Shown here piece after piece: positions 1 through 40,175 of a stretch of 40,175 bases of DNA; the first letter of the stretch is position 1, and each line of letters starts with the position of its first letter. Source of the DNA: Lachnospiraceae bacterium (GTDB taxonomy: Bacteria > Bacillota > Clostridia > Lachnospirales > Lachnospiraceae); NCBI GenBank assembly GCA_017962825.1, contig JAGCUO010000084.1, forward strand, positions 1 through 40,175, in the 5' to 3' direction. The notes beneath the pieces were generated by a model. It had not been told where the DNA came from. It searched no databases and worked only from the letters and a program-made list of their open reading frames with translations. The translations under genes and the position numbers were made by a program.

Positions 1-381
1 AAGGATGCAAATCCCATGGGCAAGGTCGTAAGGGTTCCTGCTAATATCACTTATAAAAGGGCGCTTAGAAACCCCACGATATTTACTTCTACGTTGGTCT
101 TCGATACGGAGATCGTGCCTAAGGAAGAGCTGGTATTTCCGGATATCAAGTCCGAGGATACCGCGCTTTGGTTTAAACTGCTCCGCAAGGGATATAAGGC
201 CTGCGGACTTGATGAGAACCTGGTTTTGTACAGGAGAACCGGCAATTCGCTTTCATCGGATAAGTCCGATGCGGCGCGAAGGATCTGGAACCTGTACCGC
301 AGATCCGAAAAGCTTCCCTTCCTCTACAGCTGCTTTTGCTTCATAGGGTGGGGATTTAATGCGGTTAAGAGAAGGATATAG
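1..381 (+). CDS. Family 2 glycosyltransferase, C-terminal fragment (5' end outside window)
   Basis: The reading frame is open from base 1, so the gene begins before the window. About 126 residues are visible. The segment SEDTALWFKLLRKG is the typical acceptor-side ED motif of GT-A fold family 2 glycosyltransferases that build surface polysaccharides. It is preceded by the usual TSTLVFDTEIV strand and followed by a short basic C-terminal tail with one hydrophobic patch. An internal ATG at position 16 is available but would remove the catalytic half, so it is not the true start. The next genes are further glycan enzymes, which supports a role in exopolysaccharide or other surface glycan assembly on the cytoplasmic side of the membrane. 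The sugar donor and acceptor cannot be read from this fragment. Confidence 0.8.
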   Translation, partial: KDANPMGKVVRVPANITYKRALRNPTIFTSTLVFDTEIVPKEELVFPDIKSEDTALWFKLLRKGYKACGLDENLVLYRRTGNSLSSDKSDAARRIWNLYRRSEKLPFLYSCFCFIGWGFNAVKRRI

Positions 382-410
382 GTGACAGCAGAAACGTCCC
401 CTTGTCACCT
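380..410. repeat. Degenerate short member of the TGACA/TGTCA hairpin family
   Basis: Inverted arms AGGTGACA (380-387) and TGTCACCT (403-410) enclose a loop containing ACGTCCCC, the core of the longer hairpins found elsewhere in this window. It begins at the stop codon of the upstream glycosyltransferase. It looks like an internally deleted copy. Confidence 0.55.
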
Positions 411-411
411 A

Positions 412-420
412 TGGTATAAT
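412..420 (+). promoter_or_regulatory. Extended -10 element before glycosyltransferase gene
   Basis: TGGTATAAT fits an extended -10 (TGnTATAAT). No convincing -35 lies 17 bases upstream. The predicted start of transcription would fall only a few bases before the ATG at 430, so it would give an almost leaderless message, or it may not be used. Confidence 0.35.
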
Positions 421-429
421 AAATTAGTT

Positions 430-1410
430 ATGGATAAGCCGTCAGTAAGCATCGTAATACCTGTGTATAACGCCGCAAAGTACCTTGAGCGGTCGATTGG
501 CAGTGTCCGTAAACAGACTTATGAGAATCTTGAGATCATATGCGTTGATGACGGCTCTAAGGATGAGTCACTGCAGATGCTGAAGGGCTATGCCGCAGAA
601 GATCCCAGGATCAGGATCATATCCAAAGAAAACGGAGGTTCATCCTCTGCAAGAAATGCTGGACTTAAAGCTGTATCCGGCAAATATATAGGCTTTATAG
701 ATGCGGATGATCATATCGAGGCCGATATGTATATGAATCTGGTATCCGCTCTTGAAAACGACTATGATGCGGATGCTGCTCAGATCCTTTCCTGTGAGGA
801 AGATGAAGAAGGCAGGATCATAAAGGCATTCGGTGAAGGCTTTGACGAAGCGGTTTCTTTTACCGGAAGGGAATTTTTCAGAAGCCTTTTACTTCACCGG
901 GGTGACAGCTCGTTTTGCACGAAGCTTTTCAGAAAGGATTTCTTCGAAGGGTTTTCTTTTTCCGAGGGAAGACTGAATGAGGATTTCGAGCTTCTGGTAA
1001 ATATGAGTTCTTCGATCAGAAAGATTCTTTCAGTGAGAAAGCCCGGGTATCACATAATCCTTCGGGGGCAGAGCAATACCAGAGGTACTTATAAGCAGAG
1101 CTTTTACGAGAACGTAATGGAAAATGCGGATAAGATGCTGGAGCTTACGGACAGGAAATTTCCCGAGTACAAGGACGATGCGATCCATTTTTACCTGATG
1201 CAGGCCATGTGGTTTCTGCTCCACATACCGGCGGATGAGATGACTAAGGACAATGCGCTTTATACTTCGGTGATGAAGAAGGTTAAAGCGTTCAGAGGGA
1301 ATATCCTCAGTGATAAAAACTTTTCCGGAAAGCATAAGAGAAATCTGATCCTGTTTGCATTCCTTCCTGCAAGATTTGTTAAAAAGACACACGAAAGACT
1401 TAAGAAATAA
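430..1410 (+). CDS. Family 2 glycosyltransferase (surface glycan)
   Basis: A 326-residue GT-A enzyme expected to transfer a sugar from a nucleotide donor to a lipid-linked glycan in the cytoplasm. The N-terminus carries the family hallmark VSIVIPVYNAAKYLERSIGS, then the donor-binding VDDGSKDES, the GSSSARNAGL helix and the metal-binding DADD (the DxD equivalent) near residue 97. The C-terminal half carries the RLNEDFELL acceptor motif. I chose ATG 430 because it immediately precedes the first beta strand. An in-frame GTG at 382 would translate the repeat at 380-410 and is rejected. No clear ribosome site precedes 430. Two bases after its stop comes the sugar-phosphate transferase, so the two are probably cotranscribed. 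Specificity is unknown. Confidence 0.85.
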   Translation: MDKPSVSIVIPVYNAAKYLERSIGSVRKQTYENLEIICVDDGSKDESLQMLKGYAAEDPRIRIISKENGGSSSARNAGLKAVSGKYIGFIDADDHIEADMYMNLVSALENDYDADAAQILSCEEDEEGRIIKAFGEGFDEAVSFTGREFFRSLLLHRGDSSFCTKLFRKDFFEGFSFSEGRLNEDFELLVNMSSSIRKILSVRKPGYHIILRGQSNTRGTYKQSFYENVMENADKMLELTDRKFPEYKDDAIHFYLMQAMWFLLHIPADEMTKDNALYTSVMKKVKAFRGNILSDKNFSGKHKRNLILFAFLPARFVKKTHERLKK

Positions 1411-1411
1411 G

Positions 1412-2854
1412 ATGATCAGAGGCGACGAACATTACAGAAAAGATCAAATTATGGAGAGCACCAAGAGACTTATCAATCTGATGCTCTGCATGGGGTGCAT
1501 AGGACTGGAGATAGCTATCTTCGGTCTTCATTGGTATTTTCATTTTCAGCATAGCGTCGTTGAACCTCTGAGAAATTTCTGGTTCAAGGGTCACGTTCTT
1601 GAGATAGCAATCTACGGTGTAATACTCATGATGTTCTCTAACATGTACGGCGGAATGAGACTGGGTTATCTGAAGAATTCCGAGATCGTTTTTTCACAGC
1701 TTTTTGCAACGCTCCTTGCGGGAATAATGATCTACGGAGAGCTTTCACTTATGGCATTCCAGCTGTTCAGACTTCCCTATTTCGTATACATGGGAGTAGA
1801 GCAGTTCTTGGTCGTAGTCATCTACATCCCCGTTGCGAATAAGATATACAGGCATCTTTTCCCGCCCCGAAAACTTCTTATGATCTACGGAAGCAAACAG
1901 CCGGATGTGCTGAGCGAGAAGTTCGAGACCAGAAAAGATAAATATAAGATCACCGACCGTATCGAGGTTGAACAGGGATACGAAGCTGTTGTAAAAAGGA
2001 TCGAAGAAGATTTTTCCACCGGCAAGTGTAATGCCGTAGTTATCGGTGATATCACCGTCGAAGAGAGAAAACAGATCGTTAAGTATTGCTACGGCAATTC
2101 CCTCAGGTTCTATCTTTTCCCCAAGATCGGTGATGTAATAATGACCGGTGCTGAGGAACTTCACGTATTTGATTCTCCCATCCTTCTTACAAGGGAGTAT
2201 TCGCTTACCATCGAAGAAAGAGTGATCAAGCGTACCATCGATATTATTTTCTCATTGATACTGATCATACTTACTTCACCTCTTATGCTTCTTACGGCAC
2301 TTGCGGTTAAGCTCTATGACCGCGGACCGGTGCTTTACAAGCAGGTCAGATGTACCAGAAATGCCAGAGAATTCAAGATCTATAAATTCAGATCCATGAG
2401 GGTCGATGCGGAAAGCGACGGTGTTGCAAGGCTTGCAAGTAAGGGCGATTCCAGGATCACTCCCGTCGGAAAGTTCATCAGAAAATGCAGACTGGATGAG
2501 CTTCCTCAGCTTTTCAATATCTTAAAGGGTGAGATGTCCTTCATAGGTCCCAGACCGGAGCGTCCCGAGATCATCAAGCAGTATGTTGAGATCATGCCCG
2601 AGTTTGCATACCGTATGAAGGTTAAGGCAGGACTTGCCGGCTTTGCTCAGGTCTACGGAAAATATAACACCACCCCTTATGACAAATTAAAGCTTGATCT
2701 GATCTATATCGAAAAGTATTCGCTTATGCTCGACCTTAAGCTCATGCTCCTTACACTTAAGGTTCTTCTATGGCCCGATTCGACTGAAGGTGTTGATAAG
2801 GAACAGATAACCGCACTTAAGAATGAAAAACAAAACGGCGGACGTGACGAATAA
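1412..2854 (+). CDS. Polyprenyl-phosphate sugar-1-phosphate transferase (exopolysaccharide initiating enzyme)
   Basis: This 480-residue integral membrane protein should transfer a sugar-1-phosphate from a UDP-sugar to undecaprenyl phosphate, the first step of a lipid-linked repeat unit. The N-terminal third has about four hydrophobic segments (near residues 20-40, 60-75, 95-120 and 125-145), followed by a cytosolic CoA-binding-like domain. From about residue 270 comes the bacterial sugar transferase domain: a basic hydrophobic hairpin (KRTIDIIFS...), KFRSMR near 325, the DELPQL motif near 362, GPRPERPE near 379 and GLAGFAQVYG further on. These are the conserved motifs of the WcaJ/EpsL/CpsE group. 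The ATG at 1412 is two bases after the preceding stop. An ATG at 1451 is an alternative. The next gene starts directly at its stop, which implies an operon. The sugar attached cannot be told. Confidence 0.92.
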   Translation: MIRGDEHYRKDQIMESTKRLINLMLCMGCIGLEIAIFGLHWYFHFQHSVVEPLRNFWFKGHVLEIAIYGVILMMFSNMYGGMRLGYLKNSEIVFSQLFATLLAGIMIYGELSLMAFQLFRLPYFVYMGVEQFLVVVIYIPVANKIYRHLFPPRKLLMIYGSKQPDVLSEKFETRKDKYKITDRIEVEQGYEAVVKRIEEDFSTGKCNAVVIGDITVEERKQIVKYCYGNSLRFYLFPKIGDVIMTGAEELHVFDSPILLTREYSLTIEERVIKRTIDIIFSLILIILTSPLMLLTALAVKLYDRGPVLYKQVRCTRNAREFKIYKFRSMRVDAESDGVARLASKGDSRITPVGKFIRKCRLDELPQLFNILKGEMSFIGPRPERPEIIKQYVEIMPEFAYRMKVKAGLAGFAQVYGKYNTTPYDKLKLDLIYIEKYSLMLDLKLMLLTLKVLLWPDSTEGVDKEQITALKNEKQNGGRDE

Positions 2855-4183
2855 ATGAAAGTATTATGGCTATGCAATCTCATACCGCCTCAGGCAGGCG
2901 AGATTCTCGGTATTTCAGGCATTCCCAAGGAAGGCTGGGTCGAGGGGCTTATGACCGCCATGGCTTCTAAGGCTTCCGAAGTGAGCCTTGCCATTGCATT
3001 TCCCGTTTCCGAGGAGCATGACGGAAAAAGGGATACCTTTGTGATAGGCGAAGATTTTGAGGTTACTTTCTTTGCTTTCCGTGAGGATACAGTTCACCCC
3101 GAAACATTCGATCCTTCTCTTGAAGGAAGAATGAACAGGATACTGGATGAGTTCCATCCCGATGTGGTTCATATTTTCGGAACCGAATTTCCTCATGCAC
3201 TTGCAATGGGAAGGGCAGTATGCGGCGATGATTTCCATTACCATCCCGGCAGAGACAGACTTCTCATTACTTTCCAGGGAATCTGTGCTGCGGTTGCGGC
3301 GGATTACATGGCATGTCTTCCCGATGAAATCGTATCATCCACAACCTTCAGAGATACTGTTAAGAAGGATTCCATAAAGCAGCAGCAGGAAAAATTCCAG
3401 GCAAGGGCGCGCAACGAGCTGGAAGCTGCAGGCTTTGCCGGGTACCTGGGCGGAAGAACTTCTTTTGATAAAAAGTGGGCGACAAGACTTGGTCCCGAAG
3501 CCAAATACAGATATGCCGGAGAGGTTATGAGAGCGGTATTCTATGAACCTCTTCCGACTGATATTACCAGGGACGTAAACACAATATTTGTATCCGGGGC
3601 GGATTATCCTCTTAAGGGATTTCATATCCTGCTCAGGGCACTCATGGATATCAACTGGCCGGAACTTAAGATAAGAGTTGCGGGACAGAATATCGTTTCC
3701 AGAAATACTCTCAAAGAGAAAGTTAAGATCTCCGAATACGGAAAATATCTCGGAGAACTGATGGAGAGAGGAAATCTTCAGGGCAAGGTTGAATTCCTCG
3801 GAAGGATCTCCGCAGAGCAGATGAGAGAAGAATACCTGAAGTGCGGAATATACATATGTCCTTCGTCCGTAGAGAATTCCCCCAATTCCATCGTGGAAGC
3901 ATCTCTTTGCGAAGCACCTGTAATAGCTTCCAGAGTCGGCGGAATTCCCGATATCATCGAGGATAAAAAAGAATGCCTTCTCTATGACTGCAATGCAAGA
4001 AAACCTCTCGATGAAGTTGCGGCATCGCTTCGAGGATGTATCGAAGCCGTTATGGCAGATCCCGAAGCTGCAAAAAACAGAGCAAAAGCCGCAAGGAGGA
4101 GAGCTCTCAAGGAACATGATCCCGGGACTGTTGCGGATCAGATGATCGGGATTTACACGGAGATGTGCGGCAGAGATTCATGA
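2855..4183 (+). CDS. GT-B glycosyltransferase, family 4 type
   Basis: A 442-residue retaining glycosyltransferase with two Rossmann-like halves. The N-terminal acceptor domain begins MKVLWLCNLIPP and includes HPDVVHIFGTEFPHA. The C-terminal donor domain has the FVSGADYPLKGFHILLRAL strand-helix that opens the nucleotide-sugar site, the VEFLGRIS segment, and the E-x7-E region SPNSIVEASLCEAPVIAS followed by RVGGIPDII. These match Glycos_transf_1 (PF00534). The start codon abuts the previous stop (taaATG), indicating translational coupling with the initiating transferase. Its own stop overlaps the next gene by ATGA. Expected role: extension of the lipid-linked oligosaccharide on the inner face of the membrane. 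Sugar specificity is not deducible. Confidence 0.88.
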   Translation: MKVLWLCNLIPPQAGEILGISGIPKEGWVEGLMTAMASKASEVSLAIAFPVSEEHDGKRDTFVIGEDFEVTFFAFREDTVHPETFDPSLEGRMNRILDEFHPDVVHIFGTEFPHALAMGRAVCGDDFHYHPGRDRLLITFQGICAAVAADYMACLPDEIVSSTTFRDTVKKDSIKQQQEKFQARARNELEAAGFAGYLGGRTSFDKKWATRLGPEAKYRYAGEVMRAVFYEPLPTDITRDVNTIFVSGADYPLKGFHILLRALMDINWPELKIRVAGQNIVSRNTLKEKVKISEYGKYLGELMERGNLQGKVEFLGRISAEQMREEYLKCGIYICPSSVENSPNSIVEASLCEAPVIASRVGGIPDIIEDKKECLLYDCNARKPLDEVAASLRGCIEAVMADPEAAKNRAKAARRRALKEHDPGTVADQMIGIYTEMCGRDS

Positions 4184-5445
4184 AGATTGTCTTTGTATCC
4201 AATTATATAAATCATCATCAGATTCCCTTTTGCGAGGCCATGATAGAAAAGCTTGGCCCCGCGGGGGATTTTGTTTTTATTCAGACGGAAAAGATAGAAG
4301 AAGAGCGCACTTTGATGGGGTGGAAGGATGAAACACCCGCATATGTGATGAAGGCATATGAAAGTGAGAAGATTCACGAAGAGTGCCTTAAAAAGATCAT
4401 GGATGCGGACTGCGCTCTCATAGGCTGGACCACGGATATGTCCCTTGTGATGCCAAGGCTTAAGAAAGGGGCACTTACGCTTCGAATAAGCGAAAGGCTC
4501 TACAAGAAGAGCCAGCTCTATGCTTATAATCCCAGAGGTCTCATCGCAAAATACAAAGAACATACCGCCTTCAGAAAAGGCCCTGTATATCTCATGTGCT
4601 CAGGTGCTTATGTTGCGTCGGATTACGGTATTTTCAGCGCATATCCCGGCAAGAAATTCAAATGGGGTTATTTCCCCGAGTTAAAAGAATACGGAAATGA
4701 AGACCCTGCAGAGCTTAAATCCAGACCGGGCGATCCTGTAAGGGTGCTGTGGGCCGGAAGATTCATAGACTGGAAGCATGCGGAGAATGCACTTCTGGTT
4801 GCCGGAAAACTGCAGGAAGAAGGTATTCCATTCCATATGGATATAATCGGAACGGGTGAGATGGAAGAAGAGTTAAAACAGATCACCGCTTCCAAGAGAC
4901 TTATAGAGAATGTGACTTTCACGGGCCCCATGGAGCCTTCGAAGGTTCGTGAGTATATGGAAAAAGCGGATATATTTATCTCTACCAGTGACAGACAGGA
5001 AGGGTGGGGCGCAGTTATCAACGAAGCCATGAACTCATCCTGCTGCATGATAGTTCCGGCTGAAGCAGGCGCAGTTCCTTATATGATCGAAAACGGATAC
5101 AACGGATATGTGTTTAAGTCCGACGATACCGATGAACTTTTGTCATGTGTAATGCAGGCTGCAAGATATCCAGATATCAGAAAGAAGATGGGCAGACGTG
5201 CATACGAGACTGTGAGATATACCTGGAATGCAGCAAACGCAGCAGACAGAATGGTGCAGCTCATAGGGATCCTGTCTGATGCCTGGGGAATAGCCGAGGA
5301 CGAATGCGGAGTGCCCTCCAGAGAAGTTCCCACAGAGACCGTTATCCCCTGGGATGAAGGCCCCTGCTCGAGAGAAGAAGTACGCGATGAATCTGTGGTC
5401 ATCGAGGAAGCACTTAAGTTTGATAAGTCAGAAGATGAGTATTAA
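4180..5445 (+). CDS. GT-B glycosyltransferase, family 4 type, with acidic C-terminal tail
   Basis: A 421-residue glycosyltransferase of the GT-B fold. The N-terminus MKIVFVSNYINHHQIPF is a typical first strand and loop. The donor domain shows VRVLWAGRFIDWKHAENAL, VTFTGPM, and EGWGAVINEAMNSSCCMIVP with the conserved glutamates, then EAGAVPYMIENGYNGYVF. I chose the ATG at 4180, which overlaps the preceding stop as ATGA, rather than an in-frame ATG at 4165 that lacks support. The last 50 or so residues (EDECGVPSREVPTET...) are acidic, look disordered and are unusual for the family. This is the last gene of the glycan block. A long hairpin repeat begins eight bases after the stop. Likely role: a late sugar in the same glycan. 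Confidence 0.87.
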   Translation: MKIVFVSNYINHHQIPFCEAMIEKLGPAGDFVFIQTEKIEEERTLMGWKDETPAYVMKAYESEKIHEECLKKIMDADCALIGWTTDMSLVMPRLKKGALTLRISERLYKKSQLYAYNPRGLIAKYKEHTAFRKGPVYLMCSGAYVASDYGIFSAYPGKKFKWGYFPELKEYGNEDPAELKSRPGDPVRVLWAGRFIDWKHAENALLVAGKLQEEGIPFHMDIIGTGEMEEELKQITASKRLIENVTFTGPMEPSKVREYMEKADIFISTSDRQEGWGAVINEAMNSSCCMIVPAEAGAVPYMIENGYNGYVFKSDDTDELLSCVMQAARYPDIRKKMGRRAYETVRYTWNAANAADRMVQLIGILSDAWGIAEDECGVPSREVPTETVIPWDEGPCSREEVRDESVVIEEALKFDKSEDEY

Positions 5446-5452
5446 GTTGACG

Positions 5453-5524
5453 GAGGTGACCATGGGGACGGTTCTCGTGGTGCAGAAGTTCATGCACCGC
5501 GAGAACCGTCCCCATGGTCACCTC
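5453..5524. repeat. Long hairpin repeat, GGGGACGGTTCTC subtype
   Basis: Two 32-base arms (5453-5484 and 5493-5524) are complementary except for one position that can form a G-U pair. The loop is eight bases. The core is GGGGACGGTTCTC with GAGAACCGTCCCC in the other arm, closed by GGTGAC/GTCACC. It lies just after the stop of the glycosyltransferase and before the AT-rich islet. It could act as a transcript-stabilising or terminating hairpin, although no T-run follows directly. Confidence 0.85.
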
Positions 5525-5567
5525 AAGAGGTTTGATGAACTAAAAAATTTTTATAATCTGTTAATGA

Positions 5568-6803
5568 ATGAACAAGATGAATATGAGAAGACATAAAAGT
5601 ATACTTATTTGTTTTTTATTTGCTGTAATTCTGTGTTCGTGTCATACATTTAATGAGCAAGACAGCATTGGTAATGTTCAACCCTCGACTGGTGAGAATG
5701 CAGATTCAATTGATGGGAAAGATGAATTATTACCTTCTTCTCATTCTGATCAAATGATATTTGTTTCGACAGAGGAGATGATCCAGGAGATACTCGGATT
5801 TGAACCGATTTATACCGATATTATGAATTGTTCTGAGTCGGATTATGAAGACTGGCTTGATTACTATTCTTCAATTGTATATACCAACATAAATGCATAT
5901 GATATCGGCTATTATCTATCATATCTTGATGGAGATGATATTCCTGAATTGATTGAATGTGTAGGTGCGTTAGAGGCCTCTTTCGTATGGTCGTGGAAAA
6001 CTCCGGGTGAATTCAGCGAAATGCCCGGGACGTTTGCTTATAATGAACGGTCGGGGAGGATTCTGTCAAAAAATACCTATTTTTATACGGAACAAAATTC
6101 AGATTATCTATATTACGGTAGTTATGACGGTGATTCCGGATACGAAATGTGTGAGTATTATAATGCTGACCACGAGGGATCATATAAAGTGTTTGATGTA
6201 TCCGTCGGCAAAGATAATTATTCGGTTTTGACGGATATATTTGACATGGATAATCTCATCAAATGTGACTATCCCCATAGCTATTCATCCCTGGAAATCA
6301 TATATATAATGAAAACCGGTCATGATTCTTCATATAATCACAGATATGAGATTTTTTATGATGACTTGAGTTGGGAAGAAGCCCGTGAAAAATGCACTGA
6401 GAAGGGTGGATATTTAGCTACGATCACTTCGACAGAGGAATTGAATTTAATAAGTGAATTGTTGAGTGAAAACGAATCAAATGAATCAGCGTTCTATATT
6501 GGATATCGTAGATTTAATGGAAGCGAGCACGGTGAGTATGTTTGCTTGAACGATGGAAGATATTTGCATGCAGAATATCAAGATAAATTTAGGATTCGTT
6601 ATCCTGATTATTCATATTTTAAGAAATTTTACGGTGATTATTCAAATGGCGATTTACTATATGGATTATTCTGTTACTGCGATAGTGACGTGAATGGAAC
6701 GCAGAATGGCGGTTCAGAATTGGTTTATGGCCCTGAAAATCTTGCGGAATATAACCCGGAGATGTCAGGGAGAGTAGGATATATCTGCGAATACGATGAG
6801 TGA
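5568..6803 (+). CDS. Lipoprotein with C-terminal C-type-lectin-like domain (paralogue 1)
   Basis: A 411-residue predicted lipoprotein. A basic N-terminus (RRHK) and a hydrophobic stretch end in the lipobox LCSC, so Cys25 would be lipidated. A low-complexity linker rich in Ser, Glu and Asp follows. The middle part has the motif YLDGDDIPELIE, a Ca-loop-like pattern common in secreted Lachnospiraceae proteins. From about residue 258 the sequence matches the C-type lectin fold: HRYEIFYDDLSWEEA, a paired Cys, GGYLATI, FYIGYR and the closing GYICEYD. The lectin fold is inferred from motifs; bacterial members may bind protein rather than sugar. Start is uncertain (ATG 5568, 5577 or 5583) and no good ribosome site is seen. 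Codon and base use are clearly more AT-rich than in the glycan genes. It shares its whole layout with the gene at 8559. Confidence 0.8.
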   Translation: MNKMNMRRHKSILICFLFAVILCSCHTFNEQDSIGNVQPSTGENADSIDGKDELLPSSHSDQMIFVSTEEMIQEILGFEPIYTDIMNCSESDYEDWLDYYSSIVYTNINAYDIGYYLSYLDGDDIPELIECVGALEASFVWSWKTPGEFSEMPGTFAYNERSGRILSKNTYFYTEQNSDYLYYGSYDGDSGYEMCEYYNADHEGSYKVFDVSVGKDNYSVLTDIFDMDNLIKCDYPHSYSSLEIIYIMKTGHDSSYNHRYEIFYDDLSWEEAREKCTEKGGYLATITSTEELNLISELLSENESNESAFYIGYRRFNGSEHGEYVCLNDGRYLHAEYQDKFRIRYPDYSYFKKFYGDYSNGDLLYGLFCYCDSDVNGTQNGGSELVYGPENLAEYNPEMSGRVGYICEYDE

Positions 6804-6845
6804 GTTTATGTTGAACTTCTTATATGATTTGACTAATTCAGAGCT

Positions 6846-7316
6846 ATGAGAATAAGTAAAGAAACAATAGTATATCCTCTTCCGACATTTGAACTGCTTG
6901 CTAAAAAGGAATCAAAGTGGAGATTACAGTTACCTCAGGATTATAGGTTCTTTATCTTGAAGTATAACGGGGCTGTTCCTGCAGAATGCAACTTTAGCTG
7001 TAGTGGTCATGAATATATGGTCACGAGATTCCTGTGCATTCTAGAGAATGTAAGAGAATCGGAATTCGGATGGCTTGATATCAGCGTGGTGGAATCTCAG
7101 ATAGGAGAACGTCTGACTGAAAATGAGGACCTAATCGGAGTTGAGGTTCTGCCCATTGCAGAATTGTATTCCGGAGATTACCTATGCCTTGATTTCAGGA
7201 TTGATAAATCTTCTCCTTCCGTATGCGTATGGAGTCACGAAGAATCTGAAGATTTTAGTCCTGTAACATATGAAGTAGCAAGGAACTTTACAGTGTTTCA
7301 AAAACTATTAAGATAA
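6846..7316 (+). CDS. SUKH (SMI1/KNR4)-like protein, probable immunity protein
   Basis: A 156-residue soluble protein without a signal peptide. The pattern fits the SUKH superfamily: LPQDYRFFILKYNGAVPAE near the N-terminus (the LP.DY..FL..YNGG.P motif), VLPIAELYSGDYLCLDF in the middle, and CVWSHEE followed by a helix with VARNFTVFQKLL at the end. SUKH proteins are known as immunity proteins of polymorphic toxin systems and as general protein-interaction modules. No toxin gene is adjacent, so here it may be an orphan immunity gene. It lies inside the AT-rich islet, 42 bases after the lectin lipoprotein gene, with only a weak ribosome site. A stem-loop follows it at 7328-7360. Confidence 0.7.
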   Translation: MRISKETIVYPLPTFELLAKKESKWRLQLPQDYRFFILKYNGAVPAECNFSCSGHEYMVTRFLCILENVRESEFGWLDISVVESQIGERLTENEDLIGVEVLPIAELYSGDYLCLDFRIDKSSPSVCVWSHEESEDFSPVTYEVARNFTVFQKLLR

Positions 7317-7327
7317 AGCGGATAATT

Positions 7328-7360
7328 CAACAAGGACGGTTCCGAGATCCGTCCTTGTTG
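7328..7360 (+). terminator. Stem-loop after the SUKH-like gene
   Basis: Twelve-base arms (7328-7339 and 7349-7360, core AACAAGGACGG / CCGTCCTTGTT) enclose a nine-base loop. The stem is strong but there is no run of T after it, so it may be a Rho-independent-like pause, an RNA-stability hairpin or a small mobile repeat, not a classical terminator. The GGACGG core faintly recalls the larger hairpin family. Confidence 0.5.
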
Positions 7361-7380
7361 GAGTAATAAGGGATTATCTT

Positions 7381-7848
7381 ATGGACTATTGCTTGGATGT
7401 GATCATTCGAAGGAACGACATTGAAAACGCAGGACTTTCGGAAAAAACAAATGAATGGAATGGAGAGATAATCTCATATATACCTTCACAGTACCTGACA
7501 GATTCGGGTATTGCTTTCGAAGAGATTGAAGATCATTCCTTCTATGAAAACAGATATGGAATTGAATTGTCTGAAGAAGATGTAGCAATGCACTTAAAGT
7601 CCGATATAATCCGGGATCTCGAATATGGTATCAATACCTGCCTTGATATTCCTGCAGATAACACCTTGCTGGTGTTTTTGAAACAATTGACAAAATTTAC
7701 CATGTTTTATGTGGTTTTGGTTCGGGAAGACGAAGAATTGAAGGAAAGACATGAGATACATTCCGAAGAAGAAATGTGCAAAGTATTATCGGATTGTATG
7801 AAATGGACAGATCCGAAGGATGTATTACTCTACAAGAAGTTAAGTTGA
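7381..7848 (+). CDS. Unrecognised 155-residue protein, possibly an immunity protein
   Basis: I do not recognise the family. The protein is soluble and acidic, with no signal peptide or membrane segment. It begins MDYCLDVIIRRNDIENAG, has a central helical acidic region (IELSEEDVAMHL), a hydrophobic beta-like core (TMFYVVLVREDEE) and a Lys-rich end. Its size, composition and position between a SUKH-like gene and lipoprotein genes in an AT-rich islet are what one sees for orphan immunity proteins, but that is inference from context. An AGGG-type ribosome site lies about ten bases before the ATG, which immediately follows the stem-loop region. Confidence 0.55.
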   Translation: MDYCLDVIIRRNDIENAGLSEKTNEWNGEIISYIPSQYLTDSGIAFEEIEDHSFYENRYGIELSEEDVAMHLKSDIIRDLEYGINTCLDIPADNTLLVFLKQLTKFTMFYVVLVREDEELKERHEIHSEEEMCKVLSDCMKWTDPKDVLLYKKLS

Positions 7849-7878
7849 TCTGCTTGCCTGAAGCTGAGGATTGCCGTG

Positions 7879-8529
7879 ATGATTTGTGAAAAATGCAAAA
7901 CTGAAATGGTGCGGTATAAGGAGAACAATATACAGGGATGGAAGTGTCCTGCTTGTGGAAATATAACGATTTGCATATTATTTGCAATTATCCTTTGCTC
8001 TTGCACTATTCAAAACAGTCAAGGTTCTTTCTCTGACGCCGATTCCGCATTTGATGAATTCTTCGCAGGAGAAAGATTTGTTCTGTCCCCTGAAGGAGCA
8101 GAACTTCGGGTAGATGATTTTGAATTTGATGAATCAGATTCTAATTGCTACAGGGTCGGGGCCAGAAAAGACGTTGATAATGATGGAGTTGTTGAACAAA
8201 TAATCGACGGACCTTTTTCGAACGGATTTTATATAGATTACAACAATGATGCTTTATCGATTTTTCCTCAGTTTGAACATTATGGGAATGTAACATATTT
8301 AGATTATGATGATGGCTGCAGAATACTATACTGGGATGTGAACTCCGGTATACAGTTTTACAGGCTTATTAAAATGGATGGAACATCCATTGCGGAAGAT
8401 ACTCAGTTCCTATACAGCGAGGAATATGAGGATGGTGATACGGTTTGGAAGTACAGAATAAACGGTGAAGAAGTAGAAGAGGAGTATTTTATTTCTGAAA
8501 TTAATCGATTGCTCCCGGGATATTTTTAA
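7879..8529 (+). CDS. Zinc-ribbon/lipoprotein chimera
   Basis: A 216-residue protein of mixed origin. Residues 1-28 form a zinc-ribbon start (Cys3, Cys6, Cys23, Cys26 in CEKC...GWKCPACG), like the opening of small cytoplasmic immunity-type proteins in Lachnospiraceae. Immediately after it comes a hydrophobic stretch ITICILFAIILCSC, which is a lipoprotein signal core with lipobox Cys42, very like the first islet lipoprotein (FLFAVILCSC). The rest is acidic and exported-looking, with a D-x-D-N-D-G motif (DVDNDGVVEQ). The join in the middle of the signal peptide suggests recombination between two genes. Whether it is still secreted is unclear, because the region before the hydrophobic core is not the usual short basic one. 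An in-frame GTG at 7876 is an alternative start; GAGGA lies just upstream. Confidence 0.6.
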   Translation: MICEKCKTEMVRYKENNIQGWKCPACGNITICILFAIILCSCTIQNSQGSFSDADSAFDEFFAGERFVLSPEGAELRVDDFEFDESDSNCYRVGARKDVDNDGVVEQIIDGPFSNGFYIDYNNDALSIFPQFEHYGNVTYLDYDDGCRILYWDVNSGIQFYRLIKMDGTSIAEDTQFLYSEEYEDGDTVWKYRINGEEVEEEYFISEINRLLPGYF

Positions 8530-8558
8530 GTGCCGATGGTGACAAACTGATAGGTGTT

Positions 8559-9773
8559 ATGAATAAACACATTTATTACAGAATTATAATTTTGATACTT
8601 ACAGTTGCACTTTTGCTAATGCCGTCATGCACTACGAGAAGTGATAGTGTTACAACAAATGAAGCTGATATCGATGCAACTGAAATAATGGATTTAAGTG
8701 ATGAATCCGAAAAGAGTGAAGTCGACTGCCTTTCCTACAATTCTGTTGGAAGACTGATCAGTTCTGAAGAAATGATCGCCGGGATATTAGGAGAACAGCC
8801 TGCTGACATATATAAGGATAGCAATGCCTCGTTTAATAATTGGATTGATTATTATGCAGCGTTAGTATACAGCCATTTACTAAATGATAATGTTTACTAT
8901 TTAGCATATTTGGATGAAGATGATGATCCTGAACTTATTGAGTACAATAGATCGTGCGACATCACCTACATTTATTCTTGGAAAAATCCCGATGCGGATT
9001 TTCGTATTTCGGGCCAGATTGCTTATGAAACATATACCGGTCAGATATTATCAAAAAGTTCTTATGTAGACGCAGACGGTAAACGAATCGACTATTTGGC
9101 GGATAAACTATATACTCCGAATGAGTTAGAAGATTGCGGTTGCTATTATGAAAATCCTGATGAACCTTGGAGCATATTGGATGTACGGATAGATACAGAA
9201 AGTTATAATGCGTTAACGGAGAAATATGATTTTTTAAACATAAAGGTTCTTAGATATGATAATTGTTATTCTCCGATTGAAATAATGTATGTTTTGAATT
9301 CGGGATTTGATTCTTCGTATGGTCATAGGTATGAGATAATATATGATGATCTTAGCTGGGAGGAAGCAAAGAAAAAATGTGAAGAATGTGGCGGATATCT
9401 TGCTGTTATAACCTCATATCCCGAGCAAATCAGAATCAAGGAACTGATGGATGTATATGCGGTTGAAAACTCTGCGTTTTATATAGGCTGCGCCCAAAAT
9501 GCTGATCAAATATGGTACTTGAGTGATGGGAACTATATGAATGTGGGCGGCGGCTGTATTTTTGTTGATATGCCGACTTATTCTACGTTCAAGTCAATGC
9601 TTGGAGAATATGCTTCTGATGATATGAGATACGGAATGGCATATTATCATCGTGGTTATATCGGAGAATCCATTATATATAATATGGATCTGATATATGG
9701 CCCCGAAAATCTCGCAGAATATAATCCTGATGCTTCAGGCAAAGTGGGATATATCTGCGAATACGATAATTAA
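8559..9773 (+). CDS. Lipoprotein with C-terminal C-type-lectin-like domain (paralogue 2)
   Basis: A 404-residue predicted lipoprotein. A short N-terminus with one Arg, a hydrophobic core (IIILILTVALLLMPSC) and Cys24 form the signal. It has the same architecture as the gene at 5568: a Ser/Asp/Glu linker, an EEMIAGILGEQPA segment, the YLDEDDDPELIE motif, then from about residue 250 a C-type-lectin-like domain with HRYEIIYDDLSWEEA, GGYLAVI, FYIGC and a final GYICEYDN. The last 24 residues are nearly the same as in paralogue 1, so the pair arose by duplication. It carries more Cys residues in the lectin part. The stop codon's last base is the first base of a 70-base hairpin repeat. Confidence 0.8.
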   Translation: MNKHIYYRIIILILTVALLLMPSCTTRSDSVTTNEADIDATEIMDLSDESEKSEVDCLSYNSVGRLISSEEMIAGILGEQPADIYKDSNASFNNWIDYYAALVYSHLLNDNVYYLAYLDEDDDPELIEYNRSCDITYIYSWKNPDADFRISGQIAYETYTGQILSKSSYVDADGKRIDYLADKLYTPNELEDCGCYYENPDEPWSILDVRIDTESYNALTEKYDFLNIKVLRYDNCYSPIEIMYVLNSGFDSSYGHRYEIIYDDLSWEEAKKKCEECGGYLAVITSYPEQIRIKELMDVYAVENSAFYIGCAQNADQIWYLSDGNYMNVGGGCIFVDMPTYSTFKSMLGEYASDDMRYGMAYYHRGYIGESIIYNMDLIYGPENLAEYNPDASGKVGYICEYDN

Positions 9774-9842
9774 GTGACATTGGGGACGTACCCCGTTGTC
9801 AGGAAGGTCCTCCTGACAACGGGGTACGTCCCCAATGTCACT
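9773..9842. repeat. Long perfect hairpin repeat, GGGGACGTACCCC subtype, between convergent genes
   Basis: Arms of 32 bases (9773-9804 and 9811-9842) are perfectly complementary around the six-base loop AGGTCC. It fills the whole gap between two convergent genes. The first base completes the TAA of the lipoprotein gene and the last two bases are part of the TAG of the protease gene on the other strand. It would form a very stable hairpin in either transcript and could act as a bidirectional terminator or stabiliser. Confidence 0.9.
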
Positions 9843-11391
9843 AGTATGTATACAGCACATGCCCTGTGATGGCTTCGTATGCCCCCACAATCTCATCAAG
9901 GGGTACTCCCCAGTCTCTTTCCGGGGAGATGGAATATCCGAAGGCCATGCAGATGAGCCTGCCGTTTTCGTCGAAGACTGCGGAACCCGAATCGCCCGGT
10001 CTTAATCTCAGAGACATCTCTGTCTGCTCATGGGGCTCGAAGTATTCGAAATTCCCGTGAAGGTTGACCAGTTGTCCGTAGGTGTAGTGTACTATGGTTC
10101 CGTCCGTATCAAGATTCTGAAGTCCCAGTGAGATGTTATCTTTATCATCCAGATTTTCCCAATAGGTCATGTCTATATGAACGGTTGAGATAATGTTTTC
10201 AAATCCTTCCGGAAGATCGGAGAGCGGAAGTTTTATGACAGCTACGTCATAATCGTCCGCGCATCCCACAAGCTTTGCTGTAGCACACTCCCCTGTATAG
10301 AAATACACTTCACAATCTTTGGCTTTACCTATTACATGTCTGTTTGTGAGCATGTAGATGTATCCGCCTGTGATCTCCGCTATAAATCCGGATCCTGTTT
10401 TATAAGTGCCTGCACTTTCGGGTGCTTCTACATGAACGACGGCAGGCATTAAGTCTATCAGAGTATCTTCAAAATTCTCATTGGATATAAGCCCCGTATC
10501 GTAAACGTTGATGGCGCCTATTATAGTCGCGTTTTGTCTTGAGATGGTTCCTGCGCCTATCAGTTTCTGGATATCTTCCGCATCCATTACATGAATGCAT
10601 ACTTCCTTTGAAACGTTGAAGCCGCATGAATCTGTGGCGGAAAACGTAACGGTAAAGTCTGTTTCTTCGGAGAAGCTCGTTCCTTCCGTTATCAGGGTTA
10701 TATCACCCGATAGGTCACCGTCCGTATCGTCATAAGCTCTTGCGTAGCTTGACAGATCTTCTTCCGAGCCTGTTGCAACGTAGAAATCATCATGTACCAA
10801 AAGCTCCGGGGGAGCATCCACGATAAAATCGATAAGAGATCTTGCGGTGTTTCCGGATGAATCCTCTGCAACTATCCAGACGGAATGGTATCCGGGTATA
10901 TCGAAATGCAGACTTTCCTGATTTATAAGACCTCCGTCAAAATTCAGGGATACATTTTTATCTGCATCCTTTACGGATACTATCAGATCCGCAGGCTTTA
11001 TATCCGAATCCGTGGGAAAATACAAAGGCGCTTCTTTATACAGAAATTCGGGAGTGACCGTATCTACGATCCTGATATCCGTACTCATGTCCCTTCCGAA
11101 GTAATTGATACCCACGTGGTAATCGCCGGGCACGCTTACATCTACCTCGCTCATGTCGGGGCTGATGATCCTTCCTGCGAGGAATCCGGTATTCAGGAAA
11201 TACTTGGGATTGTCGGATATGGGTTCTCCAAGTTCGAATACGATCTCCCCATCCAAAGGCTTTGCATAGAAGAGCAGATGCATGGAATAAATAAGCCCCG
11301 CAAGTAAACATACTACGGAGCCTATTAATATAATGAGTCTCTTCTTATTTATTTTTCTGTTTCCCCATATCGGGGATGAAGACTGTTCCAT
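9841..11391 (-). CDS. Membrane-anchored trypsin-like serine protease with Ig-like repeats
   Basis: A 516-residue protein. A short cytoplasmic basic segment (NRKINKKR) and one membrane helix near residues 19-41 anchor it with the rest outside. Residues about 50-280 are beta-rich and look like two or three Ig/cadherin-like modules (repeated 'PGYHSVWIVAEDSSGNTA' and 'FTVTFSATDSCGFNVS' patterns). The C-terminal part is a chymotrypsin-fold protease with the triad TNRHV (His352), DYDVAVIKL (Asp382) and GDSGSAV (Ser468). It differs from HtrA in lacking a PDZ domain. Its ATG overlaps the stop of the upstream SGNH gene (TAATG), so the two are translated together. The target could be a surface or glycan-linked protein. 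All three catalytic residues are present, so it is probably active. Confidence 0.85.
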   Translation of the reverse strand: MEQSSSPIWGNRKINKKRLIILIGSVVCLLAGLIYSMHLLFYAKPLDGEIVFELGEPISDNPKYFLNTGFLAGRIISPDMSEVDVSVPGDYHVGINYFGRDMSTDIRIVDTVTPEFLYKEAPLYFPTDSDIKPADLIVSVKDADKNVSLNFDGGLINQESLHFDIPGYHSVWIVAEDSSGNTARSLIDFIVDAPPELLVHDDFYVATGSEEDLSSYARAYDDTDGDLSGDITLITEGTSFSEETDFTVTFSATDSCGFNVSKEVCIHVMDAEDIQKLIGAGTISRQNATIIGAINVYDTGLISNENFEDTLIDLMPAVVHVEAPESAGTYKTGSGFIAEITGGYIYMLTNRHVIGKAKDCEVYFYTGECATAKLVGCADDYDVAVIKLPLSDLPEGFENIISTVHIDMTYWENLDDKDNISLGLQNLDTDGTIVHYTYGQLVNLHGNFEYFEPHEQTEMSLRLRPGDSGSAVFDENGRLICMAFGYSISPERDWGVPLDEIVGAYEAITGHVLYTY

Positions 11392-12941
11392 TATTTAAAA
11401 TATCTTGCAAGCGTCTGTGCCAAGCGGTATCTTCCTATCTCGTTATAGTGAACGCCGTCCCCGAGTAGGTAGATTCCCGTGGTTTCCTGAGTAAATCCGA
11501 AATCATCCGTAAGGCTTAAAACAGGGACATTTGTCTCTGCGCCTACGGCCAGCGTCGCTTCTCTGAAAGGAGGAAGTGTGTCCCCGCCTTCTTCCACGAT
11601 CATCATTCCTTCATCAAATACGCTCAGGTATCCGGGTGAAAGGAGAACGATCTCTGCCTTCGGATAAGCCGATCTGATCCCGTTAACAAGCTTTTTTAAT
11701 GCTACTTCGTATTCGGATGCAAGTGATCCTCCGAAGTAATCGTTTAGTCCGTATTCCATTATGAAAATAAAACCGTCTCCGTCAGTACCTGCCAGCTGCG
11801 AACCCGCAAGCCTCATGGAACTGTACGCGGGAAGATCTTTGCATGCTGCTTCAAGAGCAGAGATGTTTTCTTTTCCCAGAAGGTAATTAAATGCAATGCC
11901 TACGTCGGATGTGGGATCGGCTGCGTTGATGCCGGCCCTTCCGCCTACTCCCAGGTTATAAACCGTAGCACCGGTCATGTCTGCGAAAAACGACGATACG
12001 GAAGTTTCGTTACGGTAATTTCCGAAAATGGAATCTCCCAGGAAGATCACTTTTTTATCGGAAAGATCCGCATATTCGGAACGTATGTCATCATAGTCCC
12101 TTGCCATTGCGATGACTTCATCCATGCGGGCATTTACGTTATCCGGGGTCATCATGTATCTGAGGTCGTGGTCTGAAATATCAGCATACATCATGCTTGT
12201 ATAGATATCTTCTCTTACCATTCCGTTATCCGTACCGTTTCTGATGGAAGCGGAATACAGATACCACTCTTCGTAAGGGTGATAGTAGACAAAGACATTG
12301 GGGTGCCCCTCAAAACACCTGACCAGGAAGATGTATGAAAGTCTTGCCTGAGTCAGTTCGTCTTCGGAAAAGGAAGCCCATTTTTCTGCATTATCGTCCG
12401 GCAGGTATATGTAAAAAGCGGTTGCGGGGTGTTTTTCCGCAAGTTCGTTTATGAAGCTTAGGTTGTTACAAAAGCATTCCTTACTCATGCATGACTGTCT
12501 GAATGAGGAATAGGGATCAATGCCGATGACCAGGTGGTGGGGAAAATCGTCACCGGGGACGGATTCAAGGGTTCCGGTAAGGTATGCTTTAAATTTTTGG
12601 ATCGAAGAGTAGTTTCTGGGAAGAATGACGGATTCTATGCCGTAATTGCCCGTAAAAACTCTGTCGGTTTCATTGGCGTCGAACATATATGCGATAACCG
12701 CATCCACATCATGCAGTGTGGCAGGTGCCACATCGTTTCCTTTTTGGATTTTTACTACGGGGCAGGGGATGTGTCTTCCTTCCGTCAGCCGCATTTTTTC
12801 GGGGTGGGTTATCTTATAGATCGCAAAAAGTATGACAAGAGTCAGTAAAACAAGCGCTCCGATGGATATTGCCACACTTTTAGGGGTTATTTTGAGTTTG
12901 ATGGTTTTGCTTTTGAGCTTAAGGTTAAATTCTTTTTTCAT
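11391..12941 (-). CDS. Membrane-anchored SGNH/GDSL hydrolase
   Basis: A 516-residue protein with a very basic N-terminus (about ten Lys in 22 residues), a single membrane helix around residues 22-44 and a large extracellular part. The SGNH hydrolase domain starts near residue 297: block I IFLGDSIFGNYR with nucleophile Ser304, a glycine block (NLGVGGRAG), an Asn block (EYGLNDYFGG) and block V GDGVHYNEIGRY with Asp495 and His498. Such enzymes usually remove or transfer O-acyl groups on polysaccharides or wall polymers. The region between the helix and the SGNH domain (about 60-290) is not recognised. The gene is divergent from the glycosyltransferase at 13022 and coupled to the protease gene after it. 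Together they look like a surface-glycan or surface-protein maturation unit. Substrate unknown. Confidence 0.85.
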   Translation of the reverse strand: MKKEFNLKLKSKTIKLKITPKSVAISIGALVLLTLVILFAIYKITHPEKMRLTEGRHIPCPVVKIQKGNDVAPATLHDVDAVIAYMFDANETDRVFTGNYGIESVILPRNYSSIQKFKAYLTGTLESVPGDDFPHHLVIGIDPYSSFRQSCMSKECFCNNLSFINELAEKHPATAFYIYLPDDNAEKWASFSEDELTQARLSYIFLVRCFEGHPNVFVYYHPYEEWYLYSASIRNGTDNGMVREDIYTSMMYADISDHDLRYMMTPDNVNARMDEVIAMARDYDDIRSEYADLSDKKVIFLGDSIFGNYRNETSVSSFFADMTGATVYNLGVGGRAGINAADPTSDVGIAFNYLLGKENISALEAACKDLPAYSSMRLAGSQLAGTDGDGFIFIMEYGLNDYFGGSLASEYEVALKKLVNGIRSAYPKAEIVLLSPGYLSVFDEGMMIVEEGGDTLPPFREATLAVGAETNVPVLSLTDDFGFTQETTGIYLLGDGVHYNEIGRYRLAQTLARYFK

Positions 12942-12964
12942 CGTGTAATATTTGCCTCTTCCTA

Positions 12965-12975
12965 TGGTATAATAT
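12965..12975. promoter_or_regulatory. Overlapping divergent -10 elements
   Basis: In the 80-base gap between divergent genes the plus strand has the extended -10 TGGTATAAT (12965-12973), and the minus strand reads TATTAT over 12970-12975. Minus-strand TTGTCA lies 19 bases upstream of it, a poor spacing. The two promoters would compete for the same DNA. Confidence 0.4.
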
Positions 12976-13021
12976 CACTGATTGTGCATAGATTGACAAT
13001 AATTTGTTGTATGGAGTGAAA

Positions 13022-13966
13022 ATGGATAAGATTGCAGTTCTGATACCCTGTTATAACGAAGCTCAGACCATCGCCAAGGTTATCGGCGATGTCAAGAATG
13101 TTCTGCCTGAGGCAGCTATTTATGTTTATAACAATAATTCCACCGATGATACCGAGAAGATCGCTAAAGAGTGCGGTGCCATTGTAAGGAACGAGTACAA
13201 GCAGGGTAAGGGAAACGTTATCAGGAGAATGTTCAGGGAGATCGATGCCGAGTGCTATCTGATGATAGACGGCGATGACACATATCCTTTGGAGAGTGCT
13301 CCCGAGATGGTAAAGCTTGTACTTGAAAAGAATTCGGATATGGTAGTCGGTGACAGACTTTCATCGACTTATTTTACGGAAAATAAGCGCCCCTTCCACA
13401 ATTTCGGAAATTCTCTTATGAGATGGGGCATCAATTCTCTTTTCAGGGCGGACATCAGAGACATCATGACCGGCTACAGAGCCATGTCTTATGATTTTGT
13501 AAAGACCTTCCCAGTATTTTCAAAGGGATTCGAGATAGAGACCGAGATGACCATTCATGCGGTCAATTACGATCTTCAGGTTGACAATGTTGTAGTCGAA
13601 TACAGAGACAGACCTCAGGGAAGCGAAAGCAAGCTCAACACCCTTCCCGACGGATTCAAGGTAATCCGTAAGATGATGTCTCTTTACAGAAATTACAGAC
13701 CTATGGAATTTTTCGGACTTATCGCAGCACTCCTTATGCTGGTGAGCCTGATCTTCATGGTTCCCATAATCGGGGATTATGCCTCCACCGGTCTTGTTCC
13801 AAGATTCCCCACCCTTATCACCTGCGGATTTGTATTCATGGCTGGACTTCTTGCTCTGTTTACGGGAATGATCTTAAAGGTTGTGGATTCCAAGGATCGT
13901 AAGGATTTTGAGTACAGACTGACACGTATTCATGACAGACTCGAAACTTCCAGAAAGGAAAACTAA
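13022..13966 (+). CDS. Family 2 glycosyltransferase, dolichol-phosphate-sugar synthase-like, with C-terminal membrane helices
   Basis: A 314-residue enzyme with an N-terminal GT-A catalytic domain and two membrane helices near the C-terminus (about residues 235-257 and 268-290). Motifs: VLIPCYNEAQTI, NNNSTDDT, KQGKGNVIRRMF and the metal-binding DGDDTYP, all typical of the DPM1-like group that makes polyprenyl-phosphate sugars. The ATG at 13022 is preceded by GGAG five bases upstream. An in-frame TTG at 13004 lacks support. It is followed 15 bases later by a second enzyme of a related type and then a multi-spanning membrane protein, so the three likely form one glycan-modification unit: make a lipid-phosphate sugar, flip it, attach it outside. 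Donor sugar unknown. Confidence 0.87.
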   Translation: MDKIAVLIPCYNEAQTIAKVIGDVKNVLPEAAIYVYNNNSTDDTEKIAKECGAIVRNEYKQGKGNVIRRMFREIDAECYLMIDGDDTYPLESAPEMVKLVLEKNSDMVVGDRLSSTYFTENKRPFHNFGNSLMRWGINSLFRADIRDIMTGYRAMSYDFVKTFPVFSKGFEIETEMTIHAVNYDLQVDNVVVEYRDRPQGSESKLNTLPDGFKVIRKMMSLYRNYRPMEFFGLIAALLMLVSLIFMVPIIGDYASTGLVPRFPTLITCGFVFMAGLLALFTGMILKVVDSKDRKDFEYRLTRIHDRLETSRKEN

Positions 13967-13981
13967 AGTTAACCGATCGGT

Positions 13982-14923
13982 ATGAAAAAAGTAAGTTTTA
14001 TAATTCCATGCTATCGCTCGGAAAAGACACTGGGCTCCGTGGTGGAAGAGATCAGGACCACCATGGATAAGATGGCAGACAGATATGATTATGATATTTT
14101 CCTCATCAACGATTCTTCACCCGACGGAACCGCCGGTGTGATCAAAAAGCTCTGTGAGGAAAATGACCGCATCAGAGGGATCTCTTTTGCCAGGAATTTC
14201 GGACAGCATGCGGCTCTTATGGCGGGCTTCAGATATTCCGACGGAGATATATGCGTAGCTCTTGATGATGACGGACAGACTCCCGCAAACCAGGTGGACA
14301 GACTTCTGGATGCCATCGAAAACGGTGCGGATGCGGTTTATGCAAAATACGATCACAAGAAGCACTCGGGATTCAGGAATTTCGGAAGCAGAGTAAATGA
14401 CCTGATGCTCCGTATAATGCTTTCCAAGCCAAAGGAACTATTTGTTTCCAGCTATTTTGCCGTAAAGCGTTTTGTTGTTGAAGATATGATCAGATATGAG
14501 AATTCATATCCTTATGTGATCGGTCTGGTGCTCAGAAGCACCAAGGCAATCGTAAACGTTGACATCGACCACAGGGACCGTATGGAAGGCTCCAGCGGAT
14601 ATACCCTTAAGAAGCTTTTGGGACTTTGGTTTAACGGCTTCACCGCTTTCTCCGTAAAGCCCCTTCGTATTGCCACTTTTATAGGCGGAGTTTCCGCATG
14701 CATGGGGCTTTTGTACGGCTTATATGTAATCATAAGAAGACTTATTATCGATATTCCCGATGAGGCTATGGGATTTGCGGCTCTTATGAGCGCCATTGTA
14801 TTCTTCGGCGGAATGATACTTTTGATGCTCGGACTTATCGGCGAGTATATCGGCAGGATCTATATAAGCATGAACAATTCGCCTCAGTATGTGATCCGCG
14901 ACAGATGGAACCTTGATAAATAA
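13982..14923 (+). CDS. Polyprenyl-phosphate glycosyltransferase, GtrB/ArnC-like
   Basis: A 313-residue family 2 glycosyltransferase with VSFIIPCYRSEKTL, FLINDSSPDGT, ISFARNFGQHAALMAGF and the metal-binding LDDDGQTP. The RNFGQHAAL and DxDxQ-type motifs are characteristic of the GtrB/ArnC group that transfers a sugar to undecaprenyl phosphate. Two C-terminal membrane helices follow (around residues 233-255 and 265-290), ending IGEYIGRIYISMNNSPQYVI, also a group signature. The stop overlaps the next start by TAATG. In known serotype-conversion systems a GtrB enzyme works with a flippase and a membrane-bound transferase. The following gene would fit the last role. No GtrA-like flippase is visible here. 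Confidence 0.88.
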   Translation: MKKVSFIIPCYRSEKTLGSVVEEIRTTMDKMADRYDYDIFLINDSSPDGTAGVIKKLCEENDRIRGISFARNFGQHAALMAGFRYSDGDICVALDDDGQTPANQVDRLLDAIENGADAVYAKYDHKKHSGFRNFGSRVNDLMLRIMLSKPKELFVSSYFAVKRFVVEDMIRYENSYPYVIGLVLRSTKAIVNVDIDHRDRMEGSSGYTLKKLLGLWFNGFTAFSVKPLRIATFIGGVSACMGLLYGLYVIIRRLIIDIPDEAMGFAALMSAIVFFGGMILLMLGLIGEYIGRIYISMNNSPQYVIRDRWNLDK

Positions 14924-16695
14924 TGAAGAATAAGAATATTAAAATATCCGGAATCATATGCATCATAATACTGGGACTGCTTCCTGTACTCAGCGTAGTC
15001 ATCAGGAATATTGTCAGTCCCGCTCCGGTATCCTTGCTGACAAGCCAGTGGAATGACGAACTGTTTTATTTTAAACAGGTGGAATCTATAATCGATTACG
15101 GTTATCCCAGAGGCTTCTATGGATTTAATGAAAGTAAGGCACTGTCCTTAAGCTTTGCGGCATGGAGCCCCGTGCTGGTATGGCCCTGGGTTGTATTCGG
15201 ATTTCTGTTCGGATGGACTCAGAGCAGCGTTTTTGTATATAATCTGATCATTTATGTCGTCGCAATGCTGACATTCGGTTCTTTGGTAAGACCCAATGTA
15301 AAGCAGACTGCGGTGATCTCTGTCTGGTTTCTTTCTTTTTTCCTGAATGCAAGATATATCTATTCGAGCATGCCCGAGGTTATATGCTTCTCGCATCTGA
15401 TAATCTACTGGGCGCTGATGATCTCATATCTTAAGAGCGGGAAAAAAACCGAGCTCGGCGGAGCTATCGTTCTTGCGGTCCTTATGACATTCATGAGACC
15501 TTATCTGATCCTGTTCCTTGTTTTTTCACTGATCGTTATGATCGTGACCGCAAAGAAGGGCAGAAAGATCCTTGATGCGGTCATTGCAATTCTGACTTTC
15601 GGTTTTGCCGGATTTGTCTATTATCTGCTGAACCACTTTCTGTCGGCGGAATATCTGCTGCCATTTTTCTACACCGATTTCATCACCACGTTTTTTACGG
15701 ATGGAATAGGAGCCGGAATTCATCATCTCTTCGGAACCCTTTATTACAAGGGACGTGATTTTCTGGGATTCATGAAGGCTGCTTTCATATCGGATTCCGC
15801 ACCGGGAATATTCTTCTGGATCTTCCTTATCATGATGCTGCTTCAGTTTATCATGACCGTATGTGATCTCAGAAAGATCTTTCCGAGGAAGGCTAAGGTT
15901 AAGGATGGATCGAATGAAGAACCTAAAGCTGACGCCAAAGAAAACGAAGTAAAGTCCGAAGAAAACAAGAATGCTTCCGCGGATATGGAAGCCGTTGTGG
16001 AGGCTATAGCAAATGCCAAGGCTCCCGAGATCACCAAGGGTGATACATCAGGAGTTAAAGCAGAAGCCCCCGAAAGAGAAAATGCGTACAGCGAATTTGT
16101 CTGCGGATTATACATGCTCTTTGCGGATTTTGCATTCTTAATGGCAATACTTCTTATGTATAAGCTCACCGAAGGAAGCAAGCATCTTCTTACATTCATT
16201 ATGGCGGGAGTCCTTGTGATGATCCTGGATAAAAAGAAGGGACTTGTGTGCGGACTTATAATGAGTGCGGTGGTTGTATATTTCGGAGTATTCCATTGTA
16301 TGGGCAATGATTATGATTTCGGTATCCCCGTTAAGACCGCAATGAGTGAAGCGCAGTACATGTATTGGCAAAATGCCTTCAAGGAAGGTATCGTGCTTGA
16401 TCTGTCCGATGTCCCTTCATACAAGAACGCCATCATCTGGGAATTCATGGATGATGTTGACGGAGAATCCGTTACAACCGAGTGGCAGATGCTCTATGCA
16501 CTTCCTTCGGGAACCGGAATAAGCTGCTGCATGGATATAAACGGCGGCGGCAGTTATACGGAAAAGAATTTCTACAGATTAAGATGCAGATATATTGCGG
16601 TCCCTGCAGGCGGCAGAGTCGATAAGATGTGTGAAGAAGCGGGATTTGAACTCATCGGCCGCGATGACGATCTTGTCGTATACGCCAGATATTAA
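14923..16695 (+). CDS. Multi-spanning membrane protein, probable GT-C type glycosyltransferase
   Basis: A 590-residue integral membrane protein with about ten hydrophobic segments, the first at residues 8-27. A short extracytoplasmic loop after it has DELFYFKQVESIIDYG, which resembles the acidic first-loop motif of GT-C enzymes that use polyprenyl-phosphate sugars. Residues about 325-385 form a long Lys/Glu/Ala-rich insertion with repeated KEN/EEN units that looks disordered and separates two membrane blocks. The C-terminal 120 residues are a soluble, probably extracytoplasmic domain. Its start overlaps the stop of the GtrB-like gene. Role by context: transfer of the lipid-linked sugar to a surface glycan. 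The family assignment is moderate because the motifs are weak. Confidence 0.65.
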   Translation: MKNKNIKISGIICIIILGLLPVLSVVIRNIVSPAPVSLLTSQWNDELFYFKQVESIIDYGYPRGFYGFNESKALSLSFAAWSPVLVWPWVVFGFLFGWTQSSVFVYNLIIYVVAMLTFGSLVRPNVKQTAVISVWFLSFFLNARYIYSSMPEVICFSHLIIYWALMISYLKSGKKTELGGAIVLAVLMTFMRPYLILFLVFSLIVMIVTAKKGRKILDAVIAILTFGFAGFVYYLLNHFLSAEYLLPFFYTDFITTFFTDGIGAGIHHLFGTLYYKGRDFLGFMKAAFISDSAPGIFFWIFLIMMLLQFIMTVCDLRKIFPRKAKVKDGSNEEPKADAKENEVKSEENKNASADMEAVVEAIANAKAPEITKGDTSGVKAEAPERENAYSEFVCGLYMLFADFAFLMAILLMYKLTEGSKHLLTFIMAGVLVMILDKKKGLVCGLIMSAVVVYFGVFHCMGNDYDFGIPVKTAMSEAQYMYWQNAFKEGIVLDLSDVPSYKNAIIWEFMDDVDGESVTTEWQMLYALPSGTGISCCMDINGGGSYTEKNFYRLRCRYIAVPAGGRVDKMCEEAGFELIGRDDDLVVYARY

Positions 16696-16722
16696 CAGCT
16701 AAAACTGTAGGATTAATATTAT

Positions 16723-19700
16723 ATGAGCTTTGTTCATCTCCATACGCATACCCAGTATTCGCTCCTTGACGGATGCAACCGTATCAAGGATTACGTCGCA
16801 CGGGTTAAGGAACTTGGGATGAACTCCGCAGCAATAACCGATCACGGCGTAATGTACGGCGTGATCGATTTTTATGATGAATGCAGAAAACAGGGTATCA
16901 AACCGATCATTGGGTGCGAGGTTTATGTATCTCCGGGCTCGAGATTCGATAAGACTGCCCGTGATGACAGATATTATCATCTGATCCTTTTATGTGAAAA
17001 CAATAAGGGATATCAGAACCTTCTGAAACTTGTCAGCCTCGGATTCACCGAAGGCTTCTATTACAAACCCAGAGTCGATAAAGAACTTCTCGAAAAATAT
17101 CATGAGGGTCTCATTGCGTCGAGTGCGTGCTTAAACGGTGAGATTGCTTCTCTTATAACCCACGGTCTTCGAAAGGAGGCCTTTGAAAAAGCGCTTGAAT
17201 ATAAGAGGATATTCGGAGACGGATATTTCTTCTTAGAGCTTCAGGATCACGGACTTCCCGAGCAGACTTTGGTAAACACCGAGCTTTTGTCCATATCGAA
17301 GGCCGCAAACATTCCTCTTATCTGTACAAACGACTGCCACTATACATACGCATCGGATACCGAAGCGCATGATGCTCTGCTTTGCCTTCAGACGGGAAGC
17401 AGACTTATGGATGAAGACCGCATGCGTTATGTTCCGGGACAGTTCTATGTCCGTTCGGAAGAAGAAATGCGTTCTCTTTTTAAATATGCACCGGAATCCC
17501 TGGAAAATACCCAGAAGATCGCAGACCGCTGTAACGTCACCATCGAGTTCGGAGTTACAAGACTTCCGGATTACAAGGTGCCTGACGGTTTTGACAATGA
17601 AAGCTATTTAAGGCATTTGTGCGAGGAAGGGCTTAAGAAACGCTATGGTGATAAAGCGGACAGCCTTAAGGATTCATCGGGGAGAAGCCTGCAGGAAAAG
17701 CTGGATTACGAGCTTGGTGTTATCCGTGACATGGGCTTTTCGTCTTATTTTCTCATAGTATGGGATTTCATAAATTATGCAAAGACTCATGACGTCAGCG
17801 TGGGACCGGGAAGAGGAAGTGCCGCGGGAAGCATTGTTTCCTATTGCCTGGAGATCACGGAGATAGACCCTGTCAAATATGATCTGGTCTTCGAAAGATT
17901 TTTAAATCCCGACAGAATATCCATGCCCGATATCGACGTCGATTTTGCTCCGGATAAAAGGCAGGAGATGTTTGAATATGTCTCGCATAAATACGGAGAA
18001 CGAAACGTCGTTCAGATAGTCACATTCGGAACCCTTGCCGCAAGAGGCGTTGTAAGGGATGTGGCGAGAGTTATGGATCTTCCGTATTCTTTTGGCTCCG
18101 CCATATCGAATATGATCCCCAGGGAACTTGGGATTACCCTTGATGAATCCCTCTCTTCCGTCAAGGAACTGAAAAAAGAATACGAAAGTGACCCTGATGT
18201 CAGAAAAGTGATCGACATGGCAAGAAAGCTGGAGGGACTTCCAAGGCATTCTTCCACACATGCGGCAGCGGTGGTCATCTGTGCGGATGAAGCGGATAAT
18301 TTTGTTCCTTTGTCACTTGGAACCGAAGATAATATCCAGTCGCAGTATACCAAGGAGCCTCTGGAAAAACTTGGACTCCTTAAGATGGATTTCCTGGGCT
18401 TAAGAAATCTTAAGGTTATAGAAGATACGCTTAAAGCGGTTAAGGAGCGGACGGGAGAGACCATTGATTTCTCAAAGATGGATTTTGATGACAGAAAGGT
18501 TTTCGAATCGCTTTGGGAAGGAAATACCGACGGCGTGTTCCAGCTGGAATCCCGCGGAATGAGAATGTTCATGAGGGCGCTTAAGCCGGAAAGCCTTGAT
18601 GATGTCATTGCAGGAATTGCACTTTTCAGACCGGGTCCCATGAATTCAATAGATGATTATATAAGAGGAAAGGAAGATAAATCCTCCATCAGATATCTGT
18701 GCCCCGAACTTGAGCCCATCCTGTCATCCACAAACGGATGCATAGTTTATCAGGAGCAGGTAATGCAGATCGTAAGAAGTCTTGCCGGTTATTCCATGGG
18801 CAGGAGTGATATAGTGCGTGCGGCCATGAGTAAGAAGAAAGCATCACTCATGGAGTATGAGCGTGATATTTTCATAAACGGAAATGCCCGGGAGATAGAA
18901 GAAGCAAGGGCTAAAGGGACTCCGGATGACAAACTTCCGAAGCCGGTTCCCGGATGTATCGCAAAGGGTATTAAAAAAGAAATCGCTGAGAAGATCTATG
19001 CGGCTCTTATGGAATTTGCAAGTTACGGTTTCAACAAGGCGCATGCTGTGTGCTATGCGTATCTTGCTTATGAGACCGCATATCTTAAATATCATTACCC
19101 TCTGGAATTTATGGCATCCCTTATGAATTCTGAGATCGGAAATCCGGGAAAGCTCTCGGGGTATATTTCAGCCGCAAGGGCCCTGGGGATCAGGATACTT
19201 CCGCCGGATATCAATAAGAGCGGTGCTTTCTTTTGCCCGGAAGGGAAATGCATAAGGTATCCATTAAGTGCCATAAAGGGTATCGGATATCCCGTGGTTG
19301 CTGCGATCGAGGGCTTCAGGGCTAAGGATGGTGATTTTAAGAATTACCGTGACTTTCTGAAGAGGGTTTCCGGATCGCAGGTGGGAACAAGGTCCGTTGA
19401 TGCTCTGATAAGGTCCGGTGCCTTGTCTGAGATCGCACCCAACAGAAAGCAGTGTCTGGAGACTTATGAAAGTATCATGGAGTCTTTCATAGATGCCAAG
19501 AGGGGGCAGATCGAGGGACAGATGTCTCTCTTTGACCTGCCATCTCCGGACGGTGAGCTTTCGGATGGTGGTTCTAATGACGGAACCGGAATGGGCGATC
19601 TTCCCGATATGCCCGATTATGATTCCGAGACAAAGCTTGGTCTTGAGAAGGAAGTGCTGGGCATTTATGTAAGCGGACATCCCCTGGATGACTGGCTTCC

Positions 19701-20496
19701 TCTTATCAAAAAATACATCACCGCGGATTCATCGGATCTGGCATCAGCTTCGGATGACGACGAAGAGCCCTCCGATGAAGGCGAAAAGAATATCAAAAAC
19801 GGAGATTACGTAACCGTTTGCGGAATCGCAAGAAATGTCACGCAGAGAACCACGAAAAACGGTGATCTGATGGCAACTTTCAAACTGGAAGATCTTACCG
19901 GCGAGATAGATCTTGTTGCTTTTCCCAAGACTTATGAAAAAGCAGGATCTGTCATAGCTGAGGAAGAGAAGCTCTTTGTAAGGGGCAGATACGATGATAC
20001 CGATGACAGAGGTGCCAAGGTCATTGCGATGGATGTGGTTACTTTTGATGAAGCTTCAGCACCCGGATTCAGAGGCTTCGGCAGAAGAGGCGGATCCGGA
20101 TATGTAAGCAGGAACGGAAACGGACAGACGAGGGCTGCGGAAAACATACGTGGAGGAGGAAATGCTCAGGCTCCTTCGGATGCGGAAAAAGCCGCGGCTG
20201 AATCCCAAAAGGCCATTGAGAAAGCTTTTAAAAAGGGGGATTCGGCTCCGAAGGCTACCGGTAATTCCATACCGTCCCACGGGCTTTTCGTTCGTTTTTC
20301 CGACAGGAAGGCCTATGAAAGCGGGCTTGCACTTTTGGAAGAAGCGCTTAAAACCTATCCCGGAGAGGACAGGTGCGTGGTCTTTACACAGGCGGAAAAA
20401 CAGCTGAAAGTCCTGGATATTTCCGTGAATATCTCGGATGACCTTCTTGCCAGCCTTTACGTAATGTTCGGAAGGGACAATGTTGCCGTAAAATAA
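16723..20496 (+). CDS. dnaE: DNA polymerase III alpha subunit, DnaE type
   Basis: A 1257-residue replicative polymerase. The N-terminal PHP domain opens with FVHLHTHTQYSLLDG, keeping the metal-binding histidines. The palm has PGRGSAAGSIVSYCL and PDIDVDF, giving catalytic Asp403 and Asp405; the third is expected at Asp556 in KMDFLGLRNL. Further landmarks are YQEQVMQI, a helix-hairpin-helix region (GFNKAHAVCYAYLAYETAYLK) and an OB-fold at about 1027-1090 (VTVCGIARNVTQRTTKNGD). No exonuclease insert is present, so this is DnaE and not PolC. After the OB-fold there is a Gly/Asn/Ala-rich linker (about 1110-1175) before a small final domain. It is longer than many DnaE proteins mainly because of that linker. 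AGGA lies about 11 bases before the ATG. Confidence 0.97.
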   Translation: MSFVHLHTHTQYSLLDGCNRIKDYVARVKELGMNSAAITDHGVMYGVIDFYDECRKQGIKPIIGCEVYVSPGSRFDKTARDDRYYHLILLCENNKGYQNLLKLVSLGFTEGFYYKPRVDKELLEKYHEGLIASSACLNGEIASLITHGLRKEAFEKALEYKRIFGDGYFFLELQDHGLPEQTLVNTELLSISKAANIPLICTNDCHYTYASDTEAHDALLCLQTGSRLMDEDRMRYVPGQFYVRSEEEMRSLFKYAPESLENTQKIADRCNVTIEFGVTRLPDYKVPDGFDNESYLRHLCEEGLKKRYGDKADSLKDSSGRSLQEKLDYELGVIRDMGFSSYFLIVWDFINYAKTHDVSVGPGRGSAAGSIVSYCLEITEIDPVKYDLVFERFLNPDRISMPDIDVDFAPDKRQEMFEYVSHKYGERNVVQIVTFGTLAARGVVRDVARVMDLPYSFGSAISNMIPRELGITLDESLSSVKELKKEYESDPDVRKVIDMARKLEGLPRHSSTHAAAVVICADEADNFVPLSLGTEDNIQSQYTKEPLEKLGLLKMDFLGLRNLKVIEDTLKAVKERTGETIDFSKMDFDDRKVFESLWEGNTDGVFQLESRGMRMFMRALKPESLDDVIAGIALFRPGPMNSIDDYIRGKEDKSSIRYLCPELEPILSSTNGCIVYQEQVMQIVRSLAGYSMGRSDIVRAAMSKKKASLMEYERDIFINGNAREIEEARAKGTPDDKLPKPVPGCIAKGIKKEIAEKIYAALMEFASYGFNKAHAVCYAYLAYETAYLKYHYPLEFMASLMNSEIGNPGKLSGYISAARALGIRILPPDINKSGAFFCPEGKCIRYPLSAIKGIGYPVVAAIEGFRAKDGDFKNYRDFLKRVSGSQVGTRSVDALIRSGALSEIAPNRKQCLETYESIMESFIDAKRGQIEGQMSLFDLPSPDGELSDGGSNDGTGMGDLPDMPDYDSETKLGLEKEVLGIYVSGHPLDDWLPLIKKYITADSSDLASASDDDEEPSDEGEKNIKNGDYVTVCGIARNVTQRTTKNGDLMATFKLEDLTGEIDLVAFPKTYEKAGSVIAEEEKLFVRGRYDDTDDRGAKVIAMDVVTFDEASAPGFRGFGRRGGSGYVSRNGNGQTRAAENIRGGGNAQAPSDAEKAAAESQKAIEKAFKKGDSAPKATGNSIPSHGLFVRFSDRKAYESGLALLEEALKTYPGEDRCVVFTQAEKQLKVLDISVNISDDLLASLYVMFGRDNVAVK

Positions 20497-20520
20497 GCGG
20501 CTTAATCGATTAATATCACT

Positions 20521-20549
20521 TTGATTAGAGCCCCTTACTATGATAAAAT
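20521..20549 (+). promoter_or_regulatory. SigA-type promoter for pseB
   Basis: TTGATT (20521-20526), a 17-base spacer, and TAAAAT (20544-20549) with an upstream TG (20541-20542) that makes an extended -10. Just upstream lies the 12-base perfect palindrome TTAATCGATTAA (20502-20513), a possible operator, function unknown. Confidence 0.6.
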
Positions 20550-20576
20550 AGTACGGTACGTTCAGGAGGAAATAAT

Positions 20577-21572
20577 ATGCTCAACAATAAGACAATCCTT
20601 ATAACCGGAGGAACAGGTTCTTTCGGACATCATTTTGTTGATTATGTTCTGGCTCATTACAAGCCTAAGAAACTTATCATATACAGCCGTGACGAGTTCA
20701 AGCAGTTCAACATGCAGAACAGATACAGGGAGCATGCCGATATTCTCAGATTCTTTATCGGAGACGTAAGAGATGCTGGCAGACTTCGCATGGCCATGAA
20801 CGGTGTTGATTATGTGATCCATGCAGCCGCTCTTAAGCAGGTTCCCGCGTGCGAGTACAATCCCAATGAGGCAATCCTCACCAACATCATCGGTGCGATG
20901 AATGTCATCAATGCATCGCTTGAAGCCGGGGTTAAGAAGGTTGTGGCTCTTTCCACCGATAAGGCGGTAAATCCCATTAACCTCTACGGCGGAACCAAAC
21001 TCGTTTCGGATAAGCTCTTCTGTGCAGCCAATGCATACGGCGGAGAGAACGGAACCAGATTTTCCGTAGTTCGTTACGGAAATGTAGCGGGAAGCCGCGG
21101 CTCCGTAATTCCTTTCTTTGAAAACATCATCAAAAACGGCGGCAAGGAACTTCCCATCACCGATTTCCGTATGACCAGATTCTGGATCAGCCTTGAGCAG
21201 GGCGTTGAGCTTGTCATCAAAGCACTCGAGGAATCAAATGGCGGTGAGACCTTTATTTCAAAGATTCCCAGCTTCAAGATCACCGATCTTGCGGAGGCAA
21301 TGCTTCCCGGATGCGTGAAGAAAGAAGTCGGAATCCGTGAGGGTGAGAAGCTTCACGAGATCATGGTCACCAGAGAAGATTCGCTTCATACTTATGAGTA
21401 CGAGAAGCACTATATCATCTATCCTCATTACAACTGGTGGAGAGACAGGGACATTATTCCCGGAGGAAAGCTTGTAGATCCCGAGTTCGAGTACAGTTCG
21501 GGAACCAATACCGAGTGGCTCAGCGTAGAGCAGCTCAGGGAAAAACTTCTTACGGACCTTGATGAGCATTGA
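20577..21572 (+). CDS. pseB: UDP-N-acetylglucosamine 4,6-dehydratase (inverting), first enzyme of pseudaminic acid synthesis
   Basis: A 331-residue short-chain dehydrogenase/reductase enzyme. ILITGGTGSFGHHFVDYVL is the NAD(P)-binding glycine motif. SRDEFKQFNMQ, FIGDVRD, and VIHAAALKQVPACEYNP are hallmarks of PseB/FlaA1 dehydratases. The active site contains LSTDKAVNPINLYGGTKLVSDK, where the usual Tyr-x-x-x-Lys is present as YGGTK and the Asp-Lys pair sits in STDKA. The C-terminus has PGGKLVDPEFEYSSG. A strong ribosome site (AGGAGGA) is placed six bases before ATG. In bacteria such as Campylobacter the product leads to pseudaminic acid on flagellin, which suits the flagellin genes 18 kb downstream. 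No other pse gene is in the window, so the remaining steps must be elsewhere. It has its own promoter. Confidence 0.92.
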   Translation: MLNNKTILITGGTGSFGHHFVDYVLAHYKPKKLIIYSRDEFKQFNMQNRYREHADILRFFIGDVRDAGRLRMAMNGVDYVIHAAALKQVPACEYNPNEAILTNIIGAMNVINASLEAGVKKVVALSTDKAVNPINLYGGTKLVSDKLFCAANAYGGENGTRFSVVRYGNVAGSRGSVIPFFENIIKNGGKELPITDFRMTRFWISLEQGVELVIKALEESNGGETFISKIPSFKITDLAEAMLPGCVKKEVGIREGEKLHEIMVTREDSLHTYEYEKHYIIYPHYNWWRDRDIIPGGKLVDPEFEYSSGTNTEWLSVEQLREKLLTDLDEH

Positions 21573-21593
21573 GTGATTTTTGCTATTTTTTGA

Positions 21594-21622
21594 TTGATTT
21601 AGAGCAAAAAACTATTTAAAAT
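21594..21622 (+). promoter_or_regulatory. SigA-type promoter for pfkA
   Basis: TTGATT (21594-21599), 17-base spacer, TAAAAT (21617-21622). The layout equals that of the pseB promoter. The leader of about 45 bases contains GGGT...ACCC arms near 21646-21661 that may form a small stem. Confidence 0.55.
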
Positions 21623-21671
21623 ATTATTTCGGAAAAATTTTGTGGGGTATTGCAAACACCCGGAGGCATAT

Positions 21672-22640
21672 ATGGCTAAGGAAGTAAAAACAATCGGTGT
21701 ACTTACAAGCGGCGGTGACGCACCCGGAATGAACGCTGCCATCAGAAGCGTTGTACGTGTGGCACTTGCAAGGGGACTTAAAGTAAAGGGAATCAGAAGA
21801 GGATATCAGGGTCTTCTTAATGAAGATATCTTTGATATGAACTCTCATGATGTTTCCGATATCATTCAGAAGGGCGGTACCATTCTCGGAACCGCAAGAT
21901 GTCTTGAATTTAAGACTCACGAAGGACAGCAGATGGGTGCCGATATCTGCCGTAAGCACGGAATCGACGGCATGGTAGTTATCGGAGGAGACGGATCTTA
22001 CAGAGGAGCACAGGCTCTTTCAAGACTCGGTATCAATACCATCGGTCTTCCCGGAACCATCGACCTTGATATCGCATGTACCGATTACACCATCGGATTC
22101 GATACCGCTGTTAATACCGCAATGCAGGCTATCGACAAGGTTAAGGATACTTCCTCATCTCATGAGAGATGTTCGATTATCGAGGTTATGGGACGTAATG
22201 CAGGATTCATCGCTCTTTGGTGCGGAATCGCAAACGGAGCCGAGGATATTCTCCTTCCCGAGAAATACGACTTCGATGAGCAGAAGATAATCAACAACAT
22301 CATCCTCAGCCGTAAGAAGGGTAAGAGCCATCATCTTATCATCAATGCAGAGGGAATCGGACATTCCGCATCAATGGCAAGACGTATCGAGGCCGCAACC
22401 GGAATCGAAACCAGAGCCACCATTCTCGGATACATGCAAAGAGGCGGATCGCCCACAGCCAAGGACAGATATTATGCTTCCATCATGGGCGCGAGAGCCG
22501 TTGACATCCTTATCGCCGGCAAGACCAACAGGGTTGTCGGATACAGAGACGGTAAGTTCATGGATGTCGATATCGAAGAAGGTCTTGCAATGACCAAGAG
22601 CATCGACGAGTACGAATACGAAGTATCAAGACTTCTTTAA
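21672..22640 (+). CDS. pfkA: ATP-dependent 6-phosphofructokinase
   Basis: A 322-residue glycolytic enzyme that phosphorylates fructose-6-phosphate at C1. The N-terminus has GVLTSGGDAPGMNAAIR. The nucleotide motif GGDGS (105-109) has Gly after GGD, as in ATP-dependent enzymes; pyrophosphate enzymes have Asp there. The substrate motif is PGTIDLDI with catalytic Asp131; the residue between the two aspartates is Leu where Escherichia coli has Asn, as I recall for many clostridial enzymes. EVMGRNAGFIAL and ILGYMQRGGSPTAKDR are the fructose-phosphate and effector-site regions. I chose ATG 21672 with CGGAGG six bases upstream. An in-frame GTG at 21642 would add ten unsupported residues. Monocistronic, with its own promoter and a hairpin repeat after it. 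Confidence 0.96.
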   Translation: MAKEVKTIGVLTSGGDAPGMNAAIRSVVRVALARGLKVKGIRRGYQGLLNEDIFDMNSHDVSDIIQKGGTILGTARCLEFKTHEGQQMGADICRKHGIDGMVVIGGDGSYRGAQALSRLGINTIGLPGTIDLDIACTDYTIGFDTAVNTAMQAIDKVKDTSSSHERCSIIEVMGRNAGFIALWCGIANGAEDILLPEKYDFDEQKIINNIILSRKKGKSHHLIINAEGIGHSASMARRIEAATGIETRATILGYMQRGGSPTAKDRYYASIMGARAVDILIAGKTNRVVGYRDGKFMDVDIEEGLAMTKSIDEYEYEVSRLL

Positions 22641-22653
22641 CGCATTCAAAAAT

Positions 22654-22746
22654 GAGTCAATGGGGACGGTTCTCACTGACTCATTTTTAATATACTCTCA
22701 GAAAAAAAGTTATAAGCGAGTCGTGGGGAACCGTCCCTTTTGACTC
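22654..22746. repeat. Diverged hairpin repeat, GGGGACGGTTC subtype
   Basis: Outer arms GAGTCAATGGGGACGGTTC and its near-complement ending in GACTC (22746) are related to the repeat at 5453, but the middle has been replaced by an AT-rich segment. A second nested inverted repeat, AATGAGTCA / TGACTCATT, sits in the left half. It lies between pfkA and proC and ends a few bases before the proC ribosome site (AAGGAG). Confidence 0.65.
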
Positions 22747-22759
22747 CAAGGAGAATATT

Positions 22760-23557
22760 ATGACAATCGGATTTATCGGACTCGGAAATATGGGCGGTGC
22801 CATCATCGGCGGCATCATTAAGAGCGGTCTGTTTTCACCTGCGGATATTTACGGAAGTGATAAGTCTGCGGAGATGGCCGCATCCGTTAAAGAGAAATAT
22901 CAGATAAACATCTGCAAGGATAATGTGGAGCTTTCCAAGAGGGTTGATATCCTGGTCCTTGCCGTAAAGCCTGTTTTTGCCAAGGAAGTCATCAGCGAGA
23001 TTGCAAGGTCGACTCCCGAGCAGACTCTTATCATCAGCATCATGGCCGGAAAGACCATCGAATTTATCGAGAAGTGCTTCGGCTCCAACAAAGCCAAGAT
23101 CATCCGTACCATGCCCAACACCCCCGCACTTGTGGGAGAGGGATGCACGGCCATCAGCCCCAATGCCAATGTATCCGATGACGAGGCAGACCTTGCCCTT
23201 AAGATCATGAGATCCTTCGGTAAGGCTTCGGTCGTTCCCGAGAGACTTATGGATGCAGTATGTGCGCTCAGCGGATCATCACCCGCTTTCGTATTTATGT
23301 TTATGGAGGCACTTGCGGACGGCGCGGTTCAGTGCGGAATGCCCAGAAGCCAGGCTTATATGTTTGCCGCTCAGACCGTTATGGGAAGTGCAAAGCTCAT
23401 GCTTGAGACCGGCCGCCACCCCGGAGACCTGAAGGATATGGTCTCATCACCCGGCGGAACCACCATCGAAGGAGTTAAGACTCTTGAGGAAAAGGGCTTC
23501 AGAGGCGCTGTTATCGATGCGGTAGTAGCAGCCTGCGAGAAATCCGGAAAGCTTTGA
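22760..23557 (+). CDS. proC: Pyrroline-5-carboxylate reductase
   Basis: A 265-residue NAD(P)H-dependent enzyme that makes proline in the last biosynthetic step. The dinucleotide motif GFIGLGNMGGAIIGG opens the protein. ILVLAVKP and KIIRTMPNTPALVGEGCTA are family signatures. The C-terminal dimerisation domain has LSGSSPAFVFMFMEALADGAV and the PROSITE-type region HPGDLKDMVSSPGGTTIEGVK. Length is normal. AAGGAG lies seven bases before the ATG. The next gene starts one base after its stop, so the two are likely cotranscribed even though the functions are unrelated. Confidence 0.96.
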   Translation: MTIGFIGLGNMGGAIIGGIIKSGLFSPADIYGSDKSAEMAASVKEKYQINICKDNVELSKRVDILVLAVKPVFAKEVISEIARSTPEQTLIISIMAGKTIEFIEKCFGSNKAKIIRTMPNTPALVGEGCTAISPNANVSDDEADLALKIMRSFGKASVVPERLMDAVCALSGSSPAFVFMFMEALADGAVQCGMPRSQAYMFAAQTVMGSAKLMLETGRHPGDLKDMVSSPGGTTIEGVKTLEEKGFRGAVIDAVVAACEKSGKL

Positions 23558-23558
23558 T

Positions 23559-24371
23559 ATGCAATTTATCTCATCAACATCCAATGAAAAAATAAAACGA
23601 ACGGCCCTGTACTCCCAGAAAGCCTCCGCCAGAAAAGAAGACGGAGTTTTCATCGCGGAGGGGACTAAGCTTGTAATTGAATCTCCCGGTGATAAAGTCC
23701 GGGAGATTTTCATATCGGAAAGCTGCCTTGAGGAACTGGAAAATAAAAAGGGCGGTCTGTGGGAAAAGTTTAAAGCACTGGTAAATACTTTGCCCGAGGA
23801 TGCACTGATCAAGGTTTCGGACCATGTCTTTGAAAAGATATCGAGTCAGAAATCTCCCCAGGGGATGCTGGCCGTGATCGAAACTCTTTCTTATAAGAAA
23901 GAAGACATAAAAAAAGACGTTCCTTTGATACTTGTTCTTGAAGATATTCAGGATCCGGGAAATGTGGGAACCATATTCAGGACTGCGGAGGCAGCAGGCG
24001 TAACGGGAATATTAATGAGTGAAGCCTGTGCGGATCCTTTAAGTCCCAAGGTCGTAAGATCTTCAATGGGTGCGATCTTCAGAATGCCTTTTGTGATCAC
24101 GGAAGATCTCCCGGCGTCAGTTGCAGATCTTGAAAAGGACGGAATCTCATGTTATGCGGCAAGACTGGACGCAGCATCCGAATACGATAAATGTGACCTG
24201 ACCGCGCCCTCCGCACTTCTTATAGGTAACGAGGGCAACGGATTGTCGGAGGAAGTTACAAAAGCAGCTTCAAAGGGAATCTTCATCCCCATGTCCGGCA
24301 AAACAGAGAGCCTCAACGCGGCGATTTCCGCAGCAATCCTTTCATACGAGGCGGCAAGACAAAGACGATGA
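23559..24371 (+). CDS. TrmH/SpoU-family RNA 2'-O-methyltransferase
   Basis: A 270-residue SPOUT enzyme that methylates a ribose 2'-hydroxyl in rRNA or tRNA using S-adenosylmethionine. The N-terminal substrate-binding domain is followed by the three SpoU motifs: LVLEDIQDPGNVGTIFRTAEAAG (motif 1, with the conserved Asn and Arg), ALLIGNEGNGLSEEV (motif 2) and IPMSGKTESLNAAISAAI (motif 3) that form the knotted cofactor site. Size and N-terminal domain resemble RlmB or the clostridial YsgA-like proteins; the exact target nucleotide cannot be told. It starts one base after proC. A hairpin repeat begins eight bases after its stop. Confidence 0.93.
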   Translation: MQFISSTSNEKIKRTALYSQKASARKEDGVFIAEGTKLVIESPGDKVREIFISESCLEELENKKGGLWEKFKALVNTLPEDALIKVSDHVFEKISSQKSPQGMLAVIETLSYKKEDIKKDVPLILVLEDIQDPGNVGTIFRTAEAAGVTGILMSEACADPLSPKVVRSSMGAIFRMPFVITEDLPASVADLEKDGISCYAARLDAASEYDKCDLTAPSALLIGNEGNGLSEEVTKAASKGIFIPMSGKTESLNAAISAAILSYEAARQRR

Positions 24372-24378
24372 CAGCAGC

Positions 24379-24442
24379 TGACAGCGGGGACGTACTCCTT
24401 TGTCAGGTGTACTTCCTGACAAAGGGTACGTCCCCACTGTCA
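24379..24442. repeat. Hairpin repeat, GGGGACGTAC subtype, with a one-base bulge
   Basis: Arms TGACAGCGGGGACGTAC... and its partner ending GTCCCCACTGTCA are complementary apart from one mismatch and one extra base in the left arm. A short duplication of TGACAGC lies at its left edge. It sits between the methyltransferase stop and the ribosome site of the small EAA-peptide gene. Confidence 0.8.
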
Positions 24443-24457
24443 TCAGGAGAGAACGAT

Positions 24458-24568
24458 ATGACTAACGAAGATAAGAAACTTCTTGAAATGGCCAAAGTTT
24501 TCCATATGCCCAAGTTCAGGATATTCAAGTACATCATCCTTCCCGCATTGTTTAGAAAGAACAAGTGA
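24458..24568 (+). CDS. 36-residue peptide matching the EAA loop of ABC importer permeases
   Basis: A small open reading frame with a good ribosome site (AGGAGAG at 24445-24451, six bases before ATG). Its central sequence LLEMAKVFHMPKFRIFKY followed by IILPALF matches the cytoplasmic coupling loop of binding-protein-dependent permeases. In the consensus EAA---G---------I-LP, Glu10, Ala12, Ile26, Leu28 and Pro29 fall at exactly the expected positions; the Gly is replaced by His16. The membrane helices that normally surround this loop are absent. It is followed by a small ABC ATPase gene. Hairpin repeats lie on both sides, one overlapping its stop. It may be the last remnant of a deleted permease gene or a real microprotein that touches the ATPase. 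I cannot decide between them from sequence alone. Confidence 0.55.
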   Translation: MTNEDKKLLEMAKVFHMPKFRIFKYIILPALFRKNK

Positions 24569-24631
24569 CACTGGGGACGTACCCCTTTGTCAGATGAACC
24601 TGCTGACAAAGGAGTACGTCCCCAATGTCAC
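24565..24631. repeat. Hairpin repeat, GGGGACGTACCCC subtype
   Basis: 29-base arms (24565-24593 and 24603-24631) with two mismatches and a nine-base loop. It overlaps the TGA of the EAA peptide gene and ends 16 bases before the ATG of the ABC ATPase gene, so in an operon message it would sit directly before that gene's ribosome site. Confidence 0.85.
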
Positions 24632-24647
24632 AGAATGAGGTATCTTT

Positions 24648-25229
24648 ATGACCATAGAAGTTGAAAACGTATCATACATATCCGAAGGAAAAGAAATCCT
24701 GAAAGATATCTCCTGGGAGGTATCTTCGGATGACAGATGGCTTCTTTCGGGACCCGAAGGAAGCGGAAAGACCGCTCTTATATCCATAATCATCGGAACC
24801 CTTACTCCCACATCCGGAAGGGTAAGACTTCTCGGGGATTATAAATATGACAGGGTCAATGCGGGGGTGGTTTTCCAGGAGGACAGGCTTTTTGACAAAA
24901 TGTCAGCAGCTGAAAACGTAGCAATAGTGCGGCCTGAGACCTCTCCGAAAGTTGCGGCGGAAGAACTTGAAAAGCTCATGCCGGCGGAATTAGTTTCCGT
25001 CCCGGTGAGTGAACTTTCACCTGTTCACAGAAGGATAACTGCAATTGTAAGGGCCGTTTCCGTTCCTTCGGACATTTTGATCATGGACGAACCCTTCAGG
25101 GGAATGGACGATGATATGACGAAAAAAGTATTTTCGTACATAAAAGAAGTGGCAGGACACAAGGGAATCATTATTGCACAGCGTGATGGGGGGTCTTTAC
25201 CTGCACTGCGCAATCTCAAGTTGACATAA
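24648..25229 (+). CDS. Small ABC transporter ATPase with degenerate signature and H-loop
   Basis: A 193-residue ABC ATPase, shorter than the roughly 240 residues usual for nitrate/sulfonate-type importers that it resembles. Walker A is GPEGSGKT (35-42), the Q-loop glutamine is Gln77 (VVFQEDRLFD), and Walker B is ILIMDE (143-148) with the catalytic Glu. However, the signature LSGGQ is replaced by LSPVH near 123-127, and the switch histidine after Walker B is missing (AQRD near 177-180). These changes should weaken ATP hydrolysis, so the protein may be a decaying or regulatory ATPase. The only permease-like sequence nearby is the EAA peptide just upstream, and no substrate-binding protein is present. 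A weak GAGG ribosome site lies eight bases before ATG. The promoter of the next gene begins inside its last codons. Confidence 0.8.
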   Translation: MTIEVENVSYISEGKEILKDISWEVSSDDRWLLSGPEGSGKTALISIIIGTLTPTSGRVRLLGDYKYDRVNAGVVFQEDRLFDKMSAAENVAIVRPETSPKVAAEELEKLMPAELVSVPVSELSPVHRRITAIVRAVSVPSDILIMDEPFRGMDDDMTKKVFSYIKEVAGHKGIIIAQRDGGSLPALRNLKLT

Positions 25230-25249
25230 ATAAAGTGTTTTGATATCAT
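25221..25249 (+). promoter_or_regulatory. SigA-type promoter for the SleB-like hydrolase
   Basis: A consensus -35 TTGACA (25221-25226), a 17-base spacer and TATCAT (25244-25249). The -35 overlaps the last codons of the ABC ATPase gene. Predicted transcription start is near 25256. Confidence 0.6.
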
Positions 25250-25257
25250 ACATGCGC

Positions 25258-25285
25258 TGTAACAATTCTGTAAAAATTGTGTAAC
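25258..25285 (+). promoter_or_regulatory. Three tandem TGTAAC/TGTAAA/TGTAAC boxes, WalR-like
   Basis: TGTAAC (25258-25263), TGTAAA (25269-25274) and TGTAAC (25280-25285) are separated by exactly five bases each, giving an 11-base period. This fits the known WalR (YycF) recognition pattern TGTWAH-N5-TGTWAH twice. PhoP/PhoB-type regulators bind similar arrays. The boxes start at the predicted transcription start, a position that would favour repression. The gene controlled is a cell-wall hydrolase, the classic type of WalR target. Confidence 0.55.
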
Positions 25286-25305
25286 AGAGAGGTAACACCT
25301 TTTTG

Positions 25306-25372
25306 ATGACAGTGGGGACGTACCCCTTTGTCAGGTGAACCTCCTGACAATGGGGTACGTCCCCACTGTCAT
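25306..25372. repeat. Hairpin repeat, GGGGACGTACCCC subtype, in the leader of the wall hydrolase gene
   Basis: 30-base arms (25306-25335 and 25343-25372) with a single mismatch and a seven-base loop TGAACCT. It lies between the promoter and the start codon of the downstream gene, ending 12 bases before the ATG, in the place where a ribosome site would be expected. Confidence 0.88.
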
Positions 25373-25384
25373 ATAGCGCATGAT

Positions 25385-26446
25385 ATGAAGAACACTATTC
25401 TGAAAATCACATCAGGGTTGGCTGCATGCCTTATCGGCATCCTGTCACCTTATTCCGGCCTTGCCGTAAGTGCGGGTCCTCTTGATGGTGCAAGAGGTGG
25501 CGCTTCGGAGGTTCTCAATTCATCCAACGCTTCAGAGTTAATTGATAATACGGTTGCGGAACTCCAGATCGTTTTTCCCGAAGAGATCGAGAATGATGAA
25601 CTGGTCATGGTTGATATACGCAATTACGTAAATGTCAGAAGTGAAGCTACGGTTGATTCCGAGAAGATGGGTGTCATGTACAAGGACTGCGGAGGTGTTC
25701 TCCTGGAAGAAGGCGAAGAGTGGTCGCTGCTTAAGTCCGGAGAACTCATCGGATGGGTAGAGAACGAATATCTTCTTTTCGGCGAAGATGCCAAGGATAT
25801 GGCGGCTGATGTAGGAATGACTTTTGCCATCGTAAATACAGCTTCTCTCAGGGTTCATACCGAAAGCAATCTCGACAGCGATGTCCTTACCGTGGTTCCC
25901 AAGAACGAGATCCTTGAAGTTGTAGACCAGACCACTCCCGGCTGGGTATATGTGGATTACGGTGATATCGACGGATACGTAGCGGCAGAGTATGTTGATA
26001 TTTCTTTTGAAGTTGACGCCGGTGAGACTATGGCTCAGATAAGAGCAAGAGAAGCAGCCGAAGCGGAAGCAAGACGTCACCAGAATTACGGCGAGTTTAT
26101 GACAGGTGCAGACGATATGCTCCTTCTTGCAGCGCTTATCCAGTGTGAAGCGGGCGGCGAGCCTTATGAAGGCCAGGTTGCGGTTGGTGCGGTCGTTATG
26201 AACAGAGTAAGATCTGCGGCATATCCCAACACCATCCACGGTGTTATCTATGCATCCGGACAGTTCACACCTGCGATGAGCGGAAGAGTCAATCAGGTTT
26301 ACAATTCCGGCAACATCAAACAAAGCTGCATACTCGCAGCGCAGGAAGCACTCAGCGGTGTGTCGAACGTAGGTGATTTCACCCACTTCAGAACCAACAA
26401 CGGTGCACATACCGGAATTGCGATCGGACATCATATTTTCTATTAA
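25385..26446 (+). CDS. Secreted cell-wall hydrolase, SleB family, with two SH3-type domains
   Basis: A 353-residue exported protein. The signal peptide spans about residues 1-31 (basic start, hydrophobic core, end near AVSAG). Two bacterial SH3 domains follow at about 75-140 (NYVNVRSEATVDSEKMG...) and 150-215 (ASLRVHTESNLDSDVL...), which usually bind peptidoglycan. An Ala/Glu-rich helix (about 220-240) links them to the C-terminal Hydrolase_2 domain: LLLAALIQCEAGGEPYEGQV with the likely catalytic Glu, AVGAVVMNRV, and DFTHFRTNN near the end. This domain is found in the spore-cortex lytic enzyme SleB and in many vegetative wall hydrolases. With SH3 domains and WalR-like boxes a role in vegetative wall turnover is more likely than germination. 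No ribosome site is visible before ATG 25385. Confidence 0.88.
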   Translation: MKNTILKITSGLAACLIGILSPYSGLAVSAGPLDGARGGASEVLNSSNASELIDNTVAELQIVFPEEIENDELVMVDIRNYVNVRSEATVDSEKMGVMYKDCGGVLLEEGEEWSLLKSGELIGWVENEYLLFGEDAKDMAADVGMTFAIVNTASLRVHTESNLDSDVLTVVPKNEILEVVDQTTPGWVYVDYGDIDGYVAAEYVDISFEVDAGETMAQIRAREAAEAEARRHQNYGEFMTGADDMLLLAALIQCEAGGEPYEGQVAVGAVVMNRVRSAAYPNTIHGVIYASGQFTPAMSGRVNQVYNSGNIKQSCILAAQEALSGVSNVGDFTHFRTNNGAHTGIAIGHHIFY

Positions 26447-26472
26447 TGTTTTGACCTATGGAATGTTCGGGA

Positions 26473-26501
26473 TTGACAAGACATTAAAGATTACATAGAC
26501 T
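26473..26501 (+). promoter_or_regulatory. Promoter for the antisense (antitoxin-like) RNA
   Basis: A consensus -35 TTGACA (26473-26478), a 17-base spacer and TAGACT (26496-26501). The predicted start is at about 26508-26511, just at the conserved GGTGCTACC. Confidence 0.55.
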
Positions 26502-26510
26502 TAACTATAA

Positions 26511-26590
26511 GGTGCTACCGATAGACGGTTGCCCACATAGTGAATTTGGAAAAAATAACCGCATCAGTTGGTGGCTGGCGGTTATTTTTT
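26511..26590 (+). ncRNA. Candidate antitoxin RNA of a type I toxin-antitoxin locus
   Basis: A predicted transcript of about 80 bases runs from the promoter at 26473-26501 to the terminator at 26550-26590. It contains no open reading frame of note. Its 5' end reads GGTGCTACCGATAGACGG. Its 3' half is fully complementary to the terminator region at the 3' end of the toxin-like message on the other strand. Its 5' part also contains CTACCGA, complementary to TCGGTAG in the 5' leader of the opposite transcript. This convergent layout with a shared terminator and a second contact near the 5' ends resembles the Fst/RNAII par system of enterococcal plasmids. Function is inferred from layout. Confidence 0.5.
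26550..26590. terminator. Bidirectional intrinsic terminator
   Basis: A 13-base perfect stem (26550-26562 with 26578-26590; core AATAACCGC / GCGGTTATT) has A-runs before and T-runs after it on both strands. It would end the antisense RNA and the wall hydrolase message on the plus strand, and the small toxin-like message on the minus strand. Confidence 0.8.
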
Positions 26591-26592
26591 AT

Positions 26593-26679
26593 TTACGCTT
26601 TTTTCCCGACAGTATAGCCGAGAGCAAAGCAAGTAATTGCAAAGCCTAAAACAGCTATTAAGTCAGTGACTGTCAGCAT
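26593..26679 (-). CDS. 28-residue membrane peptide, candidate type I toxin
   Basis: A short gene missed by length cut-offs. Translation gives a peptide beginning MLTVTDLIAVLGF, then AITCFALGYTVG and ending KKA: one membrane helix of about 20 residues with acidic Asp6 near the outside end and two Lys at the C-terminus. This is the pattern of small hydrophobic toxins annotated in Firmicutes as holin-like or Fst/TxpA-like. A strong AGGAGG lies 11 bases before ATG, a little far. A good promoter (26794-26822), a leader of about 107 bases and a terminator directly after the stop codon define a compact transcript. A convergent antisense RNA overlaps its 3' end. Toxic activity is not shown by sequence; a small regulatory membrane peptide is the alternative. 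Confidence 0.65.
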   Translation of the reverse strand: MLTVTDLIAVLGFAITCFALGYTVGKKA

Positions 26680-26793
26680 TAATAAAATGTCCTCCTGTCG
26701 AAGATTCCTCTTTCGAGGTTTCTATGTAAACAGAGTTCACAGTACTCCGAGAATCGGACAACCGCCTACCGAGTATGGTAGCACCCAAAAAAG

Positions 26794-26822
26794 ATTATAA
26801 TGCAAACATATGTTCGAGCCAA
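26794..26822 (-). promoter_or_regulatory. Promoter for the small membrane peptide gene
   Basis: Read on the minus strand: -35 TTGGCT (26822-26817), exactly 17 bases, then a consensus -10 TATAAT (26799-26794). The predicted start at 26786 gives a transcript beginning GGGTGCTACC, nearly the same first bases as the convergent antisense RNA. Confidence 0.65.
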
Positions 26823-26896
26823 CACATTAAATTATAGTGAGAAAATATGAGAAAATATGGTAAAATGTATGATATATTTTTCTGGGAGGTATTGAG

Positions 26897-27409
26897 ATGG
26901 GTGGACAGGTAGTTTTTTGGCTTGTAGTCCTCGCAATCTGTGCGGTTGTTGAGCTCGTTACCATGGGGCTCACCAGCGTATGGTTCGCCGGAGGTGCTTT
27001 GGTAGCCGCATGTATCGCTTTGGTGTGCCCTTATTTCTGGGTGCAGGCGGTTGCGTTCATTGTTGTGAGCGTGGTGCTTCTGGTCTTCACTAAGCCTATT
27101 GCGGTTAAATTCTTTAACAAGGGACGCATTAAGACAAATGCGGAGAGCCTTATAGGACAGAGAGCCATCGTTGTATCCGAGATAGATAATCTCAAAGGAA
27201 TCGGAGAGGTTACCGTATCCGGACTTGACTGGAGCGCCAGAACCGAGGAAGACGGACTCGTAATCCCCGAGAAGGCGGTTGTAGTCATCAAGAAGATCGA
27301 GGGAGTTAAGCTTATCGTCGAGCTTGATGAATCACTCAAAGGTCTGATCAACTTGGAAAAATCCGACGTTCTTCTCAGTCCCGAGCATATAGAAGAGCAG
27401 GAAGATTGA
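26897..27409 (+). CDS. NfeD-like membrane protein
   Basis: A 170-residue protein with two or three N-terminal membrane helices (about 5-25, 30-48 and 50-70), followed by a small C-terminal OB-fold domain (about 85-150: SLIGQRAIVVSEIDNLKGIGEVTVSGLDWSAR). This is the short NfeD form (NfeD1b) without the N-terminal ClpP-like protease. These proteins work with SPFH/flotillin-type partners, which matches the next gene, 23 bases downstream. The pair organises membrane microdomains. A strong ribosome site (GGGAGGT) precedes the ATG. A possible extended -10 (TGGTAAAAT, 26858-26866) lies 30 bases upstream. Confidence 0.85.
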   Translation: MGGQVVFWLVVLAICAVVELVTMGLTSVWFAGGALVAACIALVCPYFWVQAVAFIVVSVVLLVFTKPIAVKFFNKGRIKTNAESLIGQRAIVVSEIDNLKGIGEVTVSGLDWSARTEEDGLVIPEKAVVVIKKIEGVKLIVELDESLKGLINLEKSDVLLSPEHIEEQED

Positions 27410-27432
27410 TCTTATAAAAAGGAGAAAAAGTT

Positions 27433-28425
27433 ATGGGTTGGTTAATTGGTGTACTTGTTCTGTTTCTTGTAGTTTTTGTAAGCTGCGTAAAGGTTGTTCC
27501 TCAGGCTAACGCATTCATCGTTGAAAGACTCGGTGCATACCAGTCAACATGGTCGGTAGGCCTTCACATGAAACTGCCTTTCTTCGATCGCATTGCCCGT
27601 AAAGTAAACCTCAAAGAGCAGGTTGCGGATTTCCCTCCTCAGCCCGTTATTACCAAGGATAACGTTACCATGCGTATCGATACCGTTGTCTTCTACCAGA
27701 TCACCGATCCCAAGCTTTTTGCATACGGCGTTGAGAATCCCATGTCAGCTATCGAGAACCTCACCGCAACAACTCTTCGTAACATCATCGGTGACCTCGA
27801 ACTCGATGAAACCCTCACTTCCCGTGAGACCATCAATACCAAGATGAGATCCACTCTCGACGTCGCAACCGATCCCTGGGGAATCAAGGTTAACCGTGTC
27901 GAGCTTAAAAACATCATTCCTCCCGCTGAGATCCAGAATGCGATGGAGAAACAGATGAAGGCAGAGCGTGAGAGACGTGAAGCCGTTACCAGAGCAGAGG
28001 GTGATAAGAAAGCAAGAATCCTCGAGGCAGAAGGTAACAAGGAGTCCGCAATTCTTAACGCAGAAGCTGAGAAGCAGGCAATGATCCTTCACGCTGATGC
28101 TCACAAGCAGAAGATGATCCTTGAGGCAGAAGGTCAGGCAGAAGCTATCCTTAAGGTTCAGCAGGCTAAGGCAGACGGTATCAAACTTCTCAAAGAAGCA
28201 GGTGCTGACGAAGCGGTTCTTAAGATCAAGAGTCTCGAGGCATTTGAGAAAGTTGCCGACGGACAGGCTACCACCATCCTTCTTCCTTCGGACCTTTCCG
28301 GAATCGCAAGCGTGGGCGCAGCTCTTGAAGAGGGCATCAAGTCCGTTAAGAATGCTAAGCCCGGTGTTGCAAAAGTCGGAGAGTGCATCGCACCTCACGA
28401 CGGATATGAGGATTGCCCTCAGTAA
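27433..28425 (+). CDS. SPFH/band 7 (stomatin-like) membrane scaffold protein
   Basis: A 330-residue protein with one N-terminal membrane helix (about residues 2-20) and an SPFH domain from about 25 to 180 (VVPQANAFIVERLGAYQSTWSVGLHMKLPF; then RKVNLKEQV...FPPQPVITKDNV, the stomatin signature). The following 80 residues form a long Ala/Glu/Lys-rich coiled coil (about 170-250, with repeated ILEAEG/AEKQAMIL units). It resembles the QmcA/stomatin group. It forms oligomers on the membrane and is typically paired with NfeD, as here. AAGGAG lies upstream of ATG. The end contains two Cys (GECIAPHDGYEDC), an unusual tail. Confidence 0.9.
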   Translation: MGWLIGVLVLFLVVFVSCVKVVPQANAFIVERLGAYQSTWSVGLHMKLPFFDRIARKVNLKEQVADFPPQPVITKDNVTMRIDTVVFYQITDPKLFAYGVENPMSAIENLTATTLRNIIGDLELDETLTSRETINTKMRSTLDVATDPWGIKVNRVELKNIIPPAEIQNAMEKQMKAERERREAVTRAEGDKKARILEAEGNKESAILNAEAEKQAMILHADAHKQKMILEAEGQAEAILKVQQAKADGIKLLKEAGADEAVLKIKSLEAFEKVADGQATTILLPSDLSGIASVGAALEEGIKSVKNAKPGVAKVGECIAPHDGYEDCPQ

Positions 28426-28436
28426 GGAATATTGAA

Positions 28437-29426
28437 ATGGTTAATTTAAAAGGCAGAGATCTGCTCAAGATGTCGGATTTATCAACGGAGGAGGTTTTCT
28501 ATCTCCTTGATCTTGCGGCAGATCTGAAAGATAAAAAAAAGAACGGAATTTCCGTTGCCGATCATCACACCGGCAAAAATATTGCGCTGATCTTTGAAAA
28601 GACCAGCACCAGAACAAGATGTGCTTTTGAGGTAGCTGCTCATGATCTCGGAATGCATGTAACTTATCTCGATCCTGCGGGATCACAGATAGGCTGGAAA
28701 GAGTCAATAGCAGATACCGCAAGAGTTCTTGCCGGAATGTTTGACGGAATCGAGTACAGAGGATTCGAGCAGACCATCGTAGAGGAACTTGCTTATTATT
28801 CAAAGGTTCCCGTATGGAACGGACTTACCAATGAATCCCATCCCACACAGATGCTTGCGGATCTTCTCACCATCAGAGAGCACTTCGGACATCTCGAGGG
28901 ACTTACTCTCTGCTATATGGGCGATGCGAGACTTAACACAGGTAATTCTCTTATGGTGGCTTGTGCACTCACCGGAATGAACTGTGTGATCTGTGCTCCC
29001 GAGAAATATCAGCCTGCCGATGAGTATGTTCAGAAGGCAAGAGATATTGCCAAGAATACAGGTTGTGAGATAGTTATCACGGATGTTCCTCAGACAGCAG
29101 CAATGGGGGCGGACATTATCTATACGGATGTATGGGTATCTCTCGGTGAACCCGAGAATGTCTGGAAGGAGAGGATTGCCGATCTTTCCGCTTACCGCGT
29201 TGATAAAGCTGTCATGGACAATGCAGGCCCCGATGCAATCTTCATGCATTGCCTTCCTTCATTCCATGACCTCGGAACAAAGATCGGAAGAGACATTGCC
29301 GAGAAATACGGCCTTAACGAGATGGAGGTTACCGACGAGGTATTCGAGTCGGCTAATTCACTGGTTTTTGTTGAAGCCGAGAACAGGATGCATACTATCA
29401 AGGCAATAATGGATGCCACTCTGTAA
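28437..29426 (+). CDS. argF: Ornithine carbamoyltransferase
   Basis: A 329-residue cytoplasmic enzyme that makes citrulline from ornithine and carbamoyl phosphate, in arginine synthesis or, run backwards, in arginine fermentation. Carbamoyl phosphate binds at STRTR (57-61) within FEKTSTRTRCAFEVAAHDLG and at HPTQ (NESHPTQMLADLLT). The ornithine site has HCLP from residue 271 (Cys272), and DVWVSLGE is also typical. ATG 28437 is supported by AAGGA nine bases upstream; an in-frame start at 28413 would lie inside the preceding gene. No other arg genes are adjacent, so arginine synthesis and the deiminase pathway cannot be distinguished by context. Confidence 0.94.
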   Translation: MVNLKGRDLLKMSDLSTEEVFYLLDLAADLKDKKKNGISVADHHTGKNIALIFEKTSTRTRCAFEVAAHDLGMHVTYLDPAGSQIGWKESIADTARVLAGMFDGIEYRGFEQTIVEELAYYSKVPVWNGLTNESHPTQMLADLLTIREHFGHLEGLTLCYMGDARLNTGNSLMVACALTGMNCVICAPEKYQPADEYVQKARDIAKNTGCEIVITDVPQTAAMGADIIYTDVWVSLGEPENVWKERIADLSAYRVDKAVMDNAGPDAIFMHCLPSFHDLGTKIGRDIAEKYGLNEMEVTDEVFESANSLVFVEAENRMHTIKAIMDATL

Positions 29427-29428
29427 TA

Positions 29429-30487
29429 ATGAAAGCTAAGATATTGGAGCTCCTGCGCCGGAATGGTGATTACGTATCCGGCCAGGAGCTTTGTAAAATT
29501 TTAAACGTATCCCGCACGGCCGTATGGAAATCCGTAAAGGCTCTTGAAAGCGAGGGTTATCACATCGAAGCGGTCCGTAACAAAGGCTACAGACTGATCG
29601 AAGAAAACCCGGAAGAAGGAGATGAGGCAGGTGCCGACATCTACTCCTCACACGAGATCAAGAGCCGTTTGGAAGAAACATCGGGAGTGAGGGATGTTCT
29701 CTTTTTCGAGACCATCGATTCCACCAATTCGGAATGCGCAAGACGCGCCGAGGCGGGAGATGAAGGCGGTCTTCTTGTGGTGAGCGAAGATCAGAGTCTG
29801 GGAAGGGGAAGACGCGGACGCACATGGGAATCGCCTCACGGTGTGAATGTTTATTTTTCACTGATGATCAGGCCGAAAGTCAGTCCCAAATGCGCCCCCA
29901 TGCTTACGCTTCTTATGGCGCTTGCTGTCTGTAGGGGGATGGAGAAGATTCATGACGGACAGGTAAGAAAAGCTCCGGGCAGGAAATCCGCATCCGGTAA
30001 GACTCCTAATTCGCCTCTGATCAAATGGCCCAACGATATAGTGATAGCCGGCAGGAAATGCTGCGGCATGCTGACAGAGATGAGCTGCGAGGAAGACTAC
30101 ATCAGGCATGTTGTCATCGGCGTCGGAATCAATGTCAGACATCAGGATTTTGCACCGGATATCCGTGACACGGCAATCGCTTTGGATGATGCCTGGGATA
30201 TGAAGGTTAAAAGAAGCGTGCTGATCGCAGAGATCATGAATGAGTTCGGACCTCTTTTAGAGCGTTTCGAAAAAGAATGCGATCTGGGATTTGTCAGATC
30301 AATGTATCTGGACAGACTTGTTAATGCAGGAAAAAAGGTGAGAGTGCTGAGTCCTTCCGGGGACTATGAAGCGCTTGCACGCGGAATAAATGAAAGCGGA
30401 GAACTTCTGGTGGAAACGCCTGACGGGATAGTTCATGAGATCAATTCCGGAGAAGTGTCCGTAAGAGGAGTGTACGGTTATGTCTGA
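29429..30487 (+). CDS. birA: Biotin-[acetyl-CoA-carboxylase] ligase / biotin repressor
   Basis: A 352-residue bifunctional protein. Residues 1-60 form a winged helix (SGQELCKILNVSRTAVWKSVKALE), so it may repress biotin genes as well as attach biotin to carboxylases. The catalytic domain has DSTN (98-101), the biotinyl-AMP loop GRGRRGR (125-131), KWPND (199-203) and GVGINV. The C-terminal SH3-like domain ends at about 350. An Arg/Lys/Ser-rich insertion of roughly 18 residues (near 177-195) precedes KWPND and is unusual. It starts two bases after argF and its end overlaps the next gene by eight bases. Confidence 0.93.
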   Translation: MKAKILELLRRNGDYVSGQELCKILNVSRTAVWKSVKALESEGYHIEAVRNKGYRLIEENPEEGDEAGADIYSSHEIKSRLEETSGVRDVLFFETIDSTNSECARRAEAGDEGGLLVVSEDQSLGRGRRGRTWESPHGVNVYFSLMIRPKVSPKCAPMLTLLMALAVCRGMEKIHDGQVRKAPGRKSASGKTPNSPLIKWPNDIVIAGRKCCGMLTEMSCEEDYIRHVVIGVGINVRHQDFAPDIRDTAIALDDAWDMKVKRSVLIAEIMNEFGPLLERFEKECDLGFVRSMYLDRLVNAGKKVRVLSPSGDYEALARGINESGELLVETPDGIVHEINSGEVSVRGVYGYV

Positions 30488-30902
30488 TGAGACCAAAAAT
30501 TATGAAACTGTGACCGAGGATGAGGGAATAGCTGACGGAAGAATGGTTCTTTGTGCTGCCAATTCCTACGACAAGAAATATTATTTTAATCAGAAATTTG
30601 CAAATCTTCCAAGATCCATTCAGGATGACATTCATGTCATATCCGTTCTTTTTACCGAGGATTGCGGCGGTATATTTATGATCGCATTTGACCCCGACGG
30701 TGAAGTGTGCCTTCAGAACAGATGCGAGGAAGAGGACATCACTTATGATGAAGTATCCGCTGGACTGATGATAGGCCAGATCCGCAAAAACAGATCGGAG
30801 CTCCTTGACTGCCTCAGTGCATACTACAGGATTCTGATCCTGAAAGAGGATGCGGCTTCTGTTTTGGATGATCTTTCGATCGATACGGGTTTTGAACTTT
30901 GA
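30480..30902 (+). CDS. Small uncharacterised acidic protein between birA and dusB
   Basis: A 140-residue soluble, acidic protein with no signal peptide or known motif. Landmarks are VLCAANSYDKKYYFNQKF, NLPRSIQDDIHVISVLFTEDCGGIFMI and FDPDGEVCLQNRCEEED, then a C-terminal helix. I believe proteins like this are annotated as a domain of unknown function in Lachnospiraceae and found next to biotin ligase and dihydrouridine synthase genes, but I cannot confirm the family number. Both neighbours overlap it (eight bases with birA, four with dusB), so it is clearly translated and part of the operon. Function unknown. Confidence 0.8.
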   Translation: MSDETKNYETVTEDEGIADGRMVLCAANSYDKKYYFNQKFANLPRSIQDDIHVISVLFTEDCGGIFMIAFDPDGEVCLQNRCEEEDITYDEVSAGLMIGQIRKNRSELLDCLSAYYRILILKEDAASVLDDLSIDTGFEL

Positions 30903-31858
30903 AGATAGGTAATGTGGAACTGAAAAATAAATATATCCTGGGTCCCATGGCCGGAGTTACGGATACCGCGTTCAGGATAATCTGTTCGGAGCTTGGAGCG
31001 GGACTTGTGTGTGCGGAGATGGTAAGCGCAAAGGCCATATCCTATCACAACAAAAACACTGTATCCATGCTCAAGACGGAAGAGAGCGAGCACCCCGTAA
31101 GTATGCAGCTTTTCGGATCGGAGCCGGATATTCTCGGAGAGGTAACGGCTCAGCTGCAGGATGAGGATTTTGAGATAATAGATCTGAACATGGGATGTCC
31201 CGTCCCGAAGGTTGCGGGTAACGGCGAGGGATCCGCACTTATGAAGAACCCCGAACTTGCGGGAAAGATCTTAAAGGCGATGGTTGATAATTCTCCAAAG
31301 AAGCCGGTTACCGTCAAGATCAGAAAAGGCTGGGATGCAAACAGCGTAAACGCGGTGGAGATCGCAAAGATCGCAGAGGATGCGGGCGTCAGTGCCATTG
31401 CGGTTCATGCACGTACCAGAACCCAGTATTATTCGGGCGAAGCCGATTGGGATATCATCAGGCAGGTAAAGGAAGCGGTCAGCGTTCCCGTCATAGGAAA
31501 CGGTGATGTCGTATCTCCCGAAAGTGCCATGAAGATGATGGAAGAGACCGGTTGCGACGGTGTTATGATCGCAAGGGCTACAAGAGGTAATCCCTGGATA
31601 TTCAGACAGATTGCTGATATGGAAGAAGGCCGTGAGATCTATGTTCCCGATAATGCCGAGAAGAGACGCGTTGCCATAAAGCATGCGGACCTTCTCATGA
31701 AATATAAAGGCGAATATATCGCAGTCCGTGAGATGAGAGCTCACCTTGCGTGGTATACCCACGGAATGCCGGGAGCATCAAAGCTCAGAGGCAGAGTTAG
31801 TTCACTTCTTGTAATGGAAGATCTTTATCAGGCGATTGAGGATATTTTCCCTGTATGA
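30899..31858 (+). CDS. dusB: tRNA-dihydrouridine synthase, DusB type
   Basis: A 319-residue flavoenzyme that reduces uridine to dihydrouridine in tRNA. The N-terminus KIGNVELKNKYILGPMAGVTD is the FMN-binding start of the TIM barrel. LNMGCPVPKVAGNGEGSALM contains the catalytic Cys. KIRKGWD, HARTRTQYYSGEADW, GNGDV and RATRGNPWIF bind FMN and RNA. The reading frame starts at TTG 30899, which overlaps the preceding stop; protein alignment supports this start because the usual M-K-I-G start falls there. The C-terminal helical domain is complete. Its stop overlaps the next start by ATGA. Confidence 0.93.
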   Translation: MKIGNVELKNKYILGPMAGVTDTAFRIICSELGAGLVCAEMVSAKAISYHNKNTVSMLKTEESEHPVSMQLFGSEPDILGEVTAQLQDEDFEIIDLNMGCPVPKVAGNGEGSALMKNPELAGKILKAMVDNSPKKPVTVKIRKGWDANSVNAVEIAKIAEDAGVSAIAVHARTRTQYYSGEADWDIIRQVKEAVSVPVIGNGDVVSPESAMKMMEETGCDGVMIARATRGNPWIFRQIADMEEGREIYVPDNAEKRRVAIKHADLLMKYKGEYIAVREMRAHLAWYTHGMPGASKLRGRVSSLLVMEDLYQAIEDIFPV

Positions 31859-33045
31859 AAATTCTGTTTTACAGATACAACAGCATATGTGAGCCTGACT
31901 ACATACTTGCTTTCCAAAAAGCAGGTCTTGAGGTTGTTGAGATAACTGAGGAGATTTACAGGAAGGAGATACCGCCCGAGGAAAGGTTCAGGATCCTCCT
32001 TGAAAATATTACGACCCATCAGCCTCTTTTTGTTTTCTCCATTGATTATTTCCCTTTTATCTCGATGGTATGTCAGAGAGTATCCGTGGTTTATGCCGCA
32101 TTGTCCGTTGACTGTCCGGTTGCGGAAATATACAGCTCTACCATCAGGAATTCCTGCGTTCGTCTTTTTCTTTTTGACAAGGTACAGTTTTACAGCGTAA
32201 AGGATGAAAACCCGGGAAATATCAGATACATGCCCCTTGGGGCTCCTGTTGAAAGGCTTGAAGCCATTCCTTTTCCGGATGAAAAAGAATACGACGTAAG
32301 CTTCATCGGCTCTCTTTACAATGAAAAAGACAGGTACGGTGCTTTGAAAAAAAGCGGTAAGCTGTCGGGGCCTGCTTTGGAGCATATGGAAAAGCTCATC
32401 GAAGAGCAGGTTAAGTATCCGGGGCTTGATATAGTCGGTGATGGCTTGACTGAGGAAGATATTGCGGCACTTAAGACGGCAGATCCTTCTTTTTACAGGG
32501 ATGCGGATGCCGTAAACGATATGGACAGATATGTGACGGTTAATAACTATCTGGGAAATCATCTGACATCTTTGGACCGTAGCAGGGTATTAAACCTTCT
32601 TGCGGCAGAGCTTCCCGAGGGAAGCATACATCTGTTTACCAGGTCCGATACCTCGGAGCTTGATAAAAAGATCATAGTTCACGGCGGCGTTGAATCTCTT
32701 ACGGAAATGCCGGGAGTTTTCAGAAAGTCGCGTATCAATCTCAATCTCACATCACGCACGATACAGGACGGTTTGCCTCAGAGGATATGGGATATCATAG
32801 GATGTAGGTCGTTTTGTGTAACCGATGAGACACCTGCTCTCGGGGAAGTGCTTGAATCCGGGAGACACCTGGTTTCTTTTGCGGGATATGAAGAATTACC
32901 TTCGATCTGTAAGAAATATCTGGAAGATTCAGAGCTCAGGGAAGAGATCGCACTGGAGGGATTTAAGGCGGTTTCAGCATCCCACACAGTGCTTCTAAGG
33001 GCTTTGGAGATAGTTAAACTGATCCTTTCGGAGAAGCTTTCTTAA
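31855..33045 (+). CDS. CgeB-like GT-B glycosyltransferase
   Basis: A 396-residue protein with an N-terminal domain of the DUF3880 type (MKILFYRYNSICEPDYILAF) and a C-terminal Glyco_trans_1_2 domain (PF13524-like). The latter shows INLNLTSRTIQDGLPQRIWDIIGCRSF, the RI.D..G pattern, followed by LVSFAGYEELPSI and YLEDSELREEIALEGFKAV. Such enzymes occur near spore-coat and flagellar glycosylation genes. It overlaps dusB by ATGA but is functionally closer to the surface-acetylation pair that follows 97 bases later. It may modify flagellin or a surface glycan. Sugar and target are unknown. Confidence 0.82.
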   Translation: MKILFYRYNSICEPDYILAFQKAGLEVVEITEEIYRKEIPPEERFRILLENITTHQPLFVFSIDYFPFISMVCQRVSVVYAALSVDCPVAEIYSSTIRNSCVRLFLFDKVQFYSVKDENPGNIRYMPLGAPVERLEAIPFPDEKEYDVSFIGSLYNEKDRYGALKKSGKLSGPALEHMEKLIEEQVKYPGLDIVGDGLTEEDIAALKTADPSFYRDADAVNDMDRYVTVNNYLGNHLTSLDRSRVLNLLAAELPEGSIHLFTRSDTSELDKKIIVHGGVESLTEMPGVFRKSRINLNLTSRTIQDGLPQRIWDIIGCRSFCVTDETPALGEVLESGRHLVSFAGYEELPSICKKYLEDSELREEIALEGFKAVSASHTVLLRALEIVKLILSEKLS

Positions 33046-33142
33046 GCCCCCTGCGGGTGCGAAAAAGCCCTCTTTGGTGTATAATAAACAGGTTGTATAC
33101 CTAAAAATCCGCGTCCGTCAGGACCTTAAAATTCGGAGATAT

Positions 33143-34537
33143 ATGCTTTTCAGTTCTTTGATATTTATCATGGTATTCCTGCCTGTTGTTTTTATCGGCA
33201 GCAGAATACTTCGTAAAAACAAATATGTTAACGTGCTTCTGCTCCTTGCCAGTCTGTTTTTCTATGCCTGGGGGGAGCCGGTTTACGTTCTTTTAATGCT
33301 TACGTCCATCATCGTGAATTTTTTTGCGGGACTGGCACTTGATAAGTTCAAAAGTAAGGCGAAGCTGATCCTTGTCCTTGATATCATCTTTAATCTGGGA
33401 CTTTTGGGATTTTTTAAATACTCTTCTTTCGGAACCGTGGTTTTGATCAATTACTTGCACATTCCGGTTCCGCCCCTGAGCGTAAGGCTTCCCATAGGTA
33501 TTTCTTTTTTCACCTTCCAGATAATGTCTTACATAATAGATCTCTACAGGGGTAAGTTTCCTGTTCAGAAGAAGATCGTAAATCTGGCACTCTATATTTC
33601 CTTCTTCCCCCAGCTCATTGCAGGCCCCATAGTCAGATATGAGGACATTAACGACCAGCTGGAAAAACGTGAAGTAACCATGGAAAAATCTGCCGAGGGA
33701 ATCAGGCGTTTTATCCTCGGACTCGGTAAGAAGGTTATTATTGCCAATACTGTTGCGGAAGCAGTAGACAGGATCTATGCATATAATCCCGACACCCTTT
33801 CCGCAAAGGTTGTGTGGGTTGCATCAATTCTCTATACTCTTCAGATCTATTACGATTTCTCCGGATATTCGGATATGGCTATCGGTCTTGGTAAGATGTT
33901 TGGCTTCGAATTTTTGGAGAACTTCAGATATCCCTACATGTCAGCATCCATTTCTGAGTTCTGGCGCAGATGGCATATCTCTCTCGGAACCTGGTTCAGG
34001 GAATATCTCTATATCCCTTTGGGCGGTAATAAGAAGGGTAAAAACAGAACCTATCTGAATCTGATCATCGTGTTCTTCCTTACCGGATTCTGGCACGGTG
34101 CCGGTTTTACTTTCATCTTCTGGGGACTTTATCACGGATTTTTCAGTATCATCGAAAGACTCGGATTTTCAAAAGTGCTTAAAAAGTGCAAGCCGTTGGC
34201 ACTTGTTTATACATTCTTTGTTGTAAACCTCGGCTGGGTGTTCTTCAGAGTCGGCGGACTTAAGAATGCATTTATTGTTGTATCAAAGATGTTCACACCG
34301 GGACTTAAGAATTACTACACCCTTGGTGAAATGATGTCGCACAGGTGTATGCTCATCGCGGCTCTGGGAATATTGGGCGCGGGAATACTGCAGCTGATTC
34401 CGGAGAAGGTGCCGGCCATCAGGAAAGCGGTAGAGAATCCCGTAGTGCAGTATGTATGGTGTGCGGTGATCTTCGGAATCAGCATATTGCTGCTGGCTAG
34501 TAATACATATAATCCGTTTATTTATTTCAGATTTTGA
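33143..34537 (+). CDS. MBOAT-family membrane O-acyltransferase, AlgI-like
   Basis: A 464-residue membrane protein with about ten helices. It begins MLFSSLIFIMVFLPVVFIG, the typical AlgI start. It contains YDFSGYSDMAIGLGKMFGF, FWRRWHISLGTWFREYLYIPLGG and GFWHGAGFTFIFWGLYHG, with the MBOAT histidines at His318 and His331. AlgI-type proteins pass acetyl groups across the membrane to a partner that acetylates an exported polysaccharide or teichoic acid (as in DltB). The start at 33143 has GGAG five bases upstream; a longer frame from 33074 is not supported. A TATAAT element lies at 33080-33085 without a clear -35. The partner gene follows after two bases. Confidence 0.93.
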   Translation: MLFSSLIFIMVFLPVVFIGSRILRKNKYVNVLLLLASLFFYAWGEPVYVLLMLTSIIVNFFAGLALDKFKSKAKLILVLDIIFNLGLLGFFKYSSFGTVVLINYLHIPVPPLSVRLPIGISFFTFQIMSYIIDLYRGKFPVQKKIVNLALYISFFPQLIAGPIVRYEDINDQLEKREVTMEKSAEGIRRFILGLGKKVIIANTVAEAVDRIYAYNPDTLSAKVVWVASILYTLQIYYDFSGYSDMAIGLGKMFGFEFLENFRYPYMSASISEFWRRWHISLGTWFREYLYIPLGGNKKGKNRTYLNLIIVFFLTGFWHGAGFTFIFWGLYHGFFSIIERLGFSKVLKKCKPLALVYTFFVVNLGWVFFRVGGLKNAFIVVSKMFTPGLKNYYTLGEMMSHRCMLIAALGILGAGILQLIPEKVPAIRKAVENPVVQYVWCAVIFGISILLLASNTYNPFIYFRF

Positions 34538-34539
34538 TC

Positions 34540-35679
34540 ATGGCTGATAACAATAATAAGAAGAAATTGAATATAAAGGCACTGTTTGTACACATCACAT
34601 TTTGGGGATTTATTCTGCTTCTCCCTGTGGTGTATAAGGTTGTGTCTCCGAGACTGAATGAGGAAAACAACGAGAACAGGAATCTGGCGGAGATGCCGGA
34701 GTTTACCTGGGATACTCTCAGCATTTATCCTCTGGAGTTTGAAGCATATTACAATGATAATTTTCCCTTCAGAAGTAAGCTGATCACGGCAAACAGCCGT
34801 ATCGCCTACCAGCTCTTTAATGAAGGAGTGGGGTCCACCATAGTCGGTAAGGACGGATGGCTTTTCTATAATTCCGAGAGCAGTCTGGATGGCTCGAATA
34901 TCGGTCAGTTCAAGGGTATGGCTACTTTTACCGACGAGGAACTCAGACAGGCGGCAGAGAGTCTTGAAGCCACCGCGGCATGGTGCGAGGAACATGACAT
35001 GGAGTTCGTCCTCATGATCTGCCCCAATAAAGAGCGTATGTATTCGGAATACATGCCGGATCAGTATATTCCCGGAATCGCTGAAGAACATTGCAATACC
35101 GACCAGCTTATTGAATATCTCAGGGAAAACACCGATATCAGGGTGGTGTGGGCCTATGAAGATCTTCTCGAATACAAGAATGATCATCCCGATACTCCCG
35201 TTTATTATCATCTCGATACCCATTGGAACTATATGGGCGGCTATCTTGGTGCAAGGGCACTCCTCAGAGAGCTGGGAATCGAGATTCCTTCTCCCGATGA
35301 AAGGAATATAACCCCCAGAGAGCTTCACTTCGGAGACCTTGTTATGCTCATGAACCTCGGGGCGAGCGATCTGTTTAACGATACGGATTATAAATTCGAG
35401 GGATATCCCGTTGAAGGGATGCAGATGCTTTCCGATAATGTAAACGGTATCCTTTCATATCAGAATCCCGGAAGAGACCCCAGAAATGTGGTAATCTACA
35501 GAGATTCCTTCTGTAATATCATGAGGTACTTCCTGGGAGAGCAGTTCAATACCATCAATATGATCCCCAAAGAGTACTGGGACCCTTCAATTCTCGAAGA
35601 CGGAGAGTGTGATGTGCTGGTTTATGAGATGACCGAGAGGTTTGTCAGCAGACTTGTTGATGAGCATATTCAGCCATAA
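34540..35679 (+). CDS. AlgJ/AlgX-like SGNH O-acetyltransferase, membrane anchored
   Basis: A 379-residue protein with one N-terminal membrane helix (about residues 14-32) and an extracytoplasmic catalytic domain. GKDGWLFYNSE is the family opening. The active-site residues are Asp226 and His228 in LDTHWNYMGG and Ser323 in YRDSFC, the order known from AlgJ, AlgX and DHHW proteins. It should accept acetyl groups from the MBOAT protein encoded just upstream and transfer them to a surface polymer. Start ATG 34540 is two bases after the MBOAT stop; a TTG at 34534 is less likely. No ribosome site other than sequence inside the MBOAT end is seen, so translation is probably coupled. Confidence 0.87.
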   Translation: MADNNNKKKLNIKALFVHITFWGFILLLPVVYKVVSPRLNEENNENRNLAEMPEFTWDTLSIYPLEFEAYYNDNFPFRSKLITANSRIAYQLFNEGVGSTIVGKDGWLFYNSESSLDGSNIGQFKGMATFTDEELRQAAESLEATAAWCEEHDMEFVLMICPNKERMYSEYMPDQYIPGIAEEHCNTDQLIEYLRENTDIRVVWAYEDLLEYKNDHPDTPVYYHLDTHWNYMGGYLGARALLRELGIEIPSPDERNITPRELHFGDLVMLMNLGASDLFNDTDYKFEGYPVEGMQMLSDNVNGILSYQNPGRDPRNVVIYRDSFCNIMRYFLGEQFNTINMIPKEYWDPSILEDGECDVLVYEMTERFVSRLVDEHIQP

Positions 35680-35723
35680 CACTTGTATTTTTATAAAAAA
35701 CGCTATATTTTTATTAAAAGGGG

Positions 35724-35751
35724 TAATTTTTCGGCAAAGGAATGCCGATGT
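35724..35751 (+). promoter_or_regulatory. SigD (sigma-28)-type promoter for the flaG-fliD-fliS operon
   Basis: TAAT (35724-35727), a 16-base spacer and GCCGATGT (35744-35751) fit the flagellar sigma pattern TAAA-N15-GCCGATAA. It lies 120 bases before flaG. Confidence 0.65.
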
Positions 35752-35828
35752 AAGGGATAGAAAAGTATATTCAGCTATTTTTGTACCCTTTTATAGATGA
35801 GAAAGGTAATAGAAACCGTTAACCCTAA

Positions 35829-35848
35829 GGATGGTAAGGAAAGCATCC
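35829..35848 (+). promoter_or_regulatory. Leader hairpin with GGA in loop (possible CsrA site), flaG
   Basis: Arms GGATG and CATCC enclose the loop GTAAGGAAAG. A GGA in a hairpin loop ahead of a GGAGG ribosome site (35861) is the layout that CsrA binds in flagellin leaders. Confidence 0.35.
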
Positions 35849-35873
35849 GATATATCACATGGAGGTGATCTGA

Positions 35874-36317
35874 ATGTCAATCGAACCTATCAATAGTGTA
35901 ATGAGTATTCAGCAGCAGACTTACGCACCGGCACCGAAGCCGGCTAATACGTCTGCCGATTCTGCTGAATTGCGTTCAAGTGTTGACCCTGCAGCCCCTG
36001 TTCTTGAGGACATTGCAGTCGTCGATAACGCTTCCCAGAAAGGAAATGCGGATAATTCCCAGAACTCGGAAGCACGTCAGGATAATCCCCAGGCATCCAT
36101 GGATCAACTTAAGAAGGCTGTTGAGAAGATCAACGGAGCCCAGATGGAGGATTCCGAGGCTGTATTTGGTTTCCATGAAGAAACCAACAGAGTAACCATT
36201 AAAATAGTGGATAAGAAGACCAAAGAAGTCATTAAAGAGCTTCCTCCCGAGAAGACCCTTGATATGATCGCTAAGGTATGGGAGATGGCCGGACTTTTTG
36301 TAAACGAACAAAGATAA
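35874..36317 (+). CDS. flaG: FlaG-family flagellar protein
   Basis: A 147-residue protein. The first 85 residues are low-complexity, rich in Ala, Ser, Asn and Gln, while the C-terminal 65 form the FlaG domain: LKKAVEKINGAQ, VFGFHEETNRVTIKIVDKKTKEVIKELPPEKTLDMIAKVWEMAGLFVNEQR (quoted here in parts; motif core IKELPPE). FlaG proteins influence filament length and normally sit just before fliD, as here (13 bases). A very good ribosome site (GGAGGTGAT) lies upstream. It is the first gene behind a SigD-type promoter. Confidence 0.9.
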   Translation: MSIEPINSVMSIQQQTYAPAPKPANTSADSAELRSSVDPAAPVLEDIAVVDNASQKGNADNSQNSEARQDNPQASMDQLKKAVEKINGAQMEDSEAVFGFHEETNRVTIKIVDKKTKEVIKELPPEKTLDMIAKVWEMAGLFVNEQR

Positions 36318-36330
36318 AGGAGGGTGAGCT

Positions 36331-37878
36331 ATGTCAGATAAAATGAGAATGAGCGGCTTGATATCCGGCATGGATACAGATTCTGTAATAGAAGCCCTCG
36401 TAAGTAACAAAAAACAGAAAGTTACCACCGCTAAGAATGATCAGAAGAAGCTTGAGTGGAAACAGACCATTTATGATGGCATAAATACCAATATAAAGAG
36501 TTTATTCCAATCCCATATTTCAAATATGAGATTTTCCAGTTCGTACAGCAAGATGAAGACGTCTGTTTCTAATACTTCCGTTGCAAGTGTTGTAACCGGT
36601 GACGGAGCTGTTAATGCGACTCAGAAGCTTCGCGTAAAACAATTGGCCAAGAGTGCATACTTGACAGGAAAAGACCTTAACGGAGAAAGCAAGGATAAAA
36701 CCTTTACCGCCTCAAGCAAACTGTCCGATCTTGGATTTACCGGAGAGGGAGATACCATTAGTCTCAGTATAGGTGGTAAGGCACAGGATTCTCTGACCGT
36801 GACCGGTGAGACAACTATTTCCGATGTTTTAACGTACCTTAAGGGTGCCGGACTGAACGCCTCTTTTGATGAGGAAACACAGAGATTTTTTGTCAGCGCT
36901 AAATCAACCGGGGCATCCAAAGATTTCACTCTTTCCGATGGCGGAAACGGAGCTCTTTCAGCTCTTGGACTTCAGGTTGCAACCGATTCTCAGAAGAATG
37001 CTACGGGTTTCAATCAAACACAGTATGCTTCCAAGATTGACGGTTCCGACGCGGAAATCTATCTGAATGATGCCAAGTTTACCGGAGATACCAATACATT
37101 TAAGATAAACGGTCTTACCATCACAGCTCTTGACGAGACTGGAGACAAGGAGATTACTCTTACCACTTCTACTGACACCAGTGGCATATATGACATGATC
37201 AAGAATATGATCAGTCAGTATAACAAGACTATCAACGAGATTGATAAGTATTACAATGCCGATTCAGCCAGAAAATATTCCATGCTTACTGACGAACAGA
37301 AGGAAGCAATGAAGGATAAAGAGGTTGAAGAGTACGAAAATAAGATCAAATCCAGTCTTTTAAGGAGCGATTCAAATCTTGCTTCACTTCGTAATCTTTT
37401 CAGTGAATCATTGTCTTCCGGAATTGAGATTGGTGACAAGACTTATCATCTGTCGGATTTCGGAATCGGAACCGGAAGTTATTTCAATACTGCCGATAAT
37501 GAAAAGCATGCTCTCCATATTGATGGCGATCCCGATGATTCTCTTGTTAAGGATAAGACGGATAAATTATCCGAACTTATCGCATCTGATCCCGAACTGG
37601 TAACACAGTTCTTCAGCAAGCTTTCTCAAGATCTGTATTCTAAACTTGACGGAGTGTCCAAGTCGGTTACCGGATACAGAAGCTATGGAAGCTTCTATGA
37701 TGACAAGAAGATGAAGTCTGATTATGACGGCTTTAACAAGACCATTAAGGATCTTGAGCAGAAAGCCAATGATTATGAGGATAAGCTGTATAGACAGTTC
37801 TCATCAATGGAAACCGCGCTCGCAAATCTTCAGAAGAAGAGCAGTGCGCTTGCCGGACTTCTCGGAACAGGTTCGTGA
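36331..37878 (+). CDS. fliD: Flagellar filament cap protein FliD (HAP2)
   Basis: A 515-residue secreted cap protein that helps flagellin subunits fold at the filament tip. The N-terminus MSGLISGMDTDSVIEALV is the FliD_N signature, followed by a coiled-coil segment. Middle domains contain repeated beta-rich Ser/Thr/Asp segments (VTGDGAVNATQ, TITALDETGDKEITLTTS). The C-terminal FliD_C part has MIKNMISQYNKTINEIDKYYN and ends in a coiled coil (YRQFSSMETALANLQKKSSALAGLLG), again typical. Length is normal. AAAGGAGG lies before the start. It is followed by fliS after 25 bases. Confidence 0.95.
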   Translation: MSDKMRMSGLISGMDTDSVIEALVSNKKQKVTTAKNDQKKLEWKQTIYDGINTNIKSLFQSHISNMRFSSSYSKMKTSVSNTSVASVVTGDGAVNATQKLRVKQLAKSAYLTGKDLNGESKDKTFTASSKLSDLGFTGEGDTISLSIGGKAQDSLTVTGETTISDVLTYLKGAGLNASFDEETQRFFVSAKSTGASKDFTLSDGGNGALSALGLQVATDSQKNATGFNQTQYASKIDGSDAEIYLNDAKFTGDTNTFKINGLTITALDETGDKEITLTTSTDTSGIYDMIKNMISQYNKTINEIDKYYNADSARKYSMLTDEQKEAMKDKEVEEYENKIKSSLLRSDSNLASLRNLFSESLSSGIEIGDKTYHLSDFGIGTGSYFNTADNEKHALHIDGDPDDSLVKDKTDKLSELIASDPELVTQFFSKLSQDLYSKLDGVSKSVTGYRSYGSFYDDKKMKSDYDGFNKTIKDLEQKANDYEDKLYRQFSSMETALANLQKKSSALAGLLGTGS

Positions 37879-37903
37879 TAAAATACACTAAGGAGATAAA
37901 GGA

Positions 37904-38290
37904 ATGCCTTTACCCAATGCGTATCAGCAATATGCCAACAACAAAGTTATGACTGCTTCCCCTGCAGAGCTTACTCTTATGCTCTATGATGGGGCTATCA
38001 AATTCCTCAACATTGCTTCCGGCGCTATTGAGGAAAAGGATATCCAGAAGGCTCATACCAATATATTGAAGGCAGAGCATATAATCGACTATCTTAGGCA
38101 GACTCTTGATATGAAGTATGCCGTAGCTCAGGATTTCGAGAATATTTACTCATACCTGTCCCAGAGGTTAATCGAGGCCAACCTCAAGAAGGATCCCGAG
38201 ATCATTCAGGAGGTAAACGGACATCTTCATTCCGTGAGAGATACATGGAAGGAAGTTATGAAGAAGAACGGTATTACCTGGAGAACCTGA
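37904..38290 (+). CDS. fliS: Flagellin export chaperone FliS
   Basis: A 128-residue helical cytoplasmic chaperone that binds the C-terminus of flagellin and prevents its premature polymerisation. The start NAYQQYANNKVMTASPAELTLMLYDGAIKFL is the FliS signature. The remaining helices contain KAHTNILKAEHIIDYLRQTL. Length is normal. AAGGAGATAAAGGA lies just before ATG. Its end is 11 bases from the start of the next small gene. Confidence 0.95.
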   Translation: MPLPNAYQQYANNKVMTASPAELTLMLYDGAIKFLNIASGAIEEKDIQKAHTNILKAEHIIDYLRQTLDMKYAVAQDFENIYSYLSQRLIEANLKKDPEIIQEVNGHLHSVRDTWKEVMKKNGITWRT

Positions 38291-38301
38291 TAGGAGAGAG
38301 T

Positions 38302-38781
38302 ATGGAAGATTATCTGCAGCTTTTGGAAGAATCTTTGGTCAGGAAGATCAAAGTGCTCGACAAGATTGAAGAGTTTGATCTGAAGCAAAAGGATGTGCTT
38401 TCTTCGGACGATGCAACCCCTGATTTCGAGAAATTTGATTCATATATAGAAGAAAAAGGAAAACTTATAGATGAATTGAATTCATTGGATGACGGATTTG
38501 AGGCGTTATATGAACGGGTTGCGGATACATTAAAGAGTGATATTCCCGGAAATGCTTCCAAGATCAGGAAACTTCAGGAACTTATCAGGGAGATTACTGA
38601 TAAGAGCGTTGAGATTCAAAAACAGGAAGCGGAAAATAAAGCATTGGTCGAGAAATACTTCAGAAGCGCCAGAGGGGGCATAGGAAAAGGCAGAAATTCC
38701 CTGAATGCAGCCTACAGTTATTTTCAGGCCCAAAGGGGCATAAGTGGTGCCGACTCTCTGTACGTGGATTCCAAACAATAA
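38302..38781 (+). CDS. Small coiled-coil flagellar chaperone, FliT/FlgN-like
   Basis: A 159-residue, very helical, charged protein (heptad-like LQLLEESLVRKIKVLDKIEE, then repeated EELN/LIREI segments). Its place directly after fliS, length and coiled-coil character fit FliT or FlgN, the chaperones of FliD or of FlgK/FlgL. The sequence is too general to choose between them. I chose ATG 38302 with AGGAGAG seven bases before it; a longer frame from 38245 would overlap fliS and is less likely. A terminator follows 15 bases after the stop, closing the flaG operon. Confidence 0.7.
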   Translation: MEDYLQLLEESLVRKIKVLDKIEEFDLKQKDVLSSDDATPDFEKFDSYIEEKGKLIDELNSLDDGFEALYERVADTLKSDIPGNASKIRKLQELIREITDKSVEIQKQEAENKALVEKYFRSARGGIGKGRNSLNAAYSYFQAQRGISGADSLYVDSKQ

Positions 38782-38796
38782 AAAATGTGGTTTTAA

Positions 38797-38827
38797 AGGG
38801 CGAAAACATGAGTTTTCGCTCTTTTTT
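38797..38827 (+). terminator. Rho-independent terminator of the flaG-fliD-fliS operon
   Basis: Arms AGGGCGAAAAC and GTTTTCGCTCT (one G-U pair) with a four-base loop ATGA are followed by a run of seven T. Confidence 0.85.
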
Positions 38828-38869
38828 TGAAAATTTATAAAAAAAGTTATATTTTTTTCTTTAATGGGG

Positions 38870-38896
38870 TAAAGTATTTGAGCAAGGGGTCGATAT
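38870..38896 (+). promoter_or_regulatory. SigD (sigma-28)-type promoter for the first flagellin gene
   Basis: TAAA (38870-38873), exactly 15 bases, then GTCGATAT (38889-38896), close to the TAAA-N15-GCCGATAA consensus. The leader to the ATG is about 107 bases. Confidence 0.7.
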
Positions 38897-38907
38897 ATAG
38901 AGTGTAA

Positions 38908-38982
38908 GCGGTGAGGAAAACAAATAAACCGCCAAATATGGAAATTGTAAACCGGTAATGCCCCGCCAAAATAAAGAGGGGC
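38908..38982 (+). promoter_or_regulatory. Structured flagellin leader with possible CsrA site
   Basis: Two hairpins: GCGGT/ACCGC (38908-38932) with GAGGA in its loop, and GCCCC/GGGGC (38960-38982). The ribosome site AAGGAGGA (38996-39003) supplies a second GGA. This is the arrangement by which CsrA and FliW control hag translation in Bacillus. Confidence 0.4.
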
Positions 38983-39009
38983 GAGGGCACAATCAAGGAG
39001 GAAAATATT

Positions 39010-39834
39010 ATGGTAGTTCAGCACAATCTTACAGCACAGAATTCAAACAGAATGCTCGGCCTTACCACCAATTCACTTGCTAAGTCAACCGAAAAGCTTT
39101 CTTCCGGCTATAAGATCAACCGTGCGGCAGATAATGCAGCAGGTCTTGCTATATCAGAGAAAATGAGACGTCAGGTAAGAGGACTTACCCAGGCATCTTC
39201 AAATGCACAGGACGGAATCTCTTGTGTACAGACAGCAGAAGGTGCTCTCAACGAAGTACACGATATGCTTCAGAGAATGAACGAGCTCGCTGTTCAGGCA
39301 GCAAACGACACCAACATGGCAACTGACAGAACCTATATCAAGTCTGAGCTCGATGCCCTTTCTTCAGAGATCAGCCGTGTCGCTACAACCACCACATTCA
39401 ACGAGCAGAGCTTGCTTGATGGAACTTTCACCGGCAAGAAGCTTCAGGTTGGTTCTGAGAATGATGAAGATCAGACCATCACCATCAGCATCAGCGCTAT
39501 GAGTGCCACCGGAATCGGCGTAGGAATCTCAAACCTCGATGTTACTACTAACGCAACTGCAAGAGCAACTATCGACCACATCAAGTCCGCTATGACCGCA
39601 GTCAGCACTCAGAGATCTGATCTCGGTGCGGTTCAGAACAGACTTGAGCACACCATCGCAAATCTTGACAACGTAGTAGAGAATACTACCGCAGCTGAGA
39701 GCCGTATCCGTGATACTGATATGGCAACCGAAATGGTTAAGTTCTCCAACCAGAACATCCTTCAGCAGGCAGGTCAGGCAATGCTTTCACAGGCTAACCA
39801 GTCCAATCAGGGTGTTCTCAGCCTCCTTCAGTAA
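39010..39834 (+). CDS. Flagellin
   Basis: A 274-residue flagellin, the subunit of the filament. The D0/D1 N-terminal part (MVVQHNLTAQNSNRMLG, EKLSSGYKINRAADNAAGLAISEKMRRQVRGL) and the C-terminal part (RDTDMATEMVKFSNQNIL, QAMLSQANQSNQGVLSLLQ) are well conserved. The variable middle is very short (about residues 145-190), so the protein is close to the minimal flagellin with D0 and D1 only. Some Ser and Thr residues there could carry sugars such as pseudaminic acid, made in part by the pseB product. It has its own SigD promoter, a structured leader, a strong ribosome site (AAGGAGGA) and a terminator, and is followed by a second flagellin gene. Confidence 0.96.
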   Translation: MVVQHNLTAQNSNRMLGLTTNSLAKSTEKLSSGYKINRAADNAAGLAISEKMRRQVRGLTQASSNAQDGISCVQTAEGALNEVHDMLQRMNELAVQAANDTNMATDRTYIKSELDALSSEISRVATTTTFNEQSLLDGTFTGKKLQVGSENDEDQTITISISAMSATGIGVGISNLDVTTNATARATIDHIKSAMTAVSTQRSDLGAVQNRLEHTIANLDNVVENTTAAESRIRDTDMATEMVKFSNQNILQQAGQAMLSQANQSNQGVLSLLQ

Positions 39835-39856
39835 TAACCGGGTTAATATGATAACT

Positions 39857-39885
39857 AAGAGGAGACCGAAAGGTCTCCTCTTTTT
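39857..39885 (+). terminator. Rho-independent terminator of the first flagellin gene
   Basis: Perfect 11-base stem AAGAGGAGACC / GGTCTCCTCTT with a GAAA tetraloop, followed by a T-run. Confidence 0.92.
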
Positions 39886-39932
39886 CATTTTAGAAACAAA
39901 TGTAAACAATTTGTAAATTTCATTTTTGGACT

Positions 39933-39958
39933 TAACTTTTTTATATTAAGTCCGATAT
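39933..39958 (+). promoter_or_regulatory. SigD-type promoter for the second flagellin gene, overlapped by an inverted repeat
   Basis: TAAC (39933-39936), a 14-base spacer and TCCGATAT (39951-39958) resemble the flagellar sigma consensus less perfectly than the first flagellin promoter. The inverted repeat GGACTTAA (39928-39935) / TTAAGTCC (39946-39953) overlaps both elements and could be an operator. Confidence 0.55.
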
Positions 39959-40033
39959 AATAGTTGTAAGGCAACAGGAAAGCTCGGATGAGCGCGGATC
40001 CGAACATTCAAAGCCTGAAACAACTATCAAACA

Positions 40034-40049
40034 GCCGCAGGGAAGCGGC
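40034..40049 (+). promoter_or_regulatory. Leader hairpin GCCGC-AGGGAA-GCGGC, likely CsrA site, second flagellin
   Basis: A perfect five-base stem presents the hexaloop AGGGAA, which is very close to the ideal CsrA target (GGA in a hairpin loop). The ribosome site AAGGAGGA (40062-40069) gives a second GGA 20 bases later. A further inverted repeat TCGGAT/ATCCGA lies upstream at 39984-40003. Confidence 0.5.
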
Positions 40050-40075
40050 AACACGCATTTCAAGGAGGAAATAAT

Positions 40076-40175
40076 ATGGTAGTACAGCACAATCTTACAG
40101 CAATGAACTCTAACAGAATGCTTGGTCTTACTCAGGGAACTCTTTCCAAGAGCACTGAGAAGCTTTCTTCAGGAT
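40076..40175 (+). CDS. Second flagellin gene, 5' part only
   Basis: The window ends after 33 codons. The visible N-terminus MVVQHNLTAMNSNRMLGLTQ and STEKLSSG is nearly the same as the first flagellin (Ala-Met in place of Ala-Gln at residues 9-10, and a different stretch after GLT), so it is a tandem paralogue. It has its own promoter and leader. The two may form one mixed filament or be used under different conditions. Confidence 0.93.
   Translation, partial: MVVQHNLTAMNSNRMLGLTQGTLSKSTEKLSSG

Follow-up and report, generated by a model that had tools for sequence, protein, structure and literature searches.

TisB and DinQ are described, in the part of PMC8309996 that deals with them, as SOS-induced membrane toxins of E. 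coli. According to passages in PMC8309996 and PMC4147584, TisB is a 29-aa membrane peptide encoded by a LexA-repressed gene whose leader structure limits translation, and IstR-1 is a small antisense RNA that is not SOS induced, comes from a divergent gene and is complementary to the tisB 5′ UTR over 21 nt. In the par module of pAD1, as the same two papers outline it, RNA I and RNA II converge on a shared terminator and carry 5′ repeats, and the toxin, Fst, is a membrane peptide. TxpA/RatA of B. subtilis is also convergent, with a 3′ overlap of approximately 75 nt and a 59-aa toxin (section in PMC4147584). Among the Clostridia, the type I modules of C. difficile (CD2517.1-RCd8 and others) consist of convergent, overlapping toxin and antisense genes, with toxins of 34 to 59 aa; in the relevant sections of the review that covers them, the SOS-inducible modules named are from E. 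coli, and the word LexA is absent from its main text (PMC6563280). One passage (in PMC8167048 or PMC10903887) puts TisB in B. subtilis, which we take as a slip.

The window analyzed here, meaning the whole stretch of 40,175 nucleotides, is contig C184 of a 3.03-Mb draft Lachnospiraceae genome of 204 contigs (81% complete, 4.7% contamination). An earlier note on this DNA had pointed to a locus with a type I toxin-antitoxin-like layout, an assignment that is supported, as its parts are conserved over many genera and the same RNA chassis carries Hol_Tox peptides elsewhere. The features of the locus are the following.

25328-26446, plus strand: cell wall hydrolase gene with SH3 domains, one flank of the module
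26473-26501, plus strand: antisense promoter, TTGACA-17-TAGACT, from the scan and family conservation
26511-26590, plus strand: inferred antisense (antitoxin-like) RNA of about 80 nt, matched by the family model R1
26511-26534, plus strand: 5′ element of the antisense RNA, GGTGCTACCGATAGACGGTTGCCC, a mirrored copy of the leader element
26550-26590, both strands: bidirectional terminator with 13-bp arms, equal to the 41-bp overlap of both inferred RNAs
26550-26786, minus strand: toxin mRNA of about 237 nt, its ends inferred from promoter and terminator
26593-26679, minus strand: toxin-like ORF of 28 aa, MLTVTDLIAVLGFAITCFALGYTVGKKA, with one hydrophobic stretch and a KKA tail
26691-26696, minus strand: Shine-Dalgarno (SD) sequence AGGAGG, read from the sequence
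26707-26718, minus strand: leader stem-loop 3, CCTC/GAGG, which covaries in the family
26731-26749, minus strand: leader stem-loop 2, CGGAGT-ACTGTGA-ACTCTG, seen by eye, of which RNAalifold retains three pairs
26756-26785, minus strand: leader element GGTGCTACC-loop-CGGTAGGCGGTTGTCC, a 5′ hairpin plus a segment possibly pairing with the SD region
26794-26799, minus strand: toxin promoter −10, TATAAT, with a 17-nt spacer to the −35
26803-26816, minus strand: putative LexA (SOS) box CGAACATATGTTTG in the toxin promoter spacer, matching 13 of 13 scored consensus positions
26817-26822, minus strand: toxin promoter −35, TTGGCT, from the scan and family conservation
26897-27409, plus strand: nfeD gene, the other flank of the module, followed by a band-7/SPFH gene

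The 28-codon gene for a membrane peptide read in the earlier note is confirmed, with a best 19-residue Kyte-Doolittle mean of 2.1 for its product, and the locus offers what is expected of a type I toxin gene, a small hydrophobic peptide with its own SD sequence and promoter. An antisense gene complementary to the toxin mRNA is likewise predicted from the sequence, with the 41-bp overlap and a conserved promoter. The bidirectional terminator at which both transcripts would end is borne out by its arms, AAAAAATAACCGC (26550-26562) and GCGGTTATTTTTT (26578-26590), which are 100% complementary, and by fold z scores of −4.7 and −5.1 on the two strands, beyond chance; a simple terminator scan, restricted to loops of 3 to 8, did not list it.

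The near-identical starts of the two transcripts, also claimed earlier, correspond to GGTGCTACC, an exact 9-nt inverted repeat at 26511-26519 and 26777-26785. A second 9-nt inverted pair exists in the same 381 bases and the GGTGCTACC repeat alone is within chance; we deem it meaningful because it is conserved across loci, not because of its length. The other exact pair, TTACATAGA (26491-26499 and 26721-26729), relates the antisense −10 region to the conserved leader word ACATAGAAA and is probably due to chance, since antisense −10 regions vary in many relatives. The complementary CTACCGA/TCGGTAG words are present as well, inside the conserved 5′ elements, and the sole direct repeat at the locus (12 nt, 92%) is part of neither inferred RNA.

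With TisB/IstR-1, the module of the window shares a LexA box in the toxin promoter, a membrane peptide, an antisense RNA and leader structure, but its RNAs converge on a common terminator, where they would overlap by 41 bp, and have mirrored 5′ elements, whereas IstR-1 is divergent; the two peptides look unrelated by eye. The resemblance to par/Fst that had been proposed stands for the layout, as this module also has convergent RNAs, a shared bidirectional terminator, a small membrane peptide and short 5′ repeats. It does not extend to the repeats themselves, which are direct in par (DRa/DRb) and inverted here, so that the 5′ parts of the RNAs are complementary in par and nearly identical in the window module, nor to the peptide, which lacks an Fst-family match, and a LexA box is present here; membership in par/Fst was dropped because of the inverted repeats and the missing Fst match. 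TxpA/RatA is similar in its convergent toxin mRNA and antitoxin RNA that overlap at the 3′ end, but the window module has an overlap of 41 bp, a peptide of 28 aa, conserved 5′ elements and a LexA box, and its peptide has no Pfam or NCBIfam match that would make it TxpA-like. The C. difficile modules share the convergent overlap within the Clostridia and differ from the window module in its 28-aa peptide and LexA box. Hol_Tox (PF16935) occurs in the same chassis elsewhere, but the window peptide gives no match to it over the curated cutoff.

The genes around the window copy look chromosomal, as had been stated, but the module is not alone in the genome, which has a second, diverged copy (L002, C145:18662-18739, peptide MTILEFITVISFMVAVFELGYLFGSKRK). 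In L002 the chassis is present, and the flanking ORFs appear by eye to be SDR-like and cation-transporter-like. Among the 31 genomes of the genus, 29 have the nfeD gene, and the chassis is complete beside it at 2 of the 29 loci, in the window genome and in G874, where the ortholog occupies the same site within a 3.1-kb stretch of 85% identity to the window and its peptide is identical at 26 of 28 residues. Both the hydrolase and nfeD genes are retained in 13 relatives (L253-L265; blastn), with the module intact in 1, reduced to remnants in 2 and absent from 10. One remnant (L254, in G872) keeps the terminator and scraps of the antisense RNA, and the other (L258, in G884) the terminator and a LexA-like box, both without the toxin (partly by eye); the terminator left beside nfeD in these two genomes may now serve the upstream hydrolase gene. 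As it is intact in few of the relatives that keep the flanks and persists as remnants in two, the module is lossy and dispensable at the nfeD site. Absence from close relatives that keep the surrounding DNA had been named beforehand as an argument against the locus, and at this site it is largely what we find; given that the module is conserved elsewhere, we take this to mean that a dispensable module was lost or gained.

Peptide relatives are widespread in the family, as the tblastn search proposed in the earlier note returned them in 53 of 200 family genomes at an E value of 0.1 (own genome included) and in 38 of 200 at 1e-3. A profile built from 18 peptides (A1), in which F18, G21 and G25 are invariant, matched 53 of 344 order genomes and 19 of 348 phylum genomes at an E value of 0.01 and 14 of 31 genus genomes at 0.05, tallies that take in weak matches within longer frames. 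In the phylum set, matches outside the own family in short frames with an E value below 1e-6 come only from five genomes of the family f60, and a further match (1.7e-6) falls within a frame of 102 aa. The window peptide has no family at E values up to 1 in Pfam or NCBIfam, and some of its relatives likewise give nothing over cutoff in these databases.

The surroundings of the peptide gene are conserved too. Counting 85 distinct peptide loci, from which matches with an E value above 1e-5 and peptides longer than 60 aa were left out, the leader element is found in 72 and the antisense element in 53, some being cut by contig ends. Searching the collected loci for the 22-base antisense element with no more than 4 substitutions gave 169 places, 116 of them with the leader element upstream, and 112 of these 116 also had an SD-preceded ORF, although at least 3 of the 112 ORFs are evidently wrong. 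The 116 loci were used for counts of promoters and LexA boxes after dropping 2 with less than 60 bases of flank and 17 of the remaining 114 as at least 80% alike, leaving 97, and by loose patterns 74 of the 97 have T-runs on each strand of the terminator region.

Promoters facing each other had been read at the locus, and both are present. The promoter scan alone is within chance (3 promoter-like sites versus 1.8, standard deviation 1.5, in shuffled sequence), although we accept both as real because they are conserved across loci: a correctly placed −35/−10 pair matching at 10 or more of 12 positions is present in 30 of 97 toxin promoters (0.8 expected) and in 49 of 97 antisense promoters (0.9 expected).

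Folding of the leaders was done on 36 of 50, leaving out mostly short or odd ones. RNAalifold finds a near-invariant 5′ hairpin (CUACC/GGUAG), a hairpin upstream of the SD sequence that covaries at two pairs (CG to UA in 13 and 9 sequences) and a conserved GGUU..YCC stretch that pairs with the SD region, although in this last helix no pair is changed on both sides in the 36 leaders. The antisense RNA (44 of 49 sequences used) folds into a near-invariant ACCG/CGGU hairpin and a terminator with covariation in its stem (of the 44 sequences, 12 have GC in place of AU and 3 have UA in place of CG). In a divergent subgroup (L020 and L025), the antisense RNA has GCTACCGCGATGACGG and the leader TGATGGCGG, apparently changed together (by eye), hinting that the mirrored leader and antisense elements coevolve.

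Pairing between these RNAs had been proposed as a check in the earlier note. For the cognate test, the 109 loci left after removal of 4 that lacked an SD-preceded ORF and 3 whose ORF is evidently wrong were reduced to 95. The conserved leader stretch pairs slightly better with its own ribosome-binding site (RBS) than with those of other loci (z of −2.5, 33 of 5,000 permutations), with a smaller cognate excess for the whole leader element (z of −1.5, 320 of 5,000). The antisense 5′ element has no cognate excess with the RBS, the leader or the terminator (z of 0.9, 0.8 and −0.1; 95 loci), and it pairs with the leader only modestly better than shuffled sequence does (mean z of −1.1) and no better than homodimers do. 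Specific antisense-leader pairing was rejected on this last ground, and mimicry by which the antisense RNA would pair with the RBS found no support in cognate versus noncognate pairing. The role of the mirrored 5′ element could be mimicry, a hairpin-hairpin contact or the binding of a shared protein.

The LexA box, the breadth of the family and the swapped toxin ORFs had all been missed by the earlier note. The Gram-positive LexA operator consensus is CGAACRNRYGTTYG, and CGAACATATGTTTG, between the −35 and −10 of the toxin promoter, is a full match to it. A strict search for 14-base sites gave one in the 40-kb window and three in the genome, one of them (C27) 62 bases upstream of an uncharacterized ORF, and we therefore turned to a 12-base core and to the placement of its sites. 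The core word GAACRNRYGTTY is found at 10 places in the genome versus 24 for a reversed control pattern, so that the count is not enriched, and it is the placement that is telling. Two core words lie in the recA promoter, two directly upstream of small LysM genes (C117 and C91), one at this locus, and one each upstream of a KilA-N gene and an IS1595-type transposase gene; the rest lie before the C27 ORF, inside a methyltransferase ORF (C152) and 3′ of an integrase gene (C70). Six of the ten (recA, the LysM genes, this locus and KilA-N) look like SOS targets, the others not clearly so. The LysM gene of C117 lies two genes from lexA and recalls yneA, and lexA itself has three imperfect boxes upstream (12, 10 and 12 of 13).

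Across the family, toxin promoters match the box at 12 or more of 13 positions in 24 of the 97 nonredundant loci versus 1 of 97 antisense promoters, with 0.01 expected by shuffling, and at 11 or more in 31 versus 8 (0.48 and 0.32 expected). Their position is nearly fixed: 33 toxin-side sites score 10 or more, and the start of 26 of these falls at −27 to −29. Promoters with a box scoring 11 or more are found not only for A1-type toxins but also for others in the same chassis (L127 and the Hol_Tox loci L157 and L173). In the G874 ortholog, the box reads CGAACGTATGTTCA, with changes that respect the LexA consensus apart from the last base. The antisense promoter of the window is without a good box (best match, 10 of 13, at −55). 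Eight antisense-side boxes of at least 11 (L011, L026, L074, L131, L141, L187, L200 and L234) start at −49 to −53 and extend into the −35, and at these loci the toxin side is boxed too.

Judged from conservation, the module is a real, conserved, type I toxin-antitoxin-like one, with a LexA box in a subset that includes the window member. The reading that we favor, and hold to be probable, is that of an SOS-controlled type I toxin-antitoxin module on the chromosome, silenced by its antisense RNA and TisB-like in its action. In undamaged cells, LexA would repress the toxin gene through the box in the promoter spacer, any toxin mRNA would be poorly translated owing to leader self-inhibition, and the antisense RNA would bind the 3′ overlap (perhaps also the 5′ hairpin), the duplex being blocked or cut. 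Upon DNA damage, LexA would be cleaved and toxin mRNA would exceed the antisense pool, and the peptide would then insert in the membrane and slow growth in the manner of TisB in E. coli. In its most cautious version, the mechanism would comprise repression by LexA, self-inhibition by the leader and silencing through a 3′ duplex. If true, TisB would have an SOS-controlled counterpart in Gram-positive bacteria (the parts of the literature consulted name SOS-inducible type I modules from E. coli), and DNA damage-induced dormancy would become testable in gut commensals. An antitoxin RNA family new to Rfam, with carriers among as many as 92 of the 200 family genomes sampled, would be added as well, and a type I toxin module would be seen to retain its RNA while swapping its toxin.

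How far the RNA reaches was followed with a covariance model (R1) made from 44 antisense RNAs, the window locus being one of them. At an E value of 0.001, R1 has matches in up to 92 of the 200 family genomes, no two of them from one genus by tally, and in 18 of 299 genomes in the phylum set. In each of the best 30 family loci, at least 17 positions of the 22-base antisense element are matched. Twenty picked weaker loci show it in 10, are right by eye in 4, with a variant or gapped element before the terminator, and stay unconfirmed in 6; as the element is confirmed in only part of the weaker matches, 92 of 200 is an upper bound. Of the 30 phylum-search loci, 24 come from other families, and the element is present in 5 of these 24, so matches outside the family are largely unproven. 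Rfam has no match in the window over gathering score, and at the locus it gives only Thr_leader (E values of 0.31 and 0.82), far under its cutoff. Antisense RNA and terminator without a toxin ORF by the rule used were seen at L302, L305 and L310 (a copy at G129:C90 lies near another), possibly orphan antitoxins or decayed modules.

This RNA is also found with other toxins. In the stretches of named genomes and viral contigs listed for an exact antisense-element pattern, 136 elements were counted, and for 48 of them no peptide matching the A1 profile lies within 400 bases; contig ends and decayed or related copies account for some of the 48, and many have other small membrane ORFs nearby (by eye). 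Ten hand-chosen chassis peptides were compared with Hol_Tox, and four exceeded its cutoff of 23.3 bits (L157, 26.5; L173, 27.5; L217, 24.0; L222, 24.0), with one just under it at 21.4 bits. As the chassis carries Hol_Tox and other peptides, it outlives its toxin. Weaker R1 matches at L356, L357, L358, L360 and L361 stand beside Hol_Tox-like frames (MSDFELLSIVLMIL...; in L356, MSDFELLSIVLMILGIIVSILVAYINHTKK) that by eye appear to be a further toxin group. No earlier description of the module family or its RNA chassis was found in the literature searched, a scope outside which most subscription papers lie; the kind of system is already known, and the function of this chassis is inferred.

A wider reading, which we offer as tentative and somewhat doubtful as a whole, is that the antitoxin RNA, in up to 92 of 199 genera, is a common chassis on which membrane toxins are swapped, with mimicry at the 5′ ends and LexA control acquired later in some lineages. 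Bearing the sequence with which the leader conceals its own RBS in cis, the antisense RNA would perform the same task in trans, and the addition of LexA control in some lineages would yield the Gram-positive counterpart of TisB.

An unlikely explanation, though the most probable of the rivals, is that the type I module serves mainly to maintain an element or region, the LexA box being a secondary, lineage-specific trait of little effect. Most promoters are indeed boxless: 66 of 97 score below 11, and boxes of at least 11 are found in 0 of 14 promoters of the MSIV peptide group and 0 of 16 of the MDIL group (named by their first four residues). The second copy of the genome, L002, is absent from the LexA-box sites found in the promoter scan of the 97 loci, and because of it and of the 66 boxless promoters SOS control is not universal in the family. 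Mobile carriers are also found, as the exact antisense-element pattern occurs in at least 119 stretches of named genomes (among the matches listed, mostly Lachnospiraceae, including Blautia, Roseburia, Coprococcus, Butyrivibrio and Fusicatenibacter) and in 10 of viral contigs, peptide relatives are present in one phage record and two plasmid records, and several genomes have two or more copies on a single contig (e.g., G140:C31 and G111:C69). Against maintenance as the main role stand the near-fixed position of the box where it is present, with matches far above chance, its retention in the G874 ortholog with changes within the consensus except for the last base, and the chromosomal-looking neighbors of the window copy.

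Still less probable, in our view, is a nontoxic, SOS-induced regulatory membrane peptide, tuning for instance division or transport, with its level set by the antisense RNA and no toxin-antitoxin pair involved. SOS-induced small membrane proteins other than toxin-antitoxin toxins exist, and the window peptide, whose toxin role is inferred, has no family match; however, Hol_Tox peptides occupy the same chassis, and patchy occurrence, clustered copies and remnants suit a dispensable toxin-antitoxin module. A small, MITE-like mobile repeat bounded by the GGTGCTACC inverted repeat, with incidental promoters and ORF, would account for the inverted 9-nt ends and the many copies across many genera, but is very improbable and was dropped, as conservation extends beyond the repeats into both promoters and the G872 remnant is not bounded by repeat ends (by eye), and most loci keep the ORF and SD sequence.

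Some of the LexA core words elsewhere in the genome deserve a brief mention. Those upstream of the LysM genes belong to similar but nonidentical copies of the LysM-gene neighborhood near lexA (L040 in C91 and L041 in C117), each with LexA boxes, which may reflect a duplication or a contaminating strain, given the 4.7% contamination. The core words of L045 (C195:1408-1419) and L043 (C153:1288-1299) lie just upstream of the KilA-N and IS1595-type transposase genes, respectively, and that of L039 (C70:91-102), close to the end of its contig, follows the 3′ end of an integrase gene of the Tn916 type by about 110 bases (gene families by Pfam); these three are possible SOS-controlled mobile elements.
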